This document shows, one piece after another, positions 1-64,000 of a stretch of DNA of 64,000 nucleotides. Below the pieces are notes generated by a model. It made no database searches, had not been told where the DNA came from, and saw only the letters and a list, made by a program, of their open reading frames with translations. The translations under genes and the position numbers were made by a program. Position 1 is the first letter of the stretch; each line of letters opens with the position of its first letter. The stretch is from Fistulifera solaris (taxonomy: Eukaryota; Bacillariophyta; Bacillariophyceae; Naviculales; Stauroneidaceae): NCBI GenBank assembly GCA_030295235.1, contig AP026131.1:1364001-1428000 (forward strand). Reading direction: 5' to 3'.

Positions 1-928
1 CAGTCATCTGGATGTAGGCCGTGCGATGCTGCTGGACAAAACTCTCCAACGTAAAGTTTGAATTGCCTTTCCATTCTCTCACGAGCGCAATGATGTCCTT
101 GTGCTTCGCAATAATGGCGTCCCATTTGTCCTTTCCAGCATACTGCGCCTTGAGTGCCAAGTAAGCTCCTCTTCCGTCCAAAGTTCGTTTAAAAGGGGCA
201 ATCGGGTCGTGATAAACCGTATTCCGTGTCGCCTCTTCAATCTTGAAATACACCTCCAGCGTTGTCTTCCTTGAAGTTCGATCGGGAATGAGAAGAACGA
301 TGGATCAAATCCTCCACAATAGATCCATGCTTTTCGGTGTAAGGCTGACTTTGCGCTCGAAGCGGGGCATTCACCGCAACATCAACCGTATCCCGAATCA
401 CGGCTGCCAAAGGCACAAACCGGGTGCCAATGCACTGATAGCAATGGTCCTTGAAAGACTCAATCCACTTGACAAAAGAGACACCTTTTCCCAACTTGGG
501 CGCCCCGGGTTGCTCTTTTCTTCTTTTTCGCCTTCAAGGCGTCCCACAGCTCCTGGAAGTTCTTAATAACCGGAGTATACATCATATCCTGCGCCCGTAA
601 CCGCTCTTCCGATTGTATCATAGAAGTGAAGGAGCTCAATAGCCGCTTCCAATCGAATCTGCGATTTGATGGGGAAGGAAAATGGCTCGCGGGGAATTGT
701 CGCTCCAGCTGGCGGGCCACCAGCTAATCCTGCATTCGGATCAGGGACACGACCGGTGGGGCGTCGAAGGCTCTCTGCGATGCGCTTCACATCATCCGGC
801 TTGAATGACAGCAAGTCATCGAATGTAGAGATGCCATCTCTCACCAACTGCTCATGCGTCGCGACCGGAATTCCCATCTGTTCTGCGGCAGTGAAGAACG
901 CCAAGTGCTGTTGTTGTGTAACCACCAT
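1..928 (-). pseudogene. Ty1/copia Gag-like protein remnant (partial, frameshifted)
   Basis: Reads on the minus strand from an ATG at 928 and runs off the left edge. The N-terminus begins MVVTQQQHLAFF. A middle part contains LLHFYDTIGRAVTGA and FQELWDALKAKK, followed by a stretch ending in YLALKAQYAGKDKWDAII and an EWKGNSNFTLESFV segment. This combination (GRGAYLAL, KWKGNSNFTLE-like) is typical of Gag-like proteins that I associate with diatom copia elements; that family assignment is from memory. The reading frame changes at least twice (about 563-600 and 480-500), so it is either a decayed element or affected by assembly indels. No LTR is visible inside the window, and protease, integrase and RT would lie off the edge. 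Confidence 0.6.
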
Positions 929-1372
929 GGTCACTCGCTGTCAAAGCTAAACTGGGTCTGAATAAACTGATAAAACGTAGTGAATCGATTGAATTGCAAA
1001 CAAACAAAATTATAAAGTTAACGTCGCGTTACATCGCTGGTTCCGCGAGGGTCTTTTCAGTCTTTCAAACCTTCGCTTCGCCGTTTATGTCGGCACCCGG
1101 CTAACCCCAATCCTTAGGATAGCCCGTGATCGGCACACCACATTTTAACATTTTCTCCACCGTTTTCATTCAGTGCTATCCGTCCAGACATTCACTCGTC
1201 GTTTTATAATCATTGTATTCATTGTAGTATTATCTTAAACCTATCAATTTCGTCAATAGCACCGGATTTTCTATTGAGAGCTTATTGCGCGTCTTGTCCT
1301 GTTTTTGTTTCTGGTAGTACACTTTTCCTGTGATTTTCCCTTCCTTGCTTATCAACTTGCGTGTGTGAAACA
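929..1372. other. Intergenic, divergent promoter region
   Basis: About 440 bases between the divergently read Gag-like remnant and the AlkB-like gene. I see no open frame or repeat that can be supported. It presumably holds the promoter of the gene starting at 1373. Confidence 0.4.
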
Positions 1373-2465
1373 ATGACAGAAGCTTTCGTCGGTCGCCCCG
1401 TTGCTGTCAATGCACAGCAGCCCCATCAGTCATCCTCGACCAAGAAGAAACAGTTTCGAGGAGAAAAACAGACAAAGAGTGCACAGCCAAAGAAAACGCC
1501 CCCAGAATCATCGAACGACCCGAACACTCCTCACATTTCCGATCCTCGCAATAAAGACACGACAAACGATCAACGTTTGACGACGAAAGCGACGAAACGA
1601 GGGAATGGTCGCAATACCGAATCGTTTGATCCTTCCAGTACGCTAGTACGTCCGGCCTTGCGGATTATGGTCGGATCTTCCGCGTTGAAACAATTCATAC
1701 AGCCGTTGCGTCATGACGATGTCGTCATTGTACCGGAACTCTTTGGACCCGAAGAGAATTGGGATCTGTATCATCAACTCTTGAAGGAAATGAAAGATCG
1801 CCAGGATTGGACGTCGTGGCACGAAGGAGCGCATCTCATTGTGAAACATCCCGATCCATCTCCGACCTTTCAAAAGGTCGTACAGACCTTGTGTGAGTAC
1901 TTTCAGATTCAACCGGCCGGAGTCCGGTTCAACTGGCACAAGGATAGTTCCGACTGGAAACCCTTTCATCACGATTCGGCGGCCTTTAACCCGCAACGCG
2001 CGAAGACGCAAAACATTACCGTCGGTGCGAGCTTTGGGGCGTGTCGGGAATTGGCCTTTCTCTTAGCTTCTGAGGATAAAAACACACCCAATGACACGCG
2101 AATCTATTTTCCGCAACCCAACAACGGTGTCTTTTCGTTTGGTCGGGATGTCAATATTCGATGGAAACACGGCATTAATGCCGTGCAGGAGAAAATCGGA
2201 GCAAGGACGGATCAGTATCATTGTGTGGGGACTCGCACAAAATGTGATTGAAGAAGAGGATTCGCCCGCACTGTTGGGTTCCGATGGCCAAGGACCTCAT
2301 GCGGCGAAGCAGAAGAATCATCATCGGGGAAATGACAAGAAGAATGGGCGTCGCAACCAGCATCACAACAAGAAAAAAATTCCGGACGATAAGACTGCTA
2401 ACATTCCTCAAAAGAAACCAGCAGCCCCGCGGTCGACAAAGAAAACAAACCTTAGTAATCAATAA
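1373..2465 (+). CDS. AlkB-like 2-oxoglutarate/Fe(II) dioxygenase
   Basis: Start chosen at ATG 1373 (MTEAFVGRP); the upstream GTG at 1361 is not credible in a eukaryote. Residues 1-90 are basic and low complexity. The double-stranded beta-helix follows: WHKDSSDWKPFHHDSAAF carries the HxD iron ligands, QNITVGASFGACRELAF is the conserved core, and KHGINA supplies the distal His. GRISIIVWG should hold the Arg that grips 2-oxoglutarate, but it lies in the next frame. Deleting one A from the AAAA at 2192-2195 restores the frame, giving about 363 residues with a Lys/Asn/His-rich tail. The family demethylates alkylated nucleic acid bases or oxidises related substrates; the substrate here is unknown. 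It ends 35 bases from the convergent gene at 2501. Confidence 0.75.
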
Positions 2466-2500
2466 TAATACAAATAATACTAGTTTGCAATTAATTACTG

Positions 2501-3618
2501 TTACAAGGGCTGTTTGCTACCAGCCAGCGTGAGTATTTGTATCATCCGCGAGGATTCTTGCTCCAGACAATGATGGTGCTGTGTTCCGTACTCGTGGGCC
2601 GCTTTCAACAGTAGAAAAGCTTCTTCATCGTCCCACGGGAGGGGAACAAAGTGATCGATCCAGTACCAGCACTGGATGGCAAACGTGGCTTCCTGAGGAC
2701 GTTCTTGCACTCGTTGCAGACTTTGTTGAATGGCTCGTTCCAAGTGGCATTCACGGAGCATGGTCTTGTCAATCACAATGCGTTCCGGATCCTCCTCGTA
2801 CTGCGCGACCGTGGCCAAGGCCTTGGCCAGAAATTGCCACGCCAGAAACGATAACGTTTCGTCGCGATCTTCGATGCAACTCTCTTCTTGATAAATATAT
2901 TTCTGCAAGTATTTCATCAACGAAACATCTTCTTGAAAGACCCTCTGACACATTTCGAGCGGTTCCTTTCGTAGCAAGTACAGCATTTGCTCGAGTCCGA
3001 GCTGATTCTGTCGGCGGCAACAGCTCTGCAAGAGGCCTTCGATTTGTGCAAAGCCCGACGTTTCCTTTGACACGACGACGGCATGGGCCTTGCACGATTC
3101 CGGAACATTCGGAAACTCAGGAAACTCCAACAAATCACTGTTGCATGGTTCGGACGGTTCGACTACGGCCCGAAACAACCGGCGGCGGCACCATTGCGTG
3201 GCGACGCTACATCCTGTTGTCGCTGCAATTCGACCAAAGTTCTGTTTTCGTCATCATCGACACGCCAGAGAAAGATGGATAATTTGCAACTATCTTTCAA
3301 TATATCCAATTGACCTTCCCCATCCCAATGGCAATCACAGGACGCGTGCTTCAACCGCCGTCCCAATCGCTCTAAAATGGTGTGGGCCGGTACGTTCGCG
3401 ACAAAGGTCGTGTGACGCTGGAGGCAATAATCCGGAGGAAACGATCGCAACGGTTGTTCCATCTTCCAATCGTATTTATTGTCGCGTGAATGTTGCAAAT
3501 TGGGTATTTCGGGCTTTTTCGTTTCGATGGTAGAGGAAAGTGCCGGAAGGGATCCACTGGTGCTCATGGGCACACTGCGTGCGTTTGGTTTGCTTTCGAT
3601 GGTTTCTTCTTCTCTCAT
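2501..3618 (-). CDS. Unrecognised protein, about 370 aa
   Basis: ATG at 3618 (MREEETIESK). I do not recognise the family. Residues 1-50 are Ser/Thr-rich and disordered. Residues about 70-130 form a compact domain (TTFVANVPAHTILERLGRRL, then CKLSIFLWRVDDDENRTLVELQRQ) whose pattern recalls KA1-like modules, a weak impression only. The frame changes between 3165 and 3215, a GC-rich stretch, after which an alpha-helical region follows (LQSCCRRQNQLGLEQMLYLLRKEP, and an acidic WDDEEAFLLLKAAHEYG near the end) that could be an ARM/HEAT-like solenoid. Both halves have balanced, non-repetitive composition, so I regard them as one real gene with a one-base indel. Tail-to-tail with the AlkB-like gene. 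Confidence 0.55.
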
Positions 3619-4380
3619 GTTGTTGTTTGCTGTATAGCTAGTATTCGTACGTGTTCTTTTTGATTATGAACTAAAGGCAAGAAAGAAGGGAAACAAATGC
3701 AACAGATGGGATCGACTACAATACCAGTGATGTAGCCGTCGCGTTGTGTCAGCTGAAAAGCTAAAAACAACGGGTGTTCTGTCCAGGTTCCTGGAACATC
3801 AAAGAAGTGCTTCTCGTCTTGCCGTCGTGTACTATCGTGCATTGGCGCTCCCGAATCCGAGAGATTTACGAATGTACAAGTACCATGTAGTCTACTATAA
3901 CTCATTGCCGGACTTTATGAAATTAGGAATAAATATTAGGATTGTGTTAGTGATCTGCCATGTACCTGTAACCTGTACCCAAACAGGAACACACTTCTTT
4001 CGAAGACATCGAACGAAATTACTCCGTAAATCGTAGTACTGTACTAACAGTACTGCAGTCTGCAGTACCAGTACTACATTGAAACGTAAAACGAGAACCG
4101 AGTGATAACTGTGAAACGTGAATGTAACGGCACCCGTGACCCGTGACCCGTGCCGTCTGTCAATCCCAGAAACGAGACGTCTCACAAAAACCGAAGCGGC
4201 CAGAAAAACATCCAGTCAACATACATCTTCAACCTTAATACGAAAGGAGCTTTTTATGGTGGGCCTCTTTCGCCTCGCGTCATCGTTTCGCATGCATCAC
4301 AACACAATCATCACGACAACCATCATCACCACCGAACCAAGCATGTTCGGAACCCAATTTAAACTCATTCTATCAACAAA
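3619..4380. other. Intergenic with GTAC-rich patch
   Basis: About 760 bases without a supportable gene, between the divergent gene at 3618 and the HAD gene at 4381. Around 4037-4078 there is a cluster of short GTAC/AGTACT palindromes, the same type of sequence seen near 29.75, 31.1, 31.6, 33.9 and 51.2 kb. The rest shows nothing I can name. Confidence 0.4.
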
Positions 4381-5453
4381 ATGAAGCGAATACCAATGCT
4401 ATTTGTTACATTGTGGAAATCGGTGGAACACATCCGTGCGTTTGCTCCTCATTCGACAAAGACCCGGCATCGCACGTCTCTCGCGAGTACGTCGACGACT
4501 CTCCGTCAAGTTGACGGTGTGCGTGAGATTGTCGATCACTACGATGTCTTTTTACTGGATATGTGGGGTGTCTTGCACGATGGGCACACGCCGTATCCGG
4601 GAGTCTTGGAAGCTATCCGTCAATTGAAACAGGCGGGCAAAGAACTCGTCATTGTGTCAAATTCCAGTAAACGAAAAGACCATTCTGTACGAATGTTACA
4701 AAAATTGGGTTTCGATCCACAGGATTTTGCGCAAATTATCACGTCCGGGGAAGTTACTTTTCAGATGATGCAGGGAAAGTTGTCGAATGGATGTTTGCCT
4801 GCGACAAAGAAGGTTTGCGTGCTGGGGAGTGGTGACGGGGATATCGAATATTGTGCGAGTGCGGGATGGGAAGTCGTACCGATCGAAGAAGCGACACTTC
4901 TTCTCGCACGGGGTACCTTCACAGTCCAGGATGGCCGTGTCGAAATTCACAAACGAACGAATGCCGATGCCTATCACGAAGCGCTCCAAGCCACCCTGCA
5001 AACAGCGGCACAACGGAAATTACCCATGATAGTGGCAAATCCCGATAAAGTACGGCCCGATTTTGAACGTCCTCCGATGCCCGGGAAACTCGGAGATGAT
5101 TATGCTCGTTTTTGAGTAGTCCAGAAGAAGAAGACTTGTTGATTCAACGGATCGGGAAGCCATTTCCCGATGTCTACGAATTGGCGCTGAAAGATTTTTC
5201 GGTTGTCGATTTGCAACGGGTGGTCATGGTGGGAGACGCATTAGAGACGGATATCACGGGTGGAAATAGTATCGGATGTCACTCTTTGTGGGTGTTGAAC
5301 GATGGGATTCATAGTCCGGATCTGTCCTCGGAAAGTTCATTAGAAGAAGGTGCGAATACAATTTTGAAGGCATTCAACAGCAACTCCGCCAACACGTATG
5401 CGCGAGGGAAACGGATTCAACCACAAATGATCATGGAACATTTTGTTTGGTAA
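4381..5453 (+). CDS. HAD-superfamily IIA phosphatase (NagD-like, TIGR01459 type)
   Basis: ATG 4381. The HAD core begins at about residue 50: motif I is LLDMWGVLHDG (nucleophile Asp; the second Asp is replaced by Trp as is usual in the IIA-hyp4 group), motif II is VIVSNSS, and motif III/IV is KPFPDVYELAL and MVGDALETDITGGNSIG, which carries the Mg-binding acids. The substrate is unknown; relatives act on small phosphate esters. The N-terminus (MKRIPMLFVTLW...RAFAPHS) holds a short hydrophobic stretch and an AFAP motif, which in diatoms marks the cleavage site of a plastid-targeting presequence, so plastid import is a reasonable inference. The frame breaks at the T run 5109-5113; one extra T restores FLSSPEEEDLL. 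Total about 357 residues. Converges on PEPC with 71 bases between. Confidence 0.8.
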
Positions 5454-5524
5454 CCTTACTACCGTACAAGACAATAGCTAAGCAGGATGAACAAATAAGA
5501 ACAATTTTTAGCACAGTAGACATG

Positions 5525-8500
5525 TTAACCGGTATTTCCCATCCCGTTCGAAATTCCCGTGATGGTGGTCAAGAGGGCGTCTTCCAGAACCTTTTCCTCG
5601 GGATTGGCTCGAATTCTTTTCAACGTTTCGGCCTGGAGCACATTCAAACAATCAACATAAGGGTTACGGACTCCTAGTGCACGCTGCAAAATGAAGTTGT
5701 TCTCTCCAAGATTCGTGTGACCCGTCAAGTCCAATATGGCCTTTTCCGTATCCAAATGGTATTGACGCGTAATTTCGCCAAGTTCCTTGGCTTGCGGATC
5801 AGTGCACAACAATTCCTCGTAGTGCTTGGCGATGGCGGGCTCGGATTTGCTCAAAATCATCTCAACGAGATCCACCATGGTTCGGAAACTATCCCATCCT
5901 TCATACATGTCCCTCAGAATTGGTGCTTTCGTTTCATCTTTCAGGCAATGGTCGATCGCATGGCCCACACCAAGCCAAGTAGGCAGATTGAAGCGCGTTT
6001 GCGTCCATGCAAAGTTCCAAGGAATGGCGCGCAGACTTTCGACACCACCACCAGCTTTGCGTTTGGCCGGACGGCTACCAATCTTGAGACTAGCAAACTC
6101 AGATTCCGGAGTGGCGGCACGGAAGTAAGGAACAAATCGCTCGTCACCACGAACGACCGCACGGTATGCGGCGCAACTAATATCACTCATTTCTTGCATA
6201 AGCGCTCTCCACTCCGGCTTCGGCGCCGGTCGCTTCTTTAAACGTTCCGCAAGTACAGCAGCTGTGTAAATGTCGAGTGTGCGTTCTGCGCGTTGGTAGT
6301 GACCAAAGTTCTGATGAATCATTTCTCCTTGTTCAGTTACACGAAATTTGCCATTGATCGTATTCGGAGCGTGGCTCATGATCGCAAGGAAGGTCTGAGG
6401 ATTGCCACCGCGTCCAACCGTACCACCTTTTCCATGGAAAAATGTCATGTCGATATTAAATTCTTCCGCTAGATGTCGAAGCGACTCCTGCGTTTGATAC
6501 TGTGCAAAGATAGCTGAGAGGCGACCAGCATCCTTAGCACTGTCGCTGTAACCAATCATGACCTCCTGTTTTCCTTGAATGATTCCCATGTAAACGGGTA
6601 GAGAAAACAATTTTCGCATGGTGTCGGTTGCTCCATTCAAATCATCAAGTGTTTCAAACAGGGGCGCGACACGGAGTGGCTTTTTGACGCCAGCATCTAG
6701 CTGCAAAAGAAGTACGGCGAGGACATCGCTAGCGCTGGTAGCTTGGCTGATCACGTAAGCACCCAAAGAACCCTCCGGTTGCTCGGCAATCATTTCATGA
6801 ATTTCTAGCGTATCACAGCATGTTTCGCTGAAGAACTTTGGGTGCTCTCTCCATATTCCCTTACGTAGTAAAGGACGCTTTGACGCGATCTGCTGCGACA
6901 ACCACGAAATCTTGGTATCTTCATCCCAATCACTGTATGACCCGAGTCCCAAAAAGCGAGTAATGGAGTCAATCGCTTCTTCATGGCGCCCGCTTTCTTG
7001 ACGGACATCAAGAGGGATTAACGTCAATCCAAATGCTGTGACTTTCCGAATAATGTCTGTCAAGCGTCCATCAGCGGTGACCGCATTTCCTGTATCACAG
7101 AGCGAGCGATGCAGCACCAATAACTCTTCCATGAATTCTTCCTTCGATACATAGACTCCAGGTGGCGGAGCCATTTCGGTAGACTCAGCCCAGGCTTGTG
7201 TAATTTTCAACTTTTCGATCATGGGACGTAGATACGCACGATAAGGCTCGCGCGGATCATCTACCTTACTAAGCACTTCGTCTGTTGCAACTGTAAGGCT
7301 AAGCTCGGAGTACAAGCTTTCCAAGTCCGCAGCAAACAAACGGGCTGCTTTTGCGCGGTTTGTTTTGCACACTCGTCGGGTGGTGTCTGGCTTGACATTT
7401 GGGTTACCATCACGGTCTCCTCCCATCCACGATCCAAACTTGAGAACTTGTGAATCTAGAGGCAAAGGCTGTCCCAGGTACTGAATGCAGGTGGCATTCA
7501 ATTTGCGTAAAAAGAGGGGTACTGTGTCCCACAAAACGGTTTCTACCACAAGTGTTCCGCGTTCAGCTTCGTCTTCCGGTGTTGGCTTGAAGCGACTAAC
7601 CTCATCGGAAAGCCAAAGGCTGGAAATTTCACGCAACAGAGCGTCGTCTAATGTAGCTTGCTCAAATCCAGATGCATTTCCTTGCTCACGAAGCTTGTCG
7701 GCTTGAGTCAAAATGTCCTGGATACGTCTCTGTTTCGAAAGAATTGTCCGGCGGTTCACTGTAACAGCAGATCAAAGAAAGAAGTTAGTCAATAGTAGAA
7801 AAAAACTGCCAGTGACGGCATTTCATTTAAATTTCGTAAGCTGTGATAGCAGCTTACTCAAGAGCTGTGAATAAAAACGGCAGCTCTGTGGTCGGCTGCA
7901 GTAGACGAACTCATATTCTACAAAAAACATCGAGATGCATAACACAACTGCGACGATAATGTTTTGACAAACCTTGTGTGGGGTGAGCCGTGAGTATTAG
8001 CTCTGTCACTTGACTTGTCAACGCTTCGAAAATCTCTTCCGGTTCATGTTCTTTGAGAAGAGCCGGTAAAACACCACCGCAAGAATCCGGCTTGTTGTAC
8101 AATCCGGAAGACGCTGTTGTAGATCCCAAGCGGCGCACACGATGATGTTGCTCGGCAGCATTCGCCAACGCCATAAAATGAGTGAAAGCTCGACTCACTC
8201 GCTGAAGATCTTGATTGTCTAAATTAGCCGCATAAAGAGCCAAGGCTTGGAGCGCTTCTGGAGTCTTATCGGCGCGCCACTTTTTCGCCAAGGCACGCAT
8301 CCCTTCCACTTGATGAAGCGTCGATTCTTCCATCACTTTTCCCAATAGACTTCCCATAGTTCGAATATCACTCCGCAACAAAGCATCCGGATCATCCTTT
8401 TCCTCGGCTGCCGCTGGCGGAACGAACAGGGTAGGTTCCGGCTCCGCAAAGAGGACAGCTTGTAGCTATCGGACGACGAGAAAGCCCGCGTCTGGAAGCT

Positions 8501-8677
8501 CAGCAATGGAGAATGACGAGCAAAAGTCGTAGGTTCAGAGGACTGAATCTTGCTGTCGTAAGACGAGAACGTTGGGAAGCCGATCGACGAAGCGTAACGA
8601 GTCGCCACCCGGGGTTGCGTTGCTGCCATCAACGAGCGAGCCAAGCGGCTTCGACGGAGTAACAAAGATGAATGCAT
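5525..8677 (-). CDS. PEPC: Phosphoenolpyruvate carboxylase, probably mitochondrial
   Basis: Catalyses PEP + bicarbonate to oxaloacetate + phosphate, an anaplerotic step. Two exons: 8677-7973 and 7758-5525, with a GT-AG intron at 7759-7972. The junction creates TAHPTQ|VNRR, carrying the catalytic His. Other hallmarks are GGDRDGNPNV, MIGYSDSAKDAGRLSA, FHGKGGTVGRGG (the glycine loop), a VTEQGEMI segment, AIPWNFAWTQTRFNLP and the family's C-terminal NTG. About 979 residues, normal for PEPC. The first 30 residues (MHSSLLLRRSRLARSLMAAT) are Arg/Ser/Leu-rich and lack acids, which suggests a mitochondrial presequence, matching the mitochondrial isoform known in diatoms. The plant N-terminal phosphorylation motif is not seen. 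One frame change near 8455-8475 lies in the poorly conserved N-terminus. Confidence 0.93.
7759..7972 (-). other. Intron of PEPC (214 nt)
   Basis: On the minus strand it begins GTTTGT after CAAG and ends TTACAG. Splicing restores the conserved HPTQV sequence, which is the reason for the exact boundaries. Confidence 0.85.
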
Positions 8678-9314
8678 GTTTCTTTTCTTACAAAAAATGA
8701 ATTATCGAATGCAAATGTTCGAACGAGAAAGATACACTCTTTTGTGTGTGCGTCCTTCGCTTTTGGGAAAATATAATCAAAATGAAGGGCGAACAAAACG
8801 TCGGCAGCGAAAACAGAACTTCGACGAGAATGAGGGAAGATTGACCAATGGCCACGAAAGTTGCTACTTATTGTGTTACATTCAACAGTTTCCACGTATA
8901 CACTGACTCCTAATGTACGATGTGACGTTTTGTCTTATCATCATAGTACGCTTTCTTATACAGTCACTGCATTAGACGCTCGTATGACGTCATTCTCAGT
9001 TGTCCGTCGTCTGGACAAAATTCGTGACTCCAATCTTCGACCGACTCAGTCAACTTGGCATTCGTGACTGATCGCACGACTTCGGTCATAGTAAGAAAGC
9101 TCGCGATGACCTCGGCGTTTTCTTTTGTGTCCTTTATCTATCGAGACATTGACAATAACGAAAAGAGTCCCCACCGGCATTTCTAGTGCTTGAGATAGAC
9201 CTTGCCAGGAAATAAACATCCTTTTGTCTTTGAAAGTGACAAGAAAACAATAAAGGAGCAACTGGCGTTTCTTCAGCTTGTACGACTATCAATTTACACA
9301 CAACTAACAACACT
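8678..9314. promoter_or_regulatory. Divergent PEPC / FkbM promoter region with TGACGT motifs
   Basis: 637 bases between two divergent starts. TGACGT occurs at 8923-8928, and the full palindrome TGACGTCA at 8984-8991. In Phaeodactylum, TGACGT/ACGTCA boxes (CCREs) bound by a CREB/ATF-type bZIP factor repress CO2-responsive genes such as the plastid carbonic anhydrase. The presence of such boxes beside a carbon-fixing enzyme gene is suggestive only; function here is inferred. Confidence 0.4.
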
Positions 9315-10493
9315 ATGGTCAAAATTATCAATCGCCCAAAGCTCAGCAATGGAAGCAGCACTTTCTACGCCGTGATCGGTGGCCTCGCGGTCACCAGCAT
9401 TATATTATTCTCGCTGTCGGGCGGTGTTGGAGTACCGGACTTTAGCAGCTTGGAAAATTTGCAGGGTTCCTCTTACAGTGGTGCTTTAGTCAGTCATGCC
9501 GAGAACGGAATCGCTCTCAAAAGCTGGAGAAAGAAGCTTCGAGAGGCGTGCGAAAATGCTAAGAGTGAATCGGACGTTCTTGCCATCGAAAAAATTAACA
9601 AGTTGGGTTTTGAATATCCATCAAATCCAGTGGCTCAACCTCGGAATGACAATGCTGTCATTCGGTGCAAGCATGTGGTAATGGATTTCGGGGCGAATAT
9701 TGGGGATACGAGTGGTCACGTCATTGACTCCGGCATGATTCCGTGCGATAGAACTAAGGATCTCAAGGCGAAGACGTCGTTTGTGCACTTTGATGTTAAA
9801 ACGAAGCGCTTTGAAAATGCCGCTAATCGCAACCCCCTTACACACAATCTTGTTAATTTGATGACCAAGTTTGGCGCCTTGACGGGCCCGGAAGACTACT
9901 GCTACTACGGTGTGGAGGGAAATCCGGTCTTTACACAGCGTCTCCAAGCCATTGAAGATTTTGTCATGAGTATGCGACCGCGACCCATTCAACATATGCA
10001 CTTTTTCACCGAGTCTGTAGGAGCCGGAGAAGATGGCATGACGAAACTCTATTTGGACACGGTCAACACAGATCAGAACTTCTGGGGTTCATCCATCTTC
10101 AAAGATCATCAAGATGTCCGAAAAAGTGCCGAAGAGGCTGGAAAATCAGCCGATACCATTGCGGCGGACGTGATGGGTTACACGATTGGGACTTTGATGA
10201 GAAAGACTTTGATTGCGTTTGATCCTGCCGCATCACCCGAAGAAAAGAAAGGAAATCATTTGGTGTTGAAGGTCGATATTGAGGGTGGCGAGTACCCATT
10301 GTTACATCAAGCTGTAGAAGAAGGGACATTGTGCGAGTTCACGAAAATGGGAAACACGGCTGACCTCTTCATTGAGTTTCATAGCGCGCGAGTAACAGGC
10401 AAACACGATTATGTTGGAAAAACAAAGCAGATGAAAGAAGCGCTGGAAAAATGTGGAGTTACATTCCGTAACTTGGCAGCGTGGTGGGCGTAA
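9315..10493 (+). CDS. FkbM-family SAM-dependent methyltransferase, type II membrane protein
   Basis: ATG 9315, 392 residues, uninterrupted. A single hydrophobic segment (about 16-38, YAVIGGLAVTSIILFSLSG) after a short basic N-terminus predicts a type II Golgi/ER anchor. The Methyltransf_21 (FkbM) domain follows: HVVMDFGANIGDTSGHV is the SAM-binding loop, YCYYGVEGNP ends with the acid that contacts SAM ribose, and VLKVDIEGGEYPLLHQA is the family's signature. The C-terminus ends at NLAAWWA. Members usually methylate sugar hydroxyls, so a role in cell-surface glycan modification is plausible, but the acceptor is unknown. One of the few long genes in the window without a frame break. Confidence 0.85.
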   Translation: MVKIINRPKLSNGSSTFYAVIGGLAVTSIILFSLSGGVGVPDFSSLENLQGSSYSGALVSHAENGIALKSWRKKLREACENAKSESDVLAIEKINKLGFEYPSNPVAQPRNDNAVIRCKHVVMDFGANIGDTSGHVIDSGMIPCDRTKDLKAKTSFVHFDVKTKRFENAANRNPLTHNLVNLMTKFGALTGPEDYCYYGVEGNPVFTQRLQAIEDFVMSMRPRPIQHMHFFTESVGAGEDGMTKLYLDTVNTDQNFWGSSIFKDHQDVRKSAEEAGKSADTIAADVMGYTIGTLMRKTLIAFDPAASPEEKKGNHLVLKVDIEGGEYPLLHQAVEEGTLCEFTKMGNTADLFIEFHSARVTGKHDYVGKTKQMKEALEKCGVTFRNLAAWWA

Positions 10494-11162
10494 ATATCTA
10501 CAATTAAACGATGGAACTGTTTTCTTAAATATTTGGCATATTTCCAAAATATGCCCGCGTGCTTTACTCATCTACCAAGTATTTGTGTTTCTAGACAATA
10601 ACAACGGCGTGTCCTGGAAGTGATGACAATTGGCAGAGTTATTCTCGCCACAAATCCGACGCTCTAAACGATCAATGGGTTTCGAGAGCAAGAAACACTG
10701 GAGGGTCCGTGGCAGACAAGACTACTTTCATGTCGATGATGCTGCTAATTTTAGCAAATGACAATGCATGGGACATGACGTTCCAAGGAACGGGACAAAA
10801 GGAAGCCGAGTCAACAACTCAGGAATGAAATTCAGTCTTGAGCTATTTGCGGGGTTTTTGTCACGGTTCGCGCGGTCCGAAACGAGCCCAAAATAAATTA
10901 TGACTTTTTACATATATTTGTAGTGTACCGCTTTTACTATGTTGTAAAACAAATGGTTGTAGCAATAATGGACTTCGTTCGGACATTGTTCACACAAAAA
11001 CTCAGAGACCGCAGAAGCCTATCTTTAACAGTTGAAAGTTTCTCGTCCTTTTTTCTTCATGGCTTCATTCTTCGTCGTCTCGTTTGATTATTTCTCCCTT
11101 ATCGATCGCGTCTTTGTGATTTTTATATCCAAAATAACCCCCCCCCCCCCTTATACAAATAA
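10494..11162. other. Intergenic with poly-C tract
   Basis: About 670 bases with no supportable gene. A run of 13 C lies at about 11138-11150, a dozen bases before the next start codon. The remainder contains no repeat or RNA gene that I can recognise. Confidence 0.4.
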
Positions 11163-14100
11163 ATGAGAAGCAAGCGATTGGGGCGATTGCAACTATCACT
11201 ACTGGGATGCGTCCTCTTGGCACACCATTCCGTCGTTCATTCGCAACCCGAAGGCACTATTACAATTCCTCCACGGATCCTGGAATGTCCGCAAGATGAA
11301 AGGAATGTAGTGGACTGCCCTGTCGTCGGTACATCGACCTCTTTCGAGATTACTACGGCGATTCGACTGCGGAGAAGTTCCGATGTCTGTATGTTATTCA
11401 ACAACCTGGGCGAACCGATGGCTCGCAGTTACGATGGACATGCTTGGGAAGCTTATTTCAATACCGCGACGCCACAAGCTTCACAGATATCGTGTGATTG
11501 CTCGACTTGTATCCTGCAAGGCTTGCCGGCGGGGGAATATCAATTAATTTCGCAAGCTCATACACGGGCGCCGGTCGATGAATATGCACGCTTTCTGGAA
11601 CAGGCTACCTTTGGTCCTCGTATGGTCGATTTACAATCCTTTACCAGTCCCGAAGAATGGATTTTGGAACAAATGGAATTGCCCATGACATCGCATCGTG
11701 CTATCTATCGGAGACACTGGAATCATCGTTTTCCGCATTCGTCGTATCAAGGAGTGGTGACACATCCCTGTGCGTACGGAACACGATATCGACAAGCGGC
11801 CTTTTCTGATAAAGACTGGAAAAAATACATCACAATAAGAACCCTTTCCGATAGTCGGAAAGAATTGTCCATCGATGGACATGTTCGCACCGTCATTGAA
11901 GCACGTACACTTCATATTCGGCCTCCGGAAGAAGGATTCGAAATCGGTGATGGCGAGTAAGTAGTATCCAATAAAAAAACATTGGGCAAATCGTTTGAAT
12001 CCGTCGCTCAAACCTTCCCATTTCACAGTTACGCCATTTGTCAACGACTGCGTGCAATTGTGGGTTCTGAATTGCATCTCTTGCATCCGGAATCAGGGAA
12101 TTGTTTTCATTTGTATACAGACGGAGTGGCGAAAGGGGTACCAGAAGTCCATTTGCCCGGTACCGAAAGTCAATCCGAAGTGATAGTCAATTTGCCGGAA
12201 GAACTTGTGCAACCCATTGATTCGCAGTATTACAATGGGTCGGTTTCCGAATTATTTGTGGCGGGCGCATTGAATGATCCGGTCTGTGCCACTTTACCGA
12301 ACGTTACGGGGATACCCGAACAATCTGTTTTCGGTTTGTATCAAGGGAAATATTATATACACGATCCTCGCTATGTGGTGTTGGACAATACGTTGGAATC
12401 ACCGAACACAGATGGGAGTGCGGTGCGTTTGACTCAAGGTGCCGAAGATGAGCTGTATCGAGTCCGATGTAGCAGTGCTCCGATTACATTCGTCAATGAA
12501 GCCTTCTGCACCATAGCGCAAGATTCGGCCTGTGTTTCTTCCGAATTCGATACACGCGTTTCCGTCGACTTGACGGTGGATACATTCAGTGCGGCTTATC
12601 CCGAACGTTACGTCTATGCCGTAACTGGATTACGGCAAGATCCGGCAGTCGTGCCCACGCCCTGTACTCCAGGTGCTATTTCACGATGGATACCGGTGGA
12701 TGGTGCGATCTGTGCGAGTACATGGGTCATGGCGCAAACCCAGGAAGCACTGGCACGATTAATTCGTCGATCGACCGACCAAAATAAGCTATTGCGCGAC
12801 GTTTTGTTTCCGCAGTTAAGCGAGCCCTTCAATTGTGACCAGGCCGATGTCCAAGAATACGACTTCTCTGTTCTCGTCGATGGCACGTGTTGGCAAAACG
12901 TTCATCCTTTGCACTGGCAAATATTCGATTTCACCGAGTGGGTAGTGAATCATCCCGGTGGGGCAAGTTCAATTCAACAATTCGCGTTGGACGGAACTTT
13001 TATTTTGAAATTCCCAGATTGGCACGAGATGGATCGTTTCTACACGACAACCGAGAGCCAAGGAATCGTTCGTTTAGGTCGCCTGGGGGATTCGATTGTG
13101 TTGGCTGATTCACCGCCCGCCGCCGATGCCTTTGCAAGTGTGAAGAGTACTACTCGCGTCGGTTCCACTCTTACGTGTGGTAGTCCGTTCGAAGTAGCCA
13201 ATGAACCGTCCCTAGGTGGTAGTATGTATCAAGGGGGGATTCGACGGAGCGACTGAGTACAATGACACCACTATCGAGGAAGACTTGGAACATCAGAGAA
13301 CGAGCGTTTGGATGGACGTGGCTTTGACAGCGCCCGATCAGTTGCGGCAAAAGATGGCTTGGGCTCTCAGTCAGATCTTTGCTGTTGGTCCAACAGCTAT
13401 CGAGGCGTGGTTCTCAAGTGAGAATTTTCTCACCTTCTATGACATTTTTGTTCGGCACGCGTTTGGAAATTATCGAGATGTGTTGAAGGAGATGTCGTAC
13501 AGTCCGCTTATGGCCGAACAATTAACGTTCTTGAACAATCAAGGGACAAATTTTGTTTTTTCAGATCAGAAAATACTGCAATCACCCGATGAGAACTTTG
13601 CGCGAGAAGTTATGCAAATTTTGTCTGTAGGAGTCTATTTGCTTAACAATGACGGGACGTGGGTGCTGGACGGGAACGGCAATCCTGTCCCAACCTATTC
13701 AAATGCAGACATTGTGGAATACTCCCGAATGTGGACGGGATTCCAGCAACAGGTGATTCGCGGGAACGTAGAGTCGTGGTCCATGTGTAAGTGTGATTTT
13801 TGCTGCGCAAGAAGAAGGATCGATGTGAAGGACTTTCTAACGTCGCTTGATTCAGGGAAAGGAAGTCTGGTCGATCCGATGATGATTAATATTCGTGCGC
13901 GCGACAATTTGCCGAAGGTACGTAGAAGCTGCCCATCAGCTTTCTTTTGTGATCTAAAGTCGTCACTTACACCCACGACAGATGGGATTGAATCGAACTT
14001 ATGTTGGCGACGGTTACCCGCTCTGCAAGCATTTGCCGGCCCAACACTTTTTGAAAATCGGAGCAACCTATCGATTACTAGGATCGACGCCAAATCCTCG

Positions 14101-17100
14101 TTTGCTAGCCGAGCACGAGACGTGGTACAATAGCACTACCACGAAACGTTTGAAGCTTGCGCCAGATTCGGCTCTGTTTGCAAAACTGTGCCAACCTTCG
14201 GAAAATGGTAGTTGTCAATACAAAACTGTCATTGAGCTCGATGAAAATTTGGTGTGCACGGGTGTCGAATGTGATGTAGACTCGCTACGAATCATTGAAG
14301 TCACCGATGGATTGTTTTACGAGTACACTCGTCGACCATGCGTGGAGCAAGCATTTTATAGTGACCCTTCCATGATGCGTCTTAATTGGCACATCTTTTT
14401 CTGTGGGGATCCTGAAGTGGAGTCGGGATCCGTTGCTTGTTGTGACGGCGATAATGATGGTGCAACGATGGAATTCAATTTATTTGACGGAGAACGAACG
14501 ACTTATGCCACCGCCGAGCAGCGATGCACCGAAAATGGTAAAAATCTGTGCCGAGTTCCGTGGTGGGAGTGTGACAACTGCGATGTAAAATTAGGCGTAT
14601 GGACCAACATGGATTGTGCACTTCAAGTCAAGATTGGTCTCGATGGCAAAGTGGGTATTGTGCATCATGTGGACGTGGAGGAGGTTGATCTCGAGCATAT
14701 TCATTACAATGTCCGCCAAGACACCAAAACGACCTTTCGAGTGGATTGGGAGGGACCCATTGACGTGTTTCTAGCATCGTATGAAACGGAATGCGTTGCA
14801 CATGGATGCACGCGAGATTCGTTCGATAATCTCTGCTTATGCCCAGTTTCAGTCAAAGAAAGCCAAGTGTTTACGTCGCCCCCTACCAGAGACGAAGTAT
14901 TAGATCAGTTGACCATTGGATCCTTTTCTCCCGATATCTTGGACGAAACGTTCCAGAAAAATGATCTGGGAAACGGCGTCCACATGTACTCCACCGATGG
15001 TCAACTTTCCGCTCGCTCGATTTTCGAAGTTAAAGATAAGCTGAATATTGTGCACTTGCGAATGAATATGAGATCCACCGTTACGGTGGGGTCGAAGAAC
15101 GCTATGTCCTTTCGAAATCCAGTTCATTTTATGTCTTTGATTTACCCCGAGCTGCGCGATGCGGTTTATGAGACCGATGTCGGGCTTGATCATTATATGG
15201 TAAGTCGACAAATGATACCTGGTGAACGATGATTTATACATTGGTCGCTAACTCAATCCTCTATCATGAATTCGAAGCAACACCCAAATACAGCTCCCTT
15301 TGTATCCATTCGCTTGCTACAACGTTTCGGAATTTCCAATCCGTCACCTCGTCTTATCAAATCGGTAGCAGCTGCATTTGTTAATGGACGATATTATTCA
15401 GCGGATGGCATGTCTATTGGTTCCGGAGAATACGGCGACTTGGCCGCAACCATTGCAGCCATTCTGTTGAATCGTGAGTCGCGCACTGTGGCACTAGATG
15501 CGGATCCGACACACGGTTCACTGCAAGAACCGTTCCTTCGTCTGCTTCGCGCCATGCGCAGTCTCCAATTTCAACCTACTGAAGATGCACCTTTTGTTTG
15601 CTTCGCTGTCCCCTTGAACGATGCAATCGGACAGCAGTCTCACAAACTTCCTGACATATTTTCTTTCTTCAAACCCGAATATGTTCCTTCGGGTACGTAC
15701 TTCTTTGCGCGGCGTGGAAACGTAGCCCATCCGGCGCCTCGACCCTCACATTCGCTCGCTTCATATTACAGGTCCCATCGGAAATGCGCATCTGTATTGT
15801 CCGGAATGTATGGTACAATCCGGGCCCCGAGCTGTCGCATTGATGAACGGTTTAAATACGTTGGTCAAATACGGTCTCCGCTCCGATTATGGTGGTTTTG
15901 GTTTTCCCGAGGTAGGACCGTTTGTCCAAGGCGACTACAATGCATCGCAGGGCTTTTTGACGCATCAGCCGGATGCTGCTCTCAACTCGGTTCAGGTGGT
16001 CGACGAGTTGGCCACTTTGTTGACAGCGGGTCGTTTGGATGCCGCGAAACGGAGCAAATTGGTTGCATTGTACGATACCGCCGTTTCGCGTTTGGAAGGA
16101 TTTTTGTCCATCCTTCAAGTCATGATGATAACACCCGAATTCCACACGACCGGTTTGTCGCAAAACACGGGAGGGGTCATGCCACCCGCCGATCCTGTTG
16201 TTCCCAATACGAAGCCGTACAAAGCGGTCATTTATCTCATGTTGGAAGGTGGTATGGACTCGTACAATATGTTGGTACCGCAAGTGTGCAGTGGGGCAAA
16301 TGCGGCCGGGGTGACGGTCGATCAGCAATACCAACAAGAACGCGGGGAATTGGCGTTAGAAGAAGATGCGCGTGGCGTTACTATTGAAGCACAGGGACAG
16401 CCGTGTTCGACCTTTGCCCTGCATGACGAATTAACGTTATTTAAAGAACTGTACGACGCTGGTGAATTAATGTTCTTGGCGAATGTCGGGACCGTCGACG
16501 AATCAGACATTACAAAAGACAATTATATTGAAAAGACACGATTCCAATTGTTCGCACACAATCACATGCAAGTCGAGGTGAAGACAGTGGATCCAAAAGT
16601 AACAGACCGTGGGACGGGTGTTCTAGGTCGTCTGGCGAGTGTTTTACATGATAAAGGATACGCTACGGGTTCCACTTCGATTGACGATGCTTCCGTGACC
16701 GTCCAAGCCGCGCAATTACGGCAACCGATGCAACAGATTGTGAGTCGCATGGGTGTGGCGACATTCGATGAAAAACCCGAAACCGAAACGGTAAACATGA
16801 AACAATTTGCCGAAGAAGTGAATGCTCAAGCCGGGGCATACGATTCTCTGTTTGGACAAACTTGGTCGGCGCAAATCGTGAATGGCATCCGTGATGCGGA
16901 TTTACTCGAGAGTCAGTTAGAAACGACGCAATTGGGAGACCACTGGCCAACAGAATCGTGGATTTTGGCCGATTTTGGATACCATTTCAATACGCTGGCG
17001 CGACTAATTCAAGCTCGGACGCAGCGTGGTGTCGAACGCGATGTATTCTATATGGAAAGTCTAGCTTGGGATCATCACACCGGAATGAAAGCGGATTTAC

Positions 17101-17525
17101 GACGCAAATTCGGTTACATGAATGAAGGTTTGGGCTGGTTGGTACAAGAACTGAAGGAACAAGGCGTCTGGCAAGATGTAACCCTGGTCATCGCATCGGA
17201 ATTTGGTCGAACTCTCACACCTAACTCCGGTCAGGGATCCGATCACGGATGGGGTGGTCATTATGTAATGATGGGCGGTGATGTTCAAGGAGGACGCATC
17301 GTCGGTGATTATCCTACGGATTTAACGGACACGGGCCCTCTGAACATTGGACGGGGACGCATCATGCCGACTATGAGTTGGGATGCTGTATGGAACGGTG
17401 TAGCACAGTGGATGGGTGTTACGGAAGAGGTTGAGCTTGAAGCCATTCTTCCGAATCGAAAAGCATCTACCGGAGGCTCGTTCATGGATTTGATGACTGA
17501 AGCCGACCTGTTCAAGGCCAGATAG
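11163..17525 (+). CDS. Secreted DUF1800 - cytochrome b5 - DUF1501 fusion protein (about 2000 aa)
   Basis: Six exons: 11163-11956, 12029-13786, 13856-13917, 13982-15199, 15278-15692 and 15772-17525. All introns are GT-AG, 64-79 nt. One extra G in the run 13233-13238 must be removed to keep frame. Residues 1-27 are a signal peptide. The DUF1800 N-part (ARFLEQATFGP) sits near 142-185, then a long insertion. At about 540-620 is a cytochrome b5-like fold with NHPGG and a second His in FPDWHEMDRF, so heme ligands look present. DUF1800 resumes at 640-850 (QSPDENFAREVMQI), is split again by a Cys-rich insert, and ends with HPNTAPFVSIRLLQRFG near 1278. DUF1501 occupies about 1565-1990 (EGGMDSYNML, ASEFGRTLTPNSGQGSDHGW). 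In bacteria DUF1800 and DUF1501 are usually adjacent genes for exported proteins of unclear function; DUF1501 is sulfatase/phosphatase-like. Function here is unknown. Confidence 0.85.
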
Positions 17526-18408
17526 TTTAATTTGTTTGTTGAAAAATAATAGAAGCATTTCATAATTCTATAAAACTCCCAATCTTGACTCGCTAAAATG
17601 TTACTTCCCGTCCATGTTTATATTAGTACAGAAACTTTTGGGCGGTTAAAACCATACGATCAACAGAAACAATCTGTGTCACCACTACGAACACGACGCT
17701 ATTTTTGGATGCTTTACAATTGTATAGTTCAGTTCCAGCAGTAGTGTGTCTCTTTTCAGAGGGAGAGAGTACGGTTCTTCAAATGAAAATGACACAGTGT
17801 GGCTAACTGACAGCTGCGCCAGTTGCATTCGGTCGCACGCTGTTGTCACCTCCACCATCGAAAGCTAGTTGTCGTTTCAAGAAAGAGACTTCCGCTTATT
17901 TCGAAATGCTCGATTCTAAGTCCATCCGCGGGATGATTGTTGCTTTTGTTGGTCCGTGATAGTAATTGAATCAAAAGAATAGAATGAATCCGAATAGTGA
18001 GTGCCCTTATTTCCCGTGCAGTTTCGAAAACACTTTTGAAATAGGCAACTGACGAATTCTCTCTTGTTTCGAAATGACTAATCTCCGTTGTGAGTCACGG
18101 ATCTTAAATCGAAACCTTGACAGTACTATACAATAAAACGTGCTCTGCTTCGCAGAAACCTGCTTACGTCATCCTCATTCATCTCCCACCCTCCAAAACT
18201 GCTCGAGCCCATTTCCGATCTTCACGTTGCAATGACAAAAGATTCAATCAAAATGTGCTCGAGCAATATTCATTTGTCGCCTCCATTGATTTGCCCTTTT
18301 TGACACGATTGATTGCTGGATGGAGCTAAAATTGATACGATTCCTTTCACGCTCCGCGGGGTAGACAAAAATCACAAAATCGTCGCAACAAATAATAACG
18401 CCAAAACG
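17526..18408. other. Intergenic
   Basis: About 880 bases with no supportable gene, repeat or RNA. Presumably the 3' UTR of the DUF1501 fusion gene and the promoter of the YHYH gene. Confidence 0.4.
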
Positions 18409-20330
18409 ATGAAATACTTGTTGTGCTCCTTCTTCTTACTCAACACGGTGAAGGCCGCTGAGTTGTCGGGTTACTTGATTGACAAGCAATGCATTGCGTT
18501 GTGTACCGGTGCATCACCAACGGCACCGTGTGCACCCGATGGCATCAACGTCTTGTATACGCCGCAACTGCACACGGGTTGGTGTAAGTTGTTGCCCCGA
18601 TGTGTTGCTTCCGGTTACGTTTTGTTGAGTGACACTCCCGATAGTGACGGAATACATCCCATTGTGCTCGAATTGGCCGGTAATGAATCCCAAGCCACGA
18701 CTGTCCAGTACATTGAAGGTCAGACGTCGGGTCCGTTTCCGAAAGTCGTCGTGCAGTACGATGAAACGATAGCGGAAACGAGTGAGGCTGGATATCCTTT
18801 GGCGTTCAATGCGACGATTCAAGATACGTGGGATGATTCCTATTATGCGGGGACATCAACGCACCAAGTTTTGTGTGAAGATGCGACGCAACCCAACGTT
18901 GAGAGCAACAATTTGTGCTTCCGATCCGATGTTTTGGTGACGCTTCGGTCGGATACCTATGTGATCGAAAGCAACGGATGTCCGGATCATCCGAACATGC
19001 AAGGAAGTACTGGTACAGTCGCCAATCCTCAAGGTGATTTCGTTGTTCCGGGTAGAAATGAGACAAGCACTGAAGGTGGATGTGGTGCCTGTGGCTCATG
19101 CGGTGCCGGATGTGGATCTTGCTCGGCGGGCTGTGGTGCCTGGTGCGACGCTGGATGTGGATCTTGCTCTGCCGGGTGTGATGCCGGATGCGACGCTGGA
19201 TGCGGTGCTTGCTCGGCCGGATGTGACGCTGGATGCGGTGCTTGCTCGGCGGGATGTGACGCTGGATGCGGAGCCGGATGCGGTGCTTGCTCGGCCGGGT
19301 GTTACGCCGGCTGCGGCTCTTGCTCAGCAGGATGTGATGCTGCTAGTGCCAATCGGTTCTTGCAAGGTTGTGATGCAGGATGTTCGGCTTCTTGTGGTGC
19401 AAATGCGACCACGGGATGTGGTGCTGGATGTGGATCGTGTTCGGCTGGATGCGATTCCAACTCGACTAGCTGCCGCGCGGCTGGATGTGGTGGTGGATGT
19501 TGTGCAGCAGGTTGTGGTGGATGCGGCGCAGCGGGATGTGGTGGATGCGGTGCAACTGGATGTGGTGGTAATGGCGACTGTCACACCGAATCGCACGGCA
19601 CCTATGACCCCATGTACCAGCATTACACTATGGTCATTCCGCAAGAACCGGGCACTCCAGGTGAACCCACTTACTTGAAGGACGACGATGTGGTGGGCAT
19701 CATGAGCAACGGCATATTGCTTGACACTCACAAGCCTACCTGGAGTTACGACAGTTGCAATGGTCACTCGGACAAGAAGCACCAGTATCATTACCATTTG
19801 CCTCCAAAATGCTTCTTGGAGTCACTCGGTATCGAGTTTGCTGAGAGTCCCGACTGGTGGAAAGATGGGGATCAGGTCCGGCGAGTATGCTGACATGGCC
19901 AACCAGTTCCCTGTGACGGGCCCGGCAAGTCCTGTCATTGGATGGGCGTGATGGTTTCCCCATTTTTGGAATCTCCACGATGACCAAGGCCAGCTGATGC
20001 TACCGTGCTGACTTGGATGAATGTAACGGAAAGGAAGACAGCTCGGGCAATTATGGATACTATATGACCGTCGATCCTCCCTTTGCTCCCGCCCCGTGTC
20101 TTCGTGGAGCAGTGGGTTCGTTCAGTTACTTTTCGACTAAGAAAGCATGCCCCAAAGATGGTATTGTTAACACGATTTTGGATGGCCCCGCCATAGCCGC
20201 ATGTGAGACCGTTCCCTTTGCGGATTTGGCCAATTGTGAGCCTGTCGTCGACGAAACTCCCGAAGAAAGTAGCTGTCGTGGGCGCCTCATGACAGCCTCC
20301 GTGGCGTTCGCTCTTGTCGCTGTGATGTAA
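18409..20330 (+). CDS. Secreted Cys/Gly-repeat YHYH-domain protein
   Basis: ATG 18409 begins a clear signal peptide ([16 protein letters not shown]). Residues 20-220 form a Cys-containing extracellular module. At 19078-19590 about 170 residues are built from [13 protein letters not shown]-type repeats, with roughly every third residue Cys. The YHYH domain follows: [45 protein letters not shown]. The C-terminal half of the domain is present but split over several frames between about 19870 and 20010 ([54 protein letters not shown]). The tail ([14 protein letters not shown]) is hydrophobic, possibly a GPI signal. Four indels in 150 bases is more than elsewhere, so decay of this copy is possible. 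YHYH proteins are secreted with no established activity; the Cys repeats suggest a cross-linked or metal-binding surface protein. Confidence 0.7.
19078..19590 (+). repeat. Cys/Gly-coding tandem repeat
   Basis: Imperfect 12-39 bp units coding for [13 protein letters not shown] in sense. Sub-segments recur nearly identically, but reverse-complemented, inside both DUF6824 genes: 19102-19130 equals the complement of 31959-31987 (29 of 29 bases). Confidence 0.85.
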
Positions 20331-20646
20331 ATCACTCATATGCATTAATTTCGTTTTTCTGATAAGAAGTTTAGTTTTAATCTTTGACACACGTTTGCTA
20401 TCTTAGATGTGTGGCGGGATGTGTAGGGCGAGACACAATTTTCTGTCTCCACGTTAGCTTGTCCAGGTATAAGCGGTGAACATCTTTAAACCATGCAAAC
20501 CCATCTGAAGATGTAAGTAAACAATGCTCATTCCTGTTCAACTTCGACAATGGGTGCTTTAAAAACGAATCTGCTGAAAGCATCTGCTGAGTTCGCAGTC
20601 CCCCTTGTACTACAAAAATTTAGAGTGAACAAAAACAAAACGTGGG
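20331..20646. other. Intergenic
   Basis: About 315 bases between the YHYH gene and the target-site duplication of the Harbinger element. I see nothing in it. Confidence 0.4.
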
Positions 20647-20910
20647 TAAGGGTCTATCTTATCGGACGAAAAATCGGTCCATGGACGCGTCCATGGACCC
20701 ATTTTCGTCTGTTCTCATCCGTTTTTTGACTTTTTGAATGTCCGCATGGACGTTCGAGCGTCCATGGACGTCCATGGGTCCACCGTCCACGGAACGGGTT
20801 TTCAGAACATGAATGAACCTTTTCTCATTATTTTTCGTGCGGTACTAAACAAACATTTCATCGTCATCTCCCTTCATTTGCACAAATCGATCGTTCTTCC
20901 ATCAATTACA

Positions 20911-22359
20911 ATGTCTATCAACAGTTCTATTGCAAGTACTGACAAAGACAGCAGCGACTGCGAGAGCATGAACACCGCTATGCAGATCGCGGTTGCGCAA
21001 GGCGACATTATAATGTCGACGACGCAAGGCATTGTGTCACGCAATACCGATAACGCGCCACCTCCGGATGTTGTTGAAGTCGCTCACCCCTTTCTGCAAG
21101 AAGAGGAACTGCATTTGACCCAGAGGAGTTTTTTAAGCTTACTACCAAGGATGTGGTCCTTGGTGATCAGCCGATCTACAGGTATGACATCAACAAGAAA
21201 CAGGCGATGTCCCGCTTGATCAGTATCGGTCCCTATCCTATTCTTGATATAAGAGTTGAATACCTACGGCCATGGGTGGTGAAATACGAAATTGAAAAGG
21301 CGAAAAACCCAAGGGCGATTTGGTGCTCGCCATCATTCAACACAAAGAGAATGGGTGTTACAAACCCAAGCCTGCTCCAACTACTGCACCAACGCTCACT
21401 AGTGCAGGTTCTTTCAACAAATGTCGTATGATAAATGCAATGATTGATCCTTCGGTCCGTAATTTGCCTGACTGGAAGAAGAATAAGACGGCTGCTGACA
21501 TGACCGAGAAACGGATTATCGGAGAAGAGTGTTTGAAACAGGTCAGAGCTTTGTACAACGACAAAGAAAAGTGCAATGAACCGGTCAAAGAGTTTTCTTG
21601 GGCTTCGGCAAAACATGATGCTGGTGAATTTCGTGCAAGTCTCGACTTCAAACTGACAAAGCATCTTACTACGGTTCAGGATGTGCACGCAAAGATGACC
21701 GCACTTGCGAATGAATACAATCAAGCTTACCAAAAATGGAAAGGCAAGACTACCAAGCGCTCGGGGCAACATGACGTAGCGAAAGAACCTTTCGAAGACA
21801 TGCATTTCAACACGCCATGGCTTGTTTATTGTCATTCTGTTGCAGAGAAGCATCCGATCTTTGCTCAGGCTACGCGTCGCGAGTTTCCACCAGGTGTAGG
21901 AGTGTGCTCAAGCAATCCCCGTACCGCGGTAAAGCCGCCACCGCAGAAGAAGGCAAAGCAAGCAGCGCCAATCGAAGCGACTACCGTTGATGAAGAGCTT
22001 GTCAAATCATCGCAAGGTGTAGCAAAATACGTGGCTGCAATATTGGATGAAACCAAGAAGAAGAATTTGCGTGAGCGAAAAGATAACTTGGCAAAGCAGA
22101 TAAAGGAGAGTGAGGCGGAAGTTCGCAATATTCTCGAAAAAAAGGCAAAACGGGACGCTCGGCTTACAAATCCTATAAGGAGAAAGCAGTCAAGAAGCTA
22201 GCTAATAAAGCTGCAGCCGAAACTTCAGATGACGGCGTCGCTGTCACTCAAAACTCGGTGAAGACGGATACAACCGAGTTCAGTGCCATCAAGGATTTGT
22301 TTTCGAAAGAAAACGAGAAAGAGCAGGTCGAACTTGAGCTCGAGGAACTGAACAAGTAA
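20911..22359 (+). CDS. Harbinger accessory (DNA-binding-like) protein
   Basis: Start at ATG 20911 (MSINSSIAST), stop TAA at 22357-22359, about 480 residues if frame changes near 21130 (T6 run), 21310 and 22180 are bridged. Acidic N-terminus, a middle region (FDPEEFFKLTTKDVVLGDQP, IYRYDINKKQAMSRLISIG), a central helical domain (PDWKKNKTAADMTEKRII), and a C-terminal Lys/Glu-rich coiled coil (AAILDETKKKNLRERKDNLA). Harbinger elements typically carry a second, Myb/trihelix-like protein that moves the transposase to the nucleus and binds the ends; position and size fit that role, but I cannot point to a clear Myb motif. It ends 57 bases from the transposase stop. Confidence 0.6.
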
Positions 22360-22416
22360 TAGATAGTCTTCCAATTTATTTTCCTATAAAATTTACATTA
22401 TATTACTCTGCAAAGG

Positions 22417-25400
22417 CTAGTGGTTGTTGTTTGCGTTGCGAATGAGGTTGTGTAAGGGCCGAACAAGTTGGGGGTCTTCACTGATGATGTTGAACTCTTT
22501 CACTACCTGTAGAATATTCTAACGAATCCTATAAGGATCCCTGCAGGTAATAGATAGGTTGACAATGTTTTCACTAAATACGATTGATCCTAAGAGTCTT
22601 TCACAAAAGTAAGCCTGTTGCTCATCATCGTTCATTTCCTTCTCTTGTTGGCTTTTCTCTTCAACAAATAAATTCCTACTCTCTACTTGATACTAATCTT
22701 CCACGTCATCTCTCAATGTCGCATCATCATCAGGTTGTTGCACCTCTCATGACTTTGCTAACAATTCCGTCTTGTGAACTATCGGTGTTCAGTTCCTTGA
22801 CTTCACCTCCAACACACTCCTGCTGGCCGAGGATGATCTTCTCTCCATTGATATTCATTATCCAACCTCTAAACTTGTGATATTTCACTCCAACTAATGA
22901 CTTCGTCATGTAATCTGCCATCATATCATCCGTAGGACAGTATTCAATTTCCACTTCTCCTTGCTTAATCAAATCGGTAATGTAGAAATACTTGATATCG
23001 AAATGTCGTGTCCGCTTCCCAGAACTCTCTTTTCCGTTCTCTTCCAACTTCATCGAACTCTGATTGTCTCCGATAAATGATGTTCGCGTTCACTTTAAAT
23101 CCTTGTGCTTCGATAAATCTTTTCGTCCAAATCACTTTCGAAATAATATCATCAATTGACACTAACTCTGCTTCTGTCGAACTTCTCGTGTTCACTTTTT
23201 GCTTTGTCGACACAGATGCAATTGTCCCTTTTCCGAGCGTCATTGTCGCTCCAGTATGACTTTTCATGTCCTTGTGGACCGCAAACGCCGCATCAACATG
23301 CCATTTAATTGTCTGCGTATCGTCTGCTTCAAGCCTCAAAACATCGTTCTGCGTGGCTTTCAAATAACGCAAAACTCTGATTAACTTCTGCCAATCTGCT
23401 TCATTTGGTTCCTTCACTCGTTGCCAAGAACGCGATAGCTGGCTGAATATCTTGTCTCGCCCTTTTACACAAAAACATTCCTTTCATTACGAATGTGTGA
23501 AATACTTCCGCTTTCTTCTTCGATAACGGGGGCTTTTCTCATCAATCTTGAAAAGCTTTTCGGTCCATGGTCCTTTCACTTTCTCATCCAGTTCTTCCGG
23601 GAAATCTTCGACCATTCCTTTCACGTAATCGACCATATCAACTTTCAATACACCGGGCTCGGAATAATCAAGCGTCATAGCAAGATAATCGTGCTTTTTT
23701 CCTCGAGTCCCTTCGACCTTCTTCACAGATCCATATTTTTCCTGCAACCATTTCAGAAAATCATCATTCACTTTCGGATCAACATGGCTCGACTTCAAAT
23801 CATCAACGTGCCACGTGAATTGTATGCTGCTTTCCATTCACCATCCGATTTGCAACGCACGGATCATACGGGTTTAGCTCAAATCCGATCTCTTGAATAT
23901 CTTTCACGAACTTCTTGTAATAAAGTAATGCCGAGGTCAACATTCCGTATAACGCCTTCAGCATAATCACATATAGCACTTTCTCGCCGTTCTCCCAAAC
24001 CACATAGCTTGCGTAGACTTCGGGAGCTATCTCCGACTAGTACGTCAACTAAAAAATCCACGGATCTTCATGATCACTCTTTCTCCGTTCTTCCTCGGAA
24101 CTTCGGTCTGTACAAATGCGTTTGGTACGTCACTTGTCATATTGTCTCTTCCTTGTTTTGCTTCAATCACTCCTGTAATGAAAATAGATTCCAACATCAC
24201 TGTCGGACTTGCCGCTTCTTCTTTCGGCGTGTACGCTCTCTGAGTGCTTCCGTTTGCACAAGTGCGCGCTTTTGCGGTTCCGTCGCGTTTCTCCGCTAAA
24301 AATATGAGGCTCTCCATAGCCCTTTGCTTCTCGGTGGGTGTCAGATCTTCAACTCTGGTCGGTTCGAATGTCGTTCGGTCATGCAACTGTTTCATTTCAT
24401 CATAGACCGCGTCTTCACCCTTTTTACCAAGTACTTTCAGTCCTTTCTTCAGACTGTAGGTTTGCGCAAACTGCTGCGCTTCCTTTGCTTGCCACTTTTG
24501 TTGATCATACACATGATCATCGCAATCAATATTGCTTCCTCTCGGGTATACTCAGTTGCTTCATGCTCTTGGCGTAATAATATGGCACTGATGTAAGCTA
24601 TACTTGCTCGGCTTCTTCACCGTTCGACCGCTTCGTGTCTTCTGCACATCTTCTTCGTCATTCACGACGTTGTCTTCTTCGACATTTTCTTCTGCTTCCG
24701 GCGATGGTTGGATTGTCCTCTTCGACTTCCTTGACTTCTTCGTCTTCGCTCTCTGCATTATCATCTTCTTCTTCGACGCTTTCTCCATCATTCACGATGT
24801 CATTATCTTCTTCAAAATATTCCTCTTCGGCTGGCTCGTCATAATAGCCGTCGTCTTCTTCATTTGCGACGTCAGTTTCGCCAAGAATTTCTGCTATTTC
24901 ATTCACATCGACGTAATCTTCTTGATCTTCGTCTTCATCGGCTTCAATTTTCGCATTTTCTTGTTCCACGAGTTCTTCTTCGTCGTCTTCTCCGACTTCT
25001 GAATCTTCCTCACGACTCACTCCTGCAATCCAAGCAGCGTCGTAAAGTACAGCTCCACACTTAGTTTCGACTTTCAATCCTTTCGGCATCTGTTCTTTTT
25101 CTGCCATTCTCTCGACTTGTTCGATCACTTGCTCTGTCGCAACTGGTGTAACTCGGTTTCGATTGATCGTTCTTCCGGTGCTCAAATCCATGAGCTCATG
25201 TCCTCCTTGATGATTTGCCAGTGGACGTAAATAGATGCAATCCAAAGTGCGCGGATCTACCGAATTCTTCTGTTTCGGGCTCCGTATGCTTCTGCACGTA
25301 AGTGCCAAACGGGATTTTGCAATGTTTCTCGTAGTCCAATACCTCTTGATGCATAATCATTCTCGGGCTAAAATTCTGAGAGATCCCATTCTTCGATGGA

Positions 25401-28400
25401 AAGTAGTTCAAGTGGCGGGCTGCGTTGAACGCTAAGTGCTTCACCATTAGTCTCGGTAGACGTTTGTATGGGAGTCGATGGTACACCGCCCTGTATCTCT
25501 CTTTCAATACACGATTGTTTCGCTCGGCTTCTGGCACATGCTCTTGTGCTTCCGCAAAATTCATTCTGACATGAAATTCATCTTCAATGTCGTCTTGGAG
25601 TGCACGGTATTCATTATCGCATCGGATCTCAACAATACGAAAGCCTGCCGCATTGTAAATCCGGAATACATCCTTGAGTGCTCCCTTGTAAACTTCGCTT
25701 GTCAAGTTTCCAATCCACTGCACGGTGCGATAGCGGATGTTCAGCGAAATTGTTCCCAAAAAAGTAAAGGCCGTTAACCTTCAACGTATCCATGCATAGG
25801 ATAACTCTGTGCTGCTTCTGATAGATGGCAGCTGGTACCGCTGACGTAATCGGGAGACAACCGGTGCTGGTTTCTTTCGTGTTGTCTTCCCCTTGAGGCT
25901 TCCTATGTCGGGTCCAAAAATCTGTTCTGCGAGCTGTATGTCTTCCGTCGTGACGGGATTGTTCCGAATAATATTCATTCGGATGATTGCTCGGAAATCG
26001 TCCAACGATGGTGTTCCGATTGCGTGATATAAATCTCTTGCTCGCTTCTCTTTCAAATTGACGGTGCGTGTAAAACGCCTTGTTTTCCTCCACGGAATTC
26101 ATGAACTGATACTCAGTGTTCGTTCGCATTGTCGGCTTAAATATATAAAGGTCATTACCATCGTTGACAAACTTCACCGTTTTGTTCGGTAAGTGTACAT
26201 TGAATGCCGATTGCTCGTGATCGATGCGTGATCTTGTAGCGTCTTGCAACTTCTCCAAAGTTGAACACGTTAATGATGCCCTCAGGGCTAAACCAAACTT
26301 CACCCCATCCAGGAAGATTTGCTTTCAAGTTTGACGTCATCATTCCACCATTTGTTGACACATTGATTTGATCGTCAACTTCTCTAATGTCGGTGACTAG
26401 CTTCTCATTGCAGAAAATCGTTGTCGTAGATCCCGTATCCAACAAGATCCAGTCTCGAGTATCCCACTTGCTCTGGAACAATTGCATAGCTTCAATCTGC
26501 GCGCCTGACCATGCCGTGCTGCTTGGTGCTTTCTGCTCTTCTGCATTATTTCCAGCTACGTTCGCATTTGACTGCTCTTCGTTTGCTTTTGCCTTGTTGA
26601 TCGCCCCATTCCGACTTCGGCTTGTCCTTGTATCGACAGTTCGGCGACTTGTGCCCTGCTTTTCCACAGCAGTAACATTTTCCTTCCATTTGCGCAAAGG
26701 ATAATTTAGGGTTTTCTTCTTCTTCGTTCGAATCTTTTTCTTCTTTCTTCTTGTCATTATTCTTCTTGTGCTCTGACGGCTTCTTGTCAAACTTGTGATT
26801 ACTCATCACAGTGACAGCCTGGACGACAGTTTTCGGGTATTGATCATTCCCGAGCGAGTACTGGGTGTTCAATCCACCCAAGATTGACCCGTATTTGCTC
26901 CTGTCCGAGTTGGCAATAATCATGTATGCCATAAACTGCTCGAATACTTCTTCGTCCTTCATCTTGAGTTGTTCCTTCAACTTCGGTAGCACAATTGGAC
27001 CGCCAATCTGCGATTCCAAAACTTCTCTGACTGACTTGAACCTTTTCATGTAGTCGTTGAGACTTTCATTCTCTTTCTGCTTGCATTCGATCATGTTTCG
27101 GAATGCATCGTATATCGTCGTCATCGGGTATCGGCTTTCTTGGTAGCTCATTGCATGCACTTGAATAGCCTTCAATAGTTCAATTGGATTGTCTTCGATC
27201 TTCTCCTTGAAGTCTTTTTCTCTGCTGGAGTTTCTGTTGCAGTGCTAGTGAGCACATCTCCCACATCAATCCATACGCTTTCGTCTTTGTGTTCACGTAA
27301 TGTCCATATCGACGTTGATGCTGCGCTCGTAATCTTCTTTGAATTTCAATTCAAACTCTCTGTTCTCAGCCGCCTTTTTCTCCGCTTCTGTTTGTCTGCT
27401 GTATTTTAGCTTGGGCTCAAACTGTGTGAAATCGATATCTTTTATCTCGTTCAATGCTTTGGCCACATCGGCGCCCGTGATCCCACTGCTTGATGTGGTT
27501 GATCATGAATTCTTTTGTCGTATCAAAGTCTGACGACTGCTTTGCTGACCCAATGTAAAACTTGTAGTCTTTGATGTCTTTCTTCTTGGCGTAGGGCTTC
27601 TCACTGTTGCCTCGTCCCGACTTCGGTCGGTTGGACTGCTGCCCTCTTCCGCCTCCTTTGCCTCTACCTCTTCCACTCATGGCGATTTTAGGCTTTCAGG
27701 ATGTATTGCGGTGATTGTAAACTCAGTTACGTTCTCTTTTGGCTTGGCTGTTGGCTTGTGCTGATGACGTTGCACTTTCGGTGCTTTTCAATTCTTTTTC
27801 CGTGCCTTTTGTGAAAGACTGTTGAACTCTTTCACTACCTGTAGAATATTCTAACGAATCCTATAAGGATCCCTGCAGGTAATAGATAGGTTGACAATGT
27901 TTTCACTAAATACGATTGATCCTAAGAGTCTTTCACAAAAGTAAGCCTGTTGCTCATCATCGTTCATTTCCTTCTCTTGTTGGCTTTTCTCTTCAACAAA
28001 TAAATTCCTACTCTCTACTTGATACTAATCTTCCACGTCATCTCTCAATGTCGCATCATCATCAGGTTGTTGCACCTCTCATGACTTTGCTAACAATTCC
28101 GTCTTGTGAACTATCGGTGTTCAGTTCCTTGACTTCACCTCCAACAGATGAGTTGCACAAGCAGATTGCGACGAACGGATGACGAGACAAGCGGATCTGG
28201 ACCTTCTACTTGGTCCCCGACAAATTGAGGTTGGGTTGCATGATTGAAGCCACCTTCGTGCTCAACAAGCCGATCTTCGTAATCAATTTCCACATTATCG
28301 TTGTCAATGATAAAATTGTGTAGCATGCAACTCACCATAAAGATTCGTTGGATCTTTTGTGACCATATGCCATCTTACTTCGAAAGATACGAAATTTCGT

Positions 28401-29365
28401 TGTTAGGCGACCAAAAGTCATCTCGATTCGAATCCTCAGCTGAGAAAGAAAGAAATTGAAATTTTTCTGAGCGTCCGTCAAACCATTGCCGCTAAAAGGG
28501 ATAAGAGAATAGTTTGTGAGTGGGTATGCGGAGTCGGCCACTATATAGAAGTCCTTATCAAGCTCATCTCTTGCGAGTCCACGGAGCCAATCAGTGAGGG
28601 CCGGAGACATATCCAAAGCAACACTGTCGCTTGTCTTTCCTGGGGCAGCCACATTTGCATAGGTAAATCGCAATTTTGGATCGCACATGCACTGAGTGTT
28701 GATTCCATAGCAACCGTAATGCTCCGACCAATAATCTCGGCACACTTTCAACTTCGGTTTGTCAACTGCGATCATATACCCATCTAAGCATCCAACCACC
28801 CCGTAAAACACTCCTTTTGCATCGCTGAGTTCATTGAAGCCCACTGCGGCGGCAGTGAGCTCGTCTTTTGTTTTCGGGAGCTGCAACCACATCTCCGGTG
28901 TATCAAGACATGCATTGAAGAACACATCGAGGGCTCGATCAATGGAGGCTCGTCGCGGACCGAACGTATCTTCCAAACTCTTCTCCTTCTCTCCTCCAAG
29001 GAACCGAAGGCTCATTGCAACCACCATTTCCGGCGAAATGTAAAGCAATGGGTCGCCGGTCGAGTTGAGAGATTTCGTTTTATGAAGACGATTTTCTCTC
29101 CAAGAAGATGCACCAGATATTGAAATGACGAGTACGTCATGTGATATCGATTTTGGAAGCCAGAATCACGACATTCGTAAAGGTGTTGACAAAATATCTT
29201 TCGGGCAATGTGCCGCTTTAGATCTCGCCTCTTTGGTTGTCGTAAACGTCGCCGACGACGGATTCTCCGCACCGTCAAAGTACTGAGTTGAAACTGCAAT
29301 TGAATAAGTTGCAGCAATACCAAGTCGTCCGTTGTTTCAAATGAGAATGCGATATGAAGAAACAA
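22417..29365 (-). CDS. PIF/Harbinger DDE transposase (DDE_Tnp_4), split by copia insertion
   Basis: Minus strand. The conserved core contains GCLDGYMIAV (first Asp), FYIVADSAYPL (second Asp) and LRIRIEMTFGRL (Glu), the DDE triad of PIF/Harbinger. Upstream is an Arg-rich helix and HMTYSSFQYLVHLLG. Two frame breaks coincide with T runs on the plus strand (29092-29095 and 28355-28358); one added base each restores MAYGHKKIQRIFMVSCMLHN. The coding frame reaches 28147, where the copia element intervenes, and resumes exactly in frame at 22487 for about 22 codons to a TAG at 22419-22417. The start is unclear: the frame is open to a TAA near 29380 without an ATG, so a short 5' exon may exist. Confidence 0.8.
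22483..22487. repeat. Target-site duplication, left copy (GATGA)
   Basis: 5-bp direct repeat matching 28147-28151 on the other side of the copia element. Confidence 0.9.
22488..22814 (-). repeat. 3' LTR of the copia element
   Basis: 327 bases, identical by eye to 27820-28146. The polyprotein stop lies inside it, at about 22730. Confidence 0.95.
22730..27680 (-). CDS. Copia Gag-Pol polyprotein (with frame breaks)
   Basis: ATG 27680 opens a basic Gly/Arg-rich N-terminus (MSGRGRGKGGGRGQQ). The Gag body follows (YPMTTIYDAFRNMIECKQKE), then a zinc knuckle CYCCGKAGHKSPNC near 26620-26680, an aspartic protease (LLDTGSTTTIF) near 26430, a pre-integrase/integrase region 25200-26110 with CDNEYRALQDD and AERNNRVLKERY, and a long Glu/Asp-rich spacer about 24660-25050. 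Reverse transcriptase follows (TWHVDDLKSSHVDP near 23770-23815), then RNase H (WHVDAAFAVHKDMKSHTGA; SSTEAELVSIDDI) and a copia-type tail (VEIEYCPTDDMMADYMTKSL). Several frame changes occur (near 27200-27400, 26150-26550, 25780, 24560, 24000, 23480 and 23050). Because the LTRs are identical, many may be assembly errors rather than age. Confidence 0.85.
27806..27819 (-). other. Putative primer-binding site, self-complementary to the LTR
   Basis: In element sense the base directly after the 5' LTR begins GTCTTTCACAAAAG. It lacks the TGG start expected for pairing with a tRNA 3' CCA end. It is perfectly complementary over 14 bases to CTTTTGTGAAAGAC within the LTR (27941-27928), 108 bases upstream in the transcript. 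Confidence 0.55.
27820..28146 (-). repeat. 5' LTR of the copia element
   Basis: 327 bases. Contains at 27928-27941 the 14-base complement of the sequence that directly follows the LTR at the primer-binding position (27806-27819). Confidence 0.95.
28147..28151. repeat. Target-site duplication, right copy (GATGA)
   Basis: Matches 22483-22487. Confidence 0.9.
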
Positions 29366-29634
29366 ATGAATGATCTGTTATGGGCGACAAAAGATTGATG
29401 AAATGATTTGAATAACAAATGCCTTCGAATGCAAAAAAATGATGCCAATTCTCAAGGCATTTGTAAGGGAAAAAAGAAGATTTTTACTTAACAAATTTTA
29501 GTGTCGTAGAGATATTCCACTAAAGGCCATGGACGTCCAAATTTTTTGATAACATGCTGTCCGTCCATTCGTCCTTGCTCCATGGCCGTGGACCTGTCCA
29601 TGGACAGAAAAAATTTCGATAATTTTGGCCCTAA

Positions 29635-30145
29635 GACGTAAGACGTGAAGACCACTTGGCTTTTCGACGACGACTCCTCCCTCGTAAAAAGTGCCGACAA
29701 GCCGGCCATGTACGCTTTTGATTATTGATTTGGCATTGAAAGTACCGGTACAGGTACCTAAATTAGCTTAATGTGAAAAGGGGCCGACTGAAACGTTTGT
29801 TCCGTGAATGCAGCTTCCGTTTCCTTGTTCTTTGCTTCTATGGTTAACAGAAAACTGAAACAGGTACGGTGCCTGGTAACTGGTAATGTGTACTGTGTAC
29901 TTCAAGCGGTTTATGCTCGATCTACAGAAAACAGTATTCACCACACTGTAGTTCTGCGGTACAGGTACTGCTGCAAACCTCAACACATGATCTACCACGA
30001 TTTAGTCTTGTGTGCAAAGTGTCCCGTTTGTTCGTTCTTCCAACGTAGCACCTCATTGTTGTTCGCTTTTGTCCGTTTCATTTTTGTTTCCGAGCAAACC
30101 TTGCATATCGCCAAAGTTTGATTCTTTATTAGTTATTTCATCAAC
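29635..30145. other. Intergenic with GTACC motifs
   Basis: About 510 bases upstream of the DUF285 gene. At 29742-29758 sits a GTACCGGTACAGGTACC cluster; further GTAC-rich bits occur at 29860-29900. Probably holds the promoter of the gene at 30146. Confidence 0.4.
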
Positions 30146-31027
30146 ATGGATAATAATGCAGGAAGTCTTTCCACTCTCCTTGCGAGCGCAGCGGCATATT
30201 CTTGCAATGCCACGAAGCGTTCTCCTGTTTGTCCCGAGGAAGTGCGAATCTTCAATAACAAAGTTGATCTTCGGCTAGCTTCGAGGGAGTATATGGAGGA
30301 ACCATCTGGTTTGCCACCCAACTGCTGGGACGTATCGGAAGTGACAGACTTCAGCGACTTACTTCGAGAAATGCCAACTTTCAATGAACCCATTGGTAAC
30401 TGGGATACTTCAGCCGTCACTAACATGGCCAATCTGTTAGTGCGTTCTCCATCATTCAACCAGAATATCGGCAATTGGGATACATCCACTGTCACCAGTA
30501 TGTATGGAATGTTTGCGGATGCTTCCTCATTCAACCAAAACATCGGTAACTGGGACACCGCTAAGGTCACCAACATGGGATTTATGTTCTTCGGTGCAAA
30601 AGCATTTAATCAAAACATTGGCAAATGGAAAACGAAAGCTGTCACCAGCATGGAAGTTATGTTCAATGGGGCTGAAACATTCAACCATGACATTGGCGAC
30701 TGGGATACAGCCGCAGTTGTCAACATGTACGGAATGTTCACTGGTGCTTCGGCATTTAATCAGAACATTGGTGAGTGGAACACATCAGCCGTCCTTTCCA
30801 TGTATCAAATGTTTTATGATGCTGTGGCATTCAACCAAGACATTGGTGGGTGGGACACAACATCCGTCCTTGACATGTATGAAATGTTTGGCAATGCTGA
30901 AAAATTTAGTCAAAACTTGTGCGCTTGGAGGGGATCGCCCGCAGATAAAAGGGAAATGTTTGTTGGTAGTGCTTGTGATTTTCCTGGCACACCGACCAAC
31001 ACGGAATTTTGCACACCATGCACATAG
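30146..31027 (+). CDS. DUF285 / BspA-like leucine-rich repeat protein
   Basis: ATG 30146, 293 residues, intact. After about 75 residues of non-repeat sequence come seven full 25-residue DUF285 repeats (pattern [20 protein letters not shown]) and a partial eighth (FSQNLCAW), closed by a Cys-containing cap ([12 protein letters not shown]). DUF285, first described from Mycoplasma surface lipoproteins, is a BspA-like LRR and is abundant in diatoms and other algae, where function is unknown; surface recognition is often suggested. No convincing signal peptide or membrane segment is visible, unlike secreted relatives. DNA fragments of this gene recur, broken, at about 33360-33610 and 35810-36050. 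Confidence 0.85.
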
Positions 31028-31528
31028 CTAGAGAGGGAGAGGGGAGGCTGAGAGAATGAGAATGCTGCAGTTACATTGAACCTAAATATTTCGAATTCTG
31101 TCAGAGGTCAGAGTGTACAAGTACCGGTACCAGTACCGTAGAAATGAGTTGTGTCCTCCTTGTTCCTTGGTGTTTGTTGCTCGATGTGGGCTTAAATGTA
31201 GAGTTCCTCCTGAATTTTCTATGCCGAAGTAATAACATGACAAAAGTCTGTATTTGTTATTTTGTACTCCGTATTTGTTATTTGTAATTGGTAATATAGT
31301 CTGTAGTCTGTAGGCTCGAGTATCGAGTATCGATGAGTCACGAGTCACGAACCGCTGGATGTTCCATGTTCAGTATGGCCTCGTCGTAAGTTGTCAGGAT
31401 TTTTTTCTTTCTGACGACTAGAAGCACTCTTCACTGTGCACAGGTCAAGGCATGGTGATGGTGGATGGTGGATGGTGAGTGGTGAGCCGGGGGCGTAAAT
31501 ACTTGTACCTCAATCCTACGTACTTGCA
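31028..31528. other. Intergenic with GTACCGGTAC motifs
   Basis: About 500 bases with a GTACCGGTACCAGTACCG patch at 31121-31138 and short ATGGTGGATGGTG-like simple repeats near 31455-31480. No gene supported. Confidence 0.4.
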
Positions 31529-31772
31529 GTACTCCGGACTCCGGAGTCCGGATTAGCTCGTTTCTCACTCATGCGGATTGGTACTGGTACGGTACACAGT
31601 ACGGTATCCAGTACCGGTACCTCTTGTCTCGTTACATAGTCACACGTCACACCCGTTTTCCACGACTGACTCCTGCTCGCAAAGATCTTGCATCTTACTT
31701 GGACGCTCGTCCAAAGGTTTATTTTTTTTACTAAGAAAAAACTGAAATACCTATAAGTATTCCAACTCCACC

Positions 31773-33045
31773 ATGAAGTGTAAACCTGACGTTTCAATTG
31801 ACCAGGTAAAAGCAAAGCGGCAAAGCGAAGATGATGAGGATTCATATGTCGCAATGGATTCATCAGTCGTAATGGTAGAAGAAATGCTAAGTAGCGAATA
31901 CGACACAGAAGAAGATGGCAATCTTCCGGCCGAGCATGCACCACATCCGGCTCCGCAACCCGCCGAGCAAGATCCACATCCGGCACCACAATCCGCCAAA
32001 CGGTGGAACGATTATCCGCTGAAAGATATTACGGAACCGCACGAACATGATGTTTTATGTGGGCGTGGCGGTGAGTATAGCGTATGGTGGAATATGGTTT
32101 GTTGGATGTACAATTACTTGTGCTTAATTTTTTTTTGCTCGTCGTTACAGGACATTCGAATAACCACAAAGGTAATAAGAATTTTAGGGAGATGGTCGAA
32201 GGTTTTAAAAAAGAATACATCGGGTTAATAAAAATGGACAAGACGAAATTAGCCGAATACATTGTCGATGCTTGGAGAGACCAAGATCCTCCCGGACGTT
32301 TCTTGAAAAGGACGAGGCTGGAAAGTGGTATGAGGTGGGAGATGATATTGCTAGAGGAAAAACGAGCCAGGCGCTCCGCGAAAAGAAACCAACGAAGGGA
32401 AAGCGGTTTGATGTGGGAGACAAAAAAGCGTTAGAACCGAAACAAGACGAATTCGTAAGTCGGTGTGCAATTGAGTCTACATGAATTATTGTAACAACAA
32501 CAAACTGATTTAGATTCTTTGAACAGGGAGAATTCGAGAAGTCAGACGAAGCACAGTTCACTCCGTTTGGTGAGGAAGCAAACTCGCTAAATGATGAACT
32601 TGGTCTTCATTTTGATCGAGAAGAGAGCTTTGCTTGTGATTTCCCATCTTGCTCAACCTTGCTTTGCAATGATAACTTGGTCTTGACCCCCGGTGACGTG
32701 TCCAGTTGTTACATAGATAGCTCGGAGAACAGTGACGAGAGCCCACGAGGAGTTATACTAACCCATGATTTGCTCGAGAGAGATATGTCCTACAATTTTG
32801 GACATAATAAGGCATTTGAAGAAGATTTAGATTGGGAGGTTTCATGCTTGAAGCGCAAATCAAACACAGGTTTGCAGGTTGATTCTACCAAGCGCAAACC
32901 GCACGAGGTGCCATGGCGTAAGGCGGTTATGTTGAAGCGTGTCGAACCAGCATTAGATGATACACATACAAATAGTATGAGGACTATGGATGAGGAAATA
33001 AGGGTTTTGAGTCTTGAACTTGAGAAGAAGGCAAGTCTACTTTGA
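31773..33045 (+). CDS. DUF6824-domain protein, copy A
   Basis: Exons 31773-32070, 32151-32454 and 32527-33045; introns 32071-32150 and 32455-32526 are GT-AG. ATG 31773. Residues 20-60 are acidic/Ser-rich; 60-80 is a [15 protein letters not shown] repeat whose DNA is the reverse complement of the Cys/Gly repeat in the YHYH gene. The DUF6824 domain spans the first splice: HDVLCGRGG|HSNNHKGNKNFREMV, then DKTKLAEYIVDAWRDQDPPGRFL. The A run 32306-32309 is one base short compared with copy B; adding it gives KDEAGKWYEVGDD and a full domain of KTSQALREKKPTKGK type. The C-terminus is acidic then basic, ending in a short coiled coil. DUF6824 is strongly expanded in diatoms, probably nuclear; its biochemical role is unknown. 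Confidence 0.8.
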
Positions 33046-33359
33046 TCTCAGAACATCCGACCAGGGTGTGTATTTTTCACTTCTGCCCTGGACGAGTTCA
33101 GATATCTGGCCTTCCAATCAGTTGAGTCCTAAGGTAGGAGTTATGAATAGGTAGAACAAAAAGTTATCCAGTCGATCTTCTTATCTTAGTTCCTATCGTA
33201 TCTGGATGATTCATTCGATCCGTGTTGATGAGTTCGTGGACTACGTACAAGTAGTGCAATTAAAATGTGAGGCAAGCAAAACGGACGAACAAGACTGACC
33301 GTCATGAGTCACGGTTATGTTCGTTGGTGCTTATTACTCCGTATTATATAATGCTGAAA

Positions 33360-33610
33360 TGCATTCGATCAAAATATTGGCATCGGAAAAGTAAACCTGT
33401 CACCAGCAGGGAAGTGATGATCACTGGAGAAGTGTTCAACCGTAACATTGGTGACTGGGATGCATCCGCCGTCATCAACATGAACGCGGAATGTTCACGG
33501 ATGCTTCGGTATTTTGAATCAGACCATCGGGTAATGGAACACATCCTGTCAATTCCATGTATCAAAGATTTTATGATGATGTGATATTCAACCAAGATAC
33601 TGGCGGTTGC
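33360..33610 (+). pseudogene. DUF285 gene fragment, copy A
   Basis: DNA is recognisably derived from about 30600-30850 of the intact DUF285 gene: FDQNIG-like, VTSREVM, VFNRNIGDWDASAVINMN, then frame loss and stops. Too short and broken to encode a protein. Confidence 0.75.
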
Positions 33611-34417
33611 TGTGTGATACTCATGGTTTATATTTCGTGTATCTTTAAAGTTGACTGTAATCGCGTCTCCTTCGGCGTGACTAAACATGGCCGATGAAAC
33701 AAGCAAGCGCGAACGCGATCGAATAATGAAAACAAGAAACGCCCGAGACAATCTTTACTTGTACTCAGAATTCTAGACAAACCTTGTGACGTTTTTGTGG
33801 TTTCTGGGACTAATGACTAATTCCAAACAAGCGATGTACGGTGTACAGTGCCTCATGATCATCCTATGTCGTACTCCGGAGTCCGGAGTACCTCGTTTCT
33901 CACTCATGCACATTAGTACGGTACACGGTACCTGGTACCGGTACCCAGCACAGCACCTCTTGTCTCGTTACATGTTACATAGTCACACGTCACACCCGTT
34001 TTCCACGACTGACTCCTGCTCGCAAAGATCTTTACTCGGACGCTCGTCCCAAAAGGTACAAGTTTCCCTCGTCGTTAGGGCTTTACTTACGATGGTAAAG
34101 ATATCTGAAGAAAGATATGAACGTACCAGGTAAAGATGTAAAAAGGATCGTAAGGTCGTAAAAACGTCTTAGAGAAATTGTGCGTTGAAGGCTAGCAGCA
34201 AGGTGTTGAAGAGGAAACCCCGAAGGGACGAAAACCTCTCGGACGTGGCGAGGAAGCCATGTCGCATCGTGATGAACATGACCGTATTTTCCACGACTGA
34301 CTCCTGCTCGCAAAGATCTTGCATCTTACTTGGACGCTCGTCCAAAGGTTTACAAGTATTTCAACTCTCTCCTCTTGTACAAATCAAACAAACTCGTAAG
34401 GATTGCAAATCTTCACC

Positions 34418-35642
34418 ATGAATTGTAAACCTGACGATGAACAAGATAGAGATTTGTCAATCGCAAAGCGGCAAAGCGAAGATGATGAGGATTCATCAGT
34501 CGCAATGGATTCATCATCAGTCGCGATGGTAGAAGAACTGCTAAGTAGTGAATACGACACAGAAGAAGGTGGCAATCTCCCGGCCGAGCATGCACCACAT
34601 CCGGCACCGCATCCAGCGTCGCATCCGGCAGAGCAAGATTTACATCCGGCTCCGCAACCCGCCAAGCAAGATCCACATCCGGCACCACAACCCGCCAAAC
34701 GGTGGAACGATTATCCGCTGAAAGATATTACGATACCGCACGAACATGATGTTTTATTTGGGCGTGGCGGCGAGTATAGCGTTTGGTGGAATATGGTTTG
34801 TTGGATGTACAATTACTTGTTCTCAATTTTTTTGGCTTTACGTTACAGGACATACGAATAAACACGAGGGTAATAAGCAGTACAGGAAGATGGCTGAAGA
34901 TTATAAAGAAGAATACATCGGGTTAATAAAAATGGACAAGACGAAATTAGCCGAATACATTGTCGATGCTTGGAGAGACCAAGATCCTCCCGGACGTTTC
35001 TTGAAAAAGGACGAGACGGGACGTATCAGGAAAAAGGACAAGACGGTAAAGTGGTATGATGTGGGGGATAAAAAAGCTAGAGAGAAAACGAGTCAGTTAC
35101 TCCGCGAAAAGAAACCAACGAAGGGAAAGCGGTATGATGTGGGAGACAAAAAAACTAGAAAGAAAACAAGCCAGGCGCTCCACGTAAAGGTACCGAAACG
35201 AGACGAATTCGTAAGTCGGTGTGCAATTGTGTTTACGTGAATTATTGTAACAACAAACTGACAGACTGGTCACATTTTCTTATTCATTGTAAAGGGAGAT
35301 CTTGATGAGTTCGATGGTGTATTGCTAACTCCATGTTGTGATGATAGCTCAAACAACAATGACGACAGGCCAATAGGACCCTTGCAAATAACTCGGCAAA
35401 TCATTTCAGATTGGACGCTGGATGCATTCGATTTCATCTCCCCGCGTGTTCAATTCTGTTTTGAATACCACGCTCCATCATTATTTGTATACCACACCTA
35501 CAACGCTCCTAAGCCAGTGTGTCCATCTCCAAACACTCAAGGACTTGATGGCCAAGACGAGGCACATCCAAACACTCCAGGACTTGATGGCCAAGACGAG
35601 GTACATCTGCCGGTTCGTACTGTGTGTTGCGTCATTTTGTAA
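34418..35642 (+). CDS. DUF6824-domain protein, copy B
   Basis: Exons 34418-34769, 34849-35210 and 35295-35642. ATG 34418 (MNCKPDDEQDRD). Same layout as copy A: acidic N-terminus, a longer [14 protein letters not shown] repeat, then DVLFGRGG|HTNKHEGNKQYRKMA, GLIKMDKTKLAEYIVDAWRD, PPGRFLKKDE, and two KWYDVGDKKAREKTSQ/KRYDVGDKKTRKKTSQ motifs, so the domain is complete without any frame repair. The first intron (34770-34848) begins GC instead of GT; the second (35211-35294) is GT-AG. The third exon differs strongly from copy A and ends with a duplicated 13-residue unit (GLDGQDEAHPNTP). Function unknown. Confidence 0.8.
34770..34848 (+). other. GC-AG intron in DUF6824 copy B
   Basis: Donor GCGAGT where copy A has GTGAGT; acceptor TTACAG identical. 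Splicing here joins GRGG to HTNK in frame as in copy A. Confidence 0.7.
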
Positions 35643-35809
35643 GGATTAGAAAATAGTACACATTGAAATAGGATGAAGGCTATACAGAACATCCGACCAA
35701 GGTGTATAAGTCACTTCAGCTCCGGATGAGCTAAGGTGTCTGATCTTCCGATCAGTTGAGCCCTAAGGTACGAGTAATGAATACATAGAACGAAAAGTTA
35801 TCAGAAAAT

Positions 35810-36050
35810 CGGCATCGGAAAAGTAAACCTGTCACCAGCAGGGAAGTGATGATCACTGGAGAAGTGTTCAACCGTAACATTGGTGACTGGGATGCATCCG
35901 CCGTCATCAACATGAACGCGGAATGTTCACGGATGCTTCGGTATTTTGAATCAGACCATCGGGTAATGGAACACATCCTGTCAATTCCATGTATCAAAGA
36001 TTTTATGATGATGTGGTATCTACCAAAATATTGGCGGTTGTTGTATGATA
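35810..36050 (+). pseudogene. DUF285 gene fragment, copy B
   Basis: Near-identical to 33380-33610, including the frame-breaking changes, so the fragment was already dead when the unit duplicated. Confidence 0.75.
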
Positions 36051-36362
36051 GTCATGGTTTAAATTTCGTGTATCTTTAAAGTTGACTGTAATCGCGTCTC
36101 CTTCGGCGTGACTAAACATGGCCGATGAAACAAGCAAGCGCGAACGATCGAATAATGAAACAAGAAACGCCCGAGACAATGTATACTCAGCATACTCGAC
36201 AAACCATGTGACGTTTTTGTGGTTTCCTGGACTAATTCCAAACAAGCATCTTGTAATGTCGTCTATAAGAAATATATATTATGCAATGCCCTTGTCTGTA
36301 TCAGATACACTCGGGCTATCTACGTTTGTTTGGAAAAAGTGGCTCTCCGTCGGAACCACAAC

Positions 36363-37316
36363 TCACCCATCATCGGATTTACCCAGCAAACCAAAATATT
36401 CTTCAATCAAGGGTTGAATATCCTGAACCAAGGCACGACGAACAGCCATTGTATTGGTAGCAAAGTGCGGAAAAATAAAACAATTGGACACAGACCACAA
36501 GGGATGCTCTGGGGGAAGGGGTTCCGGAGCGGTCGTATCCAAAATCGCGTATCGGAATTGTTTCGCCTGCAAGGCCTGTGTCAAAGCTTCGGTATCGACA
36601 ACTCCACCACGAGACAGATTCAATAGTCCGGCGTGGGAAGGCAACTGGGAAAGAACATCATCATTAATCAGATTGCGTGTTTGCTCTGTCAGAGGACAAA
36701 GAGGTACCAAAATGTCACACTCAGACGCCATCTCCTTAAGATCGCCATAATATTGCAAATGATATTCGGCTTCGGTGGCGGCATTCCTAGATTTTTCTTG
36801 AACATGGTACAGAATCTCGGTGTTCGGAGCCAGACAACGAATTTGGCGTACCAATTCCTTCGCAATTGTTCCCATGCCAATGAGTGCGATTCGCGATTCC
36901 TCCAGAGGCTTGCCCGGGATATTCCACGTCAAATTCCATCCTTGGGACGGAAAGGGAACACCCTGTTGCAATAGTGCATCCCGCAGTCCCAACAGAATGA
37001 ATGCCAGTGCATATTGCGCCACATGCGACGTAATCGAGTGTCGACCGGCTTGTTGCACCGCAATCTTGCGTTTGTGACAAGCCCTTATGTCAATGTGATC
37101 CAACCCTGCACTCATGGTAATCAGCAACGACACGGAGGAGGGCAATGCTTCTATTTTTGAGCGTGGCATAGGCGTCAAAATGTCGACAACGACAACGGAA
37201 GGCTGCGTTGAGTCGTCTTTTTCACAACAATCATTTCGGACGTATTCACTAAAGGAAGTGGAGGTTGACAAAGCAGTTGAAGCACCACAGGCTTTCGAGC
37301 ATAGAACACGCACCAC
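36363..37316 (-). CDS. D-isomer-specific 2-hydroxyacid dehydrogenase (domain)
   Basis: NAD(P)-dependent reduction of a 2-keto acid; relatives include glyoxylate/hydroxypyruvate reductase. Rossmann motif IALIGMGTIAKELVRQI; catalytic Arg in NLSRGGVVDTEAL, Glu in DTTAPEPLPPEHPLW, His in FPHFATN. The C-terminus is complete (stop at 36363). At the N-terminus there is no ATG in the right place: similarity begins around PSVVVVDILTPMPRSK and the frame is open through a GTG at 37316 into the upstream methyltransferase. With a one-base shift near 37300 the two become a single polypeptide joined by a Ser/Thr-rich linker (STALSTSTSFSEY). I favour a fusion protein; two separate genes are the alternative. 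Confidence 0.75.
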   Translation of the reverse strand: MVRVLCSKACGASTALSTSTSFSEYVRNDCCEKDDSTQPSVVVVDILTPMPRSKIEALPSSVSLLITMSAGLDHIDIRACHKRKIAVQQAGRHSITSHVAQYALAFILLGLRDALLQQGVPFPSQGWNLTWNIPGKPLEESRIALIGMGTIAKELVRQIRCLAPNTEILYHVQEKSRNAATEAEYHLQYYGDLKEMASECDILVPLCPLTEQTRNLINDDVLSQLPSHAGLLNLSRGGVVDTEALTQALQAKQFRYAILDTTAPEPLPPEHPLWSVSNCFIFPHFATNTMAVRRALVQDIQPLIEEYFGLLGKSDDG

Positions 37317-38091
37317 TGAATGAGTCCACGATCAATTTGTTCGATGCGTCTTTGAATCTGTTGACAGTTATGCTCCAACAAATCACAATCGTGCTTGTGA
37401 GTCTCCAAACTCGCCAGCACTTTTTGTAGCATGAGCTGAAAACTAATGCGCATATCTTTCGTGACATTGAGGCAATGTACATCCTTCCAACCAGCCTGTC
37501 GCATAGCTTGCATCGCCTGTTCCGGTCGCAACAAATCCGGAATCGCATTGTCTTGCGCAAACTGCTCGACTTGGTCATCCGTCGTCGTCGGTCCCGCCAT
37601 GACATCGCAAAAGACAAATGCACCACCTTGTCGTACCAAACGAAAGGCTTCTCGAAACGCCTGTATTTTACTTTGTGCATGAATGAATGCATCTTGCGAA
37701 AAGGCCAAATCAAAAGCATGGTCAGGAAAGGGCACTTGTTCAAAATCTCCTTCCACAATTGGAATCTGGTTGTGCAAATTCGATTTTGTGACGTTGTGTT
37801 GCGCTATACGATTTTGTTGGGGACAGACATTCAAACAGACGACTTTGCCCTTTTGGTTCGTCGTCGAAGACGCAATACGGATGGCACTGGCACCGGTTCC
37901 GCTTCCTAAATCAATGTATTGATAGTTTGGCGCAGTGCGACGATGCTCGGGAATCAATGTCATGGCCAAGTCGTAGTACATGTAATCGGTCATTTGATGT
38001 GCTGCTTGTGGATAGGCATCCTTTTCTTGCAAAGATACATGATCCCATTTCCCAAAATGAATGTTGTTTTCGTCATCGGTTTGAGAGTGTG
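37175..38091 (-). CDS. SAM methyltransferase, SDMT/GSMT-like, 5'-truncated
   Basis: Class I methyltransferase: YIDLGSGTGASAIRIA (SAM loop), VVCLNVCPQQNRIAQHN, VEGDFEQVPFPDHAFDLAFSQDAFIHA, then a C-terminal cap ending GLIQWCVFYARKP. The pattern resembles sarcosine/dimethylglycine N-methyltransferases of glycine betaine synthesis; the substrate is an inference. In-frame sequence upstream of the TTG at 38032 (NNIHFGKWDHVSLQEKDAYPQ) keeps a conserved NIHFG-like stretch, but no ATG occurs before 38091, where the sequence switches abruptly to a duplicated piece of glutamate dehydrogenase. The first 30-40 residues of the enzyme are therefore missing. Downstream it runs into the dehydrogenase domain. 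Probably a disrupted locus unless a new upstream exon is used. Confidence 0.65.
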
Positions 38092-39110
38092 GTGAAAATG
38101 TTAAGATTGTTGGACTTGTGGATCACTCCGGTTGCGCAGAAGATCCTGATGGTTTGAATCATGACGAGCTTTTGAGATTAGTCAATTCAGCACTTTGCAT
38201 TTCCTATTTCGACGCGACAAAGCTCGGGTCGTCTCGTAAATTGCACACAACGGAGACCCCTGAAGGTACAAAAGCACGCAACACGATGCACAATCGACTA
38301 CAAGCAGATGCATTCTTGCCATGCGGAGGACTTCCGAATGCGAATGCAATTGATTGCTCCAGTTATAATAATTTTATTTTGGCAGATGGACGTCCATTAG
38401 CACCGCTAACTGTGGAAGGAGCCAACCTATTTATCACAAAAGACGCCAGAAAATCGATCTTTTAAGATGCTGGTGTCGTTATTGTCAAAGATTCATCTGC
38501 CAAACAAGGGCGGTGTGATGACATCGTCGTACGAGATCTATGCTGCTATGCTGTTCTTGGAAGAAGAATTTGTCGCCAACAAAGCTCAAATTGTGCAGGA
38601 AGTGTTGCAGAAATTGCGCATGTTGACGAAATTGGAAACCCGGAGCTTTTGTTTCGTGAGTATGAGGTGCATGGAAGTTCCCTTCCCGAAATTTCTCAAG
38701 TCATTAGTAACTGTATCAATGCGGCCACCGATGCGCTGACGATTGCGTTGGATTCGTTGTCGGAAGCTGATCAGCAAGCTCTTTGCCTCTCTTTCAAAAT
38801 GTATTTACCCCAAACGATTGCCGATTTAGCCTTTGATCGACTTCACGAGAGAGTCCCGAAGCAATACATCTAGAATGCGATTAGCTCTGCTTTAGCCGCG
38901 AAAATGGTATACAAGAAAGGGACGACTTATGTAATGTCACTCCCCAAAGAAAAGTTGGACATTTTTGTTTCCAATACTTAGAAAAAGAGAAGGAAGTTGT
39001 CGTTTTGCTGCAATCATTGGAGAATGTGGAAATGTCAGAGGATAAGAAACGAGCCGTCATTCAGCTGTTGGAAAAATGTGGTACCCGGACGGCTTTGGGG
39101 GTCTTCTAGT
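38090..39110 (+). pseudogene. Truncated duplicate of NAD-glutamate dehydrogenase (C-terminal part)
   Basis: Nucleotide-level copy of about 48570-49582, starting at GGTGAAAATGTTAAG. It keeps NHDELLRLVNSALCISYFD, TPEGTKARNTMHNRL, VEGANLFITKDARKS and NCINAATDAL, but has TAA where the parent has CAA (near 38463) and TAG where the parent has AAG (near 38871), plus indels near 38640 and 38960. A real pseudogene. Useful as a ruler: at the two places where the parent appears frameshifted (T6 at 48794 and A3 at 49270) the copy has the frame-keeping sequence. Confidence 0.9.
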
Positions 39111-39117
39111 TTTTCAG

Positions 39118-40188
39118 TTTAGGCTCTCCATAAAAAACGATCAGCAATAAGCAATAAGGTAACTTGCCATTTTGTGATTCCAACGTCTTTAGTCGGGGTA
39201 GCTCAAACTCTCTGATCCTTCGCGCGGCAATGGTAGTCTGGCAACTCACGTGGAGGATCGATTGGATTGCTTTGGTATTCCTTTCGCATCATGATTGTCG
39301 ATCGTCAAATGCCTGCTTCGGCTTTATCCGTGATAAACTCTCCCTAGACCCTAGAGAAACTGGTTCGTGATTGCTCGAGTCTTTGAGTCTTGGGTCATGA
39401 GTGTTAGAGTGTATATACTTGTATAAGAAGTGATTCTTACCTTCGCCGCTATCCGCGGTCCGCGGCGCGCGATTATTCGCGTTGGTGGCGAAATTCGCTC
39501 GAAATTGCAAAGTCTTAGTCAGCCGTGATACATGCTGTACATGATATCTAATACTAAAACACCCAAGGCGACTATACAGAAAAGACCCTGATAGTGAAAT
39601 GTAGCGAAAGCTCAGCAGTCAGCAGAATATGGAGTGCGTAGTGTGTAGTACGGGCGGAAAAACACTTCAAGGCCCTTATCTCCTTGAGATCTGAGATCAC
39701 AAGCTTGTATCGTATAGCACGTATAACTCCACGTGTCAAAGAGTCACTTGTTGCCGGGAAAACCCAAAGATATTTATGGAAGCGATCGTGCCAAAAATCG
39801 TTTCCGTACACAAAGTCATGAACAGTGAACCCCACCTTTTTATCATAGATCTTGCTTTGACTTCATTTTACTCAGTGAAACTAATCAGTGACCAGTGACC
39901 AATGATTAGTGATTCAGGAACGCACAAAATAATACTAATGTTGCTGGAATAATGAAGAGCAAGACCGAGCTCCTGAGACCTGAGAAACAGTAAAGTAAAC
40001 AAAAGACTAGACCTTGAGAGTCCTTATCAACTAAGCCCAACAGATCATGCTTATTCACTACCCGTCTTTCCTTTCGTTCCCCAACTTCTACGAAGAGCCG
40101 ACTTGGCCTCACAACTTTTGAAATCATCAAAACGTTGTCCTCGTTTTCCTCTTTTTTTCTCTTTGAGTAAACAAAATCAAAGCAAAGA
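39118..40188. other. Intergenic
   Basis: About 1070 bases with no supportable gene. CGCGGTCCGCGGCGCGCG near 39456-39473 is a small GC palindrome; otherwise unremarkable AT-rich promoter-type sequence ahead of the adhesin gene. Confidence 0.4.
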
Positions 40189-43100
40189 ATGAAATTCATC
40201 AGCAGTTTGATATTCGCTGCGGCTCTCCTCGACTCTGTTACAGATGCTCAGGTGAGTCTGAACTCTTGGAAAAGTATTTTGGACGCGAACCACAAGTCCT
40301 GATGTTGCCGCCCTTTTTCGTTTTCCAGGTGACGCCGCGCTTTCTCCGAAAAACCAGTACAAAGAGCTTTTTCTGGTTGCGCTCCCGCGCGAACTCAGGG
40401 CCAATCTTGTCAAGTAACTTACAACACGAACGCCGACAAGTATACGAGTGTCAAAGGCATGGCGTGCGCTTCCGGGCTAGTGTGCTCGGAACTCAACGAC
40501 AACGGCACAGATGGCGCTATCTTCACAGGAATTTGCAATACAGAGGACAGTTATGGTCTTGCAGATCCCGACGGTAACAGCAAATGCGGCTCTCGTCGTG
40601 TAACAATCTGTCATCGCACTTGTTCGCCAACCAACCCTTGGGTGCGAATCACGATTGATTCGAGCGCATGGTATGGGTCGAGGGGAACCGTTGGAGCACA
40701 TCAACAGCACGATGCGTCGAAAGACTGCAACAGGGCCGATCTTTCTCCATGGGGTCCCATCACGAAAGATTATTTGATCAGAGACCACGGAACTCGCTAC
40801 GATGTCAAGGCCAGAAACCCTACGTGGAACTGGTCTCAAGAGAAAGCGTACTGGGCTTACTGGGAACGCGCGTGCCCTTACGTGCGCTCCACAAAGTTGA
40901 ATGGCAAGATGTGCTGCGACTGGACCAAAGGCGAATGCTGCGGTGTTCATCCCAACGACAAGTGTCCTTTGGATCCCAACAAGATGGAGCCAGGGCAGTG
41001 CGGTTGCGGAGTCCCGGATACAGATACGGACCGTGATGGTGTTGCGGATTGTGTTGACCGTTGCCCTGGACACAATGACAGAATGGATGCCGACAGAGAC
41101 GGCATCCCTGATGGATGTGACAGATGCGCTGGAGGCGACGACAAGATTGACACTGACAGAGACGGTGTGCCCGACTTTTGCGATGTTTGCCCCAACAACC
41201 GATTCGTTTCCACAACCAGCGGTCTCAAGGGCTGCACTTGTGCTGCCACCGAAGCCCAATTGCGAACGGGATGTGCGGCTCAGTTGGTAGCATGTCCTAG
41301 ATGTGGTTGTGGACGGCAAGACATAGATACGGATCGCGATGGAACCTTGGACTGCTTCGATGTCTGCCCCAACGATCCCCTAAAGACAACAAGTGCTGGA
41401 CGATGTGGTTGCGGTCGACCGGAAACGGATACAGATGGTGACGGTCTACCAGACTGCTTGGATGTGTGCCCCAACGACAGAAACAAGACCACATGCGCAG
41501 GCCATTGCGGTTGTGGAGCCTCAGAGGTGGATTCGGATGGGGACGGTATGCCTGACTGTAAGGATGGATGCCCTGGGGATCGAACCAAACTTACTCCCGG
41601 AGTGTGCGGATGCGGAGTTTCGGATCGAGATTCGGACACGGACGGAACACCTGACTGCAAGATGGATGTCCTTCGGACAACCTCAAAATTATTCCTGGTA
41701 TCTGTGGATGCGGTGTGTCGGATAGAGATTCGGACTTGGACGGAACGGTTGACTGCAGAGACGAATGTCCGCGTGATCCGCTCAAGACGAAACCAGGCGT
41801 GTGCGGTTGTGGCGTCAGTGATGTTGATAGCGACAAAGATGGAACCCCTGACTGTAAAGATGCCTGTCAAGATGATCCTACGAAGATTGAGCCAGGCCTC
41901 TGTGGATGTGGCAAGAAAGATTCGGACAACGATGGAACATGTGATGCCAACGACCAGTGCCCGTTGGATCCAAACAAGAACCAGAAGGGCAAGTGTGGTT
42001 GCGGTGTGAGTGAAACGGATTCTGACCTTGACGGAACACCGGATTGCATCGATGCATGCCCCATCGATAAGACCAAGGTTGCTCCAGGAAAATGCGGTTG
42101 CGGTGAGGCTGACTTGGATACGGACAAAGACGGTACCATGGATTGTGACGACGATTGCGTCGATGATCCAAAAAAGATTGCCCCAGGGGTGTGCGGCTGT
42201 GGCGTTTCAGAGGTTGATTCTGACAAAGACGGAATCCCTGACTGTGTCGATCAGTGCCCTCAAGATGTTAACAAGATTGTTCCAGGAATTTGTGGATGCG
42301 GTCAATCGGAAAAAGACTCGGACGGTGACGGAACGGTGGATTGTCAGGACAGATGCCCTACCGATCCTTTGAAAACCTGCCCAGAAAAGTGCGGTTGTGG
42401 CAAAATGGAAACGGACACGGACGGCGACGGTACGCCAGACTGTTTGGATACATGCCCCGCCGATCCCAACAAGATTACCCCAGGGGAATGTGGCTGTGGA
42501 ACATCAGACGTCGATTCGGATGGAGATGGTGTCCCTGACTGTAATGACAAGTGCCCTGTTGATCAAGGAAAGACTACCCCAGGGCAGTGCGGCTGTGGCA
42601 AAACGGATGTGGACACGGACAACGACGGAACGGCTGATTGCAACGACAAGTGCCCTACGGACCCCAAGAAGACCGACCCGGGCAAATGCGGATGCGGCTT
42701 GGTTGATGCAGACGCCGACGCTGACGGAAAATGCGACCATGAAGATTCATGCCCCAATGATCCCACGAAGAACGATTTAGGCGTCTGTGGTTGCGGCGTA
42801 GCAGACACGGATGCTGACAACGACGGAACACCTGATTGCGATGATGACTGCCCAGCGGACCCTTCGAAAATCGCTCCTGGGGCTTGTGGATGTGGCACAC
42901 CGGATAATGATAAAGACGGCGACGGAGTCCCTGACTGTAATGACAAGTGCCCTGAAGACGCTGACAAGACGGAACCAGGATTGTGCGGATGCGGTTCTCC
43001 GGATGTGGATGGCGACTCGGATGGAGTCCTTGATTGTGATGACGTTTGCCCGGCCGATCCCGAAAAGGCGACGGAAGAAGGAGAATGCGGATGCGGCGAG

Positions 43101-44759
43101 CCGGAGACGGATTCGGACAACGATGGAACGCCTGACTGCAATGACTTGTGCATTAACGACGTTTACAAGACCGAACCTGGGTTGTGCGGATGCGATGTGC
43201 AAGACACAGATTCGGACAATGATGGAACACCCGACTGTGACGATCTTTGCCCCACGGACCCCTCCAAGACCACCGACGTTGACACAGACGGAGACGGTAT
43301 TTACGACTGTGAGGACGAATGCCCCTTGAACCCTGACAAAACCGATCCTGGAATTTGCGGGTGCGACGAGCCTGATATTGATTCAGACAACGATGGTATC
43401 ATGGATTGCAACGAAGTCCGTGAAGTCCTCAACTTCACCAGTTCCAATCTCATTGCCACACCCGAAAAGTACAAGGAGTGCTTCAAGATTTACAACGGCG
43501 GCAAGAACGACACCACGGCTCCCGAGTTTGTGGAAACTGCCGCTGCTTATTGCCTTGCCGATTGCAAGGCGGGAGCGATGTGCATCAAGGTCCAAGCGGC
43601 TCCCGGAATTCAACTTGGCAACACCGAGGCCTGGTTCAAGGACTACTCGTGCTCCGACAGTGCCATTCAGCCCCTAGCTCCTGGAATCACGCTCACGCGC
43701 GACCTCAACGGCAAGGTCATTACATGGGAAGGTTGTTTTGAACTCCCCGAAGGCGCCACTGGAGAAAACATTCAGATCCACGCTGACTGGGGTTACTCCG
43801 GCAGCATTTCGCTCAACAACACCGCATCGACTGTCATCGGTGCGTCCATGGACTACCCCGAATGTCTCGTTCCGGAAGGCAGCCCCGAAGACACCCCCGT
43901 CGAAACACCTACCGAAATCAGTTCCTCCCCAGTCGCCGCTCCCACTGGTGCGACGATTGACAACGATCCTACGGTCGGTTTCCCCACGGCCAACTCGATT
44001 GGTGACGGCGAATCGGGCGGTGGTTACGGTGATCCTCACTTGAAGACATGGATGGGAGAAGTCTACGATTTTCATGGTGCTTGTGATTTGGTGTTGGTCA
44101 AGACTCCCACCTTCCACAACGGAGCCGGTCTCGACGTCCACATTCGCACCAAGATCCGTGATGACTGGTCGTTCATCTCGGATACGGCGGTTCGCATCGG
44201 CAATGATGTCTTGGAAGTCGGAACTCGTGCTTACTACTACTTGAACGGAGTTGCCGGTGCCGAATTGCCCGCCACGGTCGGTGGATTCCCTCTGACTTTG
44301 ACCCATTTTGGCACCAAGCGTCACAAGTTTGAGATTGATATGGGCCACATGGGCGTGATTGTCATCAAGGTCTTCAACGAGTTCTTGGCCGTAGAAGTCG
44401 ATAACGCACACAGCGACGGCTTCGGTGACAGTGTCGGTCTAATGGGTGCGTTCACGGATGGCAGTTTGGTGGGACGCAATGGTGAAGTTCACGCTGATCA
44501 CAACGAATTTGGCTTGAGCTGGCAAGTTCATGACACCGACGGCAATTTGTTCCAGAAAGTCGAAGGCCCTCAGTATCCTCAATTGTGTCAAATGCCCACT
44601 CCTTTGGCCCTGAAGAATCGTCGCATGTCCGAATCGTTGGTCAGCTTTGAAGATGCCAGCAATGCTTGCGCCGATTGGTCCGAAGAAACGCGCGAGTCTT
44701 GCATTTACGATGTCATGTCGACGGGTGATTTGGACATGGCGGAAGCGGGTGCCTTTTAA
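40189..44759 (+). CDS. Secreted thrombospondin type 3 repeat / GDPH-domain adhesin (about 1500 aa)
   Basis: Exon 1 (40189-40251) encodes a signal peptide MKFISSLIFAAALLDSVTDAQ; intron 40252-40328 (GTGAGT...CCAG); the rest is one exon. A Cys-rich N-domain contains VTICHRTCSPTNPWVRITID, like a bacterial surface-protein module. From about residue 233 to 1048 come about 24 TSP3-like repeats of some 36 residues (CGCGVSDxDSDxDGTPDCxDxCPxDPxK), dense in Asp and Cys and expected to bind Ca2+. A spacer and Pro/Thr linker lead to a vWD-like GDPH domain at about 1255 (GDPHLKTWMGEVYDFHGACDLVL), which is shared by proteins of diatom adhesive trails. Frame breaks: one between about 40340 and 40450 (exact N-terminal sequence uncertain) and one at 41661, where one G is missing. 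A role in adhesion or the extracellular matrix is inferred. Confidence 0.85.
40965..43410 (+). repeat. TSP3-coding repeat array
   Basis: About 22 CGC(G/D) starts spaced around 108 bp. Divergent at the DNA level, conserved in Asp, Gly and Cys codons, so selected as protein. Confidence 0.85.
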
Positions 44760-44906
44760 ATTTCATAGGAAGACTAACTCATATGTAGAACGGATGTGAA
44801 AAGGACCGTCAAAGGAAAGGAATTTATCTGGTAGTGGAAGGAGGCAAAAGGGATGTGTCGCTGATACATTTTTTGCATGTTTCCACACCAAGCTCGTTGT
44901 TATCAT

Positions 44907-45096
44907 TCGACCACGTTCTAGAACGATTCCCCTTCCGCTGTGCCCATCTCTCATTCTGCAATAAAGTCCACTTGTCCCTCGATCCATAATCTCGTCGTCC
45001 ACTCGACCACGTTCTAGAACGATTCCCCATCCGCTGTGCCCATCTCTCATTCTGCAATAAAGCCCACTTGTCCCTCGATCCATAATCTCGTCTTCC
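44907..45096. repeat. 96-bp tandem repeat, two copies
   Basis: Copy 1 at 44907-45002, copy 2 from 45003, differing at about three positions. Each contains the palindrome GTTCTAGAAC and an AATAAA. Lies 150 bases after the adhesin stop, so it may sit in its 3' UTR. Confidence 0.85.
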
Positions 45097-45179
45097 TTCT
45101 GGCATTTGTCGTCCAAGCATATGTCGTGGAAAATGAGAGAATGGCCACTAGTTTTAAGCGCTCTGCTTGTTTTTTCAAT

Positions 45180-45560
45180 GCTTTGTGCTTGCCATTGCGC
45201 GATGGCTGCAATTTTCGGGGTCTAGTCTATACATGCACAAACGATCTTCTTGGAGCTTTCGACACTTATGACGGAGGCTTTGCCTGGTTCAAAACGATCG
45301 AGGGTGGTGAAGTCTTGTGGGCTATGGAAGACAACTACGGTTCACGGTGCACTTCGTCGCGCCAGGCGCGGAAGAGGGTAATAAGTATGCTGTGTCCTGT
45401 GGCTCCGTGATTCCGATGCGCCGACGTAAAGTTCCTGACATGCCAGCAACACTTTCGTGTAACTGTTGCTACTCTCCTTTATCATTCGGTATGTCTTACT
45501 TTTGTCTCCGTTACGATTGGTGATTGCAGTCCCACTTTCTGCGCAAAGCAGGTTCGCTCT
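45180..45560 (+). repeat. Diverged dispersed repeat, copy 1
   Basis: Shares ordered blocks with 49880-50180: TACATGCAC(A/G)AACGAT, GAGGCTTTGCC, GGTGCACTTC, AAGTTCCTGACA, GGTGATTGCA/GGAGATTGCA and CTCTGGTT. Neither copy has an intact frame. Confidence 0.55.
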
Positions 45561-46085
45561 GGTTGAAGCATTACAGTGAACATTGGTGCAGGAGTAGAAA
45601 GAAACAGACGACTGTAAAAGAGCAAAATAAAGAAAAAGACTTGAGAAGGATTTTTTTTTGTATGATTTGTGATCGAACCGCTTGTAGGCCGGCGCTTTGA
45701 CCCAAAGGGATGATTTATTTACATGACCCGAAAAAGTCGTTACGGTTCTCGTTGTCCGTATTTGCGGCCAGTGTTCTGGTTCGGTTTCGGGTTTTTTCTT
45801 TTCTGATTATTACCGGAGTATGTATTTTTCGATACGATTTTGTCGTCGTCTTTTGTAGTTTATTCCTCTTTGCTTTGATAACTTCTTGAAACTTGGAAGG
45901 CGAAGGAATCTTGACAGCTCGTGTCAAGAAAAACATTCATTGTAAATCATCCTTTCTCATTTATTATTACAACAGAAGGAATTGATTTAGAGAATCATTT
46001 TTAATTGATTTCGAAAGGGCAACAGAAAGTCTCGTGTATCGTTCGAGATCCTTTGACGAATAAACAAAAGAACTCTTTCGAGACA

Positions 46086-49000
46086 ATGACACTTTGGTTG
46101 AAAATCACTGCCTCTTCTTTCTCGCGACGACTATTGACGCACCGCAATCGTACTAGCTGGTTTCGAGCATTCGCTTCGAATGGTCATGACTCAAATCCGA
46201 ACGATGCGTACCGCATTCCGGGCATGTCGCATCAGTATGGAAGTTTGGGTGAGACGCCGACTTCCCTCCATAAATCACAAGAATCGACGGCGTGGCAAGC
46301 ATCTCACAATATCGAAGTGCAGCGTGTGACCCAAAAAGCCATGATTTATGAACTCATTCATGAACAGACAAGAACGATTGAATCCGTTGTACCTTGGTTT
46401 CTCGAAAACATGCCGGCGGTGTAAGTAATGATGGAGAGGCAATGATAAAGATAGCGAGCGAGTGAGCCGTTGGGGAATAACCCTACAAAACGCACTCTAC
46501 CTTCGAGCAATGTCTATGCTCTATATTTTTTCTCATCGATTGCTTCTATTTCACTTTGCAGTTACTTCCAGCAAGTACCCGAACGCTACCGCATGGATCA
46601 CATGAAAGCCATTGCGGCCGTCAAGGATGCGAACATGGATTTGTATCTCAATTTAAAGTCGCACACACTTGATGGTCGCACCGTCTTGACGTTTATTCGT
46701 CCCGGAACAGCCCCCGGTACATTGTTGCACATGGTGCAAGAATTGCCCTACAAGTATAGTCTCGAAATGCCACTCAGCAGATTGCATGTCTTTTCGACCG
46801 TTGATGAAACCATGAGTTTGAATATGTTCGTGTACGGGCATCGTCCCGTGCACGATGAAGATGTCGATATGGATCTCATGGCACTGGCGGAACCGATATT
46901 GGAGTACGCGGCGAATGTGCAACAGGGGATTGTTGTGGATGAAGAACTGCCGCTGTCACCTTTGTTGGAGAGAGAATCGCTTGTCGAATATATGAAAATG
47001 TGTCGACCGACCTATGTGCAAATTGGTCTTATGAATCCGGCGCGGTTTTGTATGCAGCGTTTGTTGTTTGCGGAAGTTTCGGGAACCGAAGGAGTTGCAG
47101 TGCACATTGGTTTGGCGACAGATCAGACGCCCGAAATGCATTTACCGACGAGTGGACCCTTGTATTGGGTGGAAATGGCTGTAGCGAACAGTATTCCGCA
47201 AGTAGCGTTAGAAAATTTGTGACAGTTGTTGTACCATCACAAATTTGATGTTCAACGTGCGCGTTTGGATATTGTGCCTGATGGTGAAAACGGGAGTGTG
47301 ACGATATTGCGGACATTGATCAGTCCCACATCGTTGTTGTCGGCCGACTCCACCACCGACTGGCAAACATTGGCACAAGAACTCAAGCGGGCAAAATGGT
47401 TGGATCCGGATACCGTTGATTTAGTTTTCGGGAAAGAGCCTTGGTTAGGGATTGCGCGAGGGGAAGTCATTACTGCCATGTCTTCGTTGATGCATCCGGT
47501 ATTGACCAAAAATCAACAGCATGGCGTATTCGAAAGCAAATATAGCCGAAGTTGTCCATCAGCACATTGGTCATGCTGCGTTGATTGCGGATCTCTTCTT
47601 GGATCGTTTTCATCCCGACCATCCGCTGACTGACGAGTTGTATCAAAGCAGACGTGACGACTTGACGCAGTTGATTGCGAAGGAAGTTGAGGATCAGGTG
47701 GCTACATCTATTCTGAGTAAAATGCTGGAAATTGTTGATTTTACCTTGAAAACGAATGCGTACATGCCGAATCGGTACGCTTTGGGCCTGCGACTCAATC
47801 CGTCCGTCATGCATGAGCCGGGGAATACCGCCGAACTGCCGTTCGGAGTATTGTTTGTTCATGGTCGTCGTTTCAACGGCTTTCATGTACGATTCCGTGA
47901 TATCAGTCGAGGAGGTCTGCGATTGGTGACGCCCGCCAACACGGAGTTGTATGCTTTGGAGTCAGCTCGACAATACGACGAATGCTACGGATTGGCATTT
48001 GCACAACAACTCAAAAACAAAGATATGTAAGTATGAAATTGTAGTTACAGGCTTTCGCTCTGGATTTTGTTGCAAGTCTAACATTTTTATCCGCTCTAGC
48101 CCCGAGGGAGGCTCCAAAGCCGTGGCTCTGATCAATACCACAGGATTGAACGACTCGGGCAAGTACTTTGTGATGCGCAAATCAGTGAAAGCATTTACAG
48201 ATACCATATTGGATCTTATTGTAGAAACGGAAGAAACAAAGAAGTTCGTTGTGGATCGCCTAGGTCGACCAGAAGTTCTTTATTTGGGCCCGGACGAACA
48301 GATCATTCCCGGGGACATTGAATGGATTGTGAAGAGAGCGGCGGAGCGTGGGCACAATACACCAGCCGCCTTCATGAGTAGTAAACCTAGGGCGGGAATC
48401 AATCACAAACAATTCGGTGTAACAAGTGAAGGAGTGAATGTGTATTTAGATACAGCTCTTCGTCGTGTGGTGAATATAGATCCAAAGAAGGACTCTTTTA
48501 CCATTAAAATGACTGGGGGTCCCGATGGAGATGTCGCGGGCAATGAGATTAAAATTTTGGTTCGAGAGTACGGTGAAAATGTTAAGATTGTTGGAATTGC
48601 GGACCACTCCGGCTGTGCAGAAGATCCTGATGGTTTGAACCATGACGAGTTGTTGCGACTGGTCCGTTCGGCATTATGCATTTCCCATTTTGATACAACA
48701 AAACTTGGACCGTCGGGCAAGCTGCACACCACTGACACCCCTGAAGGTACCAAAGCCCGCAATACGATGCACAATAGGTTGGAAGCCGATGCATTTTTTG
48801 CCGTGTGGAGGACGTCCGAATACAATTGACTGTTCCAATTACAAGAACTTTATAAAAGCGGATGGCCGTCCTTCAGCACCGCTCATTGTTGAAGGTGCCA
48901 ATCTGTTTATCACAAAAGATGCCCGCAAATCGTTGTTTCAAGATGCTGGTGTTGTCATTGTCAAAGATTCATCGGCCAACAAGGGGGGCGTGATTACATC

Positions 49001-49582
49001 GTCGTACGAGATCTGCGCCGCCATGCTGTTGTCAGAAGAAGAATTTGTCGCCAACAAAACACAGATCGTACAGGAAGTGCTGGAGAAATTACGAATGCTG
49101 GCCAAATTGGAAGCGGAGCTCTTATTTCGTGAATATGAAGCTCATGGTGGTTCGCTTCCCGAAATATCTCAAGTCATTAGTAACTGCATTAATGCAGCCA
49201 CTGATGCACTGGCGTTGGCGTTGGATTCTTTGTCGGAAGCCGATCAAGAAGCTCTATTGCCTCTTTTCAAATGCATTTGCCCAAGACGATTGCTGATTTA
49301 GCGTTTGATCGAGTTCATGAACGAGTACCGAAGCAGTACATCAAGAATGCAATTAGTTCTGCTTTAGCCGCGAAAATGGTATACAAGGAAGGGACGACCT
49401 TTATCATGTCACTTCCCAAAGAAAAGTTGGCGACAATTTTGTTTCAGTATTTGGAGAAAGAAAAGGAAGTTGCCATATTGCTGCAATCACTGGAGAATGT
49501 GGAAATGTCGGAGGATAAGAAACGGGCCGTGATTGAACTCTTGGAAAAAGGAGGCGCTCGCACGGCTTTGGGAGTTTATTAA
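46086..49582 (+). CDS. GDH: NAD-dependent glutamate dehydrogenase, large type
   Basis: Oxidative deamination of glutamate to 2-oxoglutarate and ammonium, feeding carbon skeletons to the TCA cycle. Exons 46086-46420, 46562-48026 and 48100-49582; introns 46421-46561 and 48027-48099 are GT-AG. About 1090 residues, as expected for the large NAD-GDH. N-terminus MTLWLKITASSFSRRLL looks mitochondrial. Core motifs are FRDISRGGLRLVTP, the splice-restored D|IPEGGSKAVAL, MTGGPDGDVAGNEIKI (nucleotide binding) and VEGANLFITKDAR. Breaks: in-frame TGA at 47220-47222 (ENL-stop-QLLYHHKFD; CGA expected), one extra G at 47523-47524, one extra T in 48794-48799, and one A missing at 49270-49272. Similarity continues through all four. 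Whether the TGA is real decides if this copy is functional. Confidence 0.85.
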
Positions 49583-49879
49583 AAAGTGCTGCCATTACAA
49601 TCCTAGTTTAGGAAGAACGACAAGGGAACCTAGTAATTATGTAACCACATGTATTTTGTCAAAAAGTTGTCTTGTGTGATTCAATTTACGGATGTGGATG
49701 AAATTCCAACGCATATTTTTCTCTTGTAAAACAAAACATAATTGAAATGTTTCGTGTCGGCTATGAGAATGGTACTACTTGCTTCGGTGGTATGTGGCAT
49801 CTCAAGATTCTGGACGATTCGTGGTCTCCTAGTTTTCCAGCGAGTCCTCAGTATTTCACTTTTCAGTGGTTTTACTTCA

Positions 49880-50180
49880 AGCCTCCTCGCGAGATGACTG
49901 GACTGACGGAGTCGGTTCTTTACATGCACGAACGATGAAACTGAAGCTTTTACCACTTGTGCCGAGGCTTTGCCCCTGTAGCAACTGTCGATGATAGTGA
50001 CTTTTGTGTTTCGTTAGACATCTACGGTCCTGGGTGCACTTCATCTCGCAATTGCGTGAGACACCCGCGTTAAGTTCCTGACACGGTTGCTTTATGACTC
50101 CGTTAGCTTTGCCTGCGTAGCGACTGGAGATTGCATTCTTATTTTTCGTGGCAAGCAAATCCACTCTGGTTAGAAAGTCA
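49880..50180 (+). repeat. Diverged dispersed repeat, copy 2
   Basis: Counterpart of 45180-45560 on the other side of the GDH gene, same orientation. Its right edge meets the truncated SDR fragment. Confidence 0.5.
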
Positions 50181-50382
50181 TCGTCCAAGAATGTCATTAC
50201 CACATTCGATCCTCGTTTCGCGAGGGCAGACACAACGCTTTCCCAATTCCACTACCACCACCACCCGTCACTAAAGCCAATCGGCGACATGCTTCTTCCT
50301 TTTTCAAAAAACGGTCGGAAACGCCAAGAGTAGGGCGAGTGCGGTCGAAAGAGGTGACGCGAAGGCTACGAGAGATTCGCAC
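50140..50382 (-). pseudogene. Short-chain dehydrogenase (SDR) N-terminal fragment
   Basis: Reads RRLALVTGGGGSGIGKAL (TGxxxGIG cofactor loop), then after a one-base shift SALAKRGSNVVMTFLDDD, the typical first beta-alpha-beta of an SDR. Nothing of the catalytic Tyr-x-x-x-Lys part follows; the sequence changes to the dispersed repeat. A gene stub. Confidence 0.65.
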
Positions 50383-50568
50383 ATCGTTTCTGTTGCTGGC
50401 ATTTCGTCTAGTTTCTTATCCGCCCTTGCTATAAAGGATACCCAAATTGAAACGAATAAATGGATACGGCAATGAACGACAATGCACTCAATACCAATTT
50501 TTTCAATGCAGCGATGATGATCTTTTTGTGCGTGTCATACATTACAGGAATTCCCCGATCCAGCTGCT

Positions 50569-51189
50569 TTACTTCCACCGTCCCACACGTTGCCACCAAT
50601 CCAGTTGATCTCCAAATTGCTGCATTTTCTTCTCTTTGCGTGTACTCTCTGACTTTGGTAAGTTTTCTTTATCATCATAGTCTATTGGCAGCGCTTCGGC
50701 AATTGGATAATGTTCCATGACGTGTTGGTGATTGTTGACAATGAATCCAGCCGCTTGACGATGAACCATGAGTTCCCAGCGAGCCTGAATCGCCTGTTTG
50801 CGGTGTTCATTGTAGGCCAAAGCTACTTCAGCAAGTTCCTTTCGAATCGTTTGTTGGTCCTCCGCAGTTTGCTGTAATAAAGTCTCGTATCGTTGATATT
50901 CTTGCTGCATCAATTGCACGTAGAGACGGATTTTTTGACCCTGCTTTCCCAATGCTTTTCCGATCGATCCCTGTAACTCTTCTTCAATCGTCTTGAGATG
51001 CAAGGAAGGATCATGGGTATCCCGAATGAGTTCGAGGTATGGGTTGTTCTTTTCGGTTTCGGTGTTTTTCACACGAACAGCGGCTCGTTGCCACGTCGGG
51101 GCAGAATTGGCGGAGAGAGCACGAACGGCGCCGTGTCGGTGGACTAATTGAATGATGTGTGGATATATTTTGTGGAGAAAGAAAGTCAT
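50569..51189 (-). CDS. Unrecognised coiled-coil protein, 206 aa, possibly mitochondrial
   Basis: ATG 51189 (MTFFLHKIYPHIIQLVHRHG), intact to a stop at 50569. The first 35 residues are basic/hydrophobic with RALSANSAPTWQRAA, compatible with an organelle presequence. Residues 75-150 form a helical, heptad-like stretch (QQEYQRYETLLQQTAEDQQ, RKELAEVALAYNEHRKQ). It ends with a Trp-rich peptide GDQLDWWQRVGRWK, which looks like a conserved C-terminal motif. I do not recognise the family. Composition and codon use resemble the neighbouring genes, which is why I accept it. Confidence 0.65.
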   Translation of the reverse strand: MTFFLHKIYPHIIQLVHRHGAVRALSANSAPTWQRAAVRVKNTETEKNNPYLELIRDTHDPSLHLKTIEEELQGSIGKALGKQGQKIRLYVQLMQQEYQRYETLLQQTAEDQQTIRKELAEVALAYNEHRKQAIQARWELMVHRQAAGFIVNNHQHVMEHYPIAEALPIDYDDKENLPKSESTRKEKKMQQFGDQLDWWQRVGRWK

Positions 51190-52062
51190 GATCGATTAGA
51201 ATGCAAGGTACCGGTACTTGTATATTGGTCGCAAATGAATGATATTGGATGAATGATGAATGGCACTGCGTCGCAGCTAGCAGCTATCGGCCTCGATGAT
51301 GCTGATGCCGCGTGACATTTCAGTCAATTAAGGCTAGGGATGGTGAATGACTACCGGAGAGAGGGATCAGTTTTTAGTTTTTAATAATATCTTGTGCCCC
51401 AATTTCGCCGCGGTTTGATCTCATTGACTATAAGCCTTTGAAATGTCATGCAGTCTGTACATAGTACTATTGACAAATCTTGTGAAATTTCTTCGTTAAG
51501 ACTTAAGACTTGGTGCTTGGTGCTTCGGGGAACGACAATAAATAGACGATCAACGACTACATATATAAGCCCTGTCCCTGTCCCTTTTATTATTTATGTA
51601 AAGGACCCCCAACGGAAAATTCAATCGTTTGATAGGGCTTAACTAAATATTTCGCTTTTATACACTTTGAACCTGAAAGTATCGTTCAATGAAAATAATA
51701 GGGCGAACGAACGAGTGGACTTTGAATAATGACTCGATATTTTTAGCCACTGAATAACGGAGAAATACAGAGTACGATTGGTGACTATGATAAAAACAGA
51801 ACTACAGAACTACACAAGGTCGACGAAGAAGACGAAGCCGAAAGTCATCAAAAATAAAACGGGTCTTTCCTTGCAAAAGACATTCGTGTCCCTCGTTCAC
51901 CACCATTTTTGGAAGCAAAAGTCTTCACAAGTACATCGCCCAATTTTCCGCGAGGTGCACCAACAACTGTTTTCCTTGGAAAAGGCTCTCGCTTCTGATT
52001 GTGCCCGAACAAAAATACTCCCTCATCATTCGTTCTCGTTGGAGTGACAGCATTCTGTTTGC
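51190..52062. other. Intergenic
   Basis: About 870 bases between two divergent genes. Contains a GTACCGGTAC at 51208-51217 next to the start of the minus-strand gene. No other structure recognised. Confidence 0.4.
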
Positions 52063-53131
52063 CATGACGATCAGTTCTTATCACGACTTTTACGCGGTCG
52101 ACGTCGCCGACGTACGATCCCAAATGAATATCCCCCCTATGCAAGCGCAAAGGACCACGCGGTGGAGTCGTTAATCCATTTCCAGTGAAACTTTTTACAA
52201 TGTTAGAAACGACTTGCGAGGAAGGACTGGAGCATGTTGTTTCGTGGCAAGTACACGGTCGTTGTTTCATGATTCACAAGTCGGATCGATTCGTTGCGGA
52301 TGTTCTGCCGAAGTAAGTCTGTAGCTGTGTTGACGCTGGTCGAATCTGAACAACGAATCTCATTTTTCCGTATCAGATTTTTTAAACAGTCCAAGCTGGC
52401 GTCGTTTCAAAGACAGCTCAATTTGTGGGGCTTCCAAAAAGTGGTGAATGGGCCCGACCGTGGTGGTTATTACCACGAACTGTTCTTACGAGGACGACCC
52501 GATCTGGCCCCCCCTCATGTTACGAGTTAAAGGATGTGCCATGGAAGGGGTGGTTGTCAAGGACAGTCATGGAACGGAGGACCCGAACTTTTATTCGTAT
52601 CCGTACTGCGAGACAGACAAGGTCCCTAGTTTGACATCTTCGTCTGAAATGAGGGCAAATCTGATTGAACCATCCACACCACCCGATTCGCCTCGATCGG
52701 ACCCTGTTATTCAATCATCACCACCACGTAGAAGGAAACGACAGAAACCGACCAAAGCCATGGTAACACCACCCTACAAAAAGAAGGAAGCTGTGGGCTT
52801 GTCGGATGACGATCAACGAGACATGGACGAATCATCACGCTGGGGCCACGAACGACGAAAACTTGATTTTTCTCCGCCTCAGAACCTTCGTGAATTGCAT
52901 CGAACGTTTGCCAAGGAAGAGGAGGAAGATGAAGATACGAGTGAATCTACGGATTTCTGGAACATCTCCGCCGATGAACTGTTTGGCGGGCGGACATTTC
53001 AAACCGTCGAAGAATGCAATGCACAAGCACTGGAGTCGATATTGAGCTTAGAAGAAGAAGCTTTGTACGCCAAATCGGTGTTATCCGAAGTAAAAAAGAT
53101 GAAACTGTGCCTCAATCTGTGTTCTTATTGA
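52063..53131 (+). CDS. HSF: Heat shock factor-type transcription factor
   Basis: The HSF DNA-binding domain is clear: PFPVKLFTMLE, VVSWQVHGRCFMIHKSDRFV, then across the intron 52313-52376 (GT-AG, 64 nt) FFKQSKLASFQRQLNLWGFQ and GPDRGGYYHELFLRGRPDL. The ATG at 52200 would cut off PFPVKL, so I place the start at ATG 52063 (MTISSYHDFYAVD), which joins the domain if one C is removed from 52132-52137. A second C run (52508-52514) also carries one base too many; removing it gives LAPLMLRVKGCAMEGV. The C-terminal 200 residues are acidic and disordered. HSFs are greatly expanded in diatoms; most are not known to be heat-specific. It binds nGAAn repeats in the nucleus. Confidence 0.85.
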
Positions 53132-53517
53132 GAACCAGAACAGAGGAGGCGTCGTCGTCGACGATGGTCGACTGCAAAAAGCCACAAGTCGTCATCGAAA
53201 CGAGTGTAATTCATATTTATCATATTCAGCAATGATTTTGGCCGTACATTTTTTTTGTTTATGATACACACAACGAATCGATTTCTAGCCAACAAGCCAA
53301 GATCCTAGCATGAAGATTCAGATTGAATCACGAAGTGTATAATGATCACAACGTCACGACGAATGAAAGCAGGGGACGGAAGACAGACGAACGCACCGCC
53401 TTCACCGCAAAAAAACATCGCACAATAACGCATTTTTTCTCATTGAAGTCCAAAAGGAGCATTGAAAATAGAAAGAAAGACCTCGTTTCATTCGTTTCAT
53501 ACTTGAATAGAACGGAG
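53132..53517. other. Intergenic
   Basis: About 385 bases between the HSF stop and the helicase start. Nothing recognised; it includes the likely 3' UTR of HSF and the helicase promoter. Confidence 0.4.
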
Positions 53518-56500
53518 ATGCCGAAAAAGGGAAAGACGCCTGCAAATAATAGCAAAACAACTCCGAAATGTAACTGCCAAGACCCTTACAAATGTGAATG
53601 CGGCAACCGACCAGAACGACCGAGCAAAGGTCACAAATGGGATCCGGAAACGCAAACCTGGGGCGGAAAGGGACACAAACAAAAGGGTGCATCGGGACAA
53701 ACGGCTTCGGTCGCGCAAAAGCGACTACGACGGCTGTCGGGCAAACGTCCGTAGCGCAATGGCAACGCTTGCCATCGCAACTTTTGCAAGACTATTGCAA
53801 AAGAACAAGCGGCCGTTCCCGAAATTCGAAAATAAGAGCAAGAACGCGAAATGCCTGTATAAGGTGATTCTTCCCGATGGCAAGAATGCCCAAAAGGATC
53901 TGTTTTTTCAGCCGATGCATGCCGTTGGAAATGAAGAACAGGCACGAGAAGAAGCTTGTTTGTTGGCCCTGTTGTCGTTGACACCCAATTTGCCGCACGA
54001 ACGAACGTTACCGGAACCCTATCGGACGACATGGTTGCATGCGATTGCGTCCGTCAAGGAGAAACCGTCGTCGACAACACCGACTCCCGAGCCATCGCCA
54101 ACAACACCGACTGTTGAGCCATCGACAAAGACGCAGAAAGCACAGGCTTCGAAAGAACTCAAGCTGGCTACGACGTTTACTAGCAAAGCGGAACAGAAAC
54201 GACTCTTGGAAGAAAAGCGAAAGCTCAAGAATCAACGCATGCAACGACACGAAGCGATCCGTCGAGCGAATAAGGATCATGTGGTAGCATGAGTGCGGCG
54301 ATGCGCCGACAAATTGAACGATTGTTGCGGGGAGAACATGTTGATTGGGATGATGTGAGTTCGGAAGAGGAGGAGGAAGAAGATCCGGCGCAAGACGATT
54401 TGGAATTTTATGTTCATGATCGTTTGCATCGAGAAGGGTTCACGCGTAAACAAGCGCGAACGGCGTTCCGGCAAGTCGAACAGTCTCGTGTAAGAGATAA
54501 GCATGACAGCAACAACGAAGATGAGTGGGATGTAGCGTTTGAAGAATGTTTGCAGTGGCTATTAGTAAATCTCGATGAAGATCAGTTACCAGAGGGAATT
54601 GATCCCGACAAAGGCAATATCACACTGGATGTTGGTGTAGCTTCTACAAACGCCGTTCCGACAGGATTGGGGGCGCAATGGGGTCTTTCGAATGCTGAAG
54701 TCAAACTAGTACAAGCCAGAGTCGATGGCAATCTTGATTTTGAAACTTCCTTGTGGTCCATGGTCGTTGAAAAAGCGGGAGTGACTCTGCCGGAGACTGA
54801 ATTGACCGACATTTCACCCGAACAGAGAGAGATCAATAAATCTATGTTTCAAGAAGAAGTTGAGGCGCTAGAGGCTATTTACTCAAATGACTTTAAGATA
54901 CAAACACAGTCTTCAGGCCTGCATGTCGTCGAAATTGTCTCCTGTCAAGGGGAAATGGTGCTACGTGTGTTTATTCAAGAAGGCTCGTATCCCTTGGTAC
55001 CCCCAGAGAAGGTTTGGCTCACCGGGAATTGGGGTTCACGGTTGGTAGGTTCTGCATATCACATGGAACTGGTGAAATTTTTGGCGGACTTGCCGCTGGG
55101 TGATCCGATGATTTTTGAGTTGCATGGGCATGCTCAAATGATTTTTGAGACATTGGATGATCTTCCGACCCAACAACTTGTTGATAGTATCTCTTTGAAC
55201 TCTAATAAGAAAAATTCGAACAGTGTGCAACGGCTGGAAGAAACAAAGCTCGACAAAGTGGAAACATTCCACATGGACACCGCCAGACATACGCGACCGC
55301 GTGAAGGAAAGCCATTTTGGTGCCGATTGCCTTCTCAAACACCGGAAGCAACACCGTTCCCCAAAATTAGTACAGCCATGGAAATGGCGCGGAAATCACT
55401 TCCAGCAGCCAAGTCGAGAGATGAATTCCTACAACTCCTTCGTCATGCTGAAGAATCCGGTAGAGTGCTTCTGTTGACTGGAGAAACAGGCTGTGGCAAG
55501 ACAACACAAATTCCTCAGGTACGTTCTATTGCTATCAACACCTTCAGAGAGGCACTCGTCAGCGCTCAAACGTTCCTTCTCTTTTGTTTCGTCTTTAGTT
55601 TATTTTGGAGGAGTATCCAAAGGATGCGAAAATTGTCGTTGCTCAACCCAGACGCCTAGCAGCCACAGGTGTTGCGAGTCGAGTTGCTGCGGAGAGAGGA
55701 GAGTCGAAACCAGGCATAGGAAGTGTTGGCTATGTAGTACGAGGGGATTCAGCAATATGCGATAAGAGTCGCTTAGTCTTTTGTACGACAGGAGTGCTTC
55801 TTCGCCAATTGCAGAGCAACGGGGCACTTGACTGCATCACCCATATCGTGGTCGACGAAGTTCATGAACGTCACCTCGATACGGACGTGTTGTTGGGTCT
55901 ATTGAAGCGATACTTAACAATCTACCCTCACCTACGAGTGATTTTGATGAGTGCGACACTTGATGCTGATCGCTTTGCAAGTTATTGGGTTGGAAATACA
56001 CCGCGCATGCACATACCTGGACGAACATTTGCCGTCAAAGACTACATGCTGGAAGATGTTCTTTCGCTGACTAGTTATGTTCCACGTCGAAAGACTTTCG
56101 GTTATAAAAAAAGTTTCGGGCCCAAAAGATCAACGCCTTGGGCTGATTCGGAAATGTCCGACGACGAGGACGGAGATCCATCTGATCCAGTCACAGAACC
56201 GAAGGCAGATGCAGTGACTACGCAACCCATTAGAATCGACGATGTCATGAAGAGAATCGACGAAAATCACATCGACTATGATCTCCTGGCTGCTCTCGTT
56301 GGGCACCTTGTACGTAACAGACCGTCCGCCGATGATGGATCAATTTTGATCTTTTTTACCTGGAGCCCCCGAGATCAACAAAGCAATTGAAGCAATACAA
56401 CAAGCAGCTTTAGACCTTCCCATTCGCCTTCTTCCCTTGCACGGAGGATTGCAGCCACAGGAGCAAAATAAAGTTTTTCTTTCTGTGGAGAGAGGGTTTA

Positions 56501-57987
56501 CTAAGGTTATTGCTTCTACAAATGTCGCGGAGACATCGATAACTATACCTGATTGCACAATTGTTATTGATAGCGCCAAAGAAAAACAATCTTCTTATGA
56601 CCCAGCAAATAGAATGCCCCTTTTGCTTGAGCAATTTGCTTCCAAAGCAAGCTTAAAGCAGCGAAGAGGACGTGCTGGAAGAGTTAGAGAAGGGACTTGC
56701 TTTAAACTTATATCGAAGACAACATATCAAAAATTGCATGAGCACAGTGAGCCAGAGATACGCCGAACCGCTTTAGAACAGACTCTACTTTCTCTGCTCT
56801 ACTTAGGAGTTGAAAGCGGTACGGGTGACTTCTTTCGCTCTCTTATCGATCCGCCTAGTCCTGAATCAATCCTCGCAGCCGAGTCCACTCTCATTCAATT
56901 GAGTGCTGTCGAACGGGTGAATACGACCCTCCAGCTGACGCCGCTTGGTCTTCATTTAGCTGGAATCCCCGCGCCTCCAATGATTGGAAAAAGTAAGTTC
57001 GTCTGCTGTGTTCGTCAAAACGGAATTTGTGTCTCACTTCGTTACGGCGGTCATCAGTGTTAATTATGGGCTGTATACTTGGGTGTCGAGAGGCTTCTTT
57101 GGCAATGGCAGCCGGCATGAGTCTTGGGCGCTCGCCTTTTATCCGTATTGATAGCAATCCAAAGACGAAAGAATTATCAAGCAAGTTTAACTCGGATGTA
57201 TTGAAAGCTCGAACGGATCTCATCGAATTTGTTGGCGGCAGTGACCACGCAGTTCTTGCAGCTGTCTATTCTCAGTGGAAAGCGCCAGAGAATGACAGCT
57301 CTCGACGTCGCAGCGTTTGCGATGCACTGGGCCTGTCGTTTTCTGTAATGCGAGATATGGATCTGTTAGTCAAACAACTCGATTCGGCACTTGTCAGTTT
57401 AGGATTCTCCCCAACTGCCGACTCGAATCAAAATGGAAAGTTATGGCGAGTCATTCGCGCATGCGCTGTAGCAGCACTAGCACCAAGTCAGCTTGTGAAA
57501 GTTGTCAGACCGGCAGCAAAGTATGAAAAAACAACAGAAGGAGCCAAAGAGGTTGAAGCACAGGCTCGTGAGCTCAAGTTTTTATCCGAACTGTGCGCGA
57601 TTTAGAGCAAAAGGAGTCGGAAGAAAGGGTATTCATTCACCCTTCGTCGGCAAATTTCTCTGTGGGGGATTACAATTGTCCATGGCTCGTATTTCATTCC
57701 ATGGTTCGAACGTCAAAGCCTTTTTGCGTGATGTCACCGAATGCAACTCCTATTCCTTGCTACTCTTCGGGGGCCCTTTGGAAGTCAAAGCATCCAAAAA
57801 TGTGGTGTCTATCGATGGATGGGTTCAACTTTCGGCCAACTCACGGATAGGGGCCTTAATGGGTGGTCTCCGCCGCAAAGTGGATCAGCTACTCAGCCAA
57901 AAGGTCCGGGACCCCTCGTTTGAAATTGCTAGTACCGAAGAAATGCGACTCATTATCAAGCTGATTATCCGTGATGGTCAAAATTAA
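53518..57987 (+). CDS. DEAH-box RNA helicase, DHX57-like (dsRBD-like, UBA, RWD, helicase)
   Basis: ATG 53518 (MPKKGKTPANNS). Exons to 55518, 55599-56992 and from 57058; introns 55519-55598 and 56993-57057. Domain order: CHC-type Cys cluster (CNCQDPYKCECG), dsRBD-like module (KCLYKVILPDGKNAQKDLFF), UBA (DRLHREGFTRKQARTAF), RWD (EEVEALEAIYSNDFKI), helicase with GETGCGKTT (Walker A), VVDEVHERH (DEVH), MSATLDADRF, TNVAETSITI and QRRGRAGRVREG, then the HA2/OB region (GCREASLAMAAGMSLGRSPF; RVFIHPSSANFSVG). This order matches DHX57/DHX29-like helicases involved in RNP remodelling and translation. Frame breaks at homopolymers: A runs 53717 and 53799, the junction near 54289, T6 at 56352, one near 57595, and T5 at 57721. 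About 1440 residues. Confidence 0.87.
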
Positions 57988-59064
57988 GGAACTGGATGAA
58001 TCAATGATCACTCGAAGGTACCCTGGAGTTCAGATTCCGGCTGCAAAAGGTTGCACGAGATTCCCACGCCGAAAGCATAACGAAGCGGATGAGGACGCTC
58101 CACCTATTGCAAAAGACGCTACTCATTACGACGCAGTGTCTCCTCGAAAATACGAGCAGCATTTAGTAATTCACTTATGAATGAATTTAGCTACCAATCA
58201 AGAGACTATGATGATGGCATGGTCAAAGAAGGGGGGTAGACTGCGACAGTATTATCTTAGCGATGCAGTTGTGGTGCTCCTACCAATGGACACACCCGAC
58301 CTGTGACTTCGAACATGAAGCCTTCCTTAACTCCGAAAGTTGTGAAAGATGTTAGTCAAACAAAATGAACGTTTGGTTGTGACGATGATTCTTCATTTTG
58401 CTGGAAAGCGGGAACATTGTCACTTGCCAAAGCGACCGCATTAAATCGTGAGATCGAGCTCAATCGCTCAATTTCATTGTGAGCGTCGTCGCCAGGCAGA
58501 CTTTCGGCTGTTTTAAATTTTTAGCGCGACGGACAAATCTCTAGTTTCAATGATGCTTTGAAGCCTGGATTCTGTTTTCTTTCCCGTTTTATTCAACTAA
58601 GGTCGTCGTGTCCGCGTTTTTTGAGCGAAATGTAAACCCTTCTCCTTATCGTTGATCGATTTCGGGATTTCGGTGTTATTGAGATTCGTGGAATGACTAT
58701 GATAGAATTTGTATCGACCCTACAATACAACAGCTTCAATTTGGCTCATTTATGACCGTCACAAATTTGGCGACAAAAAGTCTTTGAGCTTGTGATTTGT
58801 CGCACCGCTTATCTTGCCAACTCATCGAGCTAGTCTACAAAAGTCCGACGACACAATCCGGAGGCCCAAATAATGAGAGACAAAAAGACCGAAGGCTACT
58901 TTCTACTCGGACAAAGAGTAAAGGCATCATGCACCACAATTTCCTCTTTCTTTGTCTTCTGTCTTCTGGCACAATTCGATCGGCGTTTGGGTCACTGGCA
59001 ACAAGAAGAAAGTAACCACAACTCCAGCCAAAAGAATATAAACGGAGGACAACATAGTAAGAAA
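57988..59064. other. Intergenic
   Basis: About 1.08 kb. A 70-codon open frame starts at 57971 and overlaps the helicase stop, but shows no recognisable motif. An in-frame ATG at 58873 precedes the CBM6 gene but lacks a signal peptide, so I do not use it. Confidence 0.4.
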
Positions 59065-60328
59065 ATGAAGTTCCAATTTCTATTGATTGCTTCAATTGCG
59101 GTCGCCATCGCCCGTGGCGAAACTGCGCCCTCCTCGTTACGCAAACGAGAGCTTGTTTGGGGGCAAAGTGATGCAGGAAACTTCTATACCTTGATCGCTG
59201 CCACAGACTACTCTGCTATGCAGGGAGTTGAGGTGCAACAATCTTCGGAAGGAATCACGAACGTCGGCTTCATCGATACCGGTGATTGGGTTTCTTACCC
59301 TGTGAACTTGCCCACAAATGGACCTTACCAATTCCACAGTCGAATCTCATCACCCTCTGGCGAAGGAAGCTTCGAAGTGGTGAACTTTGATACACAGCAG
59401 GTGTACGCGACTTTTAGTGGATTCCCCGCCACAGGCGATTTCCAGGCATTTACAACTGTTGATCAGACGTTTGATCTTCCGGCGGGAGCTTTCTCATTGC
59501 AAGTCAGAGCCACTCAAAGTGGATTCAACATGCTTTGGTTTTCTCTCAAAGCGGTTGCCCCAGCTCCTGTAGAGGCACCTATTGAGGTGCCTGTTGAGGC
59601 TCCTGTCGAGGCTCCTGTAGAAGCACCCGTTGAGGTCCCGGTTGAGCCACCGGTTGAGCCGCCTGTCGAACCACCTGTTGAACCCCCTGTTGAGCCGCCT
59701 GTTGAACCACCTGTCGAATTCCCCCGAAACGGTCGTCACACCTGCCCCGACTGCATCGCCGACGGTGAAGCAAACTCCTTCGCCCACTTCGACACCGACC
59801 ATGAAGAAGACTGCGGCTCCGACTTCGGCACCGACCGTCAAGCAAACTGCGGCGCCAACTTCGAGCCCTACTGCGAAACAGACTCCTTCTCCTACTTCGA
59901 GTCCGACTGTGAAACAGACGCCAGCTCCATCTGCTGCGCCCCTACCGCCTTACTTCTCGTTGATGGCCGCTTCTGGGTACGCAGAAATGGAAGGTCTTGC
60001 CCTGGAAACCTCCAGCGAAGGTCTTCCGAACCTTGCAAACTATGACGCTGGTGATTGGTCTACCTACGACATCAGTCTTCCTTACGCTGGAACCTATCAA
60101 ATGATGTTCCGTGTCAGCAGCCCCTTTGGTGAAGGTGGATTCGACATTACGAACTGGGATACGCAGGAGATCTACAGCAACGTTGACGTCATGCCCAACA
60201 CGGGCGACTGGCAGTTCTACCAAACTGTATCGGTTCTGGTCAACCTTCCAGAAGGAGGCATGCGAATGCAATTGAAGTGCTACAATCCTGGCTTCAACTT
60301 GCTTTGGTTCGTCATCAAGTCGCCTTAA
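59065..60328 (+). CDS. Secreted protein with two CBM6-like domains
   Basis: ATG 59065 starts a signal peptide (MKFQFLLIASIAVAIARG). CBM6-like domain 1 is at about 30-160 (YSAMQGVEVQQSSEGITNVG, DTGDWVSYPVNLP, FNMLWFSLKA). A Pro-Val-Glu repeat linker (PVEPPVEPP) is followed, after a one-base shift at 59719-59720 (one T too many), by a Thr/Pro linker of APTSAPTVKQT repeats. CBM6-like domain 2 occupies the C-terminus (GYAEMEGLALETSSEGLPN, YDAGDWSTYDISLP, GFNLLWFVIKSP). No catalytic domain, so probably a carbohydrate-binding wall or matrix protein. The first CBM6 resembles that of the GH5-like gene at 61115 in sequence and linker style. Confidence 0.8.
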
Positions 60329-61114
60329 ATTAATATTATGACGTCCTTTCCCTGATGAAATCTTCATCGAACCTAGGACTTTGTGTGTAAAGTTTCATGA
60401 ATGGCTAATCCAACTTACTTGTTATTCGGCTTTATCGTAAAATATGATACTAGTTTGCGTTAATCGTTTGCCTCGAGCCTTGCGCGTTGTGACCCTTCTT
60501 TACAAAAATTCCCGACGACTTGCGCTCAAGGCTAAAGACTATATTATGTTTCAAACAAATAAATAGTCTTTAGACTTGCGAGTCCCGAGTTCCCAGCTCC
60601 CACTCCCATCTCACGTCGTCATGTGTCACGTGTCAGGTCCAAGGTCACACGTCACACCCAATTGCTTTGATAAGTATAGCTAAAAACGCTGGTAACAAAA
60701 AAGTGGACTTTGTAGGGGGCTATAGTAAAAGACGGTTTGCTAAGCAAACCGTCTGTTTGCTATTGTTGGCCCTGCTGTTTCTAGTACATTCGAATGCAGA
60801 CTCCAAAAATAATGTCAAGTGCATTTTGTATACAGTTAGTAGATGTGTGTCAACCAGTCTTAGTAAATTCAACAGGCCCAACGTGCTATTTTCGGGACTT
60901 ATTTTCGACTATAACTTTGAAGTGTAGGAAGCCTACTCGAACTTACTACTGTTTACTATCAGAACGAAGAGGTACGACACGAAAGTCCTTCTGCGAATGA
61001 CTACGCGATGAAACGTGCAGTGAAGAGAGTGCTGAGTGCTGAGAACAATATTTTGAAGCAAAATGGTGGCATTGACAACATCGACAGGTCTCCTTCATTC
61101 TAATTCCTTAAAAG
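60329..61114. other. Intergenic
   Basis: About 790 bases with no supportable gene. Contains a short inverted repeat GACGGTTTGCTTAGCAAACCGTC-like hairpin at about 60731-60753. Confidence 0.45.
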
Positions 61115-63443
61115 ATGAGGCTTTTCTCCATTCATACCTTTATAATAGCATTATCTCTTCTTCTGAAGGTCGGAGCCGGAAGAGTGCTTCATCTGGGCGC
61201 CGATCACGAGAATGATCATTACTATTCGCTCATTTCGGCCGTCAATTTCGATGATTCGTCGGGTGTCGAAACGAGAATATCGTCGGAAGCACTGAAAAGT
61301 CTACGATACATGAATATTGGTGATTTTGCAGCCTATCAAGTCAATATGGCAGCCGCAGCTCCTTATTTGATGCAATTACGGATTGCTTCTCCCGTAGGTG
61401 AAGGAAGTTTCGAGATACTGAATACGCAATCACAACAAGTTCTGGCAACGGTAGAAGCAATCAATGCAACAGGCGATTGGAGTCAATGGATAACAGTGGA
61501 ACGAAAAATTGAGCTTCCTGCCGGTCTGTCAATAATACAGGTTCGAGCAACACAACCTGGCTGGGAATTGCTGTGGATTTCGTTACTGGAAATGGACCCC
61601 TTGATTTCGACGGAAGCACCAATACCCTTGATCGCACCGGCTCCCATGGCGCCTTTAGTGCCTTCTCCGGTAGTTGCTCCAGCGCCACTCATGACCGTGG
61701 CACCAACAGCTGTACCGACATCTTCGATACCTTCGTTGGCGCCATCGTCGGAACCAACGGCCATGCCGACACGACCGCCGGTTCCCTTGCCTGGCCCGGC
61801 GACGGGCTTTGTTCGTACGCATGAACGACTCATCGTCGGTCCGGACGGTAATCAATTGCAACTCAAAGGAATGGTCTTGGGTGGATGGATGGTATTACAA
61901 CCCTATCTTGTTTTGGCGGAAAATTATACCAACACGTCGAGTGAATTCTTCGATTTGGTCGAAAAGACCGTCGGACCCGATCAAATGATGGAATTTCGAC
62001 AGTCTTGGTTGGATAATTTTGTGACACACGAAGATGTCCGGGAACTCAAGAGCTTGGGGTTCAATATAATCAAGGCCCCCTTGCATTATGAATTGTTTAC
62101 GTTGCCCATTCAAGAAGAGCCTGTTCGTGGACAAGATACTTGGATCATGACAGGATTCGAATTAGTGGATCAGCTTTTGGAGTGGGGCGGCGGAGGAAGA
62201 GATATACGTGTTGCTGGATCTTCAAGCCGCTCCGGGTGGTCAGAACTTTGACAACGCTACAGATTACGACCCCAACTTTTATTCGTTTTGGCAAGATGGT
62301 GAAAATCAGCGTAAAGCGATTGCCCTGTGGCGGGAGATTGCCATGCGGTACGCCGATAATCCTTGGGTAGCGGGTTACGACCTTTTGAATTCGGTTGGAT
62401 GGAATTTCGACGAATTGGATATTACCAAACATCAAAATGGCTGTGACGAAGAGACAAATGGCCCCCTTCGTTTGTTTTACAATGGAGCGATCAATGCCAT
62501 TCGCGACTTCGATACAAATCATATGATTGTGCTTGCTGGAAATTGTTGGGGTACGAACCACAAGGGTCTATTTCCCATGAATGACGATAATGTAGTTTTG
62601 GGTTTCCGCATGTCTTGGACGTCGTTAAAAGAAGGAGAAAAGGCGCAGAGGGATGTGCCACCAGAAGAGACCATTTTTCAGCAACTATTCGAAAGGGAGA
62701 AGTACAACGTTCCATTGCTAATGACACATGCAGGCGATTTTCACAACAAATGGTACTCGGATACAACGTCCATGCTGGAAGCGAATGATATTGGCTGGAC
62801 ATGGTTTACGTGGAAAAAGATGAACTCAACGGATAGTCCCTTTGAAATTTACAGCACCACTTCGTACAATACTCTGCTTTCGCACTGGGATTACAACTGC
62901 GATGACATTCATCAAGAAAGCGCTTTTCGCGCGCTCATGCAAATAGCAAACAATACACAGCTCAGCAAAACAAGGCGTAACCGACCAGTCATTGAAGCCT
63001 TGCTGAATGAAGTTCGAAATTGTGACTCAGCATTGCAATATGAAGTGACAACCGCTGAGCCTAGGCGAATTGAAGGTGAAGATTTCTGTATGTCCTTGGG
63101 CGTGGCTACAGAGCTTGGAGCAGACGTCGACTCGGTCGGATCTAATGTCGGCTGGCTAAACAGTGGATCGACCATATCATACAAAATTGGAGTCGCTGTT
63201 CCGGGCACCTATAACATAAAATTTCGAATAGCCAGCCCCTCGGGCGACGGTGGTCTTACCATCCAGTCGAATGGCGTCCAGATTGGATCGTCAAGCGGAT
63301 TCACGCGAACGTATGGCTGGCAAAATTGGGCAGACGTCGACACATCAGTGGTTTTGCCCACCGGTGTACAAGTTCTTGACATTATTTCAACAGGTCCAGG
63401 TTGGAATTTGAATTGGCTAGAGCTATCGTTCGTTTCCGCTTAG
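61115..63443 (+). CDS. Secreted CBM6-GH5-CBM6 protein with substituted catalytic residues
   Basis: ATG 61115, signal peptide MRLFSIHTFIIALSLLLKVGAG. N-terminal CBM6-like domain (SGVETRISSEALKSLRYMNI ... GWELLWISLLEM), a Pro/Ala/Ser linker, a GH5-type barrel from about residue 235 (LKGMVLGGWMVLQPY) and a C-terminal CBM6 (RIEGEDFCMSLGVATELG ... WNLNWLELSF). One extra G at 62184-62187 must be removed. About 775 residues. The barrel keeps its scaffold (SLGFNIIKAPLHYELF, DLQAAPGGQ, WVAGYDLLNS, NVPLLMTHAGDF, DIGWTWFTWKKM), but positions normally invariant in GH5 are changed: Arg to Lys near 320, His to Gln 370, acid/base Glu to Ser 426, nucleophile Glu to His 538. I infer a non-hydrolytic glycan-binding pseudoenzyme. 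Confidence 0.85.
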
Positions 63444-63609
63444 TTTTGAATGGTTATGACTGTCCATTCGGCTTGTATCATATTATTTGATTCTTCAGCA
63501 TCACAGCAAAGGCGGTCAGTTGACCGTGTAACCAAGGCCGTAGTGACAAGAATAAGAGGCAGTCAGCTATAGCGATGTCCAGAGATACTAGAACTTTTCA
63601 TTATAAGTT

Positions 63610-64000
63610 TTAACCAATTTGACGGCTTTCCACTGTGTTATTACCTAGCAACATTTTGACAACCGACGATATTGGTTTTGCCCTGTACACCAGAGTGTTG
63701 TTGGCGATTTGCATCAAAGCACGAAAGGCGCTCTCTTCTTGGATGTTGCTGCAATTCTTGCTCCAATAATCTGCTAGTGTATTGTAGGACGTAGAACTAC
63801 CGAACTGAAAAGGCATCATTGTTGTATTGAGACCTTTCCATGTCCACCATAACCATCCCAGATCACTGGATTCCATTCTTTGAATGACACTCGCCGAAGA
63901 CTCATTAAGCTCGCCGCTGACATGCGTCATAATGACTGGCACGTTGTGTTTTTCTCTGTTTGCAATCAACGACTCTATGGTCTCCATCGCCGGTTCCATT
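63610..64000 (-). CDS. GH5-like pseudoenzyme paralogue (partial, C-terminal end)
   Basis: Runs off the right edge on the minus strand; stop at 63610. Reads HNVPVIMTHVSGELNES, SSDLGWLWWTWKGLN, FGSSTSYNTLADYWSKNC and EESAFRALMQIANNTLVY, closely matching the end of the barrel in the gene at 61115, including MTH where the nucleophile Glu is expected. It lacks the C-terminal CBM6. It is tail-to-tail with its paralogue, with 166 bases between, so the pair is an inverted duplication. Confidence 0.8.
   Translation of the reverse strand, partial: MEPAMETIESLIANREKHNVPVIMTHVSGELNESSASVIQRMESSDLGWLWWTWKGLNTTMMPFQFGSSTSYNTLADYWSKNCSNIQEESAFRALMQIANNTLVYRAKPISSVVKMLLGNNTVESRQIG

Follow-up and report, generated by a model that had tools for sequence, protein, structure and literature searches.

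Complementarity between primer-binding sites and their own LTRs points to self-priming in a Ty1/copia lineage of the diatom Fistulifera solaris

The window analysed here, a stretch of 64,000 nt from the diatom Fistulifera solaris (contig AP026131.1, positions 1,364,001 to 1,428,000), contains an LTR retrotransposon on its minus strand, with two identical LTRs and a target site duplication in its flanks (Table 1). In element sense, the integrase-like frame (25196-25780) precedes the reverse transcriptase (RT) frames (24551-23487), which is the Ty1/copia order and is shared by the relatives described below. The curated cut-off of the RVT_2 profile is 31.6 bits; the RT piece of the window element reached 18.1 bits, and the RTs of four relatives (L066, L067, L070 and L071) scored higher than the cut-off. 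At E 0.01, no Pfam match was obtained for the gag-like, the protease-like or the integrase-like frame; the DTGS in the second of these is what we take to be a protease-like motif. LTRs of the TG...CA type together with a 5-bp target duplication were found in the window element and in six more elements with both flanks visible (L067 left out).

Despite the identical LTRs, the coding region of the window copy (22730-27695, minus strand) is broken into many short overlapping frames, and the copy may therefore be inactive. Assembly errors are one possible cause of the split frames. Single-base indels account for part of the differences between the paired LTRs in several of the relatives. DNA searches of the genome for further family copies returned the window copy alone, plus one 138-bp match at 72%, and Rfam and ARAGORN gave no matches in the window.

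Table 1. Features of the window element and its flanks (positions within the window).
Feature	Position	Strand	Basis or remark
5′ LTR, 327 nt, TGTTGG...CAACA	27820..28146	-	identical to 3′ LTR
3′ LTR, 327 nt	22488..22814	-	identical to 5′ LTR
Target site duplication GATGA (plus strand), 5′ side of element	28147..28151		seen in flanks
Target site duplication GATGA (plus strand), 3′ side of element	22483..22487		seen in flanks
Putative primer-binding site GTCTTTCACAAAAG, abuts 5′ LTR	27806..27819	-	14/14 complement of 27941-27928
Self-primer arm CTTTTGTGAAAGAC, predicted mRNA nt 2-15	27928..27941	-	14/14 match and fold
Initiator-like TTACTTT, predicted start A27942	27938..27944	-	aligned position is TCA in 7 relatives
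GTGAAAGA, U5 end, potential 8-bp local hairpin with site nt 2-9	27828..27835	-	sequence; competing structure
Gag-like frame, CX2CX4HX4C knuckle	26546..27244	-	translation; knuckle spotted by eye
Protease-like frame holding DTGS	26155..26802	-	translation
Integrase-like frame, query for relatives	25196..25780	-	14 further genomic matches, E 1e-5 or better
Reverse transcriptase start (RVT_2)	24045..24551	-	PF07727, E 0.0021, 18.1 bits, curated cut-off 31.6
Reverse transcriptase, middle part	23803..24036	-	50-56% identity to RTs of L066, L067, L070, L071
Reverse transcriptase, end part with HVDD	23487..23837	-	33-45% identity to RTs of L066, L067, L070, L071

Most LTR retrotransposons need host tRNAs to start DNA synthesis. 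According to the original prediction, the site abutting the 5′ LTR of this element lacks an initial TGG and is perfectly complementary over 14 nt to a stretch of its own LTR; both statements proved correct, as did the coordinates of the two arms (junction 27819-27806 against 27941-27928) and the distance of 108 nt between the junction and its upstream complement. A 15th pair is formed by the last LTR base, A27820, with T27927, and outward the pairing ends at A27942 versus G27805. Such a match had also been called improbable by chance, and the tests bore this out. Among 20,000 LTR/junction pairs simulated with a Markov model, exact matches running from the junction did not exceed 10 nt, a length reached in 4 of the 20,000, and for 1,000 other 14-mers within the window element the best score against the LTR of the element was no higher than 11/14. 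When all 2,411 sites following an ACA in the window (both strands) were compared with the preceding 500 nt, this junction was the sole 14/14 match, the runner-up reaching 12.

Relatives were collected through the integrase-like frame, which had 14 other genomic matches (E 1e-5 or better). Eight of these places, at 34-44% identity, were taken; an LTR pair was found in seven, giving eight elements for comparison when the window element is included (L069 stands outside). Seven of the eight junctions are complementary to their own LTR at 14/14, with loops of 56-142 nt between arm and site in these elements. The eight elements carry six different junction sequences: GTCTTTCACAAAAG in the window element, TTCATCCGAATCAA in L066 and L070, TTGTTTCCGAGAGA in L067, TTCGCGAAACAACA in L071, TTCACGCAAAAGAA in L072 and CATTAAAACAAAAG in L068 and L073. 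Complementarity is thus kept while the site sequence changes between families, the compensatory pattern that the original prediction had proposed looking for among related copies. The exception, L067, is broken in the assembly by a one-base indel and scores 10/14 ungapped: one extra base distinguishes its site and its 3′ LTR arm, the 5′ LTR arm is short of another base, and the 3′ LTR arm and the site, when folded as a duplex, still pair with a single bulge. In L068 and L073, the pairing does not extend by even one base into the LTR.

Across the five families with gap-free pairing (L067 left out), a double change occurred one or more times at each of the 14 positions, and Watson-Crick pairs filled 70 of 70 cells, although the arms in this count were picked by best match, so that a 7 × 7 matrix of junctions against LTRs (L068 left out) is the fairer control. 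In that matrix, junctions matched the LTRs of other families at 8-10/14 at best. The internal 14-mers of the seven elements examined reached a maximum of 11-12/14, and the ungapped 10/14 of L067 does not rise above this background. In an RT tree of 15 rows, the window element, L066, L067 and L071 formed one clade with 100/100 support, with the window row filling 28% of the columns; the RT of L070, which contains a stop, was left out of the alignment, and L068, L072 and L073 were placed through the integrase only. All elements with LTR pairs come from one genome. Scanned after every ACA, L069 gave no more than 11/14. This region (L069 and L086-L088; C1:1732900-1743300) holds a relative inside a direct repeat, the copies of which measure 1.98 kb or more, are 99.9% identical and lie ~8.4 kb apart.

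As controls from the same genome, we used three of the eight RT groups, obtained by giving 30 loci to 30 of 134 RVT_2 matches; groups L003, L004, L006, L028 and L029 lay outside the comparison. None of the three control copia families showed own-LTR pairing at the junction. The L007 family (L074, L075; C2:1547900-1550300) has a perfect palindrome, ACGCTTATAAGCGT, at its 5′ LTR junction and no LTR arm, its LTR match being at most 10/16. For the L005 site (GGTTACGAGCCCAG) and the L014 site (GGTTATGAGCCCAG), the best LTR match at the junction offsets examined was 9/14 (L079 and L080 left out). These two sites are instead complementary to the anticodon arm of tRNA-Met, at 13/14 and 14/14, respectively. 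In the L005 family (L077, L081), the reading CTGGGCTCGTAACC has a G where the anticodon has an A. The sites of the L014 (L078-L080) and L005 families thus correspond to half-tRNA priming.

The six sites of the window lineage behaved differently in the same comparison: against 32 tRNA loci (22 distinct), a partial set for which 63 of 1,908 candidates were scored and in which most loci lie on C57-C61, their best scores were 9-10/14. A good tRNA match had been named in the original prediction as evidence against its reading; the six sites reached 10/14 at best in this partial set, as compared with 14/14 for a control family. The one exact copy of the 14-mer outside the window element (C25:914568) is no tRNA gene. 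Because the control families lack own-LTR pairing and two of them have tRNA-Met sites, self-priming appears to be tied to this lineage and not to diatom copia elements at large.

The position of the arms points to where transcription may begin. In all eight elements, the base before the arm is an A, and the arm follows directly after TCA in seven of them and after TTA in the window element, the wider context being GCTCA in L066, L067, L070, L071 and L072, TTCTCA in L068 and L073, and GGCTTA in the window. This context resembles the initiator (INR) motif YCAYTYY described in PMC3599244, excerpts of which served for the comparison. Read by eye, all seven letters are matched in four of the eight elements, six in L071 and the window element, and five in L066 and L070. 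Given the initiator-like context, the A preceding the arm (A27942 in the window) is the predicted first base of the RNA, in which case the primer would comprise mRNA nt 2-15 (2-16 in L071). Opposite the predicted start A, the eight elements carry A or G and never T, which, at about six independent cases, is a weak sign when taken alone. The LTRs of L066, L070 and L067 have the predicted start within a palindrome whose arms span 11-12 bp (measured in L066 and in the 3′ LTR of L067), so that part of the primer site is present a second time, in U3, immediately before that start.

We folded the leaders of seven elements (L068 left out) from the predicted start to 60 nt beyond the junction. In this analysis, which restates the complementarity and adds no independent evidence, the primer-site helix had a mean pair probability of 0.78-1.00 in six of the seven leaders, with 1.00 for the window element and 0.00 for the L067 5′ leader. 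The competing 8-bp hairpin between the U5 end and the site of the window element was absent from the minimum-energy fold. We also looked in the same seven elements for the two additional duplexes of the pretzel structure of the Tf1 element. The duplex on the downstream side showed no excess complementarity in any of the seven, and the LTR-tail duplex showed such an excess in L066 (p ~ 0.04) and L070 (p ~ 0.01) only, both of one family. Apart from this LTR tail in L066 and L070, excess complementarity was thus lacking from both duplexes, and a pretzel of the Tf1 type was rejected.

Taken together, the own-LTR match in seven of eight elements, the changed sites and the initiator-like context support, at the level of sequence, the self-priming originally proposed. 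We consider it highly probable that the whole lineage self-primes in a manner that resembles the working of Tf1, the genomic RNA serving as its own primer for minus-strand DNA synthesis. In the course of events that we infer, transcription would begin at the LTR initiator (predicted A27942), and the first ~15 nt of the RNA would fold back, across a loop of 108 nt, onto the site next to the LTR. Cleavage past nt 15 by a nuclease, probably the RNase H of the element, would then release an RNA 3′ end to prime DNA synthesis into U5. Since plus-strand strong-stop DNA would copy the primer, the site would be rewritten from the mRNA 5′ end in every cycle, which could explain why arm and site stay perfectly matched yet drift fast between families. 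We give about even chances to a further reading, in which the primer site, instead of being a fixed host-tRNA address, duplicates the 5′ end of the element's mRNA and is renewed each cycle. The lineage would then be freed from host tRNA sequence, its start region could drift fast (six site sequences occur within this one genome), and the site would mark with single-base precision where transcription begins. The first nucleotide might be omitted from the copy, a cap or a modification being a conceivable cause, in keeping with the A or G, never T, that stands opposite it.

Other explanations of the paired arms are less convincing. Regardless of priming, a leader closed by a 14-bp helix would be strongly structured, and the palindrome across the predicted start takes in the arm as well in two families (L066/L070 and L067). 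The arms could therefore form a leader structure, with a role in packaging, dimerisation, or the control of translation or transcription, while a cellular RNA primes. We regard this as unlikely. Such a role has no need for a pairing that stops at the LTR/internal junction, as it does here, in L068 and L073 without going one base into the LTR, and a cellular primer is at odds with tRNA matches of at most 10/14 in the partial set. For a correct LTR end, the 3′ end of a primer must sit at the LTR/internal junction; the pairing ends at exactly this point, and priming is therefore favoured over a general leader structure.

In Drosophila copia, priming is by an internal tRNA fragment (half-tRNA), and the match of the two control families to the tRNA-Met anticodon arm shows that sites of this kind occur in the present genome. 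That such a fragment also primes the window lineage, with the LTR match being secondary, nevertheless seems very improbable to us: the six sites differ from one another and yet each family keeps its own-LTR match, and the tRNA scores of 9-10/14 in the partial set, together with the lack of a tRNA gene at the exact 14-mer on C25, speak against it for this lineage. A chance match in a single element would require nothing beyond the many features that a reader could notice in a sequence; the likelihood of this is negligible, as it is refuted by the recurrence in relatives together with the simulation, the internal 14-mers and the ACA-site scan.

Self-priming in the Tf1 element relies on a pairing of 11 bp, compared with 14-15 bp in the window element, and the Tf1 RNA is cut after the primer stretch, which frees the priming end. 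The Tf1 self-primer and pretzel, and an LTR ending in CA, are described in PMC10085805 (as excerpted); of the two additional pretzel duplexes of Tf1, the window lineage shows no sign. Tf1/sushi elements are of the Ty3/gypsy type, and the window lineage falls outside them because it has the copia domain order and copia RT relatives. The copia type is no barrier to self-priming, which has already been predicted for the plant Ty1/copia lineage TAR (Houba, Osr-1) on the ground that its 5′ LTR and its site are complementary, the criterion in the excerpted text being a match of 10 bp or more that begins 0-5 bp past the LTR (PMC6317226). TAR, as described, resembles the window lineage in superfamily and in the complementarity of the site to its own 5′ LTR. 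It differs in being from plants and, in that excerpted text, in being recognised by complementarity alone, to which the diatom lineage adds the initiator position and covariation.

The fungal copia element GalEa likewise lacks a tRNA-type junction site, but its conserved site is a palindromic hairpin for which the authors found no LTR complement (PMC5445492, in the part considered here); our L007 family, and not that of the window element, resembles it in its palindrome at the junction. The CoDi elements (Maumus 2009, PMC2806351) are, like the window lineage, Ty1/copia elements from diatoms, and neither the main text of that paper nor the excerpted text of PMC3601003 was found to contain a statement on diatom priming or primer sites. 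Self-priming is known in Tf1/sushi and predicted in plant TAR, and our searches of open-licence papers found no earlier report of it in diatoms, in agreement with the view originally taken. These comparisons suggest that self-priming arose more than once outside Tf1/sushi, unless it was inherited from an ancestor of this lineage and plant TAR. With copia families of probable self-priming, half-tRNA-Met and palindromic-site type in one genome, a switch of priming mode becomes testable within a single organism, and the lineage offers base-level predictions of transcription starts in diatom elements.

Beyond this genome, viral contigs yielded no relative when scanned with the integrase and RT alignments, and genome contigs yielded one, L076. 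It lies in a bacterial MAG record (JALZUE010000215.1, an Alteromonadaceae MAG contig), begins at the gag ATG without a 5′ LTR and has a copia RT 59% identical to that of the window element; by its sequence, the contig looks like eukaryotic (perhaps algal) contamination. Within the F. solaris genome, the silicon-transporter family had 23 matches (best E 3.5e-222), as expected for a diatom, and silicon-transporter and tRNA-Met genes were paired on neighbouring contig numbers (C5/C6, C15/C16 and C23/C24), which may, at a guess, reflect two subgenomes.
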